From Novosphingopyxis iocasae (GTDB lineage: Bacteria > Pseudomonadota > Alphaproteobacteria > Sphingomonadales > Sphingomonadaceae): DNA of 64,000 nucleotides. The translations under genes were made by a program, and so were the position numbers. The notes below the pieces were generated by a model. That model was not told where the DNA came from. It saw only the letters and a program-made list of their open reading frames with translations, and searched no databases. The stretch spans positions 147,001-211,000 of the forward strand of contig NZ_CP060495.1 in NCBI RefSeq assembly GCF_014334095.1. The letters run 5' to 3'. This document shows positions 1-64,000 of this stretch, piece after piece. The first letter of the stretch is position 1; the number at the start of each line of letters is the position of its first letter.

Positions 1-180
1 GCTAAGGCCGGCGCCACCAGCGACCTTGCCGTGCGCGAAGGCGTGCAGATGCATGGCGGCATGGGCATGACCGATGAATATGACATCGGCCTCTATATGA
101 AACGCGACCGCGCGCTCGCCGAATTCCTGGGCGATGCGAACTACCACGCCAACCGCGTCGCGGAGATGAGCGGCTATTGA
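1..180 (+). CDS. Acyl-CoA dehydrogenase, C-terminal part (5' end outside window)
   Basis: Only the last 59 codons are present because the window opens inside the gene; the frame is open from base 1 to the TGA at 178-180. The segment VQMHGGMGMTDEYD followed by YMKRDRALAEFLGD is typical of the C-terminal helical domain of FAD-dependent acyl-CoA dehydrogenases, which oxidise acyl-CoA to enoyl-CoA and pass electrons to ETF. A complete second family member starts 98 nt downstream on the same strand, so the two probably belong to one lipid or side-chain catabolic cluster. Substrate chain length cannot be judged from this fragment. Confidence 0.85.
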   Translation, partial: AKAGATSDLAVREGVQMHGGMGMTDEYDIGLYMKRDRALAEFLGDANYHANRVAEMSGY

Positions 181-203
181 GGCACCGCCGCGACCACATC
201 CGC

Positions 204-270
204 AGCCCTGAGTTTTTCGAAGGGCGTTTCTCGATCGGGAGCCGTCCTTCGACAGGCTCAGGACTTACGG
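204..270. repeat. Palindromic intergenic repeat, family B copy 1
   Basis: An inverted pair: AGCCCTGAG...TTCGAAGGGCG on the left and CGTCCTTCGACAGGCTCAGG on the right, separated by a short spacer. The same pair recurs near 7227 and 9177. This copy begins 23 nt after a stop codon and ends 8 nt before the next ATG, so it occupies the position where a ribosome binding site would be expected. Repeats with this core are common in sphingomonad genomes; function unknown. Confidence 0.8.
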
Positions 271-278
271 ATTAAGAC

Positions 279-1427
279 ATGGCATTGGACCAAGACACTT
301 ACGACCAGCTGATCGATACGATCACCCGCTTCGTGACCGAGCGACTGCGCCCGCTCGAGGGGCAGGTTGCGGAAACAGACGAGATTCCGGACGATCTGAT
401 CGAAGAGATGAAGGAGCTCGGGCTGTTCGGGCTTTCGATTCCCGAAGAGTTTGGCGGCCTCGGCCTCAACATGACCGAAGAGATCGGCATTGCCATCGCG
501 ATGGGGCACACCTCGCCGGCCATGCGTTCAACCTTCGGCACCAATATCGGCATCGGCAGCCAGGGTCTCGTCATGGCCGGTACGGACGAGCAGAAAGCGA
601 AGTGGCTACCGAAGATCGCGAGCGGTGAGATCATCACCAGTTTCGCGCTCACCGAGCCCAGCGCCGGATCGGACGCCGCTTCGGTCAAGACCAAGGCGGA
701 TTATGACGAGGCGAAGGGCGTCTATCGCCTGAACGGATCGAAGCGCTACATCACCAATGCCGACAAGGCGGATCTGTTCACGGTCATGGCCCGGACGGGC
801 GGGGAGGGCGCGCGGGGCGTCACCGCTTTCCTGGTGCCCCGCGATCTGCCGGGTCTCAGCGTCGGGCAGCCCGAGCGCAAGATGGGCCAGCAGGGCGCGC
901 ATGTCTGCGACGTCAATTTCGACGATGTCGAAGTGCCCGCCGAAAATCGCCTCGGCGCGGAAGGTGAAGGCTTCAAGGTGGCGATGCGGGTGCTCGATCG
1001 CGGACGCCTCCATATCAGCGGCGTCTGCGTCGGCGCGGCCGAGCGGCTGATCGAAGACATGGTCGGCTATGCCGGCGAGCGCGAACAGTTCGGCAAGCCT
1101 TTGAGCGACTTCCAGATGATCCAGGCGCAGATTGCCGACAGCAAGGCCGAATGCATGGCGGCGCGCGCGCTGGTCGAGCAGACGGCGAAGAAGCGCGATG
1201 CGGGCGAGAACATCACGATGGACTGCGCGGCGACCAAATTGATCGCCAGCGAAATGGTGGGCCGCGTCGCCGACCGTGCGGTGCAGGTCTATGGCGGCGC
1301 GGGCTATATCGCCGATTACGGCGTCGAGCGTTTCTACCGCGACGTACGCCTGTTCCGTATCTACGAAGGCACCAGCGAAATTCAGCGCAGCATCATCGCA
1401 CGCGAAGTGATGAAGGCGGGGGGCTAG
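279..1427 (+). CDS. Acyl-CoA dehydrogenase
   Basis: Full-length 382-residue acyl-CoA dehydrogenase, the usual size. The N-terminal helical domain (to about residue 115) is followed by the FAD-binding beta domain with ITSFALTEPSAGSDAAS (about 118-134) and a C-terminal helical domain carrying VQVYGGAGYIADYGVERFYRD and IYEGTSEIQRSIIAREV, the family signature near the C-terminus. It should catalyse alpha,beta-dehydrogenation of an acyl-CoA with ETF as acceptor. The ATG at 279 lies only 8 nt after a palindromic repeat and has no clear Shine-Dalgarno sequence, so it may depend on upstream translation. It follows a second ACAD and precedes an SDR. Confidence 0.95.
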   Translation: MALDQDTYDQLIDTITRFVTERLRPLEGQVAETDEIPDDLIEEMKELGLFGLSIPEEFGGLGLNMTEEIGIAIAMGHTSPAMRSTFGTNIGIGSQGLVMAGTDEQKAKWLPKIASGEIITSFALTEPSAGSDAASVKTKADYDEAKGVYRLNGSKRYITNADKADLFTVMARTGGEGARGVTAFLVPRDLPGLSVGQPERKMGQQGAHVCDVNFDDVEVPAENRLGAEGEGFKVAMRVLDRGRLHISGVCVGAAERLIEDMVGYAGEREQFGKPLSDFQMIQAQIADSKAECMAARALVEQTAKKRDAGENITMDCAATKLIASEMVGRVADRAVQVYGGAGYIADYGVERFYRDVRLFRIYEGTSEIQRSIIAREVMKAGG

Positions 1428-1449
1428 GCCTGTCGCCGCATAAAAGTCA

Positions 1450-1552
1450 TCGTCATTGCGAGGAGCGCAGCGACGAAGCAATCCAGAGCCGTTGCAGCGC
1501 TGCGATTGCTCTGGATCGCCGCGTCGCCCTTCGGGCTCGTCGCGATGACATA
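1450..1552. repeat. Palindromic intergenic repeat, family A copy 1
   Basis: Starts with CGTCATTGCGAGGAGCG, continues through AAGCAATCCAGAG, and ends with a diverged inverse of the same sequence (CTCTGGATCGCCGCGTCG to GATGACA). Further copies lie at 20852, 37199 and 45350. The copy begins 22 nt behind the acyl-CoA dehydrogenase stop. It can fold as a long hairpin on either strand. Repeats of this type are frequent in Sphingomonadales. Confidence 0.85.
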
Positions 1553-1571
1553 ACCCAATAGGAGAGACCCA

Positions 1572-2369
1572 ATGGACACACCGAAACTATTCTCGCTCGA
1601 AGGCCGTACGGCGCTCGTCACCGGCGGATCGCGCGGCATCGGTCGCATGATCGTGGAAGGCCTGCTCGGCGCGGGCTGCGCAAAAGTCTATATCAGCGCG
1701 CGCAAGGCCGATCAGCTTGCCGAGGCGTCGGAAGCGCTGGGCGACAAGGTGGTCGCCATTCAGGGCGACGTTAGCACCGTCGATGGCTGTCGCGCGCTCG
1801 CCAAAGAGTTGTCGGAGCGTGAGGACAAGCTCGACATTCTGGTGAACAATGCCGGGGCCGCCTGGGGTGCGCCGTTCGAGGAGTTCCCGGAAGAGGGCTG
1901 GGACAAGGCGATGGACGTGAACGTGAAGGGCCCGTTCTACCTCACACAGGCGCTTTACGGGCTACTGAAAGCAGCAGGGTCCGCGGACCAGCCGGCCAAG
2001 GTCATCAACATCGGATCGATCGACGGGCGCAAGCTGAACCCATGGGAAACCTACAGCTATCATGCTTCCAAGGCGGCGATCCTGCATCTGACCAAGCGCA
2101 TGGCCGCGCGTCTGATCCGCGACGATATTGTGGTGACGGCGATCGCCCCCGGCGCCTTCCAGTCGGACATGAACAAGGCCGCGCGAGATCATGGCGATGC
2201 GGTGGCCAAGAACATTCCGTCCAAACGCATCGGATCGGCTGAGGATATGGCGGGTGCCGCGGTGTTCCTGGCGAGCCGGGCGGGCGATTATGTTGTCGGG
2301 TCCACCCTTACCGTGGACGGCGGCATCGTTGACGCGGGGCTTCCGGGTAACAGCATCGACGCGGGTTGA
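1572..2369 (+). CDS. SDR family NAD(P)-dependent oxidoreductase
   Basis: A 265-residue classical short-chain dehydrogenase/reductase. The Rossmann motif TGGSRGIGR sits at about residues 17-25, NNAG at about 92-95, and the catalytic Tyr-x3-Lys is in YSYHASKAA (about 160-168). The C-terminal half carries IAPGAFQSDMN, usual in carbonyl reductases. The ATG at 1572 is preceded by a good GGAGAG ribosome binding site 8 nt upstream. Following two acyl-CoA dehydrogenases, a 3-hydroxyacyl or 3-ketoacyl oxidoreductase role is plausible, but the substrate is not determinable. A family A repeat separates it from the upstream gene. Confidence 0.92.
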   Translation: MDTPKLFSLEGRTALVTGGSRGIGRMIVEGLLGAGCAKVYISARKADQLAEASEALGDKVVAIQGDVSTVDGCRALAKELSEREDKLDILVNNAGAAWGAPFEEFPEEGWDKAMDVNVKGPFYLTQALYGLLKAAGSADQPAKVINIGSIDGRKLNPWETYSYHASKAAILHLTKRMAARLIRDDIVVTAIAPGAFQSDMNKAARDHGDAVAKNIPSKRIGSAEDMAGAAVFLASRAGDYVVGSTLTVDGGIVDAGLPGNSIDAG

Positions 2370-2390
2370 ACGACAAAGCGGGGCGGGCAC

Positions 2391-2416
2391 GGAACGGCTT
2401 CGCCCCGCCTTCCGTT
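2391..2416 (+). promoter_or_regulatory. EcfG-type (general stress response) promoter
   Basis: GGAAC (2391-2395), 17-nt spacer, CGTT (2413-2416). This matches the alphaproteobacterial EcfG consensus GGAAC-N16/17-CGTT controlled by PhyR-NepR. The predicted transcript start is about 20 nt before the ATG at 2443. A second hit of this type lies at 41286. Confidence 0.55.
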
Positions 2417-2442
2417 GTCGGATGGAAGAAAGGAATTCCATC

Positions 2443-2694
2443 ATGGCAGACGAAGATCCGAACATGACCGAGGAGCTGGAAGGCTTCGACGAAACACAGC
2501 GGGCCGAAATTCTTGAGACCGAGGGGCGCAATCCCAAGCGCGGCGCGATCGTCGATGATCTCACGCCCGATCGGGGGCAGTCGATCACAGAGGGCGAAGC
2601 GCGCGAGGAAGAACTTCACGCAATCGCCGACACGCCCGACCAGCGTATTGTGGATGCGCTTGACGACGAAAACGCTGGGGAGGGCCGGTCATGA
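2443..2694 (+). CDS. Small acidic hypothetical protein
   Basis: An 83-residue, strongly acidic protein with no signal peptide or membrane segment; I do not recognise a family. The longer open frame upstream overlaps the SDR gene, so the ATG at 2443 is preferred: it has an AAGAAAGGAA purine stretch upstream and lies about 20 nt behind the predicted EcfG-type start site. The C-terminal half is rich in Glu and Asp with an IVDDLTPDRGQ segment. Its stop overlaps the start of the next ORF (ATGA), so the two are translationally coupled. A stress-induced cytoplasmic role is inferred only from the promoter. Confidence 0.7.
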   Translation: MADEDPNMTEELEGFDETQRAEILETEGRNPKRGAIVDDLTPDRGQSITEGEAREEELHAIADTPDQRIVDALDDENAGEGRS

Positions 2695-2894
2695 GCGGCG
2701 GCGGCTACGGCAATCACGACAAGGACGGCAAGCCGTCTGCACCCGAAGGCCCGGTTCACAGCGACAAGCCGAACAAGCCACAGGGCAATGACGGAGCGAG
2801 CGACACACAGTCGCAAACCAGCCCGGATGCCTACCCCGACAGCGACGGTGGAAAGCCCGATTATGGCAGCCCGAACCGCAAGAAGGACGATTGA
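2691..2894 (+). CDS. Small hydrophilic hypothetical protein
   Basis: A 67-residue low-complexity protein dominated by Gly, Asp, Lys, Pro and Ser, with repeated KP/DG elements and a basic-acidic tail NRKKDD. It has no hydrophobic core and is probably intrinsically disordered. Start and stop are set by a 4-nt ATGA overlap with the preceding gene, which supports it as a real second cistron of the EcfG-like operon. Disordered small proteins of this composition are often stress proteins, but that is inference; no family is recognised. Confidence 0.65.
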   Translation: MSGGGYGNHDKDGKPSAPEGPVHSDKPNKPQGNDGASDTQSQTSPDAYPDSDGGKPDYGSPNRKKDD

Positions 2895-2943
2895 TTGCAT
2901 CGACAGCTTGCAGTTTTGGCAAGCAATGATCGCATGACTGCAA

Positions 2944-2971
2944 TTGTATTTGTTGCGTGACGGCGTAATTA
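2944..2971 (+). promoter_or_regulatory. Sigma-70-like promoter for small RNA candidate
   Basis: TTGTAT (2944-2949), 16-nt spacer, TAATTA (2966-2971). The expected start is near 2978, giving a transcript of about 120 nt that ends at the terminator hairpin near 3098. Confidence 0.4.
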
Positions 2972-2977
2972 AGCTTC

Positions 2978-3100
2978 AACGCCGGCCACGGTGCTGGCGA
3001 TCCTTCGTGCGGGGGCTTTCCTCTCCTCCTCCCCCCGTTCCCGCCGAAGTGATTAGGAGACGGTCCCTGAGCTTGCCGCTCGGGGGCCGTTTCTTTTTGA
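2978..3100 (+). ncRNA. Candidate CCUCCUCCC-loop small RNA (cuckoo/CcsR-like)
   Basis: The gap between the tiny ORFs and the OsmC gene holds two adjacent stem-loops. The first (3003-3049) pairs CTTCG(T)GCGGG with CCCGCCGAAG and exposes a pyrimidine loop containing CCTCCTCCC, complementary to Shine-Dalgarno sequences. The second (3057-3092) is a G+C-rich hairpin followed by TTTCTTTTT, a Rho-independent terminator. A sigma-70-like promoter lies at 2944. Two hairpins with an anti-SD loop are the hallmark of the alphaproteobacterial CCUCCUCCC (cuckoo, CcsR) RNAs. Those often lie near DUF1127 genes, and none is seen here. Exact ends are estimates. Confidence 0.5.
3056..3098 (+). terminator. Rho-independent terminator of the small RNA
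   Basis: Stem GGTCCCTGAGC / GCTCGGGGGCC around loop TTGCC, followed by GTTTCTTTTT. It would end transcripts coming from the left, including the candidate small RNA. Confidence 0.7.
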
Positions 3101-3165
3101 GGCCGCTGCCGATGGACTGCTGCCATCCAGGTGGGATGCGGGGCACTGCAGCGTCGGATCTCGAC

Positions 3166-3206
3166 GCAAAAAAAGGCGCGCCGTTACAGCGCGCCTTTGT
3201 TTTTTA
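3166..3206. terminator. Bidirectional Rho-independent terminator
   Basis: Perfect stem AAAAGGCGCGC / GCGCGCCTTTG with loop CGTTACA, flanked by an A-run on the left and a T-run on the right, so it can work in both directions. On the minus strand it lies just behind the OsmC gene stop. Confidence 0.85.
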
Positions 3207-3219
3207 CGTTCTGCCGGGT

Positions 3220-3666
3220 TCAGCCGACGGCGAATTCGCTGTTCAGCGTATGCTCCAGAGTGATTTCGCAATCGAGCAGCTTGGACAGCGGGCAATTTTC
3301 CTTTGCGCCTTTCGCGATTTTCGCGAATTCCTCTTCCTCGATATTGGCGATCTGAGCCGTCAGCGTCAGTTCGGACTTGGAGACCTTGAAGCCATCGCCG
3401 TCCTTTTCCAACGTAACGACCGATTTGGTATCAAGCACGCCGTCCTCATAGCCCGCATCGTTGAGTGCGAAAGAAAGGGCCATGGTGAAGCAGCTGGCAT
3501 GCGCACCGGCAATCAGCTCTTCGGGATTGGTGCCCGGAGCATCTTCGAAACGGGTGTTGAAACCATAGGGTTGATTTTCAAGCGCGCCGGACTGGGTGGA
3601 CACGTGGCCCTTGCCGTCCTTGCCGAGACCTTCGTAACGGGCGGTGCCCCAATTGGTAGTTGCCAT
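3220..3666 (-). CDS. OsmC family peroxiredoxin
   Basis: A 148-residue OsmC/Ohr-type thiol peroxidase that reduces organic and inorganic hydroperoxides. The two catalytic cysteines are at residues 59 (AHASCFTMA) and 125 (KENCPLSK), the same numbering as E. coli OsmC. The start at 3666 (MATTNWG) is chosen over the ATG at 3687 because AAAGGAAC lies 9-10 nt upstream of it. Transcription runs into the bidirectional terminator at 3166-3206. It faces two small ORFs with an EcfG-like promoter, consistent with a stress-response neighbourhood, although no EcfG motif is seen upstream of this gene itself. Confidence 0.92.
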   Translation of the reverse strand: MATTNWGTARYEGLGKDGKGHVSTQSGALENQPYGFNTRFEDAPGTNPEELIAGAHASCFTMALSFALNDAGYEDGVLDTKSVVTLEKDGDGFKVSKSELTLTAQIANIEEEEFAKIAKGAKENCPLSKLLDCEITLEHTLNSEFAVG

Positions 3667-3922
3667 GATGAATGTTCCTTTTTGCAAAATTGCGGAAATG
3701 TAGCAGTTCGCAAAAGGGCCAGTTCAGCCGTAGCTGAACCAGGCAATGAGCAGAGCCAAGGCCGAAGGTGGAGCGCTCAGCGTCAGAAAGCGGGTGGTCA
3801 TCCGGCCTATCGTCATCGCGCCCATCCTGTCCTAGCGAAATGCAGGGTTCGGATGGCAAACCGATGATGGGGCGAAGCGGTTCCGCGCGTTTGTCGAACC
3901 GTGGTCGATCGTGACGGGCGCG

Positions 3923-4561
3923 CTACAGTCCGTCGGAGGGGCGGGCGCTTTCGCGATTCGGCGCAGCGGATGCGGCGTTGCTAGACGGCGAATTCTTGCG
4001 CGCTGCGATATCCATGATGCGCCGCTCGGTCTCGGCAACGGGGTCCGGCTGCGTTCTCACCGGTTCAGGCTCCGAAGGCGTCTCAGCATAGCGAGGCCGC
4101 TCGGTACGGATATAGCCGGGCAGCAGGTTTTTTGGGCCGTCGGCATTCTCGCCAGTTGTCGCAGGCTTGGGTTTCGGTTTCGCTTTCGCCCGTGCGGGTG
4201 GATCGATGAAGGCGTAATCATCCAGATCCCCACCCGCGGACTCGCCGTAATAATCGTCGATCGATTCAAACCGGATGCGATGATCCGGCCGGGCGGCTTC
4301 ATAGGGTTCGATCTTGCGCGCGCCGCTCACCGTAGGGTTGGCGATACGCTTTTCGCCGGGCTGATAAGGGGCATAGCGCGTGTCGACCGCATAATCTTCC
4401 TGCCGATAGACATCACGGCCCAGGGCATAGCGTTCGGTCGCCGTCCGATCGTCTCGGTAGCTGCGCGAGGCGAATGGACCTCCCAGAAGCTCGGCACCGA
4501 GCAGCCCTGCCAACATGGCGAAGACCAGAAGGCCGCTGATAATGGCGATACGCTTGGCCAT
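3923..4561 (-). CDS. Hypothetical protein with N-terminal membrane anchor
   Basis: A 212-residue protein with an N-terminal hydrophobic helix (about residues 5-27) and a long hydrophilic, charged remainder rich in Arg, Pro, Tyr and Glu, including a KAKPKPKP run near residue 130. No catalytic motif is visible. The topology suggests a single-pass inner-membrane protein with a disordered periplasmic part, or an uncleaved secreted protein. It lies 70 nt downstream of nrdR on the same strand, with a 9-bp perfect inverted repeat in between. I do not recognise the family. Confidence 0.7.
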   Translation of the reverse strand: MAKRIAIISGLLVFAMLAGLLGAELLGGPFASRSYRDDRTATERYALGRDVYRQEDYAVDTRYAPYQPGEKRIANPTVSGARKIEPYEAARPDHRIRFESIDDYYGESAGGDLDDYAFIDPPARAKAKPKPKPATTGENADGPKNLLPGYIRTERPRYAETPSEPEPVRTQPDPVAETERRIMDIAARKNSPSSNAASAAPNRESARPSDGL

Positions 4562-4574
4562 GACGCCCTAAGTC

Positions 4575-4597
4575 TATCCGTTATAGCTTAACGGATA
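4575..4597. promoter_or_regulatory. Perfect 9-bp palindrome between nrdR and the downstream ORF
   Basis: TATCCGTTA, 5-nt spacer, TAACGGATA. No T-run follows on either strand, so it looks more like an operator than a terminator. It lies 14 nt upstream of the minus-strand ORF start at 4561. Confidence 0.4.
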
Positions 4598-4631
4598 AAG
4601 ACCTGCGCGACCGAAGGGTTTCCAGCGCCGA

Positions 4632-5093
4632 TCAAGCCTTGACGATATCCTTCACAGTGCCGGCAAATTCCTCGAAATCGCGCGCTTCGGTGAAATCCTT
4701 GTAGACCGAGGCGAAGCGAATATAGGCCACACTGTCGAGCTGGCGCAGCCCATCCATCACCATCTGGCCGATCTTCTGCGAGGCGACTTCGCTATCCCCG
4801 CTGGTTTCCAGCTGGCGCTGAATTCCGGAGACGAGCTGATCGATCCGCTCCTGCGCCACGCTGCGTTTGCGGCAGGCGAGGGCGATCGATTTTTCCAGCT
4901 TGGACCGGTCGAAGCTTTCGCGCCGCCCTTCGCTCTTTACGATGGTGACTTCGCGCAGGTGAATGCGTTCGAACGTGGTGAAGCGCGCGCCGCAGCTCTC
5001 GCACTGCCGCCGCCGCCGGATCGCCGCCCCATCCTCGCTGGGGCGGCTGTCCTTCACCTGGCTGTTGTCATGGGCGCAGAACGGGCAGCGCAT
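4632..5093 (-). CDS. nrdR: Transcriptional repressor NrdR
   Basis: A 153-residue NrdR, the zinc-ribbon/ATP-cone repressor of ribonucleotide reductase genes that senses ATP/dATP. The zinc ribbon has Cys pairs at residues 3/6 (CPFC) and 31/34 (CESC) followed by RFTTFER. The ATP-cone follows from about residue 48 with [15 protein letters not shown] and ends with [12 protein letters not shown]. Length and order match the family. It follows glyA closely on the same strand (43-nt gap), the glyA-nrdR order seen in many proteobacteria. Confidence 0.97.
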
Positions 5094-5135
5094 ATTCCGA
5101 AAGCTTTCTTCTCAGCCCGAACGGTGTTTGGGAAG

Positions 5136-6443
5136 TTACTGTTCGCCGTAGATCGGGAAGCGATCGCACAGCGCCTCGACGCGGCGCTTCACGTCTGCTT
5201 CCACCGCGGGATCGCCTTCCTCGCCCTTGGCTTTCAGGCCATCGAGCACATCCGCGACCATATCGCCGATCTCCTGGAACTCCGCTTTTCCGAACCCGCG
5301 GGTCGTGCCGGCGGGCGAGCCCACGCGGATGCCGCTGGTCTTGGTCGGCGGCAGCGGATCGAAGGGGATGCCGTTCTTGTTGCAGGTGATGGAGGCGCGC
5401 TCCAGCGCCTCGTCCGCATCCTTGCCGGTCACGCCGAGCGGGCGCAGGTCGATGAGCGCGAGATGCGTGTCGGTACCCCCCGAGACGATGTCGGCTCCGC
5501 GATCCTTCAGGCGCTGGGCGAGGGCCTGCGCATTCTCGATTACCGCGGCGGAATAGCTACGGAATTCGGGCTGCAGCGCCTCGCCGAACGCCACCGCCTT
5601 GGCTGCGATCACATGCATCAGCGGGCCGCCCTGCAGGCCGGGGAACACCGCGCTGTTGAACTTCTTGCCCAGCGCCTCGTCGTTCGAAAGGATCATGCCG
5701 CCACGCGGACCGCGCAGCGTCTTATGCGTGGTGGTGGTGACCACATGCGCGTGCGGCAGCGGGGAGGGGTGCAGGCCGGTGGCGACCAGCCCGGCGAAAT
5801 GCGCCATGTCCACCTGGAAATAGGCGCCCACTTCGTCCGCGATCGCGCGGAAGCGCTTGAAATCGATATGGCGCGGATAGGCCGACCCGCCCGCAATGAT
5901 GAGCTTCGGCTTATGCTCCTTCGCCAGCCGCTCGACCTCATCATAATCGATCAGGTGATCGTCCTCGCGCACGCCATATTGCACGGCGTTGAACCATTTG
6001 CCAGACATGGCAGGCGCGGCGCCATGGGTAAGGTGCCCGCCGGCATCCAGGCTCATGCCAAGGATGGTATCGCCCGGCTGCACGAGAGCGAGCAGCACTG
6101 CGCCGTTGGCCTGCGCGCCTGAATGGGGCTGCACGTTCACATAGGCGCAGTCGAACAGCATCTTTGCGCGGTCCATCGCCAGCTTTTCAACCGAATCGGA
6201 CGGCGCACAGCCCTGATAATAGCGCTTGCCGGGATAGCCTTCGGCATATTTGTTGGTGAAGACGGACCCTTGCGCTTCCAGCACCGCCTCGCTGACGATG
6301 TTTTCGGAGGCGATCAGTTCGATCTGCTTCTTCTGACGGCGGAGTTCTGCGGAAACCGCCTCGGCCACCGCATGATCGGCGCGCACGAGCGGGGTCGAGA
6401 AAAAGCCGGTGCGACGGACGTCGCGTTCGATCACAGTGCTCAT
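5136..6443 (-). CDS. glyA: Serine hydroxymethyltransferase
   Basis: A 435-residue PLP enzyme that interconverts serine and glycine while charging tetrahydrofolate with a one-carbon unit. The PLP-lysine motif [15 protein letters not shown] is present, as are the N-terminal [11 protein letters not shown] and [12 protein letters not shown] segments. The open frame extends further upstream, but the ATG at 6443 is preferred: it gives the usual N-terminus, has AGGAGA 8 nt upstream, and overlaps the rpiB stop by four bases (ATGA). It is cotranscribed with rpiB and probably nrdR. Its one-carbon product feeds purine synthesis. Confidence 0.97.
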
Positions 6444-6892
6444 GATGCGGTCTCCTGATGCGGGGGATTGGTCAGCTTGTCGACACGGCGCTGGTGCCGA
6501 TCGCCAAGGAAATCGGTGGATAGGAAGGCGGTGAGGCAAGCCTTGGCTTGCTCGATGCCGATCAGGCGCGCGCCCATGGCAATGACGTTCGCATCATTGT
6601 GCGAACGCGACAGTTCGGCTGACAGCGGTTCGGAGACGAGCGCGCTGCGGCAGCCGGGGTTGCGGTTGACAGCGATCGAGATGCCGATACCCGATCCGCA
6701 CAGCGCCACGCCGCGCTCCGCTGCTCCGGACGCCACCGCCTCGGCCAGCTTGTAGCCATAGTCAGGATAATCGACGCTGCTTGTGTCCATCGGCCCCAGA
6801 TCGTCCACCTCATGCCCGGCCTCGCGCATCATATCGGCGAGCGCGGCCTTCATCTCGATGGCGGCATGGTCGGACGCGATGGCGATACGCAT
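6440..6892 (-). CDS. rpiB: Ribose-5-phosphate isomerase B
   Basis: A 150-residue RpiB/LacAB-family isomerase converting ribulose-5-phosphate and ribose-5-phosphate in the pentose phosphate pathway. It begins [15 protein letters not shown] and carries the active-site strand [17 protein letters not shown] with the family's conserved Cys, plus [18 protein letters not shown]. Start 6892 gives the canonical N-terminus and has GGAG nearby; the frame extends upstream without conserved sequence. It is the first gene of the rpiB-glyA-nrdR unit, with its stop overlapping the glyA start. Confidence 0.95.
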
Positions 6893-6995
6893 GGGCGGCT
6901 CCTGCTGTGGGGACTCGCCCGCTCCTCTAGCGATGGGGGCGGCCCGCGCCAACCCGGATGTGGCGTGCAGGGATCAAGCGCGCTAGAGCCGAGCC

Positions 6996-7217
6996 ATGGG
7001 AAATATCGTCTTATCGCTTCTGATGATCGCCGGAATTGCGCTGCTGGCCGGTGCCTGGATGCTGCACAAGCGCGGCGGCGAGCGGCGGCGCATCATCCTG
7101 ATGGTGATCGCCGCGCTCGTGATGTTCGGCAATGTCGCGATCTGGGCGATCCCCACCGGCAGCGGAGAATCGCTGGCGGGCGAGGCGGATACCCTGGATC
7201 GCAGTCCACAGCCCTGA
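6996..7217 (+). CDS. Small two-helix membrane protein, hypothetical
   Basis: A 73-residue protein with two predicted transmembrane helices (about 4-22 and 33-52) joined by a short basic loop HKRGGERRR, predicted to face the cytoplasm, and a polar C-terminal tail. It is divergent from rpiB, with about 100 nt between. No family is recognised. A family B palindromic repeat starts 10 nt behind its stop. Confidence 0.6.
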   Translation: MGNIVLSLLMIAGIALLAGAWMLHKRGGERRRIILMVIAALVMFGNVAIWAIPTGSGESLAGEADTLDRSPQP

Positions 7218-7226
7218 GCATGTCTC

Positions 7227-7313
7227 CGTAGCCCTGAACTCGTCGAAGGGCGCCTATCCTGCAAATTCTGAGCTCAATCGAAAAACGTCCTCCGACAGGC
7301 TCAGGACTTACGG
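7227..7313. repeat. Palindromic intergenic repeat, family B copy 2
   Basis: Left arm CCGTAGCCCTGAACTCGTCG, right arm CGTCCTCCGACAGGCTCAGG followed by ACTTACGG. It begins 10 nt after one stop codon and lies 23 nt beyond the stop of the convergent hydrolase gene. Confidence 0.8.
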
Positions 7314-7335
7314 CATTAGTCGAAGTGTCAGACCC

Positions 7336-7992
7336 TCACTTGATCGGTGAGTTCGGATCCAGCCGCATGTCGAGATAATTGTCGACCGACGCCATCAGCG
7401 CTTCCTGTTCGCCATCGTAAAGGAAGTTGGCGCGCGGAATTTCGTCATGATGGATCGTGATGTGCTTTTGCGTGCGTAGCTTGTCGACCAGCTTCTGCAC
7501 GCCGCTGGGGGTCACGATATCGTCTTCCTTGCCCTGAATGATGATGCCCGAGCTGGGGCAGGGGGCCAGGAAGCTGAAATCATACATATTGGCGGGCGGG
7601 CTGATCGAGATGAAACCGCGGATTTCCGGGCGGCGCATCAAGAGTTGCATGCCGATCCACGCGCCGAAGCTGTGGCCCGCGATCCAGGTGGTCTGCGCTT
7701 CTTCATGGAAGCTCTGCACCCAGTCCAGCGCGGCGGCGGCATCGGACAGTTCGCCGATGCCATTGTCGAATTCACCCTGGCTGCGCCCGACGCCGCGGAA
7801 GTTGAAGCGAAGGGTGAGGAACCCGCGCTGCTTGAACGTCTTGAACAGGTTCTGGGTGATACGCTCGTTCATCGTCCTGCCCGCTTTGGGGTGAGAATGA
7901 AGGATCATGGCGACAGGCGCGCGCGGGCGCGGGGCGGGGGAAAGACGACCCTCGAGCCGACCTTCAGGTCCGGGAATAATAACTTCGGGCAT
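7336..7992 (-). CDS. Alpha/beta hydrolase
   Basis: A 218-residue alpha/beta hydrolase of the short alphaproteobacterial type. The nucleophile elbow is GHSFGAW (Ser near residue 107), the oxyanion region is MILHSHPKAGRTMN, and a late acidic residue in QGKEDDIVTP and a His in ITIHHDE are candidates for the rest of the triad. No signal peptide, so cytoplasmic. Substrate unknown. It is divergent from the cysteine desulfurase genes. Confidence 0.88.
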   Translation of the reverse strand: MPEVIIPGPEGRLEGRLSPAPRPRAPVAMILHSHPKAGRTMNERITQNLFKTFKQRGFLTLRFNFRGVGRSQGEFDNGIGELSDAAAALDWVQSFHEEAQTTWIAGHSFGAWIGMQLLMRRPEIRGFISISPPANMYDFSFLAPCPSSGIIIQGKEDDIVTPSGVQKLVDKLRTQKHITIHHDEIPRANFLYDGEQEALMASVDNYLDMRLDPNSPIK

Positions 7993-8101
7993 GGGAGAAA
8001 CAGTCCGCTAACATGAGGGCGGCACGTCCGGACGGACGGCGCGGCAATTGACTGGCTATATAGAAAAAGCCACGCGAACTGCAATAATGATGGACATCGA
8101 G

Positions 8102-9154
8102 ATGACCGAAGCGCCGCTTTATCTGGATCATGCCGCGACCACGCCGGTGCTGCCGGCGGTGCGCGCGGCGATGGCGGAGGCGATGGAGCAGTGGGCAAAT
8201 CCCAGCTCGCCCCATGCGCCGGGCCGCGCTGCCGGGCGCATGCTGGAAGATGCGCGCGCGCGCATCGCCGCCGCACTCGGCTGGGACGGCGAAGTGATTC
8301 TGACCAGCGGGGCCAGCGAAGCGATCGGTATCGCGCTTGGCCGCGCGGCCCTGCCGGTCCACGCCATCGGCGCGACCGAACATGACGCGGTGCTGCGCGC
8401 CGCCGCCCAGGCGGACCTGCTGCCGGTGGGCGCGGACGGAATCGTCGATTTCGATCATTTAAGCGAATATCTGGCGCATCGGCCCAATGGCATCATCGCG
8501 TTGCAGCAGGCGAACAACGAAACCGGCGTCATCCAGCCGCTGGACGATGTGGCGCAGATCGCGCGCCTCAACGAGTGCAGGCTGTTTGCGGACTGCTCGC
8601 AGAGCGCGGGCAAGCTGCCGCTGCCGGACGCGGACCTGATCGCGGTGTCTGCCCACAAATTGGGCGGACCGCCGGGCATCGGCGCGCTGCTTTTGCGCGA
8701 TCTCTCTCTGCTCACGCCCAGCGGCGGGCAGGAAAAGGGCTATCGCGGCGGGACTCAGAATCTGCCCGCTGCGGTGGGGTTCGCGGTAGCGCTGGAGCAG
8801 GATTTCGGTTGGTTGGAAGAGGCGGTCCGCCTCCGCGCGATGCTCGATAGCGAGATCGCAGGAGCGGGCGGCGAAGTGGTTGCGGCGGACAGCGCCCGGC
8901 TGCCGACCATCGCGAGCTATCGCATGCCCGGCAAATCGAGCCAGGCGCAGCTGGTACGCTTCGACATGGCGGGCATCGCGGTTTCGGCCGGCAGCGCCTG
9001 CTCTTCGGGAACGATCAAGCCAAGCCATGTGCTTACGGCGATGGGCTGGGATGCGCAGGCCGCGGGCGAGGTGGTGCGCGTCAGCTTCGGCCCTCAGACG
9101 AGCGAGGCTGATGTCCAGCGCTTCGTGAGAGCGTGGAGAACGATTGCGGCGTGA
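8102..9154 (+). CDS. Cysteine desulfurase family protein (first of tandem pair)
   Basis: About 350 residues, aminotransferase class V, NifS/IscS-like: removes sulfur from cysteine to give alanine and an enzyme persulfide. It has LYLDHAATTPVLPAV at the N-terminus, the PLP-lysine in SAHKLGGPPGIGALL and the catalytic cysteine in SAGSACSSGTIKPSHVL. The start is uncertain: ATGs at 8048, 8087 and 8102 are all in frame; 8102 gives the usual N-terminus. It is followed by a second paralogue and a ferredoxin, suggesting Fe-S cluster or tRNA thiolation supply. It is more compact than the second copy. Confidence 0.9.
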   Translation: MTEAPLYLDHAATTPVLPAVRAAMAEAMEQWANPSSPHAPGRAAGRMLEDARARIAAALGWDGEVILTSGASEAIGIALGRAALPVHAIGATEHDAVLRAAAQADLLPVGADGIVDFDHLSEYLAHRPNGIIALQQANNETGVIQPLDDVAQIARLNECRLFADCSQSAGKLPLPDADLIAVSAHKLGGPPGIGALLLRDLSLLTPSGGQEKGYRGGTQNLPAAVGFAVALEQDFGWLEEAVRLRAMLDSEIAGAGGEVVAADSARLPTIASYRMPGKSSQAQLVRFDMAGIAVSAGSACSSGTIKPSHVLTAMGWDAQAAGEVVRVSFGPQTSEADVQRFVRAWRTIAA

Positions 9155-9176
9155 TGCAGAAACCTTGCCCCAAGAC

Positions 9177-9265
9177 CGTAAGTCCTAAGCTTGTCGAAGG
9201 ACGTTTCTCGCAGGCAGCGCGGGGCGAATTCGAGAGGCGCCCTTCGACAGGCTCAGGGCTACGGG
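9177..9265. repeat. Palindromic intergenic repeat, family B copy 3
   Basis: Left arm CGTAAGTCCTAAGCTTGTCG, right arm CCCTTCGACAGGCTCAGGGC. It begins 22 nt after the first cysteine desulfurase stop and ends about 20 nt before the second desulfurase start, so it sits inside a presumed operon. Confidence 0.8.
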
Positions 9266-9284
9266 CTGTGTCTGGGGCCCGATT

Positions 9285-10391
9285 ATGACCGATCCGATCT
9301 ACCTCGATTATCAGGCGACGACGCCGATGGCGCCGGAAGCCGCTGAGGCCATGCGTCGCTGGATCGATGCCGGTTTCTACAATCCGCACAGCGCGCATCG
9401 CGGCGGATGGCAGGCAGCGGCGGCGGTGGAGGTCGCGCGCGGCCAGGTCGCGGCGCTGATGCCGGACGGCGGGCGCATGGTCTTCACCAGCGGGGCGACC
9501 GAGGCGATCAACATGGCACTGATCGGCGCGATGCGCGCCGCGCCGCCCGGACGCCGCAAGCTGGTGACCATCGCGACGGAACATGCCGCGGTGCGCGACA
9601 CCGCTTACTGGCTGGAGCGGGAAGGCCATGAATTGGCTCTGTTGCCGGTCGATGAGGAAGGGATTGTTGACCGCGACGCCGCCTATGACGCGATCGACGA
9701 AAAGACAGCGATCGTCGCCGTGATGGCGGTGAATAATGAGATCGGCGTGACCCAGCCACTCGATGAACTGGCGGCCCTGGCGCATGATGCGGGCGCGCTG
9801 TTCTGTTGCGATGCGGTGCAGGGATATGGGCGTGTGCCGTTGCCCGACGGCGCGGACATGATCGCGGTCAGCGCGCACAAGGTGCATGGGCCGAAGGGTA
9901 TCGGCGCACTGTGGCTGCGCGAGGGAGTGGAGATTCCGCCGCTTCTGCACGGCGGCGGTCAGGAGCAGGGGCTGCGCTCCGGCACGCTGTCACCGGCTTT
10001 GTGCGCGGGCTTCGGCGCGGCGGCAAAGCTGATGCGCGAACGGGCGGAAGAGGACGCGGCGCATGTCCAAGCGCTCTGGGAAACCGCGCGAGAAGCCTTC
10101 TCGGGGTGGGCGATCAACGGGTCGGCGACGCGACGCTATCACGGCAATCTAAATATCCGCGTGGACGGACTGGATGTCGCGCGGCTGATGTCGGACGTGC
10201 GCGGCGTGCTCTTTTCCGCCGGATCGGCCTGCGCCAGTGGTTCGGGCCGTCCGAGCCATGTGCTGGCGGCTTTGGGTCTTGCCGATGCGCAGATCAAAAG
10301 CTCCATCCGCCTCGGTTTCGGTCGGTATAGCACTCGGGAAGAACTGAAAGCCGCAGCGGACTTGATCAACCGCGCCGCCGAGGCGCAATAG
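9285..10391 (+). CDS. Cysteine desulfurase (second of tandem pair)
   Basis: A 368-residue NifS/IscS-family PLP enzyme providing persulfide sulfur for Fe-S assembly. The N-terminus is IYLDYQATTPMAPEA, the PLP lysine is in SAHKVHGPKGIGALW, and the catalytic cysteine lies in SAGSACASGSGRPSHVL. The start MTDPIYLDY agrees with the family. It ends 7 nt before the ferredoxin start, so the two are almost certainly cotranscribed. Why two paralogues are kept side by side is unclear; one may serve tRNA thiolation. Confidence 0.93.
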   Translation: MTDPIYLDYQATTPMAPEAAEAMRRWIDAGFYNPHSAHRGGWQAAAAVEVARGQVAALMPDGGRMVFTSGATEAINMALIGAMRAAPPGRRKLVTIATEHAAVRDTAYWLEREGHELALLPVDEEGIVDRDAAYDAIDEKTAIVAVMAVNNEIGVTQPLDELAALAHDAGALFCCDAVQGYGRVPLPDGADMIAVSAHKVHGPKGIGALWLREGVEIPPLLHGGGQEQGLRSGTLSPALCAGFGAAAKLMRERAEEDAAHVQALWETAREAFSGWAINGSATRRYHGNLNIRVDGLDVARLMSDVRGVLFSAGSACASGSGRPSHVLAALGLADAQIKSSIRLGFGRYSTREELKAAADLINRAAEAQ

Positions 10392-10398
10392 GGGCCCC

Positions 10399-10734
10399 AT
10401 GGTGAAAGTGACTTTTCTTTCGAGCGACGGCGAAACCCAGAATGACGTTGAGGGCGCTCCCGGCGACAATCTGCTGCGATTGGGGCAAGCGAATGGCCAG
10501 CCGCTGGAAGGTACCTGCGAGGGGCAGATGGCCTGTTCGACCTGCCACGTCATCGTCGACGCGGACTGGTTCGATCGCCTGCCGCCCGCCAGCGAAGAAG
10601 AAGAGGACATGCTCGATCTTGCAGCGGGAGCCCGCCGCACCAGCCGCCTCAGTTGCCAGATCGATCTGACCGAGGAGCTGGACGGCCTCATCGTCCGCAT
10701 CCCCGCCGAAAGCCGCAACATGCAGGGCGTCTGA
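10399..10734 (+). CDS. [2Fe-2S] ferredoxin, adrenodoxin/Isc type
   Basis: A 111-residue ferredoxin of the adrenodoxin/Fdx class. The cluster ligands read Cys40-x5-Cys46-x2-Cys49 (CEGQMACSTCHV) and Cys86 (LSCQI), the standard spacing. An acidic stretch SEEEEDMLD between them is typical of the partner-binding helix. It probably supplies electrons for Fe-S assembly with the desulfurase ending 7 nt upstream; another redox partner such as a P450 cannot be excluded. Size and motifs are complete. Confidence 0.94.
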   Translation: MVKVTFLSSDGETQNDVEGAPGDNLLRLGQANGQPLEGTCEGQMACSTCHVIVDADWFDRLPPASEEEEDMLDLAAGARRTSRLSCQIDLTEELDGLIVRIPAESRNMQGV

Positions 10735-10845
10735 CGGAGCTTCTGATGCCGCCACGCGGCAGGCCGCGCAGCCGGTGGAGTGCCGGACGTCGACGAGCTT
10801 AACATTCTAAGAGTCGTCCCGAAATAACTGGGGTTATCGCGAACC

Positions 10846-10874
10846 TTGATATCATGGCTATGTTTCGCCATATG
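10846..10874 (+). promoter_or_regulatory. Sigma-70-type promoter of SRP RNA
   Basis: TTGATA (10846-10851), 17-nt spacer, CATATG (10869-10874). The predicted start coincides with the first base-paired residues of the SRP RNA near 10883. Confidence 0.6.
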
Positions 10875-10882
10875 CTCGCACG

Positions 10883-10969
10883 GGAGTCGGGCGGACGTGG
10901 CATTCGCCAACCCGGTCAGGTCCTGACGGAAGCAGCCGTAACGATATTCGCTGCGGGTCGTCCGGCTCC
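10883..10969 (+). ncRNA. ffs: Signal recognition particle RNA (4.5S type)
   Basis: The diagnostic SRP apical sequence GGTCAGGTCCTGACGGAAGC is followed by AGCC at 10916-10939. The ends pair: GGAGTCGG at the 5' side with CCGGCTCC at the 3' side, and GCGGACG/CGTCC internally, giving the single long hairpin of bacterial small SRP RNA (about 87-90 nt). A T-run (CATTTTTCTG) follows within 20 nt. It precedes dnaX, a usual place for ffs in alphaproteobacteria. The RNA binds Ffh and targets ribosomes to FtsY and the translocon. Confidence 0.95.
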
Positions 10970-11072
10970 TACTTTCCGCATTTTTCTGATCGATGGCTGC
11001 GCCATTCTGCTGCGAGCGCAATAGCGCACTCGCCATTCGACAGCGCTGGCGCACCTCCCTACATTGGCCCCG

Positions 11073-12815
11073 ATGCCTGATTCCGAAGACTTCGAACTGA
11101 CACCGCGCGAACCCGAGATGCCGGAGGATGCGCTCGGCCTCGGTCTGGCCGAGCCGGCAAAGCCCGCACCCGCGGCGCCCGCGCCGGTGGAGGCGGACCC
11201 CGCTTACCGTGTGCTTGCGCGCAAATATCGCCCGCAGAGCTTCGATGCGCTCATCGGTCAGGACGCGATGGTCCAGACGTTGGCGAACGCGATCAAGCGC
11301 GACCGGCTGGCCCACGCCTTTTTGATGACCGGCGTGCGCGGGGTGGGCAAGACCTCCACCGCGCGGTTGATCGCCAAGGCGCTGAATTGCATCGGCCCTG
11401 ACGGGGAGGGCGGCCCGACGATCCACCCCTGCGGGGTCTGCGAGCCGTGCCGCGCCATCGCCGAGGGGCGCCATATCGACGTGATCGAGATGGACGCCGC
11501 CAGCCATACCGGCGTCGACGACGTGCGCGAGATCATCGAGGCGGTGCGCTACGCCGCGGTCTCCGCGCGCTACAAGATCTACATCATCGACGAAGTTCAC
11601 ATGCTGTCCAAGAACGCGTTCAACGCGCTTCTGAAGACGCTTGAGGAGCCGCCTGCGCATGTGAAATTCCTGTTCGCGACCACCGAGGTGCAGAAGGTGC
11701 CGGTGACGGTGCTGTCGCGCTGCCAGCGCTTCGATCTGAAGCGCATTCCGGCAGATCTTCTGGCGCGTCATTTTGCGCAAATCGCGACCATGGAAGGCGC
11801 GCAGGCCGAGCCGGAGGCGATCACGCTGGTCGCCCACGCCGCCGAAGGATCGGTTCGCGACGGCCTCTCCATTCTCGATCAGGCCATCGCCCATGCCGAC
11901 ATGGAAGGCGACGGTACGGTGACCGCGGCACAGGTGCGCGATATGCTGGGCCTCAGCGATCGCGGCGCAATTCGGCGGCTGCTCGGGCTGCTGCTGGGCG
12001 GTGACGTTCCCGCCATGCTCGCTGCCGTGAAGGAACAGCACAGCCTGGGCGTCGAGCCGCTGGCGATCCTGTCCGGACTGCTTTCGGAGATTCACAGCGT
12101 CACGCTGACCAAGGCGGGCGGCGCGCCCGATCCGGCTCTGTCCGATGAGGCGCGCGCGGCGCTGTCCGGTTGGGCGGAAAAACTCTCTTTTCCCGTGCTG
12201 CACAGGCTGTGGCAGCTTTTGCTGAAAGGGCATGACGAGGTGCGCGGCGCGGCCATGCCGATGCAGGCCTGCGAGATGGCGCTCCTGCGCATCATGCACG
12301 CCGCGACGCTGCCCGATCCGGGCGAACTGGCGCGGATGATCGCGCAGGGCGGCGCGGATCAGCCCACCGCTGTCAGTGCATCCGCACCCGAAGGGCCGCC
12401 GGCAGATGCTCCGGCTGCGGCGGCGTCCGTCATTCCGAGCGATTTTGCCTCGCTGATCGACCTCGTCGAGACCGAGCGTCCGCTGGTTGCTGCGATCATG
12501 AGCGACGCGATGCGTCTCGTCCGCTACGCGCCCCCGGAACTGATCTATCAGGCCGCGGGCCGCCTGCCCTCGGGCTTCGAGAACGACGTTCGCGATGTGC
12601 TCTACAAATTGACCGGTGAACGCTGGACGGTTGAAGAAGGGGAGGGCGAGGCCCAACTCACCGCGCGCGAGGTCGAAGAGAAACGGGCCGAGGAGGAGCG
12701 TGCAGCCCTGCTGGCGTCCCCCTTGGTCAAAGCCGCGCTGGAAGCCTTTCCGGACGCGAGAATTTTGGAAGACGGAGCGGACAGTGATCCGCAGCAACGG
12801 AGCGCAAGCGCATGA
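11073..12815 (+). CDS. dnaX: DNA polymerase III subunit gamma/tau
   Basis: A 580-residue clamp-loader subunit. The AAA+ domain follows a Pro/Ala-rich N-terminal extension of about 45 residues: YRVLARKYRPQSFDALIGQ, Walker A GVRGVGKTSTA, a zinc module with four Cys (NC...PCGVCEPC), Walker B IYIIDEVHML and sensor 1 FATTEVQKVP. The C-terminal third holds the Ala/Pro-rich linker and tau-like domain. A TTG at 11064 could also serve, but the ATG at 11073 is favoured. No clear slippery frameshift site was noticed. The stop overlaps the ybaB start by ATGA. Confidence 0.96.
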   Translation: MPDSEDFELTPREPEMPEDALGLGLAEPAKPAPAAPAPVEADPAYRVLARKYRPQSFDALIGQDAMVQTLANAIKRDRLAHAFLMTGVRGVGKTSTARLIAKALNCIGPDGEGGPTIHPCGVCEPCRAIAEGRHIDVIEMDAASHTGVDDVREIIEAVRYAAVSARYKIYIIDEVHMLSKNAFNALLKTLEEPPAHVKFLFATTEVQKVPVTVLSRCQRFDLKRIPADLLARHFAQIATMEGAQAEPEAITLVAHAAEGSVRDGLSILDQAIAHADMEGDGTVTAAQVRDMLGLSDRGAIRRLLGLLLGGDVPAMLAAVKEQHSLGVEPLAILSGLLSEIHSVTLTKAGGAPDPALSDEARAALSGWAEKLSFPVLHRLWQLLLKGHDEVRGAAMPMQACEMALLRIMHAATLPDPGELARMIAQGGADQPTAVSASAPEGPPADAPAAAASVIPSDFASLIDLVETERPLVAAIMSDAMRLVRYAPPELIYQAAGRLPSGFENDVRDVLYKLTGERWTVEEGEGEAQLTAREVEEKRAEEERAALLASPLVKAALEAFPDARILEDGADSDPQQRSASA

Positions 12816-13147
12816 AAGACATGGAATCGATGATCAAGGCCGCTCAGGAGGCGGCGCAGAACATCCAGAAACAGATGGAAGAATCGCAGGGCAAGCTCGA
12901 GAACATCGAGGTTGAGGGCGTTGCCGGCGGCGGTCTCGTCAAGGTCCGCGCCACCGCCAAGGGATCGATCCGCGGTGTTTCCATCGACGACAGCCTGATG
13001 CAGCCGGGCGAAAAGCAGATGCTCGAAGATCTGGTCGCCGCTGCCATCAACGACGCGCGCGACAAGGCGGATGCCGCTGCGCAAAAGGAAATGGGCGACA
13101 TGACCGCGGGTCTGCCGCTTCCCCCGGGCTTCAAGCTGCCGTTCTGA
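12812..13147 (+). CDS. ybaB: YbaB/EbfC family nucleoid-associated protein
   Basis: A 111-residue YbaB/EbfC protein, a dimeric DNA-binding nucleoid protein usually encoded next to dnaX. It shows the Gln/Glu-rich N-terminal helix, the central VEGVAGGGLVKVRATAKG strand region and the C-terminal MTAGLPLPPGFKLPF tail that is strongly conserved in alphaproteobacteria. Its ATG lies within the dnaX stop (4-nt overlap), so translation is coupled. No recR follows here; lon comes next. Confidence 0.95.
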   Translation: MKDMESMIKAAQEAAQNIQKQMEESQGKLENIEVEGVAGGGLVKVRATAKGSIRGVSIDDSLMQPGEKQMLEDLVAAAINDARDKADAAAQKEMGDMTAGLPLPPGFKLPF

Positions 13148-13154
13148 CGCGCGG

Positions 13155-13216
13155 TTGAAGGGCAGGGCGCTGCCCACCATATATCAGGGGTAACGCCGCG
13201 TGGGAGTTCGCGGCGT
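13155..13216 (+). promoter_or_regulatory. Heat-shock-like promoter and 5' UTR hairpin of lon
   Basis: GTTGAAG (13154-13160) and CCACCATAT (13174-13182) resemble the RpoH -35 CTTGAA and -10 CCCATNT elements with a spacer of about 14 nt. Downstream, ACGCCGCG...CGCGGCGT (about 13193-13216) forms a perfect 8-bp hairpin ending just before the GGAG ribosome binding site of lon. Confidence 0.45.
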
Positions 13217-13228
13217 GTTGGAGTATTT

Positions 13229-15625
<2,397 letters not shown>

Positions 15626-15670
15626 TGGCCGGTCGGTATTCCAGCTTACTTATGTTGTATGAGGTGCCTT

Positions 15671-15695
15671 GGTGCCGCGACTTTTGTTGCGGCAC
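15671..15695. other. Strong hairpin downstream of lon
   Basis: GTGCCGC, 10-nt loop, GCGGCAC, extended by GGTGC/GCACC outside. It is not followed by a T-run, so it may protect the lon 3' end or act as a weak terminator. A second short hairpin (CCCG/CGGG) with ATTTT lies 20 nt further. Confidence 0.4.
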
Positions 15696-15729
15696 TGCAC
15701 CAAAAAGCCCGGAAAAGCGGGATTTTCCT

Positions 15730-15759
15730 TTGACACTCCCGCGTCGCTGCTCCTAACTC
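15730..15759 (+). promoter_or_regulatory. Sigma-70 promoter of the HU gene
   Basis: A perfect -35 TTGACA (15730-15735), 18-nt spacer and TAACTC (15754-15759) as -10. This predicts a leader of about 60 nt before the HU start at 15829, preceded by the purine-rich GAAGAGGGG. Confidence 0.6.
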
Positions 15760-15828
15760 CAGCCCACGGCCAAGCCGAGATTCCCGTTGGTAGGAATCAG
15801 AGAGTAGTTAGAAGAGGGGCTTCAGATA

Positions 15829-16101
15829 ATGAACAAGCAGGATCTTGTGAACCAGGTGGCAGACAGCAGCGGTCTTAGCAAATCCGATGCGAGCAAGGCG
15901 GTTGAATCGGTGTTCGACACCATCACCTCCACGCTGAAGAGCGGCGGCGACGTCCGCCTCGTCGGGTTCGGCACCTTCTCGGTTTCGCAGCGCAAGGCCT
16001 CGACCGGCCGCAATCCGCGTACGGGCGAGCCGATGACAATTCCGGCGTCGACGCAGCCTAAGTTCAAGGCTGGCAAGGCGCTGAAAGACGCGGTCAACTG
16101 A
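15829..16101 (+). CDS. hup: HU family DNA-binding protein
   Basis: A 90-residue HU, the abundant histone-like protein that bends and compacts DNA. It begins MNKQDLVNQVADSSGLSK, has the family signature GFGTFSVSQRKASTGRNPRTGE covering the DNA-gripping beta arms (residues about 47-68, including the conserved Arg-Asn-Pro), and ends FKAGKALKDAVN. Length and motifs are canonical. It follows lon, an order common in alphaproteobacteria, has its own promoter and is closed by a terminator at 16169-16196. Confidence 0.97.
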   Translation: MNKQDLVNQVADSSGLSKSDASKAVESVFDTITSTLKSGGDVRLVGFGTFSVSQRKASTGRNPRTGEPMTIPASTQPKFKAGKALKDAVN

Positions 16102-16168
16102 ACTAAGGCGAGGGCTTTCACGCCCTGGCGATATTAAGGATCAGCCTGGATTTGCGGGCTGGTGAGAG

Positions 16169-16196
16169 AGGGTGGCCATTTGGCCGCCCTTTTTTG
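16169..16196 (+). terminator. Rho-independent terminator behind HU
   Basis: Stem GGGTGGCC / GGCCGCCC with loop ATTT, followed by TTTTTTG. It lies about 70 nt after the HU stop. Confidence 0.88.
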
Positions 16197-16242
16197 TCTT
16201 CGTTCGATGAGATGACGCCGAGCGTCGTCGTTTCCCGAGGTG

Positions 16243-16285
16243 GCAAAATGAAAATGGCGACGATCGCAAAAGAGCAATCGCCGCC
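16243..16285 (-). terminator. Rho-independent terminator of the S46 peptidase gene
   Basis: On the minus strand a 12-bp stem (GGCGGCGATTGC with GCGATCGTCGCC, two wobble pairs) with loop TCTTTT is followed by ATTTTCATTTT. It lies about 45 nt behind the peptidase stop. Confidence 0.65.
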
Positions 16286-16330
16286 AACGCTTATCTTACC
16301 TACAGGCCCGGCATTTAGCCGGGATCGGCC

Positions 16331-18502
16331 TTAGTTCACGACATCCATTTCCTCGACCAGGTTCGTGGCACCGTCGACCAAGGACATCACCCAGAGCATG
16401 TAGCGGGAATCGACATGGATCGTTCGCGTGGTGCGGGGATCGAAATCCCAGTCCGAGTTGACGCTTTCGAACGTGCCATCGAACAGCAGGCCGACTAGTT
16501 CGCCGCGCGCGTTCATCGTGGCAGAGCCCGAATTGCCGCCCGTGGAATCGAGATCCGAGAGGAAGTTCACGGGCACCGAATCGATGCTTTCCAGCTCATA
16601 GGGGCCGTAATTCTCGGCGCGGATCAGCTCCAACTCGCGCTCGGGCGCGTTGAACGGTTCTTCGCCGGTGTTCTTCGCTACAATGCCTTCCAGCGTCGTG
16701 AACGGCGTATAGACCAACCCGTCCTTGGGCGAGCCGCCCAGCACCGTACCATAGGTAACGCGCAGGGTGCTGTTGGCATCGGGATAGGTGATCTTGCCGT
16801 TCTCACGCTGCCAGGCGATGATCGCGTCCATATAAGCGGGGCGCAGCGCGAGGCCGCGGCCCGCGCGGTCCTTGGACTCCGCTTCCTGCTCGCGGTCATG
16901 CGGGTAAAGCGCGACGGCAAGCTGCAGGAATGGATCCTTGCTCGCCTCGATCTGCGCAACGCTGGCATCCATCAGCGCCAGACGCTGCTCGGTCTCGTCC
17001 AGCGTGCTGTTGGCGTAATAGGCGTCCAGCTTCCGGCTCAGTTGCGCGTCGGTCATGTTCGGGGTGAGGCCCAGGGCCTTGTCGAACGCCGCGACGTGCT
17101 GCGCCTGCGGCTGCTGGATATAGTCCTTGAGGAACATCATCCATTCGGCCTTGTCGACCGCCGGGTCATAGCGCCTATCAAGCGCCTGCAGACCTTGCTT
17201 GAAGAAGGTCATGTCGCGTTCCTGATAGCCGGATTCACGCTCCGCGTTCGGTTTCTCCTTTTCCTTGGCAAGCCGGTAAAGCCGCTCCGCCGTGCCAAGA
17301 AGCTGGGAATTGGTCGCAAAATTGTACCAGAAGTCCTGACGCGCGGCGGCTGCAGATTCGGCCGTCAACGCATCGAGCGCTGTAAGGTCAGCGGCATAAT
17401 GCGCACGCGACGGATCAGCAGCGATCCAGGCGTTCAGCGCGTCCTCCCGCTCACGGCGGCGCTGGACGAGGCCTACGCTGCGCGCACCGGCAATCTGGCC
17501 GCGCAGGTTCTTCTCGTAATTGTTGAGACCGGCGAGCCGCGCTTCGTATTTCACGCGGGCGTCCGAACCGTCTGGCGCCGCGCTCTCGATCGTGTCGATC
17601 CAGTTGTTCAGCAGCGTGACATAGGTCGGATACTGCCAGTCGAAGGTGTTCTCTACCTCGGCGAGGCGCGCATAGCGGCTGGTTGAGCCCGGATAGCCCG
17701 CGGCCATCACGAAATCGCCTTCCTTGAGGCCGCCGGCGCTCACCTTCAGATGATGCTCGGGCTTATAGGGCACATTCGTTTCGGCATAGTCGGCGGCCGA
17801 ACCGTCGGGCGCGACATAGGCACGGTAAAAACCGAAATCGCCGGTGTGGCGCGGCCACTGCCAGTTATCGACATCGCCGCCATATTTGCCGATCGAATCG
17901 CCCGGCGCGTAGACGAGGCGCACGTCGCGAATTTCGAGGCGCTTGATGAGCTTGTACTGGTCGCCGCCGTAAAAGCTGGCGACCTGGCAGCGGTAGCCGG
18001 GTGTCTGCTCGCATTCGGCGACCAGATCCTTCATGCGCTGGTCAACCAGCGCATAGCGCTCTCCGCCAGAAAGATTTTCCGTGCCCTTGGTCACAGGCTC
18101 AGTAACGTCCGTCAACTCGGTGGTGACATAGATGCGGCTGCCGGGCGCGGCGGGCACTTCCGCATCCATCGTTTTGGCGAGGAAGCCGTCTTCCAGATAG
18201 TTCTGCTCCGCAGTGGAGTTATACTGCACCGATCCGCGCACACAGTGGTGATTGGAGACCACAAGACCTTGCGGAGAAACGAAGCTGGCCGAGCAACCGC
18301 CCAGCGATACGATCGCGCCCATCGGGAAGCCGGTGAGGTCGGCGAGTTCGTCCGCGTCCAGCTTGAGGCCGGTTTCCTTCAGATCATCTGCGATTTCGGG
18401 CAGCTGATCGGGCGTGAACATGCCCTCCTTGGCGGCGGCTGGCATGGCCGCGAGGCTGCTGCCGAGCAACAACGCTGCGGCGAACATCTTGGTTGGTTTC
18501 AT
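16331..18502 (-). CDS. S46 family dipeptidyl-peptidase (DPP7-like)
   Basis: A 723-residue exported peptidase. A signal peptide (about residues 1-24, cut after PAAA) precedes a chymotrypsin-fold S46 peptidase: catalytic His in SNHHC (85/86), Asp in the GGDVDNWQWPRHTGDF segment, and Ser658 in TGGNSGSATMN. Such enzymes remove dipeptides from the N-terminus of peptides in the periplasm. The residue 18 past the Ser, which sets P1 specificity, is Gly676 in FDG rather than the Arg of DPP11, so hydrophobic P1 specificity (DPP7-like) is predicted. It is monocistronic with its own terminator. Confidence 0.93.
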   Translation of the reverse strand: MKPTKMFAAALLLGSSLAAMPAAAKEGMFTPDQLPEIADDLKETGLKLDADELADLTGFPMGAIVSLGGCSASFVSPQGLVVSNHHCVRGSVQYNSTAEQNYLEDGFLAKTMDAEVPAAPGSRIYVTTELTDVTEPVTKGTENLSGGERYALVDQRMKDLVAECEQTPGYRCQVASFYGGDQYKLIKRLEIRDVRLVYAPGDSIGKYGGDVDNWQWPRHTGDFGFYRAYVAPDGSAADYAETNVPYKPEHHLKVSAGGLKEGDFVMAAGYPGSTSRYARLAEVENTFDWQYPTYVTLLNNWIDTIESAAPDGSDARVKYEARLAGLNNYEKNLRGQIAGARSVGLVQRRREREDALNAWIAADPSRAHYAADLTALDALTAESAAAARQDFWYNFATNSQLLGTAERLYRLAKEKEKPNAERESGYQERDMTFFKQGLQALDRRYDPAVDKAEWMMFLKDYIQQPQAQHVAAFDKALGLTPNMTDAQLSRKLDAYYANSTLDETEQRLALMDASVAQIEASKDPFLQLAVALYPHDREQEAESKDRAGRGLALRPAYMDAIIAWQRENGKITYPDANSTLRVTYGTVLGGSPKDGLVYTPFTTLEGIVAKNTGEEPFNAPERELELIRAENYGPYELESIDSVPVNFLSDLDSTGGNSGSATMNARGELVGLLFDGTFESVNSDWDFDPRTTRTIHVDSRYMLWVMSLVDGATNLVEEMDVVN

Positions 18503-18691
18503 AAGAGCTCCCTCTCCCTATCGGGTGGCGAATGAATTGGATCGCCAAGGGGATAGCTGGAACGCCGCAGGGCGCAAGGCCGCAACGGCGCGGAGCGCCG
18601 CGGTCGCATCATCCAATCATTTCGTAGCGCCCGTCCGGCACCCGCATTGCGCAAGAATGATATATTATTTCATGTCTCGCGCGGCCCCTCG

Positions 18692-19609
18692 CTACGCCGC
18701 GGCGAGTCCCGGATCCACCCCGGTCATTTCAATCGAGACATCCCAGAGCTGCCGAGCCGTTTGATTGTCGCGGGCCCGCTTGGTCGGTTTCGCCTTGCCG
18801 GCCTTGCCGCGCATCTCGAGCGGGCCGGTGGGGCCATAATAGTCGCCTCCGCTCACATGGCGCTCAGTTGCCGCCATCAGCGTGGGCCAGGCACCCTGTT
18901 CGGCGCTGTTGAAGACGCCGCCGACGACCGTGCCGAAAGCTTTCTGAAGAAAATTGGGCATGTGGCGCGTCAGTTCGGTATCGGCGACACCCGGATGAGC
19001 GGCAACCGAGATGGTGCGCCGCCCCGCTGCCGCCAGCCGCCGGTCGAGCTCCAGCGCGAACATCAGATCGGCAAGCTTGGACTGGCCGTAGCGTTTCCAG
19101 GAATCGTACCGCCGCTCCGCGTTCAGATCGTCGAAATTGATCCGCCCGCGCCGGTGGGCGATGCTGGAGGTGGTAACGACGCGGCCGCCATGGCGTTGTT
19201 CGAGCTTGTCCAGCAGCAGACCGGTCAGCGCGAACGGCGCGAGGTAATTCACCCCGAATTGCGATTCAAAGCCGTCCTCCGTCCGCGAAAGCGGCGTGTT
19301 CATGATGCCGGCATTGTTGATCAGAAGATCGAGCCGCGGTTCTTCTTTCACCTTGTCCGCTGCCGCACGCACGCTGGCGAGGCTGGCCTGATCGAGCGGG
19401 ACGTAGACCAGATCGGCCATGGGATAGGCCGCCTTGATCTTTCGCATCGCCTGGCGCGCGCGCTCCTCTGACCGGCAGCCCATCAGCACGCGGGCATGTT
19501 TGGTGGCCAGCACGCGTGCGACGTGGAAGCCGATGCCGGAGTTGGCACCCGTCACGAATGCGGTCTTCCCGCTCTGGTCGGGCACTTGGGTTTCTGTAAA
19601 TCCGCTCAT
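18692..19609 (-). CDS. SDR family oxidoreductase (retinol dehydrogenase-like)
   Basis: A 305-residue short-chain dehydrogenase of the longer, retinol-dehydrogenase/WW-oxidoreductase-like type. It has TGANSGIGF (about 20-28), NNAG (about 97-100), a Ser in TTSSIAHRR, and the catalytic YGQSK. The C-terminal extension includes GAWPTLMAAT and YYGPTGPLEMRGK, typical of this subgroup. It is on the same strand as the downstream S46 gene, with nearly 190 nt between them, and upstream lies an FMN-dependent hydroxy-acid oxidase. Substrate unknown. Confidence 0.9.
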   Translation of the reverse strand: MSGFTETQVPDQSGKTAFVTGANSGIGFHVARVLATKHARVLMGCRSEERARQAMRKIKAAYPMADLVYVPLDQASLASVRAAADKVKEEPRLDLLINNAGIMNTPLSRTEDGFESQFGVNYLAPFALTGLLLDKLEQRHGGRVVTTSSIAHRRGRINFDDLNAERRYDSWKRYGQSKLADLMFALELDRRLAAAGRRTISVAAHPGVADTELTRHMPNFLQKAFGTVVGGVFNSAEQGAWPTLMAATERHVSGGDYYGPTGPLEMRGKAGKAKPTKRARDNQTARQLWDVSIEMTGVDPGLAAA

Positions 19610-19665
19610 GCGTTTGGCTCCGGGTCTGTTCCTTGCCCGGACAGCGCGCAGCGGCGGATAAGGTT

Positions 19666-20829
19666 TCAGCCGGTCCGCTGCGCTCCGGCAGCGCGCACGG
19701 CCTCGATCGTGGGATAACCGTTCACCGCCATCAGCAGATCTGCCTCGGCCAGGATGCAGCGCAGGACATGTTCCGCGCCCTCTGCACCGCCCAGCGCCAG
19801 CCCGTAATAATAGGGACGCCCGACGCCCACGGCCGTCGCGCCCAGCGCCAGCGCCTTCACCACATCGGTGCCCGATCGGATGCCGCTGTCAAACAGCACG
19901 GGCGTATCGCCGCTCGCCGCGACCACGTCGGGCAGCATGTCGATTGCCGCGATGCCGCCATTGGCCTGCCGCCCGCCATGGTTGGAGCAGTAGATGCCGT
20001 CCGCGCCCTCGTCGATCGCGCGGCGCGCGTCGTCGCCATGGCCAATGCCCTTGAGTACGATCGGCAGCTTGGTGAGCGAGCGCAGCCACTTCATATCGTC
20101 CCAGGTCAGCACCTTGCCGAAGGTGGCGGCCCAAGTGGTGATCGCGGTGCGCGGATCTTCCTCCGGCGGCTTGGCGAGGCGCGAGCGAAAGACCGGATCG
20201 GTGAAGTAATTTTGCAGGACGTGGCCACGCAGCTGCGGGAAGTTGGACGCGTTCAAATCGCGCGGGCGCCATCCGGTCACCCAGGTATCGAGCGTCACCT
20301 GGATCGCGCTATATCCTGCCTTCTCGGCGCGGCTGACGAGGCTGGCGGCCAGCTCCTCATCCTTGGGCGTGTAGAGCTGGAAGAAGGACGGCGTGTCGCC
20401 GCAGGCCTTGGCGATGTCTTCCAGCGGATCGTTGGCGAGGGTAGAGCTGCTGAACGGCACGCCGGTTGCCGCGGACGCGCGTGCGGCGGCAAGATCACCA
20501 TGCTCATCCTGCGTGGCGATGCCGTTGACGCCGATCGGTGCCATGAACAGAGGGGAGGGGAGCGTCTTGCCGAACAGCTCGATCGACAGATCGCGCTGGC
20601 GGCAATCCACCATCATGCGCGGCACCATGCCCCAATGGTCGAACGCGCTGCGATTGCGTTCCTGCGTCAGCTCGTCCCCGCAGCCGCCCTGCACATAGTT
20701 CAGGACATGCGGGGGCATGGCCTGTTCGGCGCGGGCTTTCAACGTGGCGTAATCGACCGGATATTTCGGCACCACGCCGCCAAGCCCGGCAAAATAAATT
20801 GCGTTTTGCAGGTCACCATAATGGGGCAT
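19666..20829 (-). CDS. FMN-dependent alpha-hydroxy acid oxidase (lactate 2-monooxygenase-like)
   Basis: A 387-residue TIM-barrel flavoenzyme. It carries [17 protein letters not shown] near residue 65, [17 protein letters not shown] (FMN-contacting Lys), the active-site [11 protein letters not shown] with catalytic His and Arg, and [21 protein letters not shown] for FMN phosphate. The GGCGDE variant and [14 protein letters not shown] are more like lactate 2-monooxygenases than L-lactate dehydrogenase LldD. It oxidises a 2-hydroxy acid; the substrate is not certain. The start at 20829 has AGAGGAGAG upstream. A family A repeat lies just beyond. Confidence 0.88.
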
Positions 20830-20851
20830 CCGGGCTCTCCTCTCTTCATGG

Positions 20852-20943
20852 CGTCACTGCGAGGCGCCGAAGGCGACGAAGCAATCCACAGCGGGTACAG
20901 CGCTACCGGACACTGGATTGCTTCGCTTCGCTCGCAATGACGT
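20852..20943. repeat. Palindromic intergenic repeat, family A copy 2
   Basis: From GCGTCACTGCGAGG to CTTCGCTCGCAATGACG, with GAAGCAATCCACAG and GGATTGCTTCGCTTCG as inner arms. It lies 6 nt behind the M28 peptidase stop (minus strand) and about 20 nt upstream of the hydroxy-acid oxidase start. Confidence 0.85.
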
Positions 20944-20949
20944 TGTTTC

Positions 20950-22617
20950 CTACTTTCTCGCGTCGGCACTGGCCTCGCGAATCTTCTTGAACTCCGATCC
21001 GTCCTTCCAGCCGGGCCAGCGGTCCGACTGGGCAAGATCTTCGCCGATCGCGTACATCACTTCGATATCCTGCACCGCACCGGCGAGGTTCCAAGCGTCC
21101 GACACCGCGTCGCAGGCCTGATGGTAGCAGCGACCGGTATAGTCATCGACCCAGGCTTGCCCCGCTTCCTTGCCGCCCTCCACCAGATCGCTCGCGCCCG
21201 AAATGCCCATGATGAGCAGCACCGGCACGCCGCGCTTGGCGAGCGAGAAATGGTCCGCGCGGTAGAACAGGCCGCGTTCGGGGAGGCTTTCGGGCGTCAC
21301 CGTGCGCCCCTGTTCGGCCGCGAATTTCGCCAGATCGTCCTCCAGCGTGCCCTGACCCTTGCCGACCAGGATGACGTCCTTCGCCTTGCCCGCCGTCTGC
21401 AGGATATCGAGCGTCAGGTTCGCGACCGTCTTTTCGATCGGATAGATCGGATCATTGGCGTAGGTTTCGGATCCGAGAAGGCCGCGCTCCTCCGCGCTCC
21501 AGGCGGCGAACACTACGCTGCGCTCGGGCGGGGTGTCCGCCTTCATCAGCCGCGCGATTTCCATCATCCCGGCAATGCCCAGCGCATCATCATTGGCGCC
21601 CGCGCGGTAGATGCGGCCCTGTTCGTCGGGCGCGCCCTTGCCGTAAGCATCCCAGTGCGCGCCGTACATGATGACCTCATCGGGCCGCTGCGTGCCCGGA
21701 ATCTTGGCCAGCACATTCTGGCTCTGCACGGTTTCCTGTTTGACCGGAAAGCGCGCCGTCAGCGTGGCATCCATCGGCACCGGCTTGAACGCGGCGGTGC
21801 GCGCCTGTTTGCGCAACTTGGCAAGATCGAGCCCGGCTTCGGAAAAAAGCTTCTGCGCCGCCTCGCCGGAAATCCAGCCCTGAAGCGCCAGGCTGGTCAC
21901 ATCATCGGGCTTGCGCACGATGTCGTAATTCTCGCCGCCGGGACTCTCGACGACGTTCCAGCCATAGCCCGCCGCCTCGGTCTCGTGCACGATCAGCGCG
22001 CCGACCGCGCCGCGCCGGGCCGCCTCCTCGAACTTGTAGGTCCAGCGACCATAATAGGTCATCGTGCGGCCCTTGAACTTGCCGGCCACCGGCTCGCCGG
22101 CCTGTGCGGCGAAGTCGGGATCGTTGACGAGGAAGACGGCCACCTTGCCCTTCAGATCCTGCCCTTTGAAATCATCCCACTGCCGCTCGGGCGCATCGAC
22201 GCCGTAGCCGACGAACACCATCGGCGCGCCGTCGATTGCGGCCATATCCTTCGGCTGAAGCGTGGAGACGTAGATGTCTTTCGGAAAGGTCCAATCGGTC
22301 GTCTTGCCCTTCACGTCCACCGACAGAGCTTCCGGCGTGCCGAGCTGCGTGTGAAGCAGCGGCACCGGCTGGGTCCAGCTCCCGTCCACGCCGCCCGGCT
22401 CCAGACCCAGCGCCTGAAAGCGGCCGATCAGATAGCCGATCGTCTTGTCCTCGCCCGGCGTACCCGGCGCGCGGCCTTCGAACTGATCGGACGCGAGCGT
22501 GCCTGCAATCTCGGTCAGGTTCGCCGCGCTGACTTCGTTCGGATCGGCAGTCTGCGCCAGCGCCGGGGCGGTGGCGGCGCTTGCCAGAAGGGCGATGGTG
22601 CAGGCGATGGCTCTCAT
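20950..22617 (-). CDS. M28 family zinc peptidase (PA domain-containing), exported
   Basis: A 555-residue secreted aminopeptidase-like protein. The frame stays open upstream, but the ATG at 22617 gives a clear signal peptide (MRAIACTIALLASAATAPALAQ region, cut after ALAQ) with GGAG upstream. A protease-associated insert occupies roughly residues 150-290, and the M28 catalytic domain carries zinc ligands in MYGAHWDAYGKG (His), GANDDALGIAG (Asp), SAEERGLLGSE (Glu) and RADHFSLAKRG (His). It probably trims peptides in the periplasm alongside the S46 enzyme about 2.4 kb away. Confidence 0.92.
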   Translation of the reverse strand: MRAIACTIALLASAATAPALAQTADPNEVSAANLTEIAGTLASDQFEGRAPGTPGEDKTIGYLIGRFQALGLEPGGVDGSWTQPVPLLHTQLGTPEALSVDVKGKTTDWTFPKDIYVSTLQPKDMAAIDGAPMVFVGYGVDAPERQWDDFKGQDLKGKVAVFLVNDPDFAAQAGEPVAGKFKGRTMTYYGRWTYKFEEAARRGAVGALIVHETEAAGYGWNVVESPGGENYDIVRKPDDVTSLALQGWISGEAAQKLFSEAGLDLAKLRKQARTAAFKPVPMDATLTARFPVKQETVQSQNVLAKIPGTQRPDEVIMYGAHWDAYGKGAPDEQGRIYRAGANDDALGIAGMMEIARLMKADTPPERSVVFAAWSAEERGLLGSETYANDPIYPIEKTVANLTLDILQTAGKAKDVILVGKGQGTLEDDLAKFAAEQGRTVTPESLPERGLFYRADHFSLAKRGVPVLLIMGISGASDLVEGGKEAGQAWVDDYTGRCYHQACDAVSDAWNLAGAVQDIEVMYAIGEDLAQSDRWPGWKDGSEFKKIREASADARK

Positions 22618-22806
22618 AAGGGCGCTCCGATGAGGGATAGCAGAAGGGGCCACCTTAAGGCGCGGCGCGGGCGTTTGGCCACCGTCAATCGGCAGCTTTT
22701 GCCGGGGAGCAACGCGACGGACCGTGCGTTTGCGGAAATAACCTACAGAAGGCCACCGATCGATGCCTCTCTCTTCTCTCCCTGCGCTCATCCGGCACGG
22801 TGTGCC

Positions 22807-23532
22807 ATGCTGAAGAAAATCGCTATCGGCTTTGCCGCTTTGATCGGCCTGCTGCTGATCGGCGGCGGTGCTTACGTCACCTATCTAGGCTATTTCTCGG
22901 ATGATCCTTTCACGGTGATGCGCCCTCCCGAAGGGGCTCAGAAACCGGATTATGCGATCGCTTTCATGTCGGGCGACATGGGCTTCAACGCCGGAATGGG
23001 GCCGCAAATTGCCAGACGCTTCGTCAATGACGGCGTGCCGGTGCTGGGCTTCAATTCGCTCAGTTGGTTCCGCCATCGCCGCACGCCGGAAGAAGTGAAT
23101 GCGATGGTGCAGTATATCACCAGGCGCACGATGCGCGATTTCGGTGTGGAGAAAGTCGTCCTGATCGGGCAGTCTTTCGGGGCCGATGCGCTGCATCTGG
23201 GCCTTCCCGCCATGCCGCGAGCGCTGCGCAAGCATGTCGCGTTCGTCGGGTTGGTGGTGCCCACGGACACGGTGTTCCTGAAGGCATCGCCAGCGGAAAT
23301 CTTCAACTGGTCTCCGCCCGATCTGCCCGCCGCGCCCAGCGCGCGGGAACTGACCTGGGTGCCCGGGGTCTGCATCCATGGCGAGACCGAGGATCATTCG
23401 CTCTGCAGCGTCATGACGCAGCCCAACATCGCGCATGTCTCTCTACCAGGCGGGCATTATCTCGATAAGGATTCCAAAGCCGTTTACCGCGCGCTGAGCA
23501 ATGCGATCGCGCAGCGGGCGCGGGGACTGTGA
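22807..23532 (+). CDS. VirJ/AcvB-like alpha/beta hydrolase
   Basis: A 241-residue protein with an N-terminal signal anchor (about residues 5-28) and a periplasmic hydrolase domain resembling VirJ and the VirJ-like half of AcvB. The nucleophile elbow is LIGQSFGADALH (Ser123); MSGDMGFN and the late IHGETEDHSLCS and GGHYLDKD segments supply candidate acid and His. In Agrobacterium and Rhizobium, AcvB hydrolyses lysyl-phosphatidylglycerol. Here mprF, which makes that lipid, lies about 640 nt away, converging. The ATG at 22807 is chosen; its stop overlaps the next start (GTGA). The lipid-hydrolase role is inferred. Confidence 0.8.
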   Translation: MLKKIAIGFAALIGLLLIGGGAYVTYLGYFSDDPFTVMRPPEGAQKPDYAIAFMSGDMGFNAGMGPQIARRFVNDGVPVLGFNSLSWFRHRRTPEEVNAMVQYITRRTMRDFGVEKVVLIGQSFGADALHLGLPAMPRALRKHVAFVGLVVPTDTVFLKASPAEIFNWSPPDLPAAPSARELTWVPGVCIHGETEDHSLCSVMTQPNIAHVSLPGGHYLDKDSKAVYRALSNAIAQRARGL

Positions 23533-24167
23533 GCGGAGGTCCGCGCGGCCTTGGCGGCCATGGCGCGTTCAAATTGTTTCTCATCGGTTGGGCCCTGTTC
23601 GGCGCGGGCGCAGGACTGCTGCTCGATCCGGTGGAGGCGGGCCTCGTGTCCTTCTGTGCTGCCACGCTGCTTTTTTACGGATATCTCATGAGGCAGGTGC
23701 GCGGCTCCGCTGTCGAGGACATTCGCCGCCGCGCCGAACAGAATGATGCCGGGGCACTTCTGTTTTTGGTGATTATGGCGCTCGTCATGCTGGTCGTGCT
23801 CGGCGCGATCACGGCGGAAATTACCGGCTCCAAGGGCGGGCTCGCCCGCACCCTGATCGGCGCGATCGCGCTGGTCGATGCCTGGATCTTCGCGAACATG
23901 GCGATGACGCTGCATTATGCGAACCTCTATTACGGATCGCAGAACGGAGAGGACCGCGGCGGGCTGGAATTTCCGCATGAGAAGCAGCCGGGCTATTGGG
24001 AATTTGCTTATTACGCGTTCACCATCGGCATGACGTTTCAAACCAGCGACGTCGATACCACCACCGGCGCGATGCGGCGTCTGACGCTGTTCCACGCGCT
24101 GGGCGCATTTCTGTTCAACGTCGGTGCGATTGCGCTCACCGTGAACATTCTGGCAGGCAGCGGATAG
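23529..24167 (+). CDS. DUF1345 integral membrane protein
   Basis: A 212-residue membrane protein with about five hydrophobic segments. The late motif YYAFTIGMTFQTSDVDTTTG is the hallmark of DUF1345, whose function is unknown. It starts at a GTG overlapping the stop of the VirJ-like gene by four bases, so the two are translationally coupled. Its stop lies 3 nt from the end of the convergent mprF gene. Coupling to a presumed lysyl-lipid hydrolase suggests an envelope role, but this is inference. Confidence 0.85.
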   Translation: MSGGPRGLGGHGAFKLFLIGWALFGAGAGLLLDPVEAGLVSFCAATLLFYGYLMRQVRGSAVEDIRRRAEQNDAGALLFLVIMALVMLVVLGAITAEITGSKGGLARTLIGAIALVDAWIFANMAMTLHYANLYYGSQNGEDRGGLEFPHEKQPGYWEFAYYAFTIGMTFQTSDVDTTTGAMRRLTLFHALGAFLFNVGAIALTVNILAGSG

Positions 24168-24170
24168 CGT

Positions 24171-26759
24171 TCAGGCCTTGCCGGAAACGAGCAGCGTCGT
24201 GTCGATCAGCGCCTGAGCCATCCCGATCCCGCGCGGTGCGGCCATGTAGCGCGATCGCCAGACCGGCCGGAATTTCTCCTTATAGGCGCGCAGACCTTCA
24301 TAGCCGTAGAGCACCTCGCCATGCCGATAGAGCAGTCCGGCCGCGCGCGCCCAGAGGGGGGCGAGGCGGCGATTCTCGATGCCGGACAATGGCGCCATAC
24401 CCAGGTTGAACCAGCAATACCCTTGCGCCTGTCCCCAAAGGAACATTTCGGTGAACAGATAGTCCATCGTGCCGCTGCGCGCCTCCGGCGCATGGCGCAT
24501 AAGATCGATCGACAGCTCCTCGCGCCCCGGCAGCGTCCAGAGATTGGCGAAGGCGGTAATTTGGCCTTGCGGATCGCGAACGATCGCGACGGGCCCGCCC
24601 AGAATATAGTCCCGGTCCATCCGGCCCAGGCTGAAGCGCTTCTCCTTCTGCTTCTTGTCGGCGAGCCAGGCGTCCGAAACCGCAGTCAGCGCGTCATATT
24701 CCGCCTCCAGCCGCTCGCCCTCCAGCACCTCGAAGCGCAGACCCTCGCGCTCCATCCGGCCGTGCGTGTTGCGCAGGCTCTTGCGCGCGCCGCCCTGCAA
24801 GGTGAACGCGCCCAGATCGATGCGCGCTTCCTCGCCCAGTTTCATGAGGCCCAGCCCCAAATCGATGGCGTGCGGCAGTGCCTCGGCGGATAGTTGATAG
24901 AAGACGGCGCGGCCCTGTTCGCGGTCCGCGGTTTCGCGCAGACGCCACATCAGCGAGCTCCAGCGTTCCGCCGGGCCGACGGGATCGCCCATCGCGATCC
25001 AGCTGCGTCCTTGCACCTGATACATCAGGAAGGCGGTGCCATCGTCGCTGATGAGGAAGCGTTTGTCTCCGGTTCGGGCGAGATGCGCTTCCGCATTGCC
25101 GGTCACCGCAAGCGCCCCGGTCCAGACGTCCTCCGGCAATTGATCGACCGACTGTCGAATATGATGCGGTGCGGCAAGCCGCCAGATCGCGATGCCTACC
25201 GCCACCAATGCGGCGAGGACCAGCGCGCGTACGAAACGCGGCACATCTCCGCCGCGGCCCAGTTCCCACCAGTAATCCCCATTATAGGCTGCATTTTTAT
25301 AGGCGAACATGCCGAGCCATGCGCTGAGCAGGACCACCACGATCACGGCCGCCAGCCAGCGGCGCGACAGTGGTTCGGCCGAAAAGGCGGTGCGGCGGTA
25401 AAAGGCCGGGCCTGTCCAGCGCAGGAGGCCGAACACGATCAGCAGCGTTGCAGCTTCCTCATAATCGATGCCGCGCATCAGCGCGAAGAGCGCACCGGCA
25501 AGCAGCAACAGGCTGGCCGCGTGCCGCGCCGCATCGAGCCGCCGGTACAGACCATAGCCGACGAAAAGGAGCAGCGTACCGATCAGGCTGGCAACCAGGT
25601 GCGAAAAGTTCACCACCAGCATCGGCAGCACTTCGCGCACCGTGCGCAGACGATCAGGCAGGGTGGGCAGCGATCCGCTCAGCAGAAGGATGGCCCCGGC
25701 GGCAAAAACCAGCGATCCCATTGCGAACGGCGCGATCGAGGTGGCGACAAAGCGCGATCCGCGCGCCACCTGCCCCAGATGGCGGTGGAGCCGTGCGCCC
25801 TCGCTCGCCGCGAGAGTGCCGAGCGCGAGCAGGAACGGCAGGACATAATAGATCAGGCGATAGGCGATAAGGCCGGACAGCAGGCCGGATTTGTCGATCT
25901 GCGGCAGCGCGACCAGGATCACCGTTTCGAACACGCCCAGGCCGCCGGGCGCGTGGGTCAGCACCGCGACGATCAGCGCGATGACATAGGCCGTCAGAAG
26001 CGTCGGATAGCTCTCCCAGCCAAGGCCCGGCACCAGCACGAACAGCACCGCCGCAGAACAGCCGATGTCGATGGCGGCGGTAGCGAGCTGGGCCATGCCG
26101 ATGCCGGGGCTGGGCAACGGCAAGGATAGCGGACCGAGTTTTACCTGGCGCAGGCCCCGGAACGACAGGATTACGGCGATGGCGAGCCCGCCAAGGATCG
26201 CGGCGGCAATGGCGATTTGCGTCCAGTCCGGCACATTGAAACCGCCCAGCGAAAGCGCACCGGGCCGGACCAGCAGGACCATCGCGAAAACGGAAAAAAT
26301 GCCCGTCCAGAAGGTGAGCGCGGCAATCGCGATTACGCGGGCTACGTCTTCGGGCGATATGCCGGCCGCACCGTAAATGCGCATGCGGACAGATCCGCCG
26401 GTCAGCAGCGAAAGGCCGAGCATATTGCCCACGGCATAGCTCATCGCGCCGCCCTTCGCCGCGAGGGGATAGGGCTGCGGACGGCCGATCGTACGCAGTG
26501 CCAGAAAATCGTAGAGCGTCAGGCAGGTGAAGCTGCCCGCGGTGAACAGCAAGGCCAGGAGGATGTGGACAGGCGGAATGGATCGCAGCTGCCGCCGCAA
26601 GTCGGAGACGTGGATTTCCTTCGAAAGCGCGTGCACCGCCAGGAGGCCGAGTGAGGTCACGACAATCATGACCAGCAGGCTGAGCGGCGTCTTGTATCGC
26701 GTCAGGAACGCCCGGGCGCGGTTTATCGCGCTGTCGGCGGTGTCGGTCACCTCGTCCAT
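24171..26759 (-). CDS. mprF: Bifunctional lysylphosphatidylglycerol flippase/synthetase MprF
   Basis: An 862-residue MprF. The N-terminal part (to about residue 520) is a multi-helix flippase with LTGGSVRMRIYGAAG and LTHAPGGLGVFETVILVALP, both characteristic. The C-terminal part is the aminoacyl-tRNA-dependent synthase (GNAT-like) with SDDGTAFLMYQVQGRSWIAM and DYLFTEMFLWGQAQGY plus FNLGMAPLSG. It transfers lysine (or alanine) from tRNA to phosphatidylglycerol and flips the product outward, lowering net negative charge and protecting against cationic peptides and acid. It converges with a VirJ-like hydrolase/DUF1345 pair. Confidence 0.94.
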   Translation of the reverse strand: MDEVTDTADSAINRARAFLTRYKTPLSLLVMIVVTSLGLLAVHALSKEIHVSDLRRQLRSIPPVHILLALLFTAGSFTCLTLYDFLALRTIGRPQPYPLAAKGGAMSYAVGNMLGLSLLTGGSVRMRIYGAAGISPEDVARVIAIAALTFWTGIFSVFAMVLLVRPGALSLGGFNVPDWTQIAIAAAILGGLAIAVILSFRGLRQVKLGPLSLPLPSPGIGMAQLATAAIDIGCSAAVLFVLVPGLGWESYPTLLTAYVIALIVAVLTHAPGGLGVFETVILVALPQIDKSGLLSGLIAYRLIYYVLPFLLALGTLAASEGARLHRHLGQVARGSRFVATSIAPFAMGSLVFAAGAILLLSGSLPTLPDRLRTVREVLPMLVVNFSHLVASLIGTLLLFVGYGLYRRLDAARHAASLLLLAGALFALMRGIDYEEAATLLIVFGLLRWTGPAFYRRTAFSAEPLSRRWLAAVIVVVLLSAWLGMFAYKNAAYNGDYWWELGRGGDVPRFVRALVLAALVAVGIAIWRLAAPHHIRQSVDQLPEDVWTGALAVTGNAEAHLARTGDKRFLISDDGTAFLMYQVQGRSWIAMGDPVGPAERWSSLMWRLRETADREQGRAVFYQLSAEALPHAIDLGLGLMKLGEEARIDLGAFTLQGGARKSLRNTHGRMEREGLRFEVLEGERLEAEYDALTAVSDAWLADKKQKEKRFSLGRMDRDYILGGPVAIVRDPQGQITAFANLWTLPGREELSIDLMRHAPEARSGTMDYLFTEMFLWGQAQGYCWFNLGMAPLSGIENRRLAPLWARAAGLLYRHGEVLYGYEGLRAYKEKFRPVWRSRYMAAPRGIGMAQALIDTTLLVSGKA

Positions 26760-26849
26760 GCGAACACCCTACCGCCTTTGCCCAGTTCCGATTCCCCGCC
26801 GCTCTTAGCGCGACGAGGGCAACAGGCGAAGCCTGTCCGCGTCAGGAAG

Positions 26850-27629
26850 TCAGGCGGGCTCGACCTCGACGGTCTGCGCGTTCATGTGCGCCTGGCCGTA
26901 GGCGGTAAGGAAGGAGACGTCGGCGGCGTCCCGGCCCACGCCGATCTTGGCCATGCCGCCTTCCTCGGCCATGCGCGTGGCATCGACAAGGTGCCAGCTG
27001 CCGCCGAGGAAAACCTCCGCCACCGCATGAAAATCCTGCGGCTCGACACCGAGCGCGTAGACCGCGGCGACGCGTGCGGGGATCGCCGCGGCGCGCGCCA
27101 GGGTGACCATTACATGCGCATAATCGCGGCACACACCCTCACGCTTCACGAAGCTTTCCAGCGCGGTGGTATCCGGCCCGCTGGAACCGGGAACATAGGA
27201 AAAGCGGTCCGCAATCCAGTCCAGCATCGCCGCCACCTTGGCGCCGCCCTGCAGGTCGCCGAACTCGGCCTCGACGAAGCTTTGAAACTGGTCTGACGGG
27301 CAGAAGCGGGAGGGCCAGAGATATTCGATCGTCTCGCCCGGCAACTGGTGCGGCGGGACGGCGGGCAGGGTGGATACATCCGCTAGAACCCGGTCGATCC
27401 GCACGACGGCGTTGTAATCGATCACGACATTGCCCGACGTGCGCAGCCAGAGCCGCTCGCCAATGTCATTATGGGCTGGAACGCGGGCGAAATGCTCCAG
27501 CTTGGGCGGCAGCGCGATATGCGCCTGCTCGACAAACTGTTCCGGGATCATCGCCGCCTCCAGTTGCAGCAGAAGATCGGTGGGAGCTTCGAAATTGTAA
27601 TCGAGCTGTGAATGGATGCGAATTCTCAT
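26850..27629 (-). CDS. Transglutaminase-like domain protein
   Basis: A 259-residue transglutaminase-family protein with the bacterial N-terminal beta domain (MRIRIHSQLDYNFEAPTD) and a cysteine-protease-like core: Cys in REGVCRDYAHVM, His in DFHAVAEVFLGG and Asp in WHLVDATRMA. The start at 27629 gives the family N-terminus; the frame extends upstream without conservation. Such proteins are probable cytoplasmic peptidases or amide hydrolases of unknown substrate. It follows a hydrolase gene by 46 nt on the same strand. Confidence 0.9.
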   Translation of the reverse strand: MRIRIHSQLDYNFEAPTDLLLQLEAAMIPEQFVEQAHIALPPKLEHFARVPAHNDIGERLWLRTSGNVVIDYNAVVRIDRVLADVSTLPAVPPHQLPGETIEYLWPSRFCPSDQFQSFVEAEFGDLQGGAKVAAMLDWIADRFSYVPGSSGPDTTALESFVKREGVCRDYAHVMVTLARAAAIPARVAAVYALGVEPQDFHAVAEVFLGGSWHLVDATRMAEEGGMAKIGVGRDAADVSFLTAYGQAHMNAQTVEVEPA

Positions 27630-27675
27630 GGAGGCTTGAACGGTCGCCGGGCCGCTTTGGCTCCTTATTGTCAGA

Positions 27676-28401
27676 TCAGACCTTCGCCATCGTCTCCAGC
27701 GCGTCGGCAAGCGCTTCCGGAGCGGAATAGAAGGGCGAATGGTCGCTCTCCAGCGTCACCACGGGATCGCACGGTAAAGCGGCCTGCATCGCGCGCTGCA
27801 GGTCGAGCGGCACGGCATGGTCGTCGCTGCATTCGATATAGCCGCGCGGTACGCTGCCGTAGCGCTCCTGGCTGAGCGCGGCGGGCGTGGCGAAGCTCGA
27901 CTGCGGTTCGGGCACGAGCCGGTCGACCGAGGCGGCGGCATCCTGCGCGCCGCAGGCATTGTAGAACAACGGTACGGCCAGTCCGCGCTTCACGGTTACG
28001 AAGCCTTCCATGGCGGCGGGTTCCAGCACGTCCGGTGTCACCCCGCGATCGATCGTGCCGGCGGTCCGGCCGATGGACGCGCCGTCCGGCAACAGGAAGG
28101 CGGCAAGATAGACCAGCCGGGCGATCTTGTCCGGCGCGCGCTCCGCTACCTCGCTGATGATGAGGCCGGAGCGGCTGTGGCCGACCAGGATTACGGGCTC
28201 GTCCTGCCTCTCGATCAACTCGGCGATGTCATCTGCCCATGCGGCGATCGTCATCGCATCGGCCATTTGCGGCTGCCCGCGCGCCATGCCGGCGAGATCC
28301 GGGGTCAGTACGGTGTGACCGCGTGCCTCGAGCAGTGGGGCCAGCGTCTCCCAGCACCAGGCGGAATGCCATGCCCCAGCGAGAAGGACGAAGCGCGCCA
28401 T
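27676..28401 (-). CDS. Alpha/beta hydrolase (hydroxynitrile lyase/EstC-like)
   Basis: A 241-residue alpha/beta hydrolase without signal peptide. It begins FVLLAGAWHSAWCW (oxyanion strand-turn), has the nucleophile elbow LVGHSRSG (Ser near residue 75) and ends with a His in LESDHSPFYSAPEAL. The pattern matches the plant hydroxynitrile-lyase/methylesterase-like and EstC-like group. An ECSDDHAVPL segment provides the acidic residue. It is probably an esterase of a small hydrophobic ester; substrate unknown. Confidence 0.88.
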   Translation of the reverse strand: MARFVLLAGAWHSAWCWETLAPLLEARGHTVLTPDLAGMARGQPQMADAMTIAAWADDIAELIERQDEPVILVGHSRSGLIISEVAERAPDKIARLVYLAAFLLPDGASIGRTAGTIDRGVTPDVLEPAAMEGFVTVKRGLAVPLFYNACGAQDAAASVDRLVPEPQSSFATPAALSQERYGSVPRGYIECSDDHAVPLDLQRAMQAALPCDPVVTLESDHSPFYSAPEALADALETMAKV

Positions 28402-28522
28402 GTCAGCGTCCCCCCGGCGACTGGCAGGTGCGGATAGGGCGGGCTGGGGTGAAACTGTCCATAGCTACGCGGCCTAGACCAAGCGGGCCGCCGCCGCCAC
28501 TCCAGACAACGTTACCGATTGA

Positions 28523-28530
28523 TTAACCAT
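28523..28530 (+). promoter_or_regulatory. Possible CtrA half-site
   Basis: TTAACCAT lies 21 nt upstream of the hybrid kinase start. This octamer is the CtrA half-site described in Caulobacter-type cell-cycle regulation. The match is exact but short, so it may be chance. Confidence 0.25.
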
Positions 28531-28551
28531 TTTTTGGCATGGGTGGCGACC

Positions 28552-31500
28552 ATGAACCGCTCTGTCCCGTCTCTGCGCGGCGGCCACGGCCGCTTCACCT
28601 TCATTCTGTCGCTCGCGGCGCTGGTGCTGGTTTATGCCGTTGTCGGTTATCAGGGCATCCAGCTGACCTATCTGGATGGCCGCATCGCCGCCGTGTGGCT
28701 GCCCAATGCGATCCTGCTGGCGCTGATGCTGCGGGTGAGTCAGGCGCAGGCCGCATTTTATCTGCTGGCCGGTTTCCTCACCAACATTGCGATCAATCTG
28801 GCCGTGGGCGACTTGCCGATTACCGCGCTGGCGCTGGCATTGGGCAATGTGGCGGAGGTGATCGTCGCCGGGGCGCTGATGCAGCGCCTGTGTGGCAGCA
28901 GGCCCGATATCGGGGTCGCCAGAAATCTCAATACCATGTTGCTGGTGGCTGCCGCGGTCCCGGCTCTTTCCTGCGTTCTGCCGGGCGTAGCGATGGCAGG
29001 AGCCGGCGCGGGATTTTCGGTTTCCAGCGCGTTCAAATGGTATAGCGCCCACGCGCTGGCGATGGCGACGTTGGCGCCCACGGTTATGATCTTCATCGAT
29101 AGCTGGCGCGCGCGTCGCCGTCCGCTCCCCGGTGAAGTTCGAAAGTGGATCTGGCTTGTCCTGGGCACATTGCTGTCCACTGCCGCGATCTTCGGCCAGT
29201 CGCGCTATCCCTTCCTGTTTCTGGCAGCGCCGATCGTGCTGGTGGCTGCGTTTCGAACAGGCATGCTGGGCACGGCGGTCTCGATCCTTATCGTTTCGAT
29301 CGTGGCGACAGCGGCAACGCTGCTCGGCAGCGGACCGGTCACGCTGGTGAAGGACGATCTGGCCTATGAATTCGCAACCCTCCAACTTTTCCTGGCAACC
29401 TGCTTCGTAATCGGACTGCCGGTGGCGAGTGTCCTGCGCGGCCGGGCGGTGATCGCGCAACAGCTCACCGAAAGCCGGGATTTGTTCGATCAGGTGCTGG
29501 AGAATGTGGGTGAGGTGGTGTTCAAGACCGATGCCCAAGGCCGCTGGGTTTTTCTCAACAGCGCTTGGGAAGAAATGACCGGATATTCGGTTAAGGAAAG
29601 CCTCGGCTGGAAAACCTCAGCCCTGTTGGTCGATGAGGATAAGGAGGCGGCCAAGCCAATCTACACCAAGATTTATACCGGAGAGATCGAGCACATCACC
29701 CTTCCGCAGCGCTTTTGCGACCGGAGTGGGGAGATGCATCATATCGAGCTGGTCGTGCGCCGCCAGGTTGACGGTCATGGCGCGTTTGCGGGAACGATCG
29801 GCAGTATTCGCGATGTCACCGCGCGGGTGCTTCAGGAGCGTGCCCTTCAGCAAAGCGAGAGCCGCTTCGAGGAACTCGCCAAGATTGCGCCTGTCGGTAT
29901 CTTCCGCACCGACGCGGACGGTCAGTGCAACTATGTGAACGAGGCCTGGAAAGAAATTACCGGTCTGGAAGACGGCCAGTGGGAGGGCGAGGGCTGGGCG
30001 AACGCCATTCATCCGGATGATGTCGAACGGGTCTTCGCCGACTGGGGTACCGCGGTGGCCGAGGAAAGGGATTATGAAGGCGACTTCCGTTGGGTACATT
30101 CAGACGGCAGCGTCGCCTGGACCACGGCGCTCGGGCGCCCTGACCGTGCCGTCGATGGCGAGGTGGAAGGCTTTATCGGCGTGTGCATCGACTTCACGGA
30201 GCGCAGGCAGGCAGAAGCGGAACTCAAACAGCGCGAGCAGGAGCTGAAAACGCTCGCCGACAACGCGACGGACGCGGTAATGCGCCTCACGCTCGGCGGC
30301 ATCTGCACTTATGCTTCCCCGTCCAGCGGCGATCTGCTGGGCTTGCCGAGGCACTATCTCATCGGCCAGAATATGTTGACGGGCTTTCATCCGGACGATC
30401 ATGACGCGGTAATATCCGCGTTTCATGACCTTGCTGCCGGTAACAAGGATGATCTGATCCTGGCCTATCGGGCGCGCAGCCTTCGCGACGAGGACCGATG
30501 GATATGGGTGGAGGCAAATTGCGGTCTCGTTCGCGATTCCGAAACGAACGCGCCCAGCGAAATCGTGGTTTCGATCCGCGATATCAGCCACACCAAGTCT
30601 CTGGAAGCGGACCTTCGCGAAGCCCGCGCGCGGGCTGAGCAGGCGGCGCGCGCAAAAAGCGAATTCCTTGCCAATATGAGCCATGAAATTCGTACCCCTA
30701 TGAACGGGGTGATCGGATTTACCGAGTTGGTGCTTGCCGGAGAGCTGAACGACCAGCAGCGCAGCAATATCGAACTGATCGCCGAATCGGGGCGCGCGAT
30801 GATGCGGTTGCTCAACGATATTCTGGACATGGCGAAGATCGAGGCAGGTCAGATGACGGTTGTCGAAGAATCGCTGAAGATCCGGCACAAGCTGAAATCG
30901 GTCACCGGGTTGATGGAAGGCATTGCCACCTCGAAGGGCGTGAAACTCGTGACGGAAATCGATCCCGATGTGCCGGAATGGGTGCTGGGCGATAAGCTGC
31001 GGCTCCGGCAGATTATCTTCAATCTCGTCGGCAATGCCGTAAAATTTACCGACGAGGGAGAGGTGCGTCTCCACGCGTCCGTCTGTCAGGGTCTAGGCGG
31101 AAAGCTGTTGCAGATATCGGTGCAGGACAGCGGCATCGGCATCGAATCCGACCGGCTGGGACAGATATTCGATCAGTTTGCCCAGGCCGATTCCGGTATC
31201 GCGCGGAAGTTCGGTGGAACGGGGCTTGGCCTTGCAATCAGCAACCAGCTTGCACGCATGATGGGCGGGCGGATTGCCGTCCGGAGCAAGATCGGGGAAG
31301 GCTCCACCTTCATGCTGGAAATTCCGTTGCTCAAGGCCGAAGCGCCGCAGGAGATCGGCACCGGTGCGGCTTCGGATTCGCCCAGCGCCCCGGTCCCGGT
31401 CCATATCGGCCGCGTGCTCGTGGCCGAGGATCACGACATCAACCAGGAACTGGTGCGCCAGATGGCGCAGAGCCTGGGCATCGACATCGTCATTGCCGAA

Positions 31501-32097
31501 GACGGGCAGGAAGCGGTCGAGAAGGTGGAGGCGGCTGCGGCGGCCGGTGAACCCTTCGCCATGATCATGATGGACATGCAAATGCCGCGTTTGGACGGCA
31601 TTTCGGCCACGAAGCTACTGCGTAAAAAGGGTTATGACGCGAAGCAGCTGCCGATCGTCGCGCTCACCGCCAACGCTTTTGCGGAAGATATCGAAAACTG
31701 CCGGCGTGCGGGCATGCAGGGGCACCTCGCCAAACCGCTGCATCCGCGCGATTTTCTTGCCTCGGTGCGCCGCTGGGGTGCGGGCGCGGTGCCCTCCGCA
31801 ACTCCACCAAAGCCGGCCAAGTCGCCGCGACCATCGCTCAAGGATCGCTATGCCGAACGCAAGGCGCAGGCGCTCGAGATGTTCTCCAAGGCGCTGCGCG
31901 AAAACCGGTTCGAAGACGCCGGGATCGAAGATCTTGCCGGTGAGCTCCACAAGATTGCCGGTACGGCCGGATTTTTCGGCGAGGACGATCTGGGCAACCG
32001 CGCGCGCGAAATCGAGCTTGCACTGAAAGAAGGGGCGGCCGAGGGTCGCGCAGCGCTCATGGAGGAAGCCGTCACCTTGCTGCGGCAAGCTGCGTAA
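28552..32097 (+). CDS. MASE1-PAS hybrid sensor histidine kinase/response regulator with HPt
   Basis: An 1181-residue tripartite kinase. Residues about 12-295 form a multi-helix MASE1 sensor (VWLPNAILLALMLR). Three PAS domains follow (about 310-430, 440-560, 567-690), then HisKA with His711 in ANMSHEIRTPMNG, HATPase_c with FNLVGNAVKFTDEG and GGTGLGLAISNQLA, a receiver domain (about 953-1075) with phospho-acceptor Asp1008 in MMDMQMPRLDG, and a C-terminal HPt with His1133 in ELHKIAGTAGFFG. It can therefore run an internal four-step phosphorelay. The ATG at 28552 is preferred over an upstream TTG. A diguanylate cyclase follows 51 nt downstream. Confidence 0.94.
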   Translation: MNRSVPSLRGGHGRFTFILSLAALVLVYAVVGYQGIQLTYLDGRIAAVWLPNAILLALMLRVSQAQAAFYLLAGFLTNIAINLAVGDLPITALALALGNVAEVIVAGALMQRLCGSRPDIGVARNLNTMLLVAAAVPALSCVLPGVAMAGAGAGFSVSSAFKWYSAHALAMATLAPTVMIFIDSWRARRRPLPGEVRKWIWLVLGTLLSTAAIFGQSRYPFLFLAAPIVLVAAFRTGMLGTAVSILIVSIVATAATLLGSGPVTLVKDDLAYEFATLQLFLATCFVIGLPVASVLRGRAVIAQQLTESRDLFDQVLENVGEVVFKTDAQGRWVFLNSAWEEMTGYSVKESLGWKTSALLVDEDKEAAKPIYTKIYTGEIEHITLPQRFCDRSGEMHHIELVVRRQVDGHGAFAGTIGSIRDVTARVLQERALQQSESRFEELAKIAPVGIFRTDADGQCNYVNEAWKEITGLEDGQWEGEGWANAIHPDDVERVFADWGTAVAEERDYEGDFRWVHSDGSVAWTTALGRPDRAVDGEVEGFIGVCIDFTERRQAEAELKQREQELKTLADNATDAVMRLTLGGICTYASPSSGDLLGLPRHYLIGQNMLTGFHPDDHDAVISAFHDLAAGNKDDLILAYRARSLRDEDRWIWVEANCGLVRDSETNAPSEIVVSIRDISHTKSLEADLREARARAEQAARAKSEFLANMSHEIRTPMNGVIGFTELVLAGELNDQQRSNIELIAESGRAMMRLLNDILDMAKIEAGQMTVVEESLKIRHKLKSVTGLMEGIATSKGVKLVTEIDPDVPEWVLGDKLRLRQIIFNLVGNAVKFTDEGEVRLHASVCQGLGGKLLQISVQDSGIGIESDRLGQIFDQFAQADSGIARKFGGTGLGLAISNQLARMMGGRIAVRSKIGEGSTFMLEIPLLKAEAPQEIGTGAASDSPSAPVPVHIGRVLVAEDHDINQELVRQMAQSLGIDIVIAEDGQEAVEKVEAAAAAGEPFAMIMMDMQMPRLDGISATKLLRKKGYDAKQLPIVALTANAFAEDIENCRRAGMQGHLAKPLHPRDFLASVRRWGAGAVPSATPPKPAKSPRPSLKDRYAERKAQALEMFSKALRENRFEDAGIEDLAGELHKIAGTAGFFGEDDLGNRAREIELALKEGAAEGRAALMEEAVTLLRQAA

Positions 32098-32148
32098 CAC
32101 TCCGGATCTTCGGCCGTTGTGAAAGTGCAATGATTTTCTAACCTGTTT

Positions 32149-33201
32149 ATGTTAGCAGGATTGCGAAAACGAGGGGGAATTGAGACTTTGGCCGGGTTGG
32201 CATTCTTTCAACCGAAGCGAAATCGTGCTGCTGAGGAAAAACCTCGGCCCGGCGGCGGCTTTGCGGTGCTGAAGTTCCTCACCGATCATGGACTGAGCGA
32301 CTCCCCGGAAAATTACGCGACGATCCACGAATATCTTGCCGCCCCCGACAAGCTGTTGGCCAAGGCCGTCGATGCGTTGTTGATGAGCGGGGTGCAATTG
32401 ACCGACGCTGGCATTCTTGAGCTTCGCGCGTCGCTCGAACCGGCGGATGGAAATAGTGCCGATGGGGGCCAGCATGAGCGCCTAGAGCTGCGGCAACAGG
32501 CGCGTCACTTGGCCGAACTGACGGCGCGCGCGGCCAGTGCCAACGAACAGTTCGGCAAAGGCCTCACCTCCGATCTGGGCGGTCTGTACCAAGCGCCTGA
32601 ACCGCTGATCAGCCAGGTGCGCGACATGATCGACCGTACGGAGGCGACCGAGAGACAGCTCGCCTCCGCGCTCGCCCAAATTCAAGCGCTGCGTCAGGAA
32701 GTTGAGGCGGAGCGCGGCAATGCCGGGCGCGATGCGCTCACGGGACTGCTGAATCGCCGCGGGATCGAGGCTCAGCTCGCAGCCGCTGAGGCGGGCGATA
32801 CGATTGTGATGATCGATCTCGATCACTTCAAGCAACTGAATGATGGCCACGGCCATGCGGTCGGCGACAGGATCCTGAAAGTCGTTGCGTCATCGCTCAG
32901 CGATTGTCTGGAATCTCATGAAATCGCGCGTTGGGGCGGCGAGGAATTTCTCGCACTGCTTTCTGGCACAGGTTCCAAAGCTGCCAAGGCGCTGATCGAA
33001 GAAGCGGCCGAGGCCTTGAGGGAGCGCCACTTCCGATCGCGCGACAGCGGTAAACGGATTGGGAAGGTAACTTTTTCCGCAGGCCTAGCCGTTATCGGAA
33101 AGGGCGGCGTGGAAGACGCGATCGCGCGCGCTGACGCGGCGCTCTATGAAGCGAAGGATGCGGGCCGCGACCAGATTGTGGTGGCCAAGGTCAGCAAATA
33201 A
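32149..33201 (+). CDS. Diguanylate cyclase (GGDEF domain)
   Basis: About 350 residues from the ATG at 32149; a TTG at 32188 with GAGGGGG upstream is an alternative. The N-terminal half is a hydrophilic, partly coiled-coil domain I do not recognise (about residues 40-185). The C-terminal GGDEF domain begins GRDALTGLLNRRG, has the metal-binding VMIDLDHFKQLND and the active-site GGEEF at 263-267. It should synthesise c-di-GMP. The tetrapeptide five residues before GGEEF is not RxxD, so product inhibition through an I-site is not expected. It lies just behind the hybrid kinase, suggesting linked signalling. Confidence 0.92.
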   Translation: MLAGLRKRGGIETLAGLAFFQPKRNRAAEEKPRPGGGFAVLKFLTDHGLSDSPENYATIHEYLAAPDKLLAKAVDALLMSGVQLTDAGILELRASLEPADGNSADGGQHERLELRQQARHLAELTARAASANEQFGKGLTSDLGGLYQAPEPLISQVRDMIDRTEATERQLASALAQIQALRQEVEAERGNAGRDALTGLLNRRGIEAQLAAAEAGDTIVMIDLDHFKQLNDGHGHAVGDRILKVVASSLSDCLESHEIARWGGEEFLALLSGTGSKAAKALIEEAAEALRERHFRSRDSGKRIGKVTFSAGLAVIGKGGVEDAIARADAALYEAKDAGRDQIVVAKVSK

Positions 33202-33220
33202 GACCGTTCGGCTGCGTCGC

Positions 33221-33844
33221 TCAGCTCGCTATTGTATCGACAGGTGCCGGCGGCTCCATGATCAGCGTCCGCCCTTCCACGCGCCAGCTTTTGAGCTGCG
33301 ACAAAAAGTTCATGCCCAGAATATCGACGCCGAGCGAGGGCGAGACCACCACCTTCAGATCGCGCGCCTCGATGCCGCCCAGCTCCAGTTGCCGGATAGT
33401 GCCGGTTTCGGCCTGAACGGTTCCGTTGGCGGTGCGGATCATCGTCGGCAGCAGATTTCCGCCGCGCTCCACTCCGGCCGCTGCCGCGGTTTCGCCGCTA
33501 AGCGCCGTAACCGTCGCGCCGCTGTCGATCAGCATCCGCCGCTCGACGCCGTCGATCACCGCATCGGCCCAGAAATGCCCATCCGACGCCATCCGGATGC
33601 GCACCTCGTCTCCGGTCACTTCCTGCCGGTCCAGCCCCAGCGTCTGAGTCACGCGCGATAGCGCAGGATCATAGGGTGCCTGCTGCAACACAATGAAAAC
33701 AGCCAAGGCCAGCAGCCCCAGTGAAAAAAGCGCGCGAAACGCCCGTCCGACGAACGGAAGGCGAAACAGCAGCATCAGCACCAGCGCGATGCCCAGCGCG
33801 TAGAGCGCCAATTGCTGCCATTGAGGATCCGCCGCGATGTTCAT
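33221..33844 (-). CDS. Retropepsin-like aspartic protease family protein (TIGR02281 type)
   Basis: A 207-residue membrane-anchored protein: two N-terminal hydrophobic segments (about 13-29 and 37-53) followed by a retropepsin-like domain. The catalytic motif is MLIDSGATVTALS and the flap-side and C-terminal signature is SLGVDILGMNFLSQLKSWRVEG. Proteobacterial members of this family are presumed periplasmic aspartyl proteases, single-domain and thus dimeric. It is convergent with the diguanylate cyclase gene (19-nt gap), with no terminator visible in between. Confidence 0.9.
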   Translation of the reverse strand: MNIAADPQWQQLALYALGIALVLMLLFRLPFVGRAFRALFSLGLLALAVFIVLQQAPYDPALSRVTQTLGLDRQEVTGDEVRIRMASDGHFWADAVIDGVERRMLIDSGATVTALSGETAAAAGVERGGNLLPTMIRTANGTVQAETGTIRQLELGGIEARDLKVVVSPSLGVDILGMNFLSQLKSWRVEGRTLIMEPPAPVDTIAS

Positions 33845-33989
33845 CGCCGCAAGATAGGAACGCCGCCCGCCTGCTGCCAGCTATCCGGCCGTGGATCATT
33901 CGCTTGCGGACACGTGTTAAAGCGTTGCGACGTTTGCGGTGCAGCTTTGTACTCAAGTAATGACCCGACGGCGCGACCGTACCGCGATG

Positions 33990-34066
33990 TGGCGCGCCCT
34001 GCAGGATTCGAACCTGCGGCCTCAAGATTAGAAGTCTCGTGCTCTATCCAACTGAGCTAAGGGCGC
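33990..34066 (-). tRNA. tRNA-Arg (anticodon TCT)
   Basis: Minus-strand cloverleaf: acceptor GCGCCCT/AGGGCGC, D-arm GCTCAGTTGGATAGAGC, anticodon stem CGAGA/TCTTG with loop CTTCTAA (anticodon TCT), T-arm GCAGGTTCGAATCCTGC, discriminator G and an encoded CCA. All four arms pair. It reads AGA and possibly AGG codons. Confidence 0.97.
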
Positions 34067-34124
34067 GTTGCGGGCACGAACTATCCGCTTTGCGCGCGGT
34101 TTGAAAGAGCGGTAAGCGGGGCGC

Positions 34125-34880
34125 ATGGACGGGCAGGGCAACAAAAGCGGGGCGGAGGCCGCGCCGCGGCGCATGGCGGCAGGCGAGCTGGGGGCGCGGC
34201 CTCTGCGTTATTTCGATTTCGTGATGGCCGCCTTCGTCACCATCCTCCTGCTCTCCAACGTGATCGGCGCGGCGAAGCCCACCTATGTCACGCTGTTCGG
34301 CGAGCAGTGGGTGTATGGCGCGGGCATCCTGTTCTTCCCTATCGGCTATGTGATCGGCGACGTGCTGACCGAGGTGTACGGCTATGCCCGCGCGCGGCGC
34401 GTGATCTGGGCAGGCTTTGCCGCGGTGCTGTTCATGGCGTTCATGAGCTGGGTCGTCGTGGCCCTGCCGCCCGCGGACGGATGGGACGGGCAGGCGGCCT
34501 ATGAACAGGTGTTCGGGCAGGTGCCGCGCATCGTGTTCGCCTCCATCGCGGCATTCTGGGCGGGCGAGTTCGTGAACAGTTTCGTTATGGCCAAGATGAA
34601 GCTGCTGACGGACGGGCGCTGGCTGTGGACGCGCACCATCGGCTCCACCGTTGCGGGGCAGGGGATGGACAGCCTGATCTTCTATCCGCTCGCCTTTCTG
34701 GGCGTGTGGGAGACGGCGCAGGTGGTGACAGTTATGATCACCAACTGGCTGTTGAAGGTGAGCTGGGAGGCGGCGCTGACGCCCGTTACCTACGCCGTGG
34801 TCGGATTTCTGAAGCGGCGCGAGGGGCTCGACCTCTATGACGAGGGCACGAATTTCACGCCGTTCCGCGCGCGGCTGTAG
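34125..34880 (+). CDS. yhhQ: Queuosine precursor transporter (YhhQ/VUT family)
   Basis: A 251-residue inner-membrane protein with about six helices. The family signature is visible in NVIGAAKPTYV, FFPIGYVIGDVLTEVYGYARARRVIW, FWAGEFVNSFVMAKMK and STVAGQGMDSLIFYPLAF. YhhQ proteins import queuosine precursors (preQ0/preQ1) for tRNA modification. The start ATG at 34125 gives a polar N-terminal tail of about 30 residues before helix 1. It is divergent from tRNA-Arg; a small membrane protein with an FNR box follows. Confidence 0.9.
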   Translation: MDGQGNKSGAEAAPRRMAAGELGARPLRYFDFVMAAFVTILLLSNVIGAAKPTYVTLFGEQWVYGAGILFFPIGYVIGDVLTEVYGYARARRVIWAGFAAVLFMAFMSWVVVALPPADGWDGQAAYEQVFGQVPRIVFASIAAFWAGEFVNSFVMAKMKLLTDGRWLWTRTIGSTVAGQGMDSLIFYPLAFLGVWETAQVVTVMITNWLLKVSWEAALTPVTYAVVGFLKRREGLDLYDEGTNFTPFRARL

Positions 34881-34902
34881 CCCGCTATTTTTTCCGCGCC
34901 AT

Positions 34903-34916
34903 TTGACGCCTGTCAA
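34903..34916 (+). promoter_or_regulatory. FNR/FixK-type operator
   Basis: A perfect palindrome TTGAC-N4-GTCAA (extended by one T/A pair), close to the FNR consensus TTGAT-N4-ATCAA. It is centred 63 nt upstream of the ATG at 34973. An FNR-type regulator with a matching recognition helix is encoded 0.5 kb away. Confidence 0.65.
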
Positions 34917-34972
34917 AGCGTCTCGCCGCGCGGCGCGGCACAACGTCTCCATCACCCGGAAGGAGACCGACC

Positions 34973-35413
34973 ATGAGCGTCCACAAACCCATTTCCGTCC
35001 TCGCCGACGAAGGCGTAAAGGTTGCGCGGGCCGTACCCGCGAAAGCAGTGCCGCAGCGCGCCGAGCGTGCCTGGGAATTGCCGCCCGCTTTGCATTGGGC
35101 GTTCGCGGGCAGCTTCGGCGTCTATCTGCTGATCATGGGTTCGGCGGCGGCCGATCCGAAGCTGATGGTGCCCTTCGCCGTGTTTTTCGTCACGATCGGC
35201 ATGTTCTTCGCCGTGCCCGCGGTGATCGGCCGCACGATGCCCCGGCAGGAAGGGCGCTTCCAGAGCTGGGCGCAGTTCAAGCGCGAGAAGCTGGCGACCT
35301 ATAGCGGCGATCTGTCGGGCAAAGCCGTGATCGTCCAGATGATGACACTGCCTGTGGTGATCCTTGGCTGGGCGCTGTTCATCAAATGCTACTGGGCGTT
35401 TCTCGGCCAGTAA
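34973..35413 (+). CDS. Membrane protein of unknown function, probably FNR-controlled
   Basis: A 146-residue protein with a polar N-terminal region (about 1-35) and three hydrophobic segments (about 40-57, 64-83, 121-141). No conserved catalytic or ligand pattern is evident, and I do not recognise the family. A good AAGGAG ribosome binding site lies 8 nt upstream of the ATG. The perfect FNR-like palindrome in its upstream region and the neighbouring convergent FNR gene suggest a role under low oxygen. What it does is unknown. Confidence 0.8.
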   Translation: MSVHKPISVLADEGVKVARAVPAKAVPQRAERAWELPPALHWAFAGSFGVYLLIMGSAAADPKLMVPFAVFFVTIGMFFAVPAVIGRTMPRQEGRFQSWAQFKREKLATYSGDLSGKAVIVQMMTLPVVILGWALFIKCYWAFLGQ

Positions 35414-35436
35414 AGGGCGTCGGGCCGCTGATCAAT

Positions 35437-36153
35437 TCAACCCAGCAGGGCCGCCGGATCGAGTATCTTGATCCGGCGGTTTCCGTCACGCGCGATCAGC
35501 CCGTCTGCTTCCAGTGCGCCGAACTGGCGGCTCAGCGTCTCGATCGTGGTGCCGAGCAGTGCGGCGAGATCGGCGCGGTCGAGCTCCAGATCGATCATCG
35601 GCTGCTCTGTGACGCCTGGCGTGCACTGGCCGCGCAGCGACAGCGCCAGGAATCCGCGCAGCCGGTCCTTCATGGATCGGCGGCCGATCAGTTCCACCAG
35701 CGCGCGGCTTTCCTCCAGCGCGTCCATGGTGCGGGATAGAATCTGCTGCATCAGTTGCGGACGGTCCGCCAGCACGCGCTCGAAATCACGGCGGGGGAAG
35801 ATGCAGAGCTTGGCCTCGGTCAGCGCCGTGGCGGTGGTGTCGGTCTGGGTGGAGAAAAGGCGCCCGAGAAAGCCGGAGGGGTGGATGATCCCGAACAGGC
35901 GTTCGGTACCGTCCTCGTCCAGCCGGGAGAGCTTCAGGCTACCGGAGATCAGCGTGGCGCAGGCGATGGCATCGTCGCCTGCATCGAACAATCGCTCGCC
36001 CGCGGCCAAAATGCGGTGGCGCCCGATGCCGGACAGAGCGAGCTTTTCCTGCGGGCTGAGCACCGCACACACCGCGCTGTCGCCCACCGGGCAATCGGCG
36101 CAGGCCAGCCGCCCGGCCGGATCGGGGTTCAGGCCAGCGTGCGAACCAGACAT
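35437..36153 (-). CDS. Crp/Fnr family oxygen-sensing regulator
   Basis: A 238-residue FNR-type regulator. Cys18, Cys21 and Cys29 near the N-terminus ([12 protein letters not shown]) plus Cys117 in EAKLCIFPR correspond to the four [4Fe-4S] ligands of E. coli FNR, so oxygen sensing is predicted. A cNMP-binding-type beta barrel (about 40-125), a dimerisation helix and a winged helix-turn-helix follow. The recognition helix reads TIETLSRQF, with the ExxSR pattern that contacts TTGAT half-sites. The start at 36153 overlaps the 3' end of purQ by 25 nt; no later ATG is available. Confidence 0.93.
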
Positions 36154-36794
36154 GCAAACATCGCGCGCCCATCGGTGCCGCCATGGACGGGATCGATCGC
36201 GCGTTCCGGGTGCGGCATCATGCCCAGCACATTGCCGCCCTCGTTAAGGATCCCGGCGATGGAGCGGGACGATCCGTTGACATTGTCGGTGTAGCGGAAC
36301 GCCACCCGGCCTTCGCCTTCCAACCGATCGAGCGTCTCATCATCGGCGAAATAATTGCCGTCATGATGGGCGACGGGAATGGTGATCGTCGTGCCCGCAT
36401 CATAGCCGCGGGTGAACACGCTGTCCGCATTTTCGACCTTGAGCAGCGCATCGCGGCAGACGAAATCGATGCCGCTGTTGCGCATCAAGGCGCCGGGCAA
36501 GAGGCCCGCTTCGGTGAGGATCTGGAAACCATTGCACACGCCCAGCACCGGCACGCCGCGTCCTGCCGCCGCGACCACCGCCTGCATGACGGGCGAGCGC
36601 GCGGCCATCGCGCCGGAACGCAGATAGTCGCCATAGGAAAAGCCACCGGGAACCGCGACCAGGTCCAGACCGTCCGGCAGGTCGCTTTCCGCGTGCCAGA
36701 CATGAGAGACATCGGCGCCGCACACGTCGCGGATCGCCACGAGCATGTCCCGGTCGCAATTGGAGCCGGGAAACTGGACGACGGCAGCCTTCAC
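36129..36794 (-). CDS. purQ: Phosphoribosylformylglycinamidine synthase subunit PurQ
   Basis: A 221-residue glutaminase subunit of FGAM synthase, delivering ammonia to PurL for step four of purine synthesis. It begins at a GTG (36794) as [16 protein letters not shown], which overlaps the purS stop by four bases. The class I amidotransferase triad is Cys in [11 protein letters not shown] and His/Glu in MMPHPERA. An earlier in-frame ATG lies inside purS and is not favoured. PurL is not in the window. The gene's 3' end overlaps the start of the FNR gene, so the two may be cotranscribed. Confidence 0.96.
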
Positions 36795-37036
36795 GCCTTG
36801 GCACCCTCGACATGTTCGATCCGGTAATTTTCGATCACCGTATTGGCGAGCAGCTTGCGGCACATCGCGTCGATATCCTCATCGCTGGTGCCGTCCGCCA
36901 GGTCGAGCTCGATCATCCGGCCCGCGCGGACATCTTCCACGCCGTCGAAACCGAGGCCGGCAAGTGCATGATGGATGGCCTTGCCCTGCGGATCCAGCAC
37001 GCCGGGCTTCAGGGTGACGAACACGCGTGCTTTCAT
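36791..37036 (-). CDS. purS: Phosphoribosylformylglycinamidine synthase subunit PurS
   Basis: An 81-residue PurS, the small bridging subunit of the PurL-PurQ-PurS FGAM synthase. It begins [20 protein letters not shown] and contains [18 protein letters not shown] and the C-terminal [13 protein letters not shown], all typical. Its stop overlaps the purQ GTG start (GTGA), giving tight coupling. Upstream, the usual neighbour purC is separated by an M16 peptidase gene. Confidence 0.96.
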
Positions 37037-37198
37037 GGGGGCAGGCCTTTTGCGGATAAGGGGACTCGGCGCTTCCCTACAGAGGGCGGGGGATGCGTGG
37101 CAAGGGGCGCGTTTGCTCCATGCCGATCACGCTTGCGCGTGCTCTAGTGGCAATGGTGTCTGCCGACAGATGGCCGGAAGTAAGCCACCAAGAGCGTA

Positions 37199-37290
37199 CG
37201 TCATTGCGAGCCGAAGGCGAAGCAATCCAGAGCAGGCGCAGCACCATATCTGCCCTGGATTGCCGCGTCGCTTCGCTCCTCGCAATGACG
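37199..37290. repeat. Palindromic intergenic repeat, family A copy 3
   Basis: From CGTCATTGCGAGCCGAAG to CTTCGCTCCTCGCAATGACG, inner arms GAAGCAATCCAGAG and CCTGGATTGCCGCGTCG. The copy ends 6 nt from the M16 peptidase stop codon and could fold into a long hairpin there. Confidence 0.88.
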
Positions 37291-37296
37291 AGCTTT

Positions 37297-40236
37297 CTAT
37301 TGCGTGCCCGCCGCCCCGCCGTCCGCGCCCAGCTTGGAGCTGACGATGCGGATCGGCAGCATTTTATTCGGCGTCAAATAGGTTTGCGCGAACTGCTGGA
37401 TTTCCGCGGGCGTCACTGCCTTCACCTGGTCCAGCTGCTCGCGCACCCGCTCCAGACGATCCGCACGGCTCTGCGCTTCGGAGGCAACGCCGAGCCAGAA
37501 GCCGTTTTCGCGGCGCGACTTTTCGATGCTCTCGATCACCGGCGCACGGGCGCGCAGCAGCAGATCGTCGTCGATCGGCTCGGCGCGCAGTTTTGCCAGC
37601 ACTTCGCCGATCGCGGTCTGCGCTTCGTCCAACCGGTCCGGCGAGAGCGTGGCGGCCACGCTGAACGTGCCGAAGTCCTTGTACACGTCCGACATGCTGG
37701 AGCTAACCTGCGCCCCGTAGGTGGCACCCAACTCCTCGCGCAGCTTGTCGCGCATCAGGATATCGATGGCGCGGGCGGCGACGCTGCCGACGATCTCCCG
37801 CTTGTAATCGCTGTCGTCAGTCGTCTTCCAGAAATCGAGCAGCATGGCCTGATCCGCCGGGCCTTCATGCGTCAGCGTGCGCGGGGAAAGATCCTGCGCG
37901 AAGCTGGCCTGCCGCGCGGCGCTGTAATCGGGGGCCTTCAGCTCACGCTTGGGCAGCGCGCCGAAGCTCTGCGCGACCGCGGCGATCGCCTTATCCTCAT
38001 CGACATCGCCGACGATGGCGATCTCGATCGGTGCGGAGCTGGCGAGCGGCTCGATCACCTGCTTTGCTTCGGCGAGATTGCGCTGGAGCAGCACGTCCTG
38101 ATCCGGAATGCCGAAGCGCGCATCGTTGTTCGCGACGATTTTCGGCACCACCAGCCCGGCAATACCCTGCGGCTGGGAGCGGACCTGCCCCATGAACACG
38201 GGCACGATATTGGTCCACTGCGTATCGCCCTCGGGCCGATATCCGGCATCCAGCAGGAAGGCGGCGGACAGCTTCATCTGCAGATCGAGATCGGCGGGCG
38301 TAGTCGATCCGCTGGAAACCAGCGCATCGTCGGCGACCTGAAGACCCATGCCGACATTTTTACCCGCGAGGATTTCCTGAAGATCCGGCTGGCTGTGCGC
38401 CTCCAGACCGGCGGCGGGCCAGATCGAGGAGACAAAGGTGCCGAGCCCGGCCTCGTCTGCCGGAAAGGCGAGCTGGCCGCCCGCCACGCGCACGCTGTAG
38501 CGCACCCGGTTCTGTTCGAAATCGGTCTTTTTAAAGTTCAGGAGCACATTGTTGGCAAAGCGCACCTGGCGGATGCCAAGGTCTTCGATCAGCGTGTCGG
38601 ACACCACCTTTCCGGGCGTGCCCCAATCGTCATAGGCGAAGGCGGCTGCGGCCTTGTCGTCGGGCGGGGTAAGCTCGGCACGCTGGGCAGACTGATAGAC
38701 ATCCAGCACCGCCTGTTCACTTTGCGTCAGCGGCTTTTTGCTGGTCACCCGGACGAGGTCGGCGCTGCCGTCCCACAGCGCGTTGAAGCGGGCATTCACC
38801 GCTTCCAGCGTCAGCTGCGGCCTCACCTGCTCGAAAAGTTGCAGGCGATAAGCGGGTGTGGTGACGAAGCTGTCGTCATCCAGCGTGGAGAGAATGGCGT
38901 TGGCAAGGGCCGGGCTGCGGCGCGTATCGGCCTGCTGCGCCGCGGTCTTGAAGTTCGTTTCCATATTGGCGAGCTGCACGTCGAGCTCCGCCTGGGTGAA
39001 GCCATATTGCTCGGCACGGCGCACTTCCTGCTCTGCGGTGGTGAGCGCGCTTGCCCACTCACCGTCCTTCGCAGTGAGCGCGACCGAGGTGCCGAGCGCC
39101 GCGTCACGAAGATCGTTGGTGCTCATGCCGCCGCCCACGATGACGCTGTCGGGCTGCGAAGCAATGCGCTCGATCCGGCGGTTGAACGCGCCGATGGCGA
39201 GCGCGTCGATGAGAGATTTGGTGCGCTCGGCCTGCGTATCCGCAGGGCTTTCCCAAGGGCGGAAATTGCTGATCGAGGCGGAATAGGGAACGTCCGGGTC
39301 GGTGAACACCTCGACTTCGGTCGCACGGTTCAGATCGACCGATCCGAAGTTTAGCGGCGCGCCCGCGGGGCCTTCACCTTGCCAGTCGCCGAACCGTTCG
39401 CGGATTTCCGCTTCCATCGCCTGCACGTCGAAATCGCCGACTACGACCAGCGTGGTGTTTTCGGGGCGATAATAGCGCTGCCACAGCGCTTTCAGCCGCG
39501 ATGCTGGCGCGTTCTCCAGCACATCGGTGGTCCCGATCGGCAGACGGCTGGCATAGGGCGCGTCGGGCGCGATGAAAGCCAGCTGATCCTTCACATTGCG
39601 CAGTCCCACGCTGTCGCGCGCGCGCATTTCGCCCATGATGACGCCGCGCTCACGGTCCACCGCGCCCGGATCGAAGGTGAGATTGCCCGCCACTTCGCGC
39701 ATCAGCATCATGGCGATGTCCACGGTTTTCTCGTCGGTCTTGGGCAGATCGAGCTTGTAGACGGTCTGTTCGAACCCGGTCGACGCGTTGGTGTCCGCAC
39801 CGAAAGCCAGGCCGTTACGCTCCAGAATGGAGACCATCTCGCCCTCGGGCACATTTTTCGATCCGTTGAACGCCATATGCTCGATGAAGTGCGCAAGGCC
39901 CTGCTCCTCATCGGTCTCGGCGATCGAGCCGAAGTCGATCGCCATGCGGATCGAGGCGCTGTCCTTGGGCGTGTCGTTCTGCTGAATGGCGTATTTCATG
40001 CCGTTGGGCAGCACGCCGAAGGTGATCGACGGATCGGGCGTCACATCGGTCAGCGGCACGCCCCAACCGGTCGCGCCGTCCTGGCCTACGAATACCTTGT
40101 CCTCGGCGCCCGGCTGCTGCTGCGTGGTGGGGGCGGCGGGCTCTGCGGTCTGGGCCGCGATCGGCTGCGCGGCAAGCAGGGCGAGCGGCAGCAGCGCACC
40201 TGAACGAAGAAGGCGCGATTTTACGGTGGATGTCAT
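37297..40236 (-). CDS. M16 family zinc metallopeptidase, exported
   Basis: A 979-residue insulinase-like peptidase with a signal peptide (about residues 1-29, cut after IAAQ). The inverted zinc motif HxxEH is HFIEH at residues 116-120, with a Glu about 76 residues later in the ERGVIMGEMR region. Four M16 repeat domains follow, the second pair without a zinc motif, consistent with the pitrilysin-like clamshell. It probably degrades peptides in the periplasm. It lies between purC and purS on the same strand, with gaps of 142 and 260 nt, so it looks inserted into a purine cluster. Confidence 0.94.
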   Translation of the reverse strand: MTSTVKSRLLRSGALLPLALLAAQPIAAQTAEPAAPTTQQQPGAEDKVFVGQDGATGWGVPLTDVTPDPSITFGVLPNGMKYAIQQNDTPKDSASIRMAIDFGSIAETDEEQGLAHFIEHMAFNGSKNVPEGEMVSILERNGLAFGADTNASTGFEQTVYKLDLPKTDEKTVDIAMMLMREVAGNLTFDPGAVDRERGVIMGEMRARDSVGLRNVKDQLAFIAPDAPYASRLPIGTTDVLENAPASRLKALWQRYYRPENTTLVVVGDFDVQAMEAEIRERFGDWQGEGPAGAPLNFGSVDLNRATEVEVFTDPDVPYSASISNFRPWESPADTQAERTKSLIDALAIGAFNRRIERIASQPDSVIVGGGMSTNDLRDAALGTSVALTAKDGEWASALTTAEQEVRRAEQYGFTQAELDVQLANMETNFKTAAQQADTRRSPALANAILSTLDDDSFVTTPAYRLQLFEQVRPQLTLEAVNARFNALWDGSADLVRVTSKKPLTQSEQAVLDVYQSAQRAELTPPDDKAAAAFAYDDWGTPGKVVSDTLIEDLGIRQVRFANNVLLNFKKTDFEQNRVRYSVRVAGGQLAFPADEAGLGTFVSSIWPAAGLEAHSQPDLQEILAGKNVGMGLQVADDALVSSGSTTPADLDLQMKLSAAFLLDAGYRPEGDTQWTNIVPVFMGQVRSQPQGIAGLVVPKIVANNDARFGIPDQDVLLQRNLAEAKQVIEPLASSAPIEIAIVGDVDEDKAIAAVAQSFGALPKRELKAPDYSAARQASFAQDLSPRTLTHEGPADQAMLLDFWKTTDDSDYKREIVGSVAARAIDILMRDKLREELGATYGAQVSSSMSDVYKDFGTFSVAATLSPDRLDEAQTAIGEVLAKLRAEPIDDDLLLRARAPVIESIEKSRRENGFWLGVASEAQSRADRLERVREQLDQVKAVTPAEIQQFAQTYLTPNKMLPIRIVSSKLGADGGAAGTQ

Positions 40237-40378
40237 GGTGATACTAAGCCTTTTGCCGAAACAAGGTCATTCGGCGCCGGGCTATAGTATCACTTCGTCC
40301 ACCTCAAGCTGAACGGCGGCGGAGCATCGACGAACGGCAGGGGGCGTTCGATCAAAGCGGATAAAGAACTATGCCGGT

Positions 40379-41158
40379 TCAGTGGCGCGTCTTGTTGCGG
40401 TGTTTTTCCATGTCGAGCACGGTGTTGCCGTTTTCTTCTGGTAGCAGGCCCAGGCGGCGAGCGACTTCCTGATAGGCTTCCACTTCGCCGCCAAGGTCCC
40501 GGCGGAAGCGGTCCTTGTCCAGCTTTTCGCCGCTTTCCATGTCCCACAGACGGCAGCCGTCCGGGCTGATTTCGTCGGCCAGGATGATACGGCTGAAATC
40601 GCCGTCCCACAGCCGCCCGAACTCCAGCTTGAAGTCGACGAGCTTGATGCCGATGCCCGCGAACATGCCGCTCATGAAATCGTTGATGCGGATGGCGAGG
40701 CCGGAGATATCGCGCATTTCCTCATCGCTCGCCCAGTTGAAGCAGGCGATATGTTCTTCCGCCACCAGCGGATCGCCCAGCGCATCGTCCTTGTAGCAAT
40801 ATTCCAGCAGCGTGTGTGGCAAGGGCGTGCCTTCCTCGATACCGAGGCGCTTGGACAGCGAACCGGCGGCGACATTGCGCACGATCACCTCGATCGGCAC
40901 GATCTCCACCTGACGCACCAGCTGCTCGCGCATATTGAGGCGGCGGATGAAGTGCGTCGGGATGCCGATATTGCCCAGCTGCGTCATCACATGCTCGGAC
41001 ACGCGGTTGTTGATCACGCCCTTGCCGTTGATCGTGCCCTTTTTCTGGGCGTTGAAGGCTGTCGCGTCATCCTTGAAATACTGGATGATCGTGCCGGGCT
41101 CGGGGCCCTCGTACAGGATCTTGGCCTTGCCTTCGTAAATCTTGCGGCGGCGGGACAT
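40379..41158 (-). CDS. purC: Phosphoribosylaminoimidazole-succinocarboxamide synthase
   Basis: A 259-residue SAICAR synthetase, step eight of IMP synthesis (CAIR plus aspartate plus ATP). The start [18 protein letters not shown] is canonical; the longer open frame upstream is not conserved. Motifs include LPIEVIVRN-like [23 protein letters not shown] and [15 protein letters not shown], all standard for PurC. The next genes on this strand are an M16 peptidase, then purS and purQ. Confidence 0.97.
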
Positions 41159-41285
41159 GGGCGGCTCCGACGGTGAAACAGATAAGCCCCGAATCCGCAT
41201 CGGACCGGGGCGATGGGCAAGGTCATAGCGCCGTTCCCCGATGCAGGCAATTCACCATCGGCGCTTGCACCTTTCCCGGCTTGTG

Positions 41286-41310
41286 GGAACGCAATTGCAG
41301 GAATACCGTT
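41286..41310 (+). promoter_or_regulatory. EcfG-type (general stress response) promoter
   Basis: GGAAC (41286-41290), 16-nt spacer, CGTT (41307-41310), preceded by an additional G as in strong EcfG promoters. The predicted start is about 60 nt before the autotransporter ATG at 41378. Confidence 0.55.
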
Positions 41311-41377
41311 CGTTCGGTCAACAAGATGGAAGCAGGGCAGAAGACCCTGACTTTCGCGTACCCTCGAGAGGATCATC

Positions 41378-43168
41378 ATGAACATTACGAAGCCCTTTTT
41401 GCTGGCGGCCACCGCCTTTACCGCGGTGACGGCAGCTGCTCCGTCATACGCCCAGAGCGCCGGTGACACGGCGGATGTCAGGGACGGCGATACCGCCGCC
41501 AGCCGCGTCATCGTGTTTGGCGACAGCCTGTCGGACGGTGGCTTCTTCGCCGCTCTCGGCGCGGCCGCGCCCGGCGGCGGCAGCTTCACCACCAATCCTG
41601 ATCCGGTGGCGCCGGAGGTGTTTTCCAGCCAGCTCGGTCTGACGCTCGATCCGGTCTACGGCAAGAACGGCACCAATTACGCCGTGGGCGGCGCGCGCGT
41701 GACTGCGCCTAATGGGTTCGCACCGTCGATCACGACGCAGATCGACCGCTATCTGGCCTCCGGCAGCTTTCGGCCGGGCGACGTCGTCTACATTCAGGGC
41801 GGCGGCAATGACTATTTCGCGTTTCTGGCGGGCGGCGGCGCCAATCCCGCGATCCTGACGAACGCTGCGGACGCGCTGGCGGCGCAAGTCGCGCGGCTGG
41901 AGCAGGCAGGCGCGCCCACCATCATCACCATGTCGGTTCAGTCCGGCGGCGCCGCGCCGCTGCAGGCCTATAATGCGCGCTACAAGGCGCAGCTCGCCGC
42001 GCAGGGCAGCAACGTCCTCTATTTCGATACCGACAAGCTGTTCAACGAACTGGTCGTCGATGCAGCCTCCTTCGGCATCACCAATGTGACGGGACAGGCC
42101 TGTACCACCGCCAGCTCGCTCAACTGCACGCGCAACACGCTGGTCAGTCCAAACGCGAACAACACCTATATTCTGGCCGACTCCGTCCATCCTGCGGGCA
42201 TTTCGCAGCGGGTGCAGGGGCAGGCGATCGCCAGCCTCTACAAGGCGCCGGAGCAGATCGGCATCCTCGCGCTGTCCCAGCAGGCCACCTTGCGCCGTCA
42301 CCGCGCCGCGTTCGAGAATGAACAGCGCAACGGCCTGGGCCAGGACGGGATCGCGCTGTTCGGGGGCATCGGTTACGGCTATTTCGATCGCGACAGCTCG
42401 CGCACCCGCATCGGCGGCAGCGAGCAGTCGGTCACCGGCACGCTGGGCGTGGACATCGGCATGGGCGAACGGCTCGGCCTCGGCATCGTCGGCGGCTATT
42501 CGGACGGCGACGGGCAGTTCGACGCCGGACAGGGCAGTTTCGACAGCGAAACCTGGATGATCAGCGGCTATGGCCGTGCGGCCATCGGTCCGGCCAAGCT
42601 GATCGCGGATGTCACTTATGGTCAGGGCAATCTCGATACGGTGCGCAGCGTGCGCCTCGGCCCGGCTTTGCGCCAGCATTCCGGCTCCACCGATAGCGAT
42701 CTGTTTTCCGCCAGCGGCGCGCTGCGTATCGATCTGGTGAACGGTCCGCTGCTGAACTTCGGGCCGGAAGCGGGCGTGTCTTACGAAAAGATCGATATCG
42801 ACGGGTTCAGCGAGGGCGATACGCTCAGCACACAGGCCAGTTTCGGTTCGCAGGAGCTGGAGAGCCTGACCGGTCGCTTCGGTCTCGTCGCATCGGGCAG
42901 CATGATCGGCGGCACGGGCTTCTTCGTGCGCGGCTCCTATGTGCACGAATTCGATGACGATCCGCGCAGCTTTTCGATCACCCCGGCAGGCGCTCCGGTC
43001 AGCTGGTCCGGCGACCTGGGCCGTCTGCCTCGCGATTATGCCTCGGTGGGCATGGGCGTAAACGGACGGATCGGTCCGGTCGGCGTGCGTGCGCAGGCTG
43101 GCGGCGAATTCGGCCGGGGCGATCTGGATGCGGTGAACGCGTCCGCCGGGCTCTATCTGCCCTTCTGA
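41378..43168 (+). CDS. GDSL esterase autotransporter
   Basis: A 596-residue type V secretion protein. The signal peptide spans about residues 1-26. The SGNH/GDSL hydrolase passenger has block I FGDSLSDGG (Ser50), GGGND in block III and DSVHPAG (Asp/His) in block V near residue 270. From about residue 325 an autotransporter beta-barrel begins (GGIGYGYFDRDS) and ends with the outer-membrane signature SAGLYLPF, C-terminal Phe. Such EstA-like enzymes are lipases or esterases displayed on the outer membrane. An EcfG-like promoter precedes it, hinting at stress induction. Confidence 0.93.
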   Translation: MNITKPFLLAATAFTAVTAAAPSYAQSAGDTADVRDGDTAASRVIVFGDSLSDGGFFAALGAAAPGGGSFTTNPDPVAPEVFSSQLGLTLDPVYGKNGTNYAVGGARVTAPNGFAPSITTQIDRYLASGSFRPGDVVYIQGGGNDYFAFLAGGGANPAILTNAADALAAQVARLEQAGAPTIITMSVQSGGAAPLQAYNARYKAQLAAQGSNVLYFDTDKLFNELVVDAASFGITNVTGQACTTASSLNCTRNTLVSPNANNTYILADSVHPAGISQRVQGQAIASLYKAPEQIGILALSQQATLRRHRAAFENEQRNGLGQDGIALFGGIGYGYFDRDSSRTRIGGSEQSVTGTLGVDIGMGERLGLGIVGGYSDGDGQFDAGQGSFDSETWMISGYGRAAIGPAKLIADVTYGQGNLDTVRSVRLGPALRQHSGSTDSDLFSASGALRIDLVNGPLLNFGPEAGVSYEKIDIDGFSEGDTLSTQASFGSQELESLTGRFGLVASGSMIGGTGFFVRGSYVHEFDDDPRSFSITPAGAPVSWSGDLGRLPRDYASVGMGVNGRIGPVGVRAQAGGEFGRGDLDAVNASAGLYLPF

Positions 43169-43187
43169 CGCCGCCCTTCGGCAAAAC

Positions 43188-44417
43188 TCAGGTGACGCGG
43201 CCCCGCTCGGCGAAACGTGGGTCGCGCCAGCTCTCTTCCGCCAGGATCTTTGCCATCGCCGCGACCGCGCGCACGATATCCTCGTGGCGCAGATAGAGCG
43301 GTGTGAGGCCGAAGCGGATGATGTCGGGGGCGCGGAAATCGCCGATGATGCCGCGCGCGATAAGTGCCTGGGTCAGCTCATAGGCATGGTCGAAGCGGAA
43401 GCTGATATGGCTGCCGCGCCGGTCCGGATCGGTCGGTGAAACGCAGGTCAGCTGCCCGCAATAACGCTCCGCCAGCCGCGCAAACAGATCGAACAGCTGC
43501 ACGGATTTCGCCCAGACCGCGTCCATCTCCACGCCGTCGAAACTGGCGATGCCGCCCTCCAGCGCGTCCATCGCCAGCATCGGCGGCGTGCCTGCCTGAA
43601 AGCGCATGATGCCCGGTGCAGGCTCGTAAGCGTCCTCGAACGCGAAGGGGCGCGCATGGCCGAACCAGCCGCGCAAGGGACTGACGAGCCGGTCCTGCAG
43701 GCTTTCGGCGACGTAGAGAAAGGCCGGCGCGCCCGGCCCGCCGTTCAGATATTTATAGCCACAGCCCACCGCCAGCTCCGCGCCGCAACCGTTCAGGTCC
43801 AGCGGCACTGCGCCCACCGAATGGCTAAGATCCCACAGCACCCGCGCTCCGGCGTCGCGCGCCCGCGCCGTCAGGGCGGCCATATCGAACCGCTCGGCGG
43901 TCTTGTAGTGGATATGGGTGAGCAGCGCGATGTTGGTGTCCCCGCCGATCGCGCCTTCGATCGCGCTGCGCTCCACCACATCGAGGCGCTGGTCGGGCAA
44001 CAGCTCGGCCGCGCCGCTCGCGATGTGCAGATCGGTGTGGAAATTGCCCGCCTCGGACAGGATCTGCGGACGATCCGGCGAAAGCTGCGCCGCGGCGACC
44101 AGCAGCTTGAAGATATTGACCGAGACCGAGTCCGCGATCAGCACCTCATGCGGTTTCGCGCCGATCAGCCGCGCGATCTTGCCGCCGATCCGCTCCGGCG
44201 CGCCGATCCAATCGGCATCATTCCAGCTGCGGATCAGGCCGTCGCCCCATTGCTTTTCGAGCATGTCCTTCTGCCGCGCGACGGTGGCGCGGGGCAGGGG
44301 GCCGAGCGAATTGCCGTCGAGATAGATGACGCCGTCCGGCAGGTGAAAGCGATCGCGCAAAAGCGCGAGCGGATCGGCGGCGTCGAGGGCGTGGGCGTGA
44401 TCGAAATCGATGGTCAT
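43188..44417 (-). CDS. kynU: Kynureninase
   Basis: A 409-residue PLP enzyme cleaving kynurenine to anthranilate and alanine in tryptophan degradation. It shows YLDGNSLGPLPRATV, WDLSHSVGAVPLDLNGCGAELAVGC with the PLP Lys in GYKYLNGGPGAPAFLYV, and FGLTPLYLRHEDI at the C-terminus, all diagnostic. The ATG at 44417 overlaps the stop of the upstream hydrolase by four bases (ATGA), so the two form an operon. Tryptophan dioxygenase is not seen in the window. Confidence 0.95.
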   Translation of the reverse strand: MTIDFDHAHALDAADPLALLRDRFHLPDGVIYLDGNSLGPLPRATVARQKDMLEKQWGDGLIRSWNDADWIGAPERIGGKIARLIGAKPHEVLIADSVSVNIFKLLVAAAQLSPDRPQILSEAGNFHTDLHIASGAAELLPDQRLDVVERSAIEGAIGGDTNIALLTHIHYKTAERFDMAALTARARDAGARVLWDLSHSVGAVPLDLNGCGAELAVGCGYKYLNGGPGAPAFLYVAESLQDRLVSPLRGWFGHARPFAFEDAYEPAPGIMRFQAGTPPMLAMDALEGGIASFDGVEMDAVWAKSVQLFDLFARLAERYCGQLTCVSPTDPDRRGSHISFRFDHAYELTQALIARGIIGDFRAPDIIRFGLTPLYLRHEDIVRAVAAMAKILAEESWRDPRFAERGRVT

Positions 44418-45325
44418 TTGCGGCCCAGCGCCTTTTCGATTTCGTCGACCGCTACGCCCCATGCCGCGGTTTCGGGCGATACCAACTCCACATGGCCGCT
44501 ATCGGGCACGAAGCGTACGCGCACATCGTCTCCCTTGGCGCGCATGGCGGCTTCATATCGGGTTGCGTAATCGGTGGGGATGATCCGGTCGTTCAGGCCG
44601 TTCACCAGCACCTGCCGCGCGCCCAGCGGGGCGAGTTCGGGGACCGAGGTTTCCGCATATTTGCCGCCGCCCGAAATTCTGTCGATCACTTCGGTTCCGC
44701 AGCCCGAACCCGGCGGGGTGGCGGCGAGCTTCAGGTCCGGCAAGCCGCCCTGGCTGATGATGGTGTCGGGGATCACCGGATCGGAGACGCGTAGAGGCGA
44801 TCCTTCCGGCAGCTTGCCTTGGCCTGCGAGCCACAGCGCCAGATGGCCGCCCGCCGAATGGCCGATGGCGACGAGCGGATCGATATCGAGCTTCAGCCGC
44901 GCCGCATTGTCGCGCAGCGCCTTGGCCGCATTGGCCACGTCGAGATAGGTGCCGGGATAGCCGCCGCCTTCGCGGTCCACGCCGCGATAGTCGATATTCC
45001 ACACCGCGATGCCGCGCTGTCGGAGATCGTCCGCGATCCAGGCCATCAGCGTGCGGTCCGCAATGTCGGTCTGCCAGCAGCCGCCGTGGATCATCAGCAC
45101 GGTGGGGAAGGGGCCATCGCCCTCGGGACGCCACAGGTCCGCGACCTGCAGGGGATCGCTGCCATAGCTGATGGTCTCGTCCGGCACCGGGCGGGTGCGG
45201 TTCGTCAGATCGTCCCACGTCATCAGCTTCGGCGCGGCGGCTTCGGCGGCTGGCGTGGCGGGAGGCTCGGACGGAGTGCAGGCGGTCATGGCGATGCTCG
45301 CGGCGGCGATGAGGAGAGTGCGCAT
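44414..45325 (-). CDS. Alpha/beta hydrolase lipoprotein, possible kynurenine formamidase
   Basis: A 303-residue hydrolase of the HSL/BD-FAE-like group. The start at 45325 gives a lipoprotein signal (TLLIAAASIAMTAC, Cys17). The oxyanion motif is LMIHGGCWQ, the nucleophile is in AIGHSAGGHLALW, and Asp/His lie near VNGLNDRIIP and PDSGHVELV. It directly precedes kynU with a 4-nt overlap, so hydrolysis of N-formylkynurenine is an attractive guess. A lipid-anchored, exported formamidase would be unusual, as the pathway is cytoplasmic; another ester or amide substrate is possible. Confidence 0.85.
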   Translation of the reverse strand: MRTLLIAAASIAMTACTPSEPPATPAAEAAAPKLMTWDDLTNRTRPVPDETISYGSDPLQVADLWRPEGDGPFPTVLMIHGGCWQTDIADRTLMAWIADDLRQRGIAVWNIDYRGVDREGGGYPGTYLDVANAAKALRDNAARLKLDIDPLVAIGHSAGGHLALWLAGQGKLPEGSPLRVSDPVIPDTIISQGGLPDLKLAATPPGSGCGTEVIDRISGGGKYAETSVPELAPLGARQVLVNGLNDRIIPTDYATRYEAAMRAKGDDVRVRFVPDSGHVELVSPETAAWGVAVDEIEKALGRK

Positions 45326-45349
45326 GTGGGCGTTGTAGCCTCGGACATT

Positions 45350-45459
45350 CGTCATTGCGAGGAGCGAAGCGACGCGGCAATCCAGAGCGATTACAGAGCC
45401 ATTTGATCGATCCAAAGCGCCGCGGGACCCTGGATTGCTTCGCTGCGCTCGCAATGACG
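45350..45459. repeat. Palindromic intergenic repeat, family A copy 4
   Basis: From CGTCATTGCGAGGAGCGAAG to TGCGCTCGCAATGACG, inner arms GGCAATCCAGAGCG and CCTGGATTGCTTCGC. It is the least diverged copy, located 27 nt behind the otsA stop and 24 nt upstream of the lipoprotein gene start. Confidence 0.88.
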
Positions 45460-45486
45460 TAGTCTGAACGGAACAGCGGGCGGTTC

Positions 45487-46905
45487 TTACTCCCCCGGCA
45501 CGTCCAGCAGCAGCTTGTCCTCGGCGTTCTTCACGTCATGCGCCTGCATCAGCTTGTTCACATAGGTTTCGCGCCACCACACGACGTCGGTCTCGCCGAT
45601 TTCGTGCATCATGATCTTCCAGCGCCGCTGGCGCTCCTCCAGCGGCATGGTGAGCGCCTGTTCGATGGCGTCGGCCATTTCCTCATCCGCATAGGGATTG
45701 ATCAGGATCGCTTCGGTAAGCTGCTGAGCCGCCCCGGCAAAGCGGGAGAGGATAAGGACGCCGGGGTCCTTGGGATCCTGCGCCGCGACATATTCCTTGG
45801 CGACCAGGTTCATGCCGTCGCGCAAGGGTGTTACCAGCCCCACCTTCGCCGCGCGGTAGATGCCGGCCAGCTTGTCGCGCGGATAGCCCTTGTTGACGTA
45901 ACGGATGGGCGTCCAATCGACATGCGCGAAGCGGCCGTTGATGCGGCCCGATTCCGCCTCCAGCGAAGCACGGATTTCCTGATAGCTCTTCACTTCGCTG
46001 CGCGAGGGCGGGGCGATCTGCACCATCACTACCTGGGTCTGCATCTCCGGATGCTCGGTCAGATAGCGCTCGAACCCCTTGAAGCGCTCCTCCAACCCCT
46101 TGGAATAGTCCAGCCGATCGACGCCGATGATCAGCGCGCGGCTGTCCTGCACGCTGGCCCGCATCGTCGCCTCGGCTTCCTTGGCGACGTCCGAGTTCAC
46201 CGCATCCAGAAATTCGTCATAATCGATGCCGATCGGGCAGGCGAAGGCCTTGATCGTGCGCGTGCCGACGGTGATGTCGTCTCCGTCGATCGTGCCGCCC
46301 ATCTCCTTCTCGCAATAATGGCGGAAGCTTTCGAGCCACTCGGCGGTCTGGAAACCGATCACGTCATAGGCGAACAGCGATTGCACCAGCCGCTGATGAT
46401 GCGGCAGCGCGACGAGCAGCCGCGTGGGAGGCCAGGGCGTATGGAGGAAGAAGCCCATACGGTTCTTCACCCCTTGCCGGCGCAGGTCCCAGGCCAGCGG
46501 GATCAGGTGATAGTCATGCACCCAGACGGCATCGTCCGGCTCCACCAGCGGCTGCATGGTCTCGGCAAAGCGCTTGTTGACGCGTTCATAGCCCGAACCG
46601 AAGCTGCGCACATATTCGGCCAGGTCCATGCGATAATGGAACAGCGGCCACAAAGTGCGGTTGGCGTAGCCGTTATAATATTCGTCGATGTCCTGTTCTT
46701 CCAGGTCCACCGTCGCGGTGCGCACGCCGTCATATTCGTCCATCCGGATATGGCCGGTGAACCGGTCCGTGCTTTCGCCGGACCAGCCGAACCAGATGCC
46801 CTTATGCTCGCGCAGCGCGGCTGACAGCGCGACGGCCAAGCCGCCCTGCGCGCCATCGGGGCCGGGTTTCTGGACGCGGTTCGAGACGATTATCAGGCGG
46901 CTCAT
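45487..46905 (-). CDS. otsA: Trehalose-6-phosphate synthase
   Basis: A 472-residue GT20 enzyme forming trehalose-6-phosphate from UDP-glucose and glucose-6-phosphate. It begins MSRLIIVSNRVQKPG; a longer upstream frame runs through the preceding gene and is not used. Motifs include VWVHDYHLIPLAWDLR, GFFLHTPWP, VDRLDYSKGLEERF and LRDGMNLVAKEYVAAQ. Its ATG overlaps the stop of the GH15 gene (ATGA). It completes an otsB-GH15-otsA operon for trehalose metabolism, important in desiccation and osmotic stress. Confidence 0.97.
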   Translation of the reverse strand: MSRLIIVSNRVQKPGPDGAQGGLAVALSAALREHKGIWFGWSGESTDRFTGHIRMDEYDGVRTATVDLEEQDIDEYYNGYANRTLWPLFHYRMDLAEYVRSFGSGYERVNKRFAETMQPLVEPDDAVWVHDYHLIPLAWDLRRQGVKNRMGFFLHTPWPPTRLLVALPHHQRLVQSLFAYDVIGFQTAEWLESFRHYCEKEMGGTIDGDDITVGTRTIKAFACPIGIDYDEFLDAVNSDVAKEAEATMRASVQDSRALIIGVDRLDYSKGLEERFKGFERYLTEHPEMQTQVVMVQIAPPSRSEVKSYQEIRASLEAESGRINGRFAHVDWTPIRYVNKGYPRDKLAGIYRAAKVGLVTPLRDGMNLVAKEYVAAQDPKDPGVLILSRFAGAAQQLTEAILINPYADEEMADAIEQALTMPLEERQRRWKIMMHEIGETDVVWWRETYVNKLMQAHDVKNAEDKLLLDVPGE

Positions 46906-48719
46906 CGATATTCGCTCCAGGGTTTGCTGAGCAGGACGGCGCAGTTGATGATGCCGACGAGCGAATAGGTTTGCGGGTAATTGCCCCAGAGCTCGCCCGA
47001 CACCGGGTCGATATCCTCCGATAGCAGACCGGCCGGCGTGCGACGACCCAGCATGTCGGCAAACAAATGTTTGGCCTCTTCCTCGCGGCCCGACTGGGCG
47101 AGCGCTTCGATCAGCCAGAAAGTGCATACGGTGAAGGCGGTTTCGGGCATGCCGAAATCATCCTCGCTATCGTAACGCAGCATATGGTCGCCGCGCCGCA
47201 GCGCCTTTTCCAGTGCGGTCAGCGTACTCTGGAACCGCTCATCACTGCCGTCCAGGAAGCGCAGGTCCAGCAGCTGCAGCAGGCTGGCATCGCGCATGTC
47301 GCCCTGGAAAGTCGCGGAGATGGCGCGGCTATCTTCACGCCAGGCAGCCTTCAGAATATGCGCCTTCATGCTATCGGCCCGCTCACGCCAATGGTCGGCG
47401 CGGTCGGGCAGGCCCAGTTCGCGCGCGGCATTCGCCAGCCGGTCGCACGCCGCCCAACACATCACTGCACTATAGGTGTGGACGTGCGATTTGGTGCGCA
47501 GCTCCCACAGCCCGGCATCCGGCTGGTCATAAAGCTCGAACGCGCGATCGCCCACCTTTTCGAGGGATTCAAAATCCTCGATGCCTGACATGCGCATCAG
47601 CCGCCGGTCGATGAACGCCTGGACAGAGCTGAGCACGATCTGGCCATAGGCGTCATGCTGGTTCTGGCTGTAAGCGGCGTTGCCCACGCGCACCGGACCC
47701 ATACCGCGATAGCCGGACAGGCCGTCCGCCTCGCCCTCCTCCAGCCGGGCATTGCCGCGCACGTCGTAGAGCGGTTGGACGTTGCCCCCCTCGCTCGCGT
47801 CCACGATATTACGCAGATATTCGAGATAGGATTCCAGCACGTCCAGCGCGCCGATCCGGTTCAGCGCCTCGACCGTGTAATAGGCGTCGCGAACCCAGCA
47901 ATAGCGATAGTCCCAATTACGGCCACTGTCCGCATGTTCGGGGATCGAGGTGGTGAGCGCGGCCACGATCGCCCCGGTATCTTCATGCTGACACAGTTTC
48001 AGCGTGATGGCGGCGCGGATCACCGCTTCCTGATATTCGGGCGGGGTGGCGAGGCCGCGCACCCAGCCGCGCCATTCGTTTAGCGTGTCATCGAGCATCT
48101 TTTCCAGCTCCGGCTCGATCGCGGTGGAAAAGCTCTCGTCCGGTCCCAGGAAGAAATAAAGGTCGCGCTCCACGCGGAACGGGTTTTCCTGATTGACGAG
48201 GCCGATCGGCGCGTTGGTGGACAGGCGCATCGGCATCGCCTCGATGTCGTAGCTGATATGGTTGGAGCCATAGCTGCGGGCCACCTTGTCGAGCGTCCAG
48301 CCCGATGCGGGGCGCAGGCGCACGCGGATGCGCGGGCTTCCGGTGACGGCGCGCACGATGCGTACGAAAGCATTGGGACGATAGGTCCGGCCCGATCGGC
48401 GATAGCGCGGGGCGAAATCGATAATGTCGATCGCGCTGCCCGACGCATCGATCTTGCGCGTGATCAGCACCGGCGCGTTGCGCATGTAGCGCTGCGATAT
48501 GCTCGTGCAGTTTTCCAGGTCGATCGCCCAGAAACCGCCCGCCTTTTCCTCGTCATCGAAGGGGGTATTGTCCACCAGCGCAGGAAAGATGGGATCGCCG
48601 TCGACGCGCGGAATACACGCCCAGACGAAGCGGGCATTGTCGTCCACCAGCGCGCTGGCCTGGCAATTGCCGATCGGCCAGAGGTTCAGGTTGCGCTTGT
48701 CGCTGGGCGCGTTGCTCAC
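46902..48719 (-). CDS. Glycoside hydrolase family 15 protein (trehalase/glucoamylase-like)
   Basis: A 605-residue cytoplasmic GH15 protein: an N-terminal beta-sandwich (to about residue 220) and an (alpha/alpha)6 barrel. Characteristic segments are ADSGRNWDYRYCWVRDAYYT and the C-terminal GLLSEDIDPVSGELWGNYPQTYSLVG, with the catalytic Glu expected in these regions. It starts at GTG 48719, overlapping the otsB stop, and its own stop overlaps the otsA start. Bacterial GH15 proteins in this context are usually trehalases, or glucoamylase-like enzymes; being between otsB and otsA suggests control of trehalose turnover. Confidence 0.92.
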   Translation of the reverse strand: MSNAPSDKRNLNLWPIGNCQASALVDDNARFVWACIPRVDGDPIFPALVDNTPFDDEEKAGGFWAIDLENCTSISQRYMRNAPVLITRKIDASGSAIDIIDFAPRYRRSGRTYRPNAFVRIVRAVTGSPRIRVRLRPASGWTLDKVARSYGSNHISYDIEAMPMRLSTNAPIGLVNQENPFRVERDLYFFLGPDESFSTAIEPELEKMLDDTLNEWRGWVRGLATPPEYQEAVIRAAITLKLCQHEDTGAIVAALTTSIPEHADSGRNWDYRYCWVRDAYYTVEALNRIGALDVLESYLEYLRNIVDASEGGNVQPLYDVRGNARLEEGEADGLSGYRGMGPVRVGNAAYSQNQHDAYGQIVLSSVQAFIDRRLMRMSGIEDFESLEKVGDRAFELYDQPDAGLWELRTKSHVHTYSAVMCWAACDRLANAARELGLPDRADHWRERADSMKAHILKAAWREDSRAISATFQGDMRDASLLQLLDLRFLDGSDERFQSTLTALEKALRRGDHMLRYDSEDDFGMPETAFTVCTFWLIEALAQSGREEEAKHLFADMLGRRTPAGLLSEDIDPVSGELWGNYPQTYSLVGIINCAVLLSKPWSEYR

Positions 48720-49462
48720 TGCGGAATTCCTTGTTCGAGCCAGTGGTGAACGGCGGCAACGTCCGCCAGACGATATTGTGCCGCGGTTTCGCGTTCCTCG
48801 CCGATCAGAATGCCGTGGCCGCCCAGATCGCGGACCGCTTCGAACCCATCCTCATCGGTCACGTCGTCGCCTAGGAAAACGGGCGCACCGCCGCCGAACG
48901 GATCGCGCTGCATCAAGGCGCGGATGGCGCTGCCCTTATGGTCGTCGCCCGCGCGCAGCTCGGCCATCATCTTGCCGTCCTGCAGGTGGAGGCCGTGCAT
49001 CTGTGCCAGCTCGCCCGCAACCCGGCGGCAGTCGGCCTCCCGTTCCGGCGCGCGGCGATAATGCAGGCACACGCCCAGCGGCTTGCGCTCGACCAGCAGG
49101 CCATCGTCGGTGGCGGCAATCGCGTCGAACGCGCGGCCCGCGACGATGAGAGTTTCCGGCGCTTCGGGCCGGTCGATGGTGCCGGGCTCCAGGCTGATTT
49201 CGCTGCCGTGGCTGCCCGCAATCGGCACCGTGGCCAACCCGAAGCGCCCGCGCAGCGTATCCACATCGCGCCCGCTGACGATCGCCATCCGCCCGTCCAG
49301 CATGTCGCCGAGCCGTTCCAGCAACGGATGCAGTCCATCGGGCACCTCCACCGCCTCCGGCCGGTCGGCCAGCGTCACCAAGGTGCCGTCGAAATCCAGA
49401 AACAAGCTCGCGCCGACCAACAGGTCGCGCGGCGGGGCGGGCAGGGGGGAAGGGCCGGTCAC
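48716..49462 (-). CDS. otsB: Trehalose-6-phosphate phosphatase
   Basis: A 248-residue HAD-superfamily phosphatase converting trehalose-6-phosphate to trehalose. HAD motif I is FLDFDGTLVTL (residues about 21-31), motif II is in IVSGRDVDTL, and motif IV is FLGDDVTDEDGFE. A GTG at 49462 gives the best start. It is the first gene of otsB-GH15-otsA, all joined by 4-nt overlaps. I found no EcfG-like promoter upstream of it, although trehalose genes are often in that regulon. Confidence 0.95.
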   Translation of the reverse strand: MTGPSPLPAPPRDLLVGASLFLDFDGTLVTLADRPEAVEVPDGLHPLLERLGDMLDGRMAIVSGRDVDTLRGRFGLATVPIAGSHGSEISLEPGTIDRPEAPETLIVAGRAFDAIAATDDGLLVERKPLGVCLHYRRAPEREADCRRVAGELAQMHGLHLQDGKMMAELRAGDDHKGSAIRALMQRDPFGGGAPVFLGDDVTDEDGFEAVRDLGGHGILIGEERETAAQYRLADVAAVHHWLEQGIPQ

Positions 49463-49643
49463 ACCGACACTCTATGGCTTTTGCTGCACTGCGCAAGGAC
49501 AGCCGATCCGACGGGTGCAATTGGGCAGTTTGGGTAGGTCCGTTTCCGAGCAAACACGGAGCGGGTTGTGACTGTGAGCCTCGCATTCTTCTGCCACAGT
49601 GATGCCGCCGTTTTCTGGATAGCGGCCAAAGGAGGACGAGATC

Positions 49644-49883
49644 ATGAAGTTGAAGTCGAAAATGGCGAAGCTTATGCTGGCTGCGGTCGGTATTACGGCG
49701 GCCAGCGCCGTCTACGCCGCAGGTCCATACACGGACTATTACAAGAAAACGACCTACTATTCCGACGCCAGTTACCAGACCGTGGTCGGCGAGCGGGTTT
49801 TGACTTGCATGTCGATTTGGGAAGAATGGGGCGAGGTGACAGATTTCAGGAAAGGCAAAATCGGTAATTGCCCACCGCTCTAA
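49644..49883 (+). CDS. Small secreted protein (DUF6289-like)
   Basis: A 79-residue protein with a signal peptide (about residues 1-25, cut after VYAA) and a mature part of about 54 residues rich in Tyr and Thr with two Cys (TCMSIW and NCPPL). The segment TTYYSDASYQTVVGERVLTC resembles DUF6289-type small secreted proteins; the match is from memory. The spacing of the cysteines allows one disulfide. AAAGGAGG lies upstream of the ATG and a strong terminator follows, so it is a monocistronic, probably well expressed gene. Function unknown. Confidence 0.8.
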   Translation: MKLKSKMAKLMLAAVGITAASAVYAAGPYTDYYKKTTYYSDASYQTVVGERVLTCMSIWEEWGEVTDFRKGKIGNCPPL

Positions 49884-49894
49884 GGACTGGTTGT

Positions 49895-49928
49895 GCGGTC
49901 CGGCCTGCTTTGCCGGACCGCGTTTTTC
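49895..49928. terminator. Rho-independent terminator
   Basis: Perfect 10-bp stem GCGGTCCGGC / GCCGGACCGC with loop CTGCTTT, followed by GTTTTTCC. It ends the small secreted protein transcript and lies 7 nt from the convergent hydrolase stop. Confidence 0.93.
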
Positions 49929-49935
49929 CAGTGCG

Positions 49936-50757
49936 CTACTGCGTCACCTGCTTCAGAAAAGCCATCACCTCGGCGCGGTTAGCTTCGGCGCCTTTCGGGT
50001 TTTCGGCGGCGATCAGGGTGGAGGAGCCGTGGGTGCCGTGTTGCGGTACCACCGGTTCGTTCGTCTCCCGCGGGACGGCGGAGAGAATCGCCATGGCGGC
50101 ATTGGCCTCGTTCCGGTCGGCGGCCATGGTGAAGATGGGAATGGAGACTTTGCTCGCGGCGCTTCGGACCGCTTGCTTATCCTTCAGATATTCGCCCGGT
50201 GAAAAGGCGAGCAGCGCGGCGATCTCTCCGGGGTGCTGCGCGGCAAGGAGGAAGGCGAGGGCGGCGGAATAGCTGCTGCCCCAGACGATCACCGGCTCCC
50301 CCTTGGTACGCGCCCAGGCCAGCGCGGCGTCCATGTCCGCCAGCGCCGCCTCGTAATCGGGCGCGCTGCCGCCGATCCCCGCCACCGTCTCGTTCGTTCC
50401 GCCGAACATGTCGCCGCCCGAGCGCTGATCAATCGCCAGGGCGTTGTAGCCCGCCTTGGCAAGCATTGGCGCGATGGTGGCATATTCCGCCTTGTTGGCC
50501 CCGGCCTGATGAAACAGCAGGATGGTCGCCGCTGGCTCCTTGGCCGGATACCAGGCGCCATGAACGGTGACGCCATCGGACGCTTCGAACTGCACGGGCT
50601 GCGCTTCGCCTGGCGCGAGAGCGGCGACGGTCGGATCGCCGCTGGCCGGGGTGGCGTTGGCATTCTCACCCACGGGCCCGCCGTCGGAGCCGCAGGCGGC
50701 AAGGATCAACGGGAACGCCAGCAGCGCGGACGAGGTGCGAACGAAGGGAAACGGCAT
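49936..50757 (-). CDS. Alpha/beta hydrolase lipoprotein (dienelactone hydrolase-like)
   Basis: A 273-residue exported lipoprotein: signal sequence with lipobox LILAACGSD (Cys22), a short Ala/Asn/Pro linker, then an alpha/beta hydrolase core with LLFHQAGANKAEY, the nucleophile in VWGSSYSAALA, an Asp in MAADRNEAN and a His in QHGTHGSS. The pattern fits the dienelactone-hydrolase-like group often found in sphingomonad envelopes. The second small residue of the elbow is Ser-Ala rather than Gly, a mild deviation. Substrate unknown. Confidence 0.87.
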   Translation of the reverse strand: MPFPFVRTSSALLAFPLILAACGSDGGPVGENANATPASGDPTVAALAPGEAQPVQFEASDGVTVHGAWYPAKEPAATILLFHQAGANKAEYATIAPMLAKAGYNALAIDQRSGGDMFGGTNETVAGIGGSAPDYEAALADMDAALAWARTKGEPVIVWGSSYSAALAFLLAAQHPGEIAALLAFSPGEYLKDKQAVRSAASKVSIPIFTMAADRNEANAAMAILSAVPRETNEPVVPQHGTHGSSTLIAAENPKGAEANRAEVMAFLKQVTQ

Positions 50758-51089
50758 CGGGTATCCTCGGCTTGTGTTTCCGCCATCGGGTGCGCGGGCG
50801 GCATTACAGCAGGAACGTCTGGGCCGAGGCTATGGCTTCGCCTGTGCTTTTCGGGCGGACGGAGGGACCGGGGAAACGGGCCATGCGACGATATGGGCAT
50901 AGGAAAGGGCGCGGGCGGCAAACGTCCTGACAGGGGCGTGGCGGTGTTGCGAGCAATGTCGAGAAGCGTTCGCAATTCGGAATTGCTAGTGATTATCACT
51001 TTTAAGTAACTGAAATTATTTGACTTTTTTAACTTGGCCAGCTACGAGCCCATCATATCGACGAGACCGACGGACAAGGAGCACAAACC
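50758..51089. other. 332-nt intergenic region with tandem palindromes and an A+T-rich promoter
   Basis: No ORF is supported here. The right third is markedly A+T-rich. It has two perfect palindromes in a row, GCAATTC-G-GAATTGC (50972-50986) and GTGAT-T-ATCAC (50989-50999), then TTGACT (51020-51025), a 17-nt spacer and TACGAG (51043-51048) as a likely promoter for the small four-cysteine gene at 51090. The left part shows nothing recognisable. Confidence 0.5.
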
Positions 51090-51251
51090 ATGAATTGCCA
51101 GAACTGCAAATTCTTCCAGACCAGCCAGAGCGAATGCCGCCGCTATGCCCCGTCGCCCGAGGGTGACAAGAAGGCGCATTGGCCGACCGTTTCGTCCGAC
51201 GATTGGTGCGGCGAGTTCGTGAAGAGCGAAGGCGAGCGTAAGGCCGCCTGA
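51090..51251 (+). CDS. 53-residue four-cysteine mini-protein
   Basis: A short ORF beginning MNCQNCKFFQ, with an ideal AAGGAG ribosome binding site 8 nt upstream and a strong terminator behind it. Four Cys at residues 3, 6, 16 and 40 (CxxC, SECRRY, DWCGEF) suggest a metal site, zinc or Fe-S. The combination CxxC...CRRY.P...DWCGEF recurs in small uncharacterised proteobacterial proteins, and the spacing also recalls small subunits of some glycyl-radical enzymes, though none is encoded here. Lys/Glu-rich tail. Function unknown. Confidence 0.8.
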   Translation: MNCQNCKFFQTSQSECRRYAPSPEGDKKAHWPTVSSDDWCGEFVKSEGERKAA

Positions 51252-51331
51252 TCGAACCGGGCCGCGCGGATCGCAGCGGCCGGATCGAACATCCAATCGC
51301 ATGAGGGCCTGGCCCCATGCAAAGAACAAGG

Positions 51332-51357
51332 GAAGCGGCTTCGGCCGCTTTCTTTTT
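51332..51357 (+). terminator. Rho-independent terminator behind the mini-protein
   Basis: Stem AAGCGGC / GCCGCTT with a TTCG tetraloop, followed by TCTTTTTG. It lies about 80 nt after the stop. Confidence 0.9.
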
Positions 51358-51433
51358 GCCTGGAGTTTGCGGCTTCTCGGGCTGGCCATCGGCAGTGCCC
51401 CTAAGCTCTAGAGCAAAGAACCGCGATTGCCTC

Positions 51434-51469
51434 TTGACGAAGCTTCTCTTGCGTATCATTCTCAATAGC
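51434..51469 (+). promoter_or_regulatory. Promoter with Fur-like box
   Basis: TTGACG (51434-51439), 17-nt spacer, CATTCT (51457-51462). The -10 region is covered by GCGTATCATTCTCAATAGC (51451-51469), which shares the TGAGAAT core and 12 of 19 positions with the Fur consensus on the opposite strand. Binding there would block the promoter. Confidence 0.35.
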
Positions 51470-51492
51470 AGAGACGCAATCGAGGAGCCGTC

Positions 51493-51858
51493 ATGATCGA
51501 TCATTTCCGCGCCCGCTGGTTTGGTGAAGACGAACGTGCGCTGGGCCGCTCGGCCGATGCCCTGATGAACAGTCCCGGCCGTGCGCAGGGGCGCGTTGCC
51601 GACTGGTCGCTCTGCCGCATGGCTGCCGTTCTCCAGCGCGGCGCGCGCCGCCCGCTCGACATCGCCCCCGTCGGCACGGCGCAGCTGACCGCCAACGAGC
51701 GTTCGCTGCTCGCCATTCTGGATGCGCTGTCCGAAGGCGACGATGCGCTGGCTGCCCGCCACGCCGAATGGCTGGTCGCGCCGTCGTCGCTGCGCGCGTT
51801 CCTCAGCGCCACCGCGCCGCTGGCCGATATCTATCCGAAGCTGTCTAGCGCCGCCTGA
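51493..51858 (+). CDS. Hypothetical protein, possibly iron-regulated
   Basis: A 121-residue, mainly helical soluble protein without signal peptide or Cys cluster (one Cys at about residue 41). I do not recognise a family. The C-terminal half has ANERSLLAILDALSEGDDALAARHAEWLV, suggestive of a helical bundle. GAGGAG lies about 7 nt before the ATG. The upstream promoter is overlapped by a Fur-like box, so iron control is possible. It converges with the HMCES gene with a 7-nt gap. Confidence 0.75.
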   Translation: MIDHFRARWFGEDERALGRSADALMNSPGRAQGRVADWSLCRMAAVLQRGARRPLDIAPVGTAQLTANERSLLAILDALSEGDDALAARHAEWLVAPSSLRAFLSATAPLADIYPKLSSAA

Positions 51859-51865
51859 GGCGCGG

Positions 51866-52438
51866 CTATTCCCGCTCCGCAATCTCCATCGCCTCTGCGG
51901 GGAAGGGCTGGGCGAGGGCTTGCGCCTCGCCGCCCTCCATCCACGCCGCATAGCGGTCCGGCCCAAGGATCACCGGCATGGATTTGGGATGGACGGGCCG
52001 CACCAGTTCGTTCGGTTCAGTCGTCAGAAAGGCGAAACGCGCACCTTCCGCGCCGCCGCGCACCAGCCCGGCAAAAGCGAACAGAGGGCTTTCCTTCAGC
52101 CCGAACCACACCTTGCGCTTCGATCCCGCCTCGCCCTCCCATTCGCAAAAGGCGGTGACGGGCACGAGGCAGCGGTTGCCCGGACCCGCCAGCAGATTGC
52201 GCCAATATCCGCTGTCCAGATTGCGCACATTGGTGATCGGCCGCATTCCCTCGCGCCAGCCGGGCAGACCCCATTGCGCCTCGATCAGCGCGGCGCGATT
52301 GTCCTGCGAGACGATCAGAGGCGCGGACCGGTCTGGATAGATCGCATCGAAAGCGGGCAGATTGGCCCGCGCCTCGGCCAGACCGAATAGCGCCGCCATC
52401 TCGCTGATCCCGCTGCGCATGCGATAGAGATTGCACAT
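51866..52438 (-). CDS. SOS response-associated peptidase (HMCES/YedK family)
   Basis: A 190-residue SRAP-domain protein that forms a covalent thiazolidine link to abasic sites in single-stranded DNA, shielding them. The essential Cys2 is exposed after Met removal (MCNLYRM), which fixes the start at 52438. Other conserved parts are the substrate-binding TNVRNLDS, the active Glu in TAFCEWEG and the His in PVHPKSMPVIL. It is slightly shorter than the common 210-230 residues. No SOS box was identified upstream. Confidence 0.94.
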   Translation of the reverse strand: MCNLYRMRSGISEMAALFGLAEARANLPAFDAIYPDRSAPLIVSQDNRAALIEAQWGLPGWREGMRPITNVRNLDSGYWRNLLAGPGNRCLVPVTAFCEWEGEAGSKRKVWFGLKESPLFAFAGLVRGGAEGARFAFLTTEPNELVRPVHPKSMPVILGPDRYAAWMEGGEAQALAQPFPAEAMEIAERE

Positions 52439-52522
52439 GGCGGAGAGATTAGAGCGCGCAGACCAGGGCGGCAAGGCGGGTGCGGATTGCATTAACCTCA
52501 GCCCCGAAGATTGTCCGCGCGC

Positions 52523-54031
52523 TCAGCCCGCGCTGAAAACGAGTTGGCCGTCCGCGCCCGCCGTCACCTCGCCGCCTACGTCGATGGCACTGCGCTCCAT
52601 CGACGTCAGCAGCGCCAGCGTCGCGCCGTCCTCGGCCGGAACGCGCGCCATCAGGCGCTGGCCCTCCGGCGTGCGCGCGATGACGACGCCCTGTAACGGC
52701 GCGCCGTCCCGCGCAAAGGGCACGGTGTAGGTCTCAATGACGGCGGGCCCGCAATAGTCCTCGATCAGTTCGGGCACCGCGCCGCGCGCCGCCTCCGCCG
52801 CGGCCTGCACGCTATACTCCGCGTCCAGCGTGGTGCCGGGCCGCGCAGAGCCCAGGATCAGCGCATGATGCTTGGTGAGATATCCGCCCTGACCGTAGAG
52901 CAGGCCCAACCCCCCGGCATCGCCCTCACGCAAGCGGCGGACCATCGCCGCGGCGGCATGGGTCATATAATTGTTCAGCGGCCCGCCGAAAAAGGTGAGC
53001 CCGCCGGTTACCGTGGGGCTGGTGCTCTCGGGATCGAGCCCCAGCGTGCGCAGCGCCATCTTCGGCACCACGGGGAAGCAGCTGTAGAGCTCCAGATGGT
53101 CGAGGCGCTCCACGCCGCCCGCGATCGCGCGCGCCCGGTCCAGCACGGCGGCCTGCGCGGTGGCATGGGCATAGCTGTCGCGCGTCAGATAATCCTCGCT
53201 CTCCTCAGCGCTGGCCCCGCCGTGCAGATAGACCATCCGGTCCGCCGGAATGCCGCATTCTCTCGCCTTTCGCTCGCTCATCACGATCAGGGCGGCGGCC
53301 TGATTGACGATCGGATTGGCCGTCATCAGCTTGGGGTAGGGCCAGCAGATCATGCGATTGCCGGGCGCTATCTGCCCGATCTGCTGGCTGTCCGGCGCGC
53401 TGTCGATCCAGGCATGGGGTTTGTGCGCGGCGGCCGCGGCATAAGCGGCCCACAGATCGGCTGAGCGCCCATGCGCCTGCGCAGGGCTTTGCCCCCAGGC
53501 GGCTTGCGTCGCCATTTCGTAGAAGGGGTAGATGCGCGCCGGGTCCAGCATGTCGAGCAGATGGGCGGGACGCGCGGTCCGGTAACTGCTGCCGGGAAAG
53601 CGCACCGTTTCTTCGCGCGGCGGCGGCGAGGTCCAATCCAGCTCCACGCCTTCCTTCTGCGCCAGCCGCCGGCTGCTCATCGCTTCGCCGCCCAGGATCA
53701 GCGCCGCCTCGATCCGGCCGCTTTCGATGGCGATGGCGGCATCGTGGATCAGCCGCATCGGCGTTTCGCCGCCCATGCTGGCATTGGTGGCGCGCCCCGG
53801 CGCGATGCCCAGCCGCCCGCACAGCTTCCGCGCGGGATCGCGATAGCGCCAGCTGATCAGCCCGATCAGATCGAGCATATCGACCTTACCGAGCACGCCC
53901 GGCGCCCCCGCATCCTCCGCCGCCGCCCGCGCAGCCCGCGCCATCAATTCCAGAGGCTCCAACGCGTCGGCTGCTCTCCGCGGCCGATCGGACCATTCGC
54001 CCACCCCCACGATCACCGCATGATCCACCAT
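52523..54031 (-). CDS. Thiolase-like acetyl-CoA acetyltransferase family protein
   Basis: A 502-residue thiolase-superfamily protein of the SCP-x/lipid-transfer-like type. The start MVDHAVIVGVGEWSDRP is used rather than an upstream frame. Landmarks are IGLISWRYRDP, NASMGGETPMRLIHDAA where catalytic thiolases have their nucleophilic Cys, IVNQAAALIVMSE, and the C-terminal YGQGGYLTKHHALIL. A Ser/Met occupies the usual Cys position, so it may be an acyl-CoA binding or retro-aldol type member rather than a classical thiolase. An OB-fold-like C-terminal extension (about 420-502) is present. Its role in sterol or fatty-acid degradation is inferred. Confidence 0.85.
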   Translation of the reverse strand: MVDHAVIVGVGEWSDRPRRAADALEPLELMARAARAAAEDAGAPGVLGKVDMLDLIGLISWRYRDPARKLCGRLGIAPGRATNASMGGETPMRLIHDAAIAIESGRIEAALILGGEAMSSRRLAQKEGVELDWTSPPPREETVRFPGSSYRTARPAHLLDMLDPARIYPFYEMATQAAWGQSPAQAHGRSADLWAAYAAAAAHKPHAWIDSAPDSQQIGQIAPGNRMICWPYPKLMTANPIVNQAAALIVMSERKARECGIPADRMVYLHGGASAEESEDYLTRDSYAHATAQAAVLDRARAIAGGVERLDHLELYSCFPVVPKMALRTLGLDPESTSPTVTGGLTFFGGPLNNYMTHAAAAMVRRLREGDAGGLGLLYGQGGYLTKHHALILGSARPGTTLDAEYSVQAAAEAARGAVPELIEDYCGPAVIETYTVPFARDGAPLQGVVIARTPEGQRLMARVPAEDGATLALLTSMERSAIDVGGEVTAGADGQLVFSAG

Positions 54032-54141
54032 CCGCCCGCGCTCCTCTCCGCCGATGACGGCAAGATTGGCGGGGGTGCGGGGGCAAGTCCAGCGTTCAGC
54101 ATGGCGCGACGTGGTCTTCGACCAGCCATCTGCCAATTGTT

Positions 54142-54297
54142 AAAGAAGCGCTTCAGCAGGGTCTGGCGATCCGTTTCCAGAAGGCGTTCGGTATTTCGGC
54201 GACAACCTTGCTGTGTATGCAGTCGGCCTATGATCTGGCGAAAGCCGAGGCGGTTGCGGACGCGATCAACGTGAAGCGCGTGCCGGAACCGATGTAG
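54142..54297 (+). pseudogene. HigA-type antitoxin remnant
   Basis: In the frame ending at TAG 54295-54297 the last 40 codons read RFQKAFGISATTLLCMQSAY... to RVPEPM, matching the C-terminus of HigA-family addiction-module antitoxins. Upstream, the frame has no start codon and no helix-turn-helix, so the N-terminal half is lost. No HigB toxin gene is adjacent. The surrounding DNA is less G+C-rich than neighbouring genes. It is best read as a decayed toxin-antitoxin locus. Confidence 0.7.
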
Positions 54298-54303
54298 GTG
54301 TGT

Positions 54304-55344
54304 TTACTCCGCCAGCATCGATTGCAGGCGGTCGATGATCGCCGCTTTATGCTTGTAGATTTCGACGACATTCTGGACGGGATGCTTGGTTTCCACCTTG
54401 TCCTCATCGAAAGTGCCGACATAGCGCGCGGTCTCGGAATTGAACCACATGCGGGCGAGCGGCTTGCGGTTGTTGTCGTCCAGCAGGATCGCACAATAGG
54501 ATTTGGCATCGCGCATGTGGATGCGTGACGGGTCCACGATGTCCGAACAGATGGCGCGAACCAGTTGAAAGCCTTCCAGTTCGTCGGGCGTCGTTTCGAT
54601 TTCGGAGCTGCTGGCCGGTTCTTCGTCGCTCCCTTCGTCGATTGCGGATGAGAGGCGATCGTTCAGCCGATCCCGCAGGATCGCCCGAAACGCATTGGGA
54701 ATGTGCCGCGAAATGGCCGACTTGGAACCTGGTGTCAGGCGTCCATCGACGACTTTCGAAGCAATCAGCCTTACGAAATCGGCGGACGGTTCGGTCAATT
54801 CCGCTTCGAGAGCTTTAATGACGGCGCCTTCCATCTGGAGGGATTCCGCTGTCTCGACGATCGCATCGACGTCGAACCCGACCTTCTGGAATTTCGCCAA
54901 ATTGCGGTAATCGGTCTTGCGCAGTTTGCAGAGATCGAACTCGTAAAACGGCTTCTGATCCATCCGGTTGGAGGCTTCCAGATCGGAATAGAATTTGAAC
55001 TGCGCGCCGTTGGTCAGGATGGCGAACTTGGCGTCGGTTACGCTGAAATATCGATAGAGCTGCGACGCGTGCTTGAGGGATAGCTCCTGATTGACCGGCT
55101 TGCACTCGATCAGCATGGCGATCTCGCCTTCCACGCAGATCGCGTAATCAACCTTTTCGCCCTTTTTGGTGCCGACATCGGCCGTAAATTCTGGAATCAC
55201 TTCCGCGGGATTGAATACATCGTAACCCAGCGCCTGCAAAAACGGCATGACCAGTGCGTTCTTGGCGGCCTCTTCGGTCGCAAGCGCTTCGCGATGCGTC
55301 CGTGCTTTCTCGGACAGTGCTTCCAGCCGCGATTCCAGTTCCAT
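54304..55344 (-). CDS. Orphan HsdR N-terminal-like nuclease protein
   Basis: A 346-residue protein resembling the stand-alone HsdR N-terminal (type I restriction R subunit) nuclease group. The PD-(D/E)xK pattern is visible: Asp66 in EKVDYAICV, Glu80 and Lys82 in LIECKPV. The motor ATPase of a true HsdR and any hsdM or hsdS gene are absent. The C-terminal 120 residues (ELEGFQLVRAICSDIV to the end) form a second domain typical of these stand-alone proteins. Its codon use and G+C are lower than neighbours, suggesting transfer. It may be defence- or mobile-element-related; cellular function unknown. Confidence 0.82.
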   Translation of the reverse strand: MELESRLEALSEKARTHREALATEEAAKNALVMPFLQALGYDVFNPAEVIPEFTADVGTKKGEKVDYAICVEGEIAMLIECKPVNQELSLKHASQLYRYFSVTDAKFAILTNGAQFKFYSDLEASNRMDQKPFYEFDLCKLRKTDYRNLAKFQKVGFDVDAIVETAESLQMEGAVIKALEAELTEPSADFVRLIASKVVDGRLTPGSKSAISRHIPNAFRAILRDRLNDRLSSAIDEGSDEEPASSSEIETTPDELEGFQLVRAICSDIVDPSRIHMRDAKSYCAILLDDNNRKPLARMWFNSETARYVGTFDEDKVETKHPVQNVVEIYKHKAAIIDRLQSMLAE

Positions 55345-55649
55345 ATCTGATCTCCCCCTTCGATTTGCTTTGGATAAAAGACGGTTGTGTCGAAGGCAAT
55401 CACATCCATGCAGGTAGTTGAGAGCAGGGCATCAAGTAACGCTGTCCTACACTGTGCCCTTTCCAGTATAGCAAAGCCTGCTCTTTCTACTGTCGATCCA
55501 GCGTCTTTGTACGCCGTTTTTCGCCCCCGCGGGTTTTCCGCTCTGGACAGTGTGAAGCGGTGTGAAGCTGGCCCCTCGCGGGCGGTTTCCACAGCTTTCG
55601 CCGTTCGCGGTCTGTCCCTTCGGCTCCCACGCTGCTATCGCGCGGCGCC
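55345..55649. other. 305-nt intergenic region between nuclease-like gene and parC
   Basis: No gene is supported. On the minus strand TATACT near 55465-55470 could be a -10 box for the nuclease-like gene, but no convincing -35 is visible. The right part includes a short direct repeat of GTGTGAAGC (about 55548 and 55559). The G+C rises towards parC. No terminator or RNA structure was recognised. Confidence 0.3.
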
Positions 55650-57914
55650 ATGAGCGAGGACAGCACGACCGAGAGCCCCAAGGACGAGTTCGACCAGATC
55701 GTCGACGCGCCGTTCGATGCCGCGCTGTCGGAGCGCTATCTGGTCTATGCCATGTCCACCATCACCGCGCGCTCGCTGCCCGATCTGCGCGATGGGCTGA
55801 AGCCGGTGCACCGCCGCCTCCTTTGGGCGATGCGGCTGCTGCGGCTCGATCCGGCGCAGGGGTACAAGAAGTGCGCGCGCGTGGTGGGCGATGTCATCGG
55901 CAAGTACCACCCGCATGGCGACCAGTCGGTCTATGACGCGATGGTGCGGCTCGCCCAGACCTTCTCGCTGCGCTATCCGCTCGTCGACGGGCAGGGCAAT
56001 TTCGGCAATATCGACGGCGATAACGCCGCGGCGTACCGGTACACCGAGGCGCGGCTGACCAAGACGGCCATGCAGCTGATGGCCGGCCTGAACGAGAACG
56101 GCACCGACTTCCGGCCCACCTACAATGGGGAGGATGAGGAGCCGGAGGTGATGCCCGGCCTGTTCCCCAACCTGCTGGCTAACGGCGCGGCGGGCATCGC
56201 GGTAGGCATGGCGACGTCCATCCCCAGCCACAACGTCCACGAGATCATCGACGCCGCGACGCTGCTGATCGATCAGCCGGATGCGAGCCATGCGCAGCTG
56301 ATGGAGATCGTGAAGGGCCCCGACTTCGCGACCGGTGGCGTGCTGGTAGACAGCGCGGCGAGCATCGCGGCGGCATACGAGACGGGCCGCGGCTCCTTCC
56401 GCGTGCGCGCACGCTTCGAGATCGAGAAGCTGGAGCGCGGCGCCTGGCAGGCGGTGGTGACCGAGATCCCCTATCAGGTGCAGAAGGGCAAGCTGATCGA
56501 GGGGATCGCGAACCTGATCGCGGACCGCAAGCTGCCGATCCTGGCTGATGTGCGCGACGAGAGCGACGAGGCGATCCGCATTGTGCTGGAGCCCAAGAAC
56601 CGCACGGTCGATCCGGACCAGCTGATGAACGCGCTGTTCCGCCTGACCGATCTGGAGAACCGCTTCTCGCTCAACATGAACGTGCTCGATGCCAACCACA
56701 CCCCGATGGTGATGGGGCTGGGCGAGGTGCTGCGGCACTGGCTGGCGCATCAGATCGAGGTGCTGGTGCGCCGATCGCGCCACCGGCTGGAGCAGATCGA
56801 CGCGCGGCTGGAGCTCCTGGAAGGCTACATCATCGCCTTCCTGAACCTGGACCGGGTGATCGAGATCATCCGCACCGAGGATGAGCCCAAGGCGGTGATG
56901 ATGGAGGAGTTCCAGCTCTCCGACCGGCAGGCCGAGGCGATCCTCAACATGCGGCTGCGCAGCTTGCGCAAGCTGGAGGAGATGGAGCTGAAGCGCGAGC
57001 GGGACCAGCTCGCCAAGGAGCGCGAGGGGCTGGTGAAGCTGATCGACAGCCCGGCGCGCCAGCGCACGCGGCTGAAGAAGGACCTGGCCGAGCTGCGAAA
57101 GGACTATGCCGAGGATACCGCGCTGGGTGCACGGCGCACGGGGCTGGAGGAGGCCGCGGCGACGGTCGAAGTGCCGCTCGAAGCCATGATCGAGCGCGAA
57201 CCGCTGACGGTGATTGTCTCCCGGCGGGGCTGGATCCGGGCGATGAAGGGTCATGGCAACGACGTGTCCGGCGTCAAGTTCAAGGAAGGCGATGAGCTTG
57301 CCTTCGCCTTCGAGGCGCAGACGACGGACAAGCTGCTCGTCGCCACGGCCAGCGGGCGCTTCTACACGCTGGGCGCGGACAAGCTGCCCGGCGCTCGCGG
57401 CTTCGGCGAGCCGATCGGATCGATGGTGGACATCGACGGCGGAAACGCGATCGTGAAGGTGCTGGCGGCGCGGCAAGGCGGACGACTGCTGCTCGCCGCG
57501 TCGGGTGGGCGCGGCTTTGTAGCCAATATGGACGATCTGATCGCCGAGACCCGCAAGGGCCGCCAGGTGGTCAACCCCAAGGGCAAGGCGGTGCTGAGCG
57601 TGGTGCGCGAGATCGATGCGAGCCACGATCAGGTCGCCGCGGTGGGCGAGAACCGCAAGCTCGTCGTCTTCGCGCTGTCCGAGATGCCGGAGATGACGCG
57701 GGGGCAGGGCGTGATGCTGCAGCGCTACAAGGATGGCGGCTTGTCCGATGCCACCACCTTCCGGTTGGAGGACGGCCTTAGCTGGACGATGGGCGGCGAG
57801 ACCGAACGCACGCGCACCGTGGACAAGGACGATCTGCTGCCCTGGCGCGTGGCACGCGGTGCTGCCGGCCGGCTGCCTCCCAACGGCTTCCCCAAGGACA
57901 ATCGCTTCGATTGA
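55650..57914 (+). CDS. parC: DNA topoisomerase IV subunit A
   Basis: A 754-residue ParC that decatenates daughter chromosomes with ParE. The catalytic Tyr131 lies in [12 protein letters not shown]; the winged-helix region has [17 protein letters not shown], and the C-terminal part carries beta-pinwheel repeats such as [19 protein letters not shown]. It lacks the GyrA-box, supporting ParC rather than GyrA. In the quinolone-determining region, Gln92 and Asp96 replace the Ser80 and Glu84 of E. coli. Start ATG at 55650. It converges with cca. Confidence 0.96.
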
Positions 57915-57939
57915 AGGGAGCGGCCAACGATGAAAGAAT

Positions 57940-59121
57940 TCAGAGCTGCTCCGCCACCAGCGCATCGAGGCGGTCCGCATCGGGGAAGCCTTCCTCGATC
58001 CAGCGGGCTTCGATCGCGCGGAGCCGCTGCCCCAGCTCGGGGCCGGGGTTGAGGCCGCGGGCGATGAGATCGGCTCCCTTCAGCGGGAAGCGTGGCGGGG
58101 TCCAGCCGTCCAGCGCTGCCAGCCGCTCGTCAAGCTCGGCATCGTCGGCATAGAGCAGCGCTGCGTCGCGGGCGGCATCGAGGCCGTGATCGTAGGCGGC
58201 GCGGCGCGAATCGGCGGCGCCGCGCGCCGCAATCGCGCTCTGTAGCGCAGCGCGCTGGCGCTTCGACAGCTTAAGTCGAGCCGCGACCGTGGCTGCGACC
58301 TCCGGATCGGCGGGTAGCAGCGCGAGCAGGCGGCGCATGGGATCCGGGGCAATGCCGTACTCATGCTCGCGCGCCACCAGACGATCGAACGGCGCGGGAC
58401 CCTCTACCTCCGGCAGGATCGGCGCGAAGATGCCGCCCTGCGCCATCGCGTTCACTGCGAAGCGGGGATCGTCCAGCGATAGCAGCTTGGTGAGCTCGTC
58501 CGCGATCCGTTCGCGCGACAGGCCCTTCAGGCTGTTCGCACCGGCTTTGCATGCCGCATAGGCCTCTGCGTCCAGTTCGCTGCGCCCGAAGCGCGCGAGG
58601 AAGCGGAAGTAGCGCAGGATGCGCAGATGATCCTCCGCGATCCGCCGGTCCGCATCGCCGATGAAGCGCAGACGCTGCGCATCGAGATCGTCCAGTCCGC
58701 CGAAATAGTCGCTGATCGCGCCGTTTTGCGGATCGGCATAGAGCGCGTTGATCGTGAAATCCCGCCGGGCCGCGTCCTCGCGCCAATCGGTCGAGAAGGC
58801 GACGGTCGCGCGGCGGCCATCGGTGGAAACATCGCGCCGCAGGGTGGTCACTTCGAACGGACGATTATCGGCTACCGCGGTGACGGTGCCGTGGTCGATG
58901 CCCGTCGGCACCGCCTTCAGGCCAGCCGCTTTCAACCGCTGCATTACGTCTTCGGGCAGCAGCGGCGTGGCGAGATCGATGTCCTTCACCTCGCGGCCCA
59001 ACAGGCTGTCGCGCACGGCGCCGCCGACGATGCGCGGGCGTTCCTCTCCGTCGCTCAACGCATCGACCACCGCGAGCAAAGCAGGATCGCGCCGCCAGGG
59101 GGCATCAGGAAGATTACGCAT
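57940..59121 (-). CDS. cca: CCA tRNA nucleotidyltransferase
   Basis: A 393-residue class II nucleotidyltransferase that adds or repairs the 3' CCA of tRNAs. The head domain shows RIVGGAVRDSLLGREVKDIDLAT with the metal-binding acidic pair, followed by VPTGIDHGTVTAV and RRDFTINALYADP, then the RIAEDHLRILRYFRFLARFG segment. Its start overlaps the Nudix gene stop by 8 nt, placing it third in a DUF1285-Nudix-cca unit. The two tRNA genes in this window both encode CCA, so it may act mainly in repair. Confidence 0.95.
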   Translation of the reverse strand: MRNLPDAPWRRDPALLAVVDALSDGEERPRIVGGAVRDSLLGREVKDIDLATPLLPEDVMQRLKAAGLKAVPTGIDHGTVTAVADNRPFEVTTLRRDVSTDGRRATVAFSTDWREDAARRDFTINALYADPQNGAISDYFGGLDDLDAQRLRFIGDADRRIAEDHLRILRYFRFLARFGRSELDAEAYAACKAGANSLKGLSRERIADELTKLLSLDDPRFAVNAMAQGGIFAPILPEVEGPAPFDRLVAREHEYGIAPDPMRRLLALLPADPEVAATVAARLKLSKRQRAALQSAIAARGAADSRRAAYDHGLDAARDAALLYADDAELDERLAALDGWTPPRFPLKGADLIARGLNPGPELGQRLRAIEARWIEEGFPDADRLDALVAEQL

Positions 59122-59698
59122 GTTCGTTCAAGGCGCGCGATAGATTGGCGATGATACCGGCGGTGACGCCCCAGATGCGGCGGCCCTGCCAGTCCATATC
59201 GTAATAGGTACGCGGGACCCCGCGCCAGATGCCGGTCTTGCGCTCAGCATTCGCTGGGTCCAGCAGCCAGGCGAGCGGCACCTCGAACCAGTCCGCCACC
59301 TCGTCAGCGCACGGCACGAGATCGAGATCGGCGGGGACGAGGCCGATCACCGGTACGATGCGAAAGCCGCTGCCCGAATGATAGGCCGGGGCGGTGCCGA
59401 TCACGTCGACTTGGCGAGCCGGAATGGCGAGCTCTTCCTCAGCCTCGCGCAAGGCAGCAACAATCGGATCGCCGCCATCTTCGGGCTCCAGCTTGCCGCC
59501 GGGAAAGGCGACCTGTCCAGCGTGGCTGCGCAGCCATTTGGGCCGCTGGGTCAGGATCACGCCGGGCTCCTCCCGCCGCGTCACCGGCACGAGCACCGCG
59601 GCTTCGCGGTAGCCGCCCTCGGGCGCGCCGAAATCCGCCTCATCTTCATGCGCCGTTTCAGTCCCGAGCGCGCGTTTCAGCATTGCTGCAAGGCTCAT
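59114..59698 (-). CDS. Nudix hydrolase, CoA pyrophosphatase type
   Basis: A 194-residue Nudix protein of the CoA-pyrophosphatase (NudL/YeaB, UPF0035) type. The UPF0035 signature precedes the Nudix box: LTQRPKWLRSHAGQVAFPGG, then KLEPEDGGDPIVAALREAEEEL, giving the GX5EX7REUXEEXGU pattern in slightly modified form. It probably hydrolyses CoA or oxidised CoA to phosphopantetheine and ADP. The start at 59698 overlaps the DUF1285 stop (ATGA), and its end overlaps cca by 8 nt. Confidence 0.92.
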   Translation of the reverse strand: MSLAAMLKRALGTETAHEDEADFGAPEGGYREAAVLVPVTRREEPGVILTQRPKWLRSHAGQVAFPGGKLEPEDGGDPIVAALREAEEELAIPARQVDVIGTAPAYHSGSGFRIVPVIGLVPADLDLVPCADEVADWFEVPLAWLLDPANAERKTGIWRGVPRTYYDMDWQGRRIWGVTAGIIANLSRALNEHA

Positions 59699-60258
59699 GC
59701 GGCAGCCGTCAACGGAAAGAACTGACCGTTGCTCCATATGCCGGGGCGGTCCGGGTTCTGCGCCAGCGCCATTTCAGCCAGTTCGTAATAGACCGAACGG
59801 CCAATGCGCGCTTCCAGGCCGTGGCGGACGTGAAGGTATAGGCGCGGATCGTTGGAGGTGCCGCCAATGCGGATAGCATGGCCCGGCCCCGCCACCACGA
59901 TGTCATCGGTATTCAGGCGAAAGCCGAGGCTGGCTGCTTCACCTTCGCCGTCAGCGCGCAGCTCGACTGCCTGGAAGGGCGCATCCTCCACCTCGATCCA
60001 CTGCTTTTCATAAGGCAGTACCAACGCGAACCGCCCGTCCGCTTCCTTGCGCAACAGGCGTGAGAAAGCGCGAACCATGGCTGGCCGGCCGATCAGCCCG
60101 CCGTCATGATACCAGCGGCCTTCGGCATCGATCCGCATCAGGCTATCGGAAGAGGCATCGGGATGCCAGTCCTGAACCGGCGGCAGGCCTTCGCCGTCGG
60201 CAAGCCGGGCGATATCCTGCGGGCTCAGGCTGGCAAGGTCGGGCGCTTCATAGGGCAT
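59695..60258 (-). CDS. DUF1285 domain-containing protein
   Basis: A 187-residue alphaproteobacterial DUF1285 protein, function unknown. Characteristic parts are MRIDAEGRWYHDGGLIGRPAMVRAF, LVLPYEKQWIEVEDAPF and LYLHVRHGLEARIGRSVYYELAE. A GTG at 60279 is an alternative start, but the ATG at 60258 is favoured. It leads the DUF1285-Nudix-cca unit, with a 4-nt overlap to the Nudix gene. This arrangement recurs in related genomes, so a link to tRNA or cofactor quality control is possible but unproven. Confidence 0.88.
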   Translation of the reverse strand: MPYEAPDLASLSPQDIARLADGEGLPPVQDWHPDASSDSLMRIDAEGRWYHDGGLIGRPAMVRAFSRLLRKEADGRFALVLPYEKQWIEVEDAPFQAVELRADGEGEAASLGFRLNTDDIVVAGPGHAIRIGGTSNDPRLYLHVRHGLEARIGRSVYYELAEMALAQNPDRPGIWSNGQFFPLTAAA

Positions 60259-60392
60259 GGCGTCCAGATAGAGCGCCACAAGCCGCTTGCCAATGCAGCG
60301 GCGGTGGCGGACAAGCGCGCGGACCGGTGCAACCGCTGCCCCGTAAGCGGCGTTTAGTGTTGGAACAGGGACGAACAGAGGGGACAGGGCCG

Positions 60393-61280
60393 ATGGCCGA
60401 CGATTTCAACGATCCGAACACGACGGAGCATGTGGCGACCGCCACCGCTGACACGAGTGCAGGTGACACGGGCACAGCCGGCCATGACAAGCCGATGCTG
60501 ATCAAGCGCGATCCTTTTGGTCTGATCGTGTTGATTCTGGGCGCGGGCGCGGGGCTTTGGGGCCTGCTCGCCTCATTCGGTCCGGGTTGGGGCTTTTGGG
60601 ATTACACTGTCGGTCTCACCTGGATTCGCTACGCCTTCTTCCTGGCGCTGTTTACGCTTGTGCTCGCTATCGGCGTTTTCATCTGGAGACGCCGAAAGGG
60701 AATGCGCACCAAGATGCCGCGCCTGCTGATCGGCGCGGTCAGCGCGGCGATCTTTGCCGGCTATATCGGCTATCAGCTCAGCGTGGCGATGTCGGTGCCG
60801 GCAATCCACGATATCTCCACCGATCTCGCCGATCCGCCGCAGTTCACCACGCTGACGCTGCGCGCCGACAATTGGGATGCGATTCCCGGCGCGGACGACA
60901 AGGATATGCGCGGGCTTTCGCCCCGTCAGCGCTGGGCATTGCTCCACCAGAAAGCCTATCCCGATATCCGTTCGGTCCGCATCGATATGCCGGTGCCCCA
61001 GGTGATCGAGGCGGCAGAGCGGCTCGCCACGGATCGCGGCTGGGACATCGTGGCCGCCGATCCCGCGCGCGGTCATATGGAAGCCGTCGCGACGGTGTCC
61101 GCCTTCCGTTTCAAGGACGATGTCGTGCTTCGCGTGCGGCCCGCCGGGGCGGGGCAGGGATCGATTATCGACATGCGCTCGGTCAGCGAGGTCGGTCAGA
61201 GCGATCTGGGTGTGAATGCCGAGCGCGTGCGCAGTTTCCTGTCGGATCTTTCGGGCACCACGACCGCTGCCAGCCGCTGA
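60393..61280 (+). CDS. DUF1499 membrane protein
   Basis: A 295-residue protein. The ATG at 60393 follows AGGGGACAGGG; the open frame extends further upstream without conservation. An acidic N-terminal tail of about 40 residues precedes three hydrophobic segments (about 43-62, 70-95, 108-130). The C-terminal half is a soluble DUF1499 domain marked by VPAIHDISTDLADPPQF and SRSEVG-like RSVSEVGQSDLGVNAERVR. Function unknown; DUF1499 is widespread. It is followed 4 nt later by the extensin-like gene, so the two are probably cotranscribed. Confidence 0.88.
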   Translation: MADDFNDPNTTEHVATATADTSAGDTGTAGHDKPMLIKRDPFGLIVLILGAGAGLWGLLASFGPGWGFWDYTVGLTWIRYAFFLALFTLVLAIGVFIWRRRKGMRTKMPRLLIGAVSAAIFAGYIGYQLSVAMSVPAIHDISTDLADPPQFTTLTLRADNWDAIPGADDKDMRGLSPRQRWALLHQKAYPDIRSVRIDMPVPQVIEAAERLATDRGWDIVAADPARGHMEAVATVSAFRFKDDVVLRVRPAGAGQGSIIDMRSVSEVGQSDLGVNAERVRSFLSDLSGTTTAASR

Positions 61281-61284
61281 ACCG

Positions 61285-62019
61285 ATGCTGCGGACCGCGA
61301 AAGCCATCGTCCGCAGTCTCGTCGTCCTGGCCATTTTGGCGGCGCTCGCCGTGGCCGGTTTCGTTTTCGTGCGGGATCGGCCGCAAGATGTTCCTTGGAC
61401 ACCCCTTGATCTCGGGCAGCCGATCGGTGCCTTTACTCGCCAGAAACTCGTGGCTCTCGGCGAAGACTTCCCGCGATGCCGTGCGCTGCTTGACCGTGCG
61501 GGTGTCGATTATGCGGTCAAGCCGCCGCGCGGAGAGGGGAAGTGCGTTCAGGAGGACGGCCTGATCCCGGAACCCGGCGGCGCCACCACGGTGCGGTTGC
61601 GCCCGGCTTCCGTCGCGCCGAGCTGCCCTGTGGTGAGTGCGCTCGCCATATGGGAATGGCAGGTGGTGCAGCCCGCCGCGCGCAAATATCTCGGATTGCC
61701 GATTGCCGACATCGGGCACTACGGTTCCTATAGCTGCCGCCGGATGTATGGCGCGTCGGAGGGCAAATGGAGCGAGCACGCAACCGGCAACGCGATCGAT
61801 ATCGCCAGCTTCACAACCGAGGATGGGAAGACGGTGAGCGTCCTAGATGACTGGAACGGCGGCACGGAGGATCAACAGGCTTTCCTGCGCGCGGTGCGTG
61901 ATGGCGCGTGCGATCTGTTCGCAACCGTGCTCTCGCCCGATTACAACAGTGCGCACGCGAACCATTTCCATTTCGATCAGGCGAACCGCGGCGGCATGGG
62001 GTGGGGTGCCTGCCGTTGA
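61285..62019 (+). CDS. Extensin-like domain protein, exported
   Basis: A 244-residue protein with an N-terminal hydrophobic signal anchor (about 8-26) and an extensin-like C-terminal domain. The conserved core is SCPVVSALAIWEWQVVQPAA, then GSYSCRRMYG, SEHATGNAIDIASF and AHANHFHFDQ, a set of Cys, His and Asp that recalls a metal-dependent D-Ala-D-Ala/LAS-type peptidase fold. It is probably periplasmic and acts on the cell wall, though this is inference. It begins 5 nt after the DUF1499 stop. Confidence 0.9.
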   Translation: MLRTAKAIVRSLVVLAILAALAVAGFVFVRDRPQDVPWTPLDLGQPIGAFTRQKLVALGEDFPRCRALLDRAGVDYAVKPPRGEGKCVQEDGLIPEPGGATTVRLRPASVAPSCPVVSALAIWEWQVVQPAARKYLGLPIADIGHYGSYSCRRMYGASEGKWSEHATGNAIDIASFTTEDGKTVSVLDDWNGGTEDQQAFLRAVRDGACDLFATVLSPDYNSAHANHFHFDQANRGGMGWGACR

Positions 62020-62047
62020 GAGGCCGAACAATACCGCGCGCTATTGC

Positions 62048-62076
62048 TTGTCACCGCGCAGGTGCACGGCTATTGG
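62048..62076 (+). promoter_or_regulatory. Promoter of tRNA-Gly
   Basis: TTGTCA (62048-62053), 17-nt spacer, TATTGG (62071-62076), placed about 10 nt before the mature tRNA 5' end. Confidence 0.45.
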
Positions 62077-62086
62077 AGGCGGCGTT

Positions 62087-62160
62087 GCGGGCGTGATGTA
62101 GTGGTAGCCTGTCAGCTTCCCATGCTGATCGTGCGGGTTCGATTCCCGCCGCCCGCTCCA
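62087..62160 (+). tRNA. tRNA-Gly (anticodon CCC)
   Basis: Acceptor GCGGGCG/CGCCCGC, anticodon stem TCAGC/GCTGA with loop TTCCCAT (anticodon CCC), T-arm GCGGG/CCCGC with loop TTCGATT, discriminator T and encoded CCA. The D-arm is short, as in tRNA-Gly. It reads GGG codons. Confidence 0.97.
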
Positions 62161-62187
62161 GCTTCTTCCGACAGTTTCATACGCTCC

Positions 62188-63387
62188 TCAGCTCTCGCCA
62201 TGCCCGTGATCGATCGGCGTCAGCTTGATCAGCCGTCCGTTAGATCCGTCTTCGAGCACCCAGACCGCACCCTGCGGACCCTGTGCGAGCGCGCGGACAC
62301 GGAAACCCATGTCCCACTGGTCCGCCTTCGACACATCCTGATCGTCCACCTTCAGCCGGATCAGCGTTTCACCCGATAGCCCGCCCAGTAACAGCGAGTC
62401 CTGCCATTCCGGAAACAGGCTGCCGGTGTAGTAGATCAGGTTTGCGGGCGAGATGGACGGTGTCCAGAATGCTTCCGGCGGTTCATAGCCATCGCCGGGC
62501 TTGTGATCTGGGATGTTCGATCCATCATAATTGATGCCGTTCGACGCATTGGGCCAACCGTAATTCTTGCCGCGCTTGATAAGGTTGACCTCATCGCCGC
62601 CCTTGGGGCCCATCTCGCTCTCCCAGAGATTGCCGTTGGGCGCAAAGGCTAGGCCCAGGATATTGCGGTGGCCGTAGGACCATATCTGTGCGGACACGCC
62701 GCCACGTTCGGCGAAGGGATTGTCTGCCGGCACGGTGCCGTCGGGGTTCAGGCGAAGCACCGAACCAAGATTGTTGGACAGGTCCTGGGCCGGATCCTTC
62801 TTCTGGCGCTCACCGGACGAGACGAACATATATTGGCCGTCGGGCGAAAAGGCGATGCGGTGCGAATAATGGCCGCGACCCGTAACCTTCGGATCCTGCC
62901 GCCAGATCACGCTCAGCCCGTCCAGCGAACAGGCGAGCGGCTGCGTGCAATTCAGCCGGCCGCGACCGACAACCGCACCGCGGGTATCGCCTTTGCCGGC
63001 CTCGATCCAGCTGAGATAGATCATCTTGTCGGCCCGGAAGTTCGGCCCGGTCACGACATCGCCAAGGCCGCCCTGGCCGCCATAATCCACGGTGGGCGCG
63101 CCGCTGACGGTCCCGATCTTGCCGGTAAGCACGTCGACGATTTTCAATACGCCCCGTTTCTCGGTCACCAGCAGACGATCATCGGGCAAAAAGCTCATCG
63201 CCCAGGGTTCATCGAACTTCGCGACCTCGGTTTCCTCGAACGGGCGTCCCATGCTCTGGCTATTCAGCGGGTCTGCGCTTTGCGTGGCGCTATCGTTCGC
63301 CACAGCCTTGTCGTTCGATCCGTTGCAGCCAGCGAGCGACAGGGCGAGCGTGAAGGGAAGGGCGGCGCCAATCATGGAAATTTTCAT
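62188..63387 (-). CDS. PQQ-dependent sugar dehydrogenase family lipoprotein (Asd/YliI-like)
   Basis: A 399-residue exported lipoprotein with lipobox LSLAGC (Cys21) and a six-bladed beta-propeller of the soluble glucose dehydrogenase/YliI type. Landmarks are [36 protein letters not shown], the [15 protein letters not shown] strand with the catalytic-region His, [18 protein letters not shown] and [16 protein letters not shown]. It would oxidise aldoses in the periplasm using PQQ; no PQQ synthesis gene is in the window. It is on the opposite strand to rimP. Confidence 0.92.
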
Positions 63388-63466
63388 CGGTATACCCTGG
63401 TCTGTTCGAAGGCTTGGATAAAGCCCGTGGAGTAGGAGACACTAACGCCCCGCGCGCTTTCGCGGT

Positions 63467-63495
63467 TGCATCGCGCCCGGCACCGATCTATATCC
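63467..63495 (+). promoter_or_regulatory. Sigma-70 promoter of the rimP operon
   Basis: TTGCAT (63467-63472), 17-nt spacer, TATATC (63490-63495). It predicts a leader of about 100 nt upstream of the rimP ATG at 63606, including a G+C-rich inverted segment around 63530-63560. Confidence 0.55.
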
Positions 63496-63605
63496 TTGTC
63501 CGTTCCCGACATTGCGAAGACGATTGCGGGGCCGCCTCTCCCGGAGAGCGCGGCGGCGACCGGCTTTGCCTGTTCGAACGGAACCATGGAATTATTAGGA
63601 GCCGC

Positions 63606-64000
63606 ATGCCCGATCTCGAAGCCCTGACTGCCCTCATCGCCCCCGAAGCCGAAGCTCTGGGATTCGATCTGGTGCGCGTTGCCTGGCTCGGCGGGGACGA
63701 ACGCACGCTGCAGGTGATGGCCGAACGGCCCGATACGCGCCAGCTCGGCATCGACGATTGCGCCGATCTCTCGCGCCGCCTGTCGGAAAAGTTCGATGCG
63801 CTGGAAGAGCAGGGCAAGGACCCGATCGACGGGGCTTACCGGCTCGAGGTAAGCTCGCCCGGGATCGACCGGCCGCTCACCCGCCTCAAGGATTTTTCCG
63901 ATTGGGCGGGGCATGAGGCGCGGGTGAATCTCACCGTCGGCGTCGATGGCCGCAAACAGCTGCGCGGCGATCTGATCGGCGTGGAAGACGGCATGGTGGC
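63606..64000 (+). CDS. rimP: Ribosome maturation factor RimP (3' end outside window)
   Basis: The first 131 codons of RimP, a 30S subunit maturation factor. It begins [20 protein letters not shown], the usual N-terminal helix, and contains [20 protein letters not shown], the strongly conserved central motif. TTAGGAG lies 7 nt before the ATG. In most bacteria nusA and infB follow in the same operon; they would lie beyond the window. The coding frame is open to the window end. Confidence 0.95.

Follow-up and report, generated by a model that had tools for sequence, protein, structure and literature searches.

Introduction

The locus considered here raises the question of whether the DNA between a small open reading frame (ORF67) and the convergent osmC gene of Novosphingopyxis iocasae encodes a small RNA of its own, exposing an anti-Shine-Dalgarno (aSD) sequence in a loop, or whether it is better understood as part of something else. 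The window, i.e., the whole stretch of 64,000 nucleotides that was analysed, is part of a 3.19-Mb one-contig genome, and the genes around the locus follow the order acyl-CoA dehydrogenase, SDR dehydrogenase, ORF83, ORF67, the RNA, convergent osmC, ORF212, nrdR and glyA (Table 1). Neither ORF83 nor ORF67 has a Pfam or NCBIfam match, and the OsmC protein of N. baekryungensis DSM 16222 is the best relative (86%) of the OsmC encoded here among the matches listed. A bidirectional terminator (AAAGGCGCGC...GCGCGCCTTT, window 3172-3198) stands between the RNA and osmC; elsewhere the window holds a small SRP RNA of the bacterial type (10880-10975) and tRNA genes at 33993-34066 and 62087-62157.

An initial annotation of this DNA had proposed a small RNA with an aSD loop, preceded by a sigma-70-like promoter and ended by a terminator hairpin. 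Its observation is confirmed, and its interpretation as a whole is partly supported. Judged from sequence comparison and modelled folds, the element is likely a real, conserved aSD-loop RNA gene that lies outside every Rfam family at cut-off, and we consider it rather probable that 2978-3100 (+) is the gene of a trans-acting small RNA of ~123 nt working by the mechanism proposed below.

Table 1. Positions within the window of the RNA, its predicted hairpins, the upstream elements and the neighbouring genes.
Feature	Position	Strand	Basis
Predicted small RNA, about 123 nt	2978-3100	+	Fold z -6.1; covariance-model orthologs in N. baekryungensis and G107; pair covariation
Hairpin 1 (5' hairpin, without aSD motif)	2980-2999	+	Two-sided changes in 6/7 pairs, three orthologs
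Hairpin 2 (core 3003-3049, pyrimidine loop 3017-3036, CCTCCTCCC at 3025-3033)	3000-3053	+	Two-sided changes in 5/16 pairs
Hairpin 3, intrinsic terminator (stem 3055-3095 and U tail)	3055-3100	+	Two-sided changes in 4/18 pairs
Inverted repeat TTGC-N7-GCAA, candidate LysR-type regulator box (T-N11-A)	2908-2922	+	In all three orthologs
GCAATTG (2940-2946), candidate -35 TTGTAT (2944-2949) and -10 TAATTA (2966-2971)	2940-2971	+	GCAATTG identical in three orthologs
EcfG-type promoter GGAAC-N17-CGTT before the small-ORF operon	2391-2416	+	Pattern match; same place in N. baekryungensis
Small acidic ORF (ORF83), 83 aa	2443-2694	+	72% identical ORF in N. baekryungensis; 20/298 family genomes, own included
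Small polar ORF (ORF67), 67 aa	2691-2894	+	73% identical ORF in N. baekryungensis
OsmC-family peroxiredoxin gene, convergent neighbour	3220-3666	-	PF02566, 1.5e-17; TIGR03562, 6.2e-54

Predicted Fold and Exposed Loop

On the plus strand, 2978-3100 folds with a minimum free energy of -66.7 kcal/mol, against -46.0 kcal/mol (sd 3.4) for shuffled sequences, and none of 200 shuffles folds as well. The stem-loop at 3003-3049 that the initial annotation had described, with CCTCCTCCC in its loop, is recovered in this fold: CCUCCUCCC lies unpaired within hairpin 2, at 3025-3033, and the CCUCC and CUCCUC words of CCTCCTCCC at these positions are unpaired with a probability of 0.999-1.0. The predicted loops of hairpins 1 and 3 are free of the aSD motif. 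The terminator announced behind the stem-loop is likewise visible, the region 3050-3100 reaching -32.6 kcal/mol (z -8.4 against shuffles), but the RNA has three hairpins and not two. A program scan of 2300-3750 does not report the terminator at 3055-3095 that is seen in the fold, probably because its T run is absorbed by G-U pairs.

By itself, the motif occurs 17 times in the genome, versus 31 occurrences of the reversed pattern, so that the motif alone carries no meaning. A search was also made for the combination of a loop containing CCTCCYCC, closed by a stem of 8 or more pairs, with a terminator behind it. In the 64-kb window, with both strands considered, this combination is found once, as a pair of overlapping sites. 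The 664,575 bp of 80 OsmC loci from other genomes likewise contain a single such element, again as two sites that overlap, and this element is the N. baekryungensis ortholog. Since the reversed-sequence control also yields 1 site, the count of this combination is not above chance; its location is.

Orthologs and Pair Covariation

N. baekryungensis keeps the same gene order, with a three-hairpin RNA between ORF67 and osmC (fold z -3.5; locus L016), and a covariance model for which the window sequence was the only input detects this copy at 55.7 bits (E 2.2e-8). The two tiny stress-type ORFs that had been noted ahead of the RNA are also kept there (72-73% identity), and an EcfG-type promoter can now be added to them. 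Sliding identity between the two Novosphingopyxis sequences is 0.72-0.75 in 3021-3100 versus 0.28-0.48 in 2881-2960 and 3101-3180; it takes values of 0.42-0.68 in 2941-3020, which comprises hairpin 1 and the 5' arm of hairpin 2 (the alignment is not structure-aware), and of 0.52-0.55 in 3161-3220.

A model built from both Novosphingopyxis sequences (R2), run under strict filters on 298 family genomes, gives 25 matches in 24 genomes, two of them being the Novosphingopyxis pair. The best match outside the genus lies in a genome of another genus (G107, locus L242), with 42.2 bits and an E-value of 9.4e-6 per genome, or ~0.003 over the 298 genomes, E-values of these covariance models being rough. 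This copy, likewise predicted to form three hairpins (fold z -4.2), follows the ortholog of the SDR gene of the window (68% identity) at a distance of 99 nt and, as the R2 search used no position, the synteny represents an independent confirmation. Relatives of ORF83, ORF67 and osmC were not found in the 17 kb around the G107 copy, whose convergent neighbour is a GGDEF/EAL protein; the presence of the RNA without the two small ORFs indicates that it is a unit of its own. Among the 23 R2 matches outside the genus, 13 were inspected (L242-L254): 11 are without CCTCC and look like bare terminators, and the remaining two are the syntenic G107 ortholog and L253, which has CCTCC. Under the strict filters, three orthologs are recognised in the 298 genomes. 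A further model, R3, was run on 83 loci and gives 15 matches up to E 1, three of which are the members; six other folded R3 matches (including L099, 35.3 bits) are not convincing as relatives, and L096 (31.5 bits with R3) is a separate aSD RNA. The covariance models also match the opposite strand weakly, at window 3050-3197 (20-23 bits, E 0.005-0.03).

A DNA search of 98 relatives with 2940-3110 matches three genomes, own included, but its negatives count for little, since it missed the N. baekryungensis copy. The hits in L010 and L011 were discarded; they span 37 and 28 bases of what, by eye, appears to be coding sequence. A plasmid search (211 bases, distant) gave no match, and a contig search of genomes for ORF67, which is insensitive since it also missed the N. 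baekryungensis copy, returned nothing. Synteny based on ORF83 gives matches in 20 of the 298 family genomes, two of which are the Novosphingopyxis pair; inspected by eye over 1.5 kb downstream, the other 18 lack an aSD hairpin with terminator, and three of them have an unpaired CCTCC outside any such hairpin. In two different sphingomonads (L017, L018), ~400 nt of noncoding sequence separate the ORF83 homolog from osmC (about 4405-4950); this stretch is well conserved by eye and contains short inverted repeats, and in L017 it has no Rfam match at gathering score.

In the alignment of the three sequences, which was fitted to the structure and thus favours it, 94.0% of cells are paired and two-sided changes affect 15 of 41 pairs, most of them contributed by one divergent sequence; values as high are reached in 0 of 500 shuffles, and slid versions of the structure show two-sided changes in 1-5 pairs. 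With two sequences only, 3 of the 41 pairs change on both sides, shuffles reach the pair counts in 62 of 500 cases, and the slid versions are beaten. Covariation of the aSD stem in relatives had been named as a test in the initial annotation, and it is found: together with hairpin 1 and the terminator, the aSD-bearing hairpin 2 also covaries (Table 1). The pyrimidine-rich loops of the three copies read CUUUCCUCUCCUCCUCCCCCC, CUUUCCUCCUCCUCCUCUCCC and CUCUCUCCUCUCUCUCCUC. CUCCUC is unpaired in all three orthologs (probability 0.989 or more), G107 keeping CUCCUC and not CCUCC. The computed duplexes between the loop and an SD string of 10 nt reach -15.8, -15.3 and -12.5 kcal/mol in the three orthologs, and those with a 12-nt SD string -12.1, -10.9 and -9.9 kcal/mol, self-structure being ignored in both cases and the best duplex of G107 with the longer string lying outside the loop.

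The Upstream Module

A module with a candidate LysR-type box upstream of the RNA, common to the three copies, is what is new here. It reads TTGC-N7-GCAA-N17-GCAATTG, with a spacing of exactly 17 nt, and 31-32 nt separate its end from the RNA. Within 1.14 Mb of loci the full module is confined to these three copies; the repeat TTGC-N7-GCAA alone is matched 31 times in the 664,575 bp taken from other loci and once more in the window, at 51095. The upstream mRNA could alternatively end in a hairpin formed by this repeat, but the fixed 17-nt spacing argues for a DNA site rather than an mRNA hairpin. If transcription is assumed to start at 2978, the box is placed at -70 to -56. For NfeR1 of Sinorhizobium meliloti, an LsrB box TGCA-N6-GCAT has been reported at -72 to -57/-60 (PMC10746234); with this motif relaxed to admit the window's last base, the window and G107 read TGCA-N6-GCAA, and N. 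baekryungensis TGCG-N6-GCAA. The likeness of the module to the NfeR1 box, in place and in sequence, may be taken as a lead, T-N11-A being a loose pattern. A published LsrB/VtlR site, given as GCAT-N3-TG-N3-T (PMC8844928, PMC7486931), also occurs at window 2932-2944 and is absent from the two orthologs. Eight window ORFs of about LysR size were tested, and none is a LysR protein.

The sigma-70-like promoter of the initial annotation is a weak one. Its best candidate hexamers, TTGTAT (2944) and TAATTA (2966), 16 nt apart, were picked by eye from the sequence, and no sigma-70 site reaches the threshold in a scan of 2300-3750.

A Possible General Stress Link and a Second aSD RNA

The EcfG-type site lies 26 nt before the start codon of ORF83 and about 560 nt from the RNA; GGAAC-N16/17-CGTT is absent directly before the RNA, the site of this locus being the one before ORF83. 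Its sequence comes close to the EcfG consensus, which has been described as GGAAC-N16-CGTT in Sphingopyxis (PMC7083833) and as GGAAC-N17-20-GTT in Sphingomonas melonis (PMC6599016). NepR is present in the genome (5.9e-10), and the EcfG-type pattern is not enriched genome-wide (41 sites versus 60 reversed).

A second RNA with aSD loops follows immediately on another EcfG-type site, located at 300775-300800 (-) of the genome. This second RNA (G000:C1 300676-300795 (-), loci L012 and L185) is the clearer aSD RNA, with CUCCCUCCCCCCC in a hairpin loop and CUCCUCCC in the terminator loop. It precedes an entericidin-family ORF (PF08085, 2.6e-5) with the SD GGAGGA, on which it might act in cis, and the arrangement is kept in N. 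baekryungensis (L100). At the other 40 EcfG-type sites, CCTCC is found within 200 nt in 8 cases; all 8 were folded, and the motif lies in the loop of a stable hairpin only in the second RNA. Behind EcfG-type sites at L186 and L195 (G000:C1 366482-366882 and 684262-684662), two ORFs have a leader whose CCTCC is able to pair with the Shine-Dalgarno sequence of the same ORF, a cis mask being possible. A family-wide rule by which aSD loops follow EcfG sites was rejected: 16 matches occur in 15 of 298 genomes, versus 28 in the reversed control (6 forward and 22 reverse). Among 30 loci from a scan with the ar14 model, the pairing of an EcfG site with an aSD motif is seen only in the two Novosphingopyxis genomes. 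As there is no enrichment across the 298 genomes, the EcfG-aSD link is a genus feature at most.

Proposed Mechanism and Targets

In the mechanism we propose, a weak sigma-70-like promoter would initiate transcription close to 2978 and would depend on a LysR-type (LsrB/VtlR-like) activator occupying about -70 to -56. General-stress transcription from the EcfG promoter at 2391 may also read through into the RNA in the Novosphingopyxis lineage. The exposed loop would then pair with AGGAG(G) at the translation starts of mRNAs and lower their translation, in the way reported for NfeR1 and AbcR in rhizobia. In the own genome, 36 distinct GGAGGAGG sites, drawn from the first 30 of 148 and 8 of 17, were considered: a start codon that opens at least 60 codons follows within 12 nt at 6 of the 36, several of these frames being doubtful, and no confident target is among them. 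What weighs against reading 2978-3100 as an RNA gene is that the promoter hexamers fall below the scan threshold, that CCUCC is lost in G107 and that obvious targets are few.

Alternative Explanations

A regulator derived from a 3' UTR would need no promoter of its own, being cut from the EcfG-driven ORF83-ORF67 mRNA or, in G107, from the SDR mRNA. We regard this origin as unlikely, albeit worth taking seriously: the EcfG-type promoter stands before ORF83 in both Novosphingopyxis genomes, a stop codon precedes the RNA by 83, 87 and 99 nt in the three genomes, and a precedent is provided by the CcsR RNAs, reported to be cut from the ccaF1 transcript (PMC10253847). The scan also shows no terminator between ORF67 and the RNA, although it is insensitive, having missed the RNA's own terminator too. 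What separates this explanation from an RNA gene with its own promoter is the upstream side. The preceding gene varies (ORF67 twice, the SDR gene in G107) while the distance of the module TTGC-N7-GCAA-N17-GCAATTG remains constant, and this constancy despite a different upstream gene fits a promoter. That the element does something else altogether, either because its G-rich bottom strand is functional or because it is part of a reading frame, is barely credible. Overlapping ORFs of 56, 80 and 145 codons do exist on the minus strand, as does one of 307 codons on the plus strand (TTG start at 2944), but the minus strand of 2980-3100 folds at the level of shuffles (z -0.29) and the U run of the terminator is on the plus strand; the 307-codon frame continues antisense to osmC, and the one- and two-base gaps between the Novosphingopyxis sequences break any shared frame.

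The nature of an independent RNA can itself be disputed from two sides. It would be very improbable that the locus is a mere strong terminator between convergent genes with a chance hairpin before it, even though the terminator is very strong, most weak model matches inspected elsewhere are bare terminators, and hairpin 2 taken alone is modest and unexceptional (z -2.1 for 2985-3052 and -3.1 for 3003-3049 in the window; -1.4 in each ortholog). Such a hairpin would hardly be expected to share covariation with hairpin 1, nor the three genomes to keep a pyrimidine-rich loop with unpaired CUCCUC and a conserved upstream module. From the other side, the RNA might genuinely belong to the ar14/cuckoo family, two of its hairpins having lost the motif, which we hold to be improbable. 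The ar14 model (Rfam RF02344) does align end to end and on the right strand with the RNA of the window and with its N. baekryungensis ortholog, the three-hairpin layout is the same, and the upstream box is LsrB-like. The scores, at 14.1 bits (E 2.2) and 15.7 bits (E 0.84), are nevertheless far under the gathering cut-off of 58.8 bits, so that the covariance search suggested in the initial annotation did not bring the RNA into the family; G107 has no match up to E 10, the motif is found in one of three hairpins, and three other places of the own genome, one of them the clearer aSD RNA, outscore the RNA with this model. The reading as a separate aSD-loop RNA gene is the one retained in what follows.

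Relationship to Known Small RNAs

At the RNA, Rfam gives no match at gathering score, and matches to ctRNA_pGA1 (24.7 bits) and to leaders were dismissed as resting on terminators or lying below cut-off. When the ar14 model was run on 149 family genomes under strict filters (up to 21 candidates per genome), 54 had a match with E up to 1 and none was above cut-off. CCTCC is contained in 23 of the 30 ar14-scan loci inspected, several times in hairpin loops by eye, but these loci are different RNAs in different places and were not accepted as orthologs. Several aSD-loop RNAs with terminators and a different layout are seen in other genera (L098, L101 and L121; L103; L108 and L117; L123); in L108 and L117, which come from the same genus, GCAT-N3-TG-N3-T stands 61 and 92 nt ahead of the sequence matched by the model. 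In L096 (G104, 1495-1605 (-)), a phasin gene (PF09361, 4.4e-22) is followed immediately after its stop codon by an aSD hairpin with terminator, which indicates that such hairpins are also found within 3' UTRs in this family.

The aSD small RNAs of the papers cited here come from rhizobia, Agrobacterium, Brucella and Rhodobacter. A search of open-licence papers by title and the start of the abstract found none on aSD RNAs in sphingomonads, where regulation by small RNAs as such has been described with SuhB of Sphingopyxis (PMC6563040). We tentatively suggest, while holding it doubtful, that the Rhizobiales circuit of a LysR-type (LsrB/VtlR-like) activator and an aSD small RNA also exists in sphingomonads, with a differently built RNA that has one aSD hairpin. 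In Novosphingopyxis, this RNA would lie behind a general-stress operon and be accompanied by a second aSD RNA behind an EcfG promoter, giving two stress inputs to global translational silencing. If this is true, a conserved single-loop aSD RNA with a LysR-type box would be a simple one-site version of the mechanism, and would allow a direct test of whether the LysR-aSD circuit predates the Rhizobiales.

The initial annotation had likened the architecture to that of cuckoo/CcsR RNAs, a comparison that is not supported. It had also seen no DUF1127 gene nearby; this is borne out, as DUF1127 (PF06568) has no match in the whole genome, E. coli being the one that matched among 14 control genomes, and the locus is therefore not of the CcsR type. 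CcsR1-4 are aSD-type RNAs. Those of the CIN1 locus in Rhodobacter resemble the present RNA in lying behind a small stress gene and in having a terminator at the end (PMC10253847). The present locus differs from them in having no DUF1127 gene, a single copy of the RNA and an upstream promoter that is EcfG-type rather than RpoH-type. AbcR1 and AbcR2 are ar15 RNAs. They are small RNAs of the aSD type activated by a LysR-type regulator (VtlR/LsrB), as is proposed for the candidate described here, and the site GCAT-N3-TG-N3-T is shared with the window, although it is not kept in the two orthologs and no LysR gene is among the eight size-suited window ORFs. GsrN of Caulobacter shares a C-rich loop and a connection to the EcfG/sigmaT general stress response (PMC5869019). 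It is, however, placed directly under sigmaT (PMC6237742), whereas here the EcfG site precedes the upstream ORFs, and GsrN has been described as raising KatG expression.

The closest comparison is with the ar14 RNAs and NfeR1. In the published description, ar14 has three hairpins, each with an unpaired CCUCCUCCC (PMC10746234), and members of the cuckoo family carry a conserved motif in the loops of 2-4 adjacent hairpins (PMC4504443), against the single aSD hairpin found here. With the motif in one of three hairpins and the ar14 score below cut-off, the RNA is not a cuckoo/ar14 RNA by definition, and one ortholog has CUCCUC only. It nonetheless shares with ar14/NfeR1 the three hairpins, the length of about 123 nt, the unpaired CCUCCUCCC, the terminator and a conserved box, here a candidate LysR-type one, some 60-70 nt upstream of the start, that of NfeR1 being bound by LsrB (PMC10746234). 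Set against these systems, its sequence points to a regulator that is probably of a known general kind, in a variant form.
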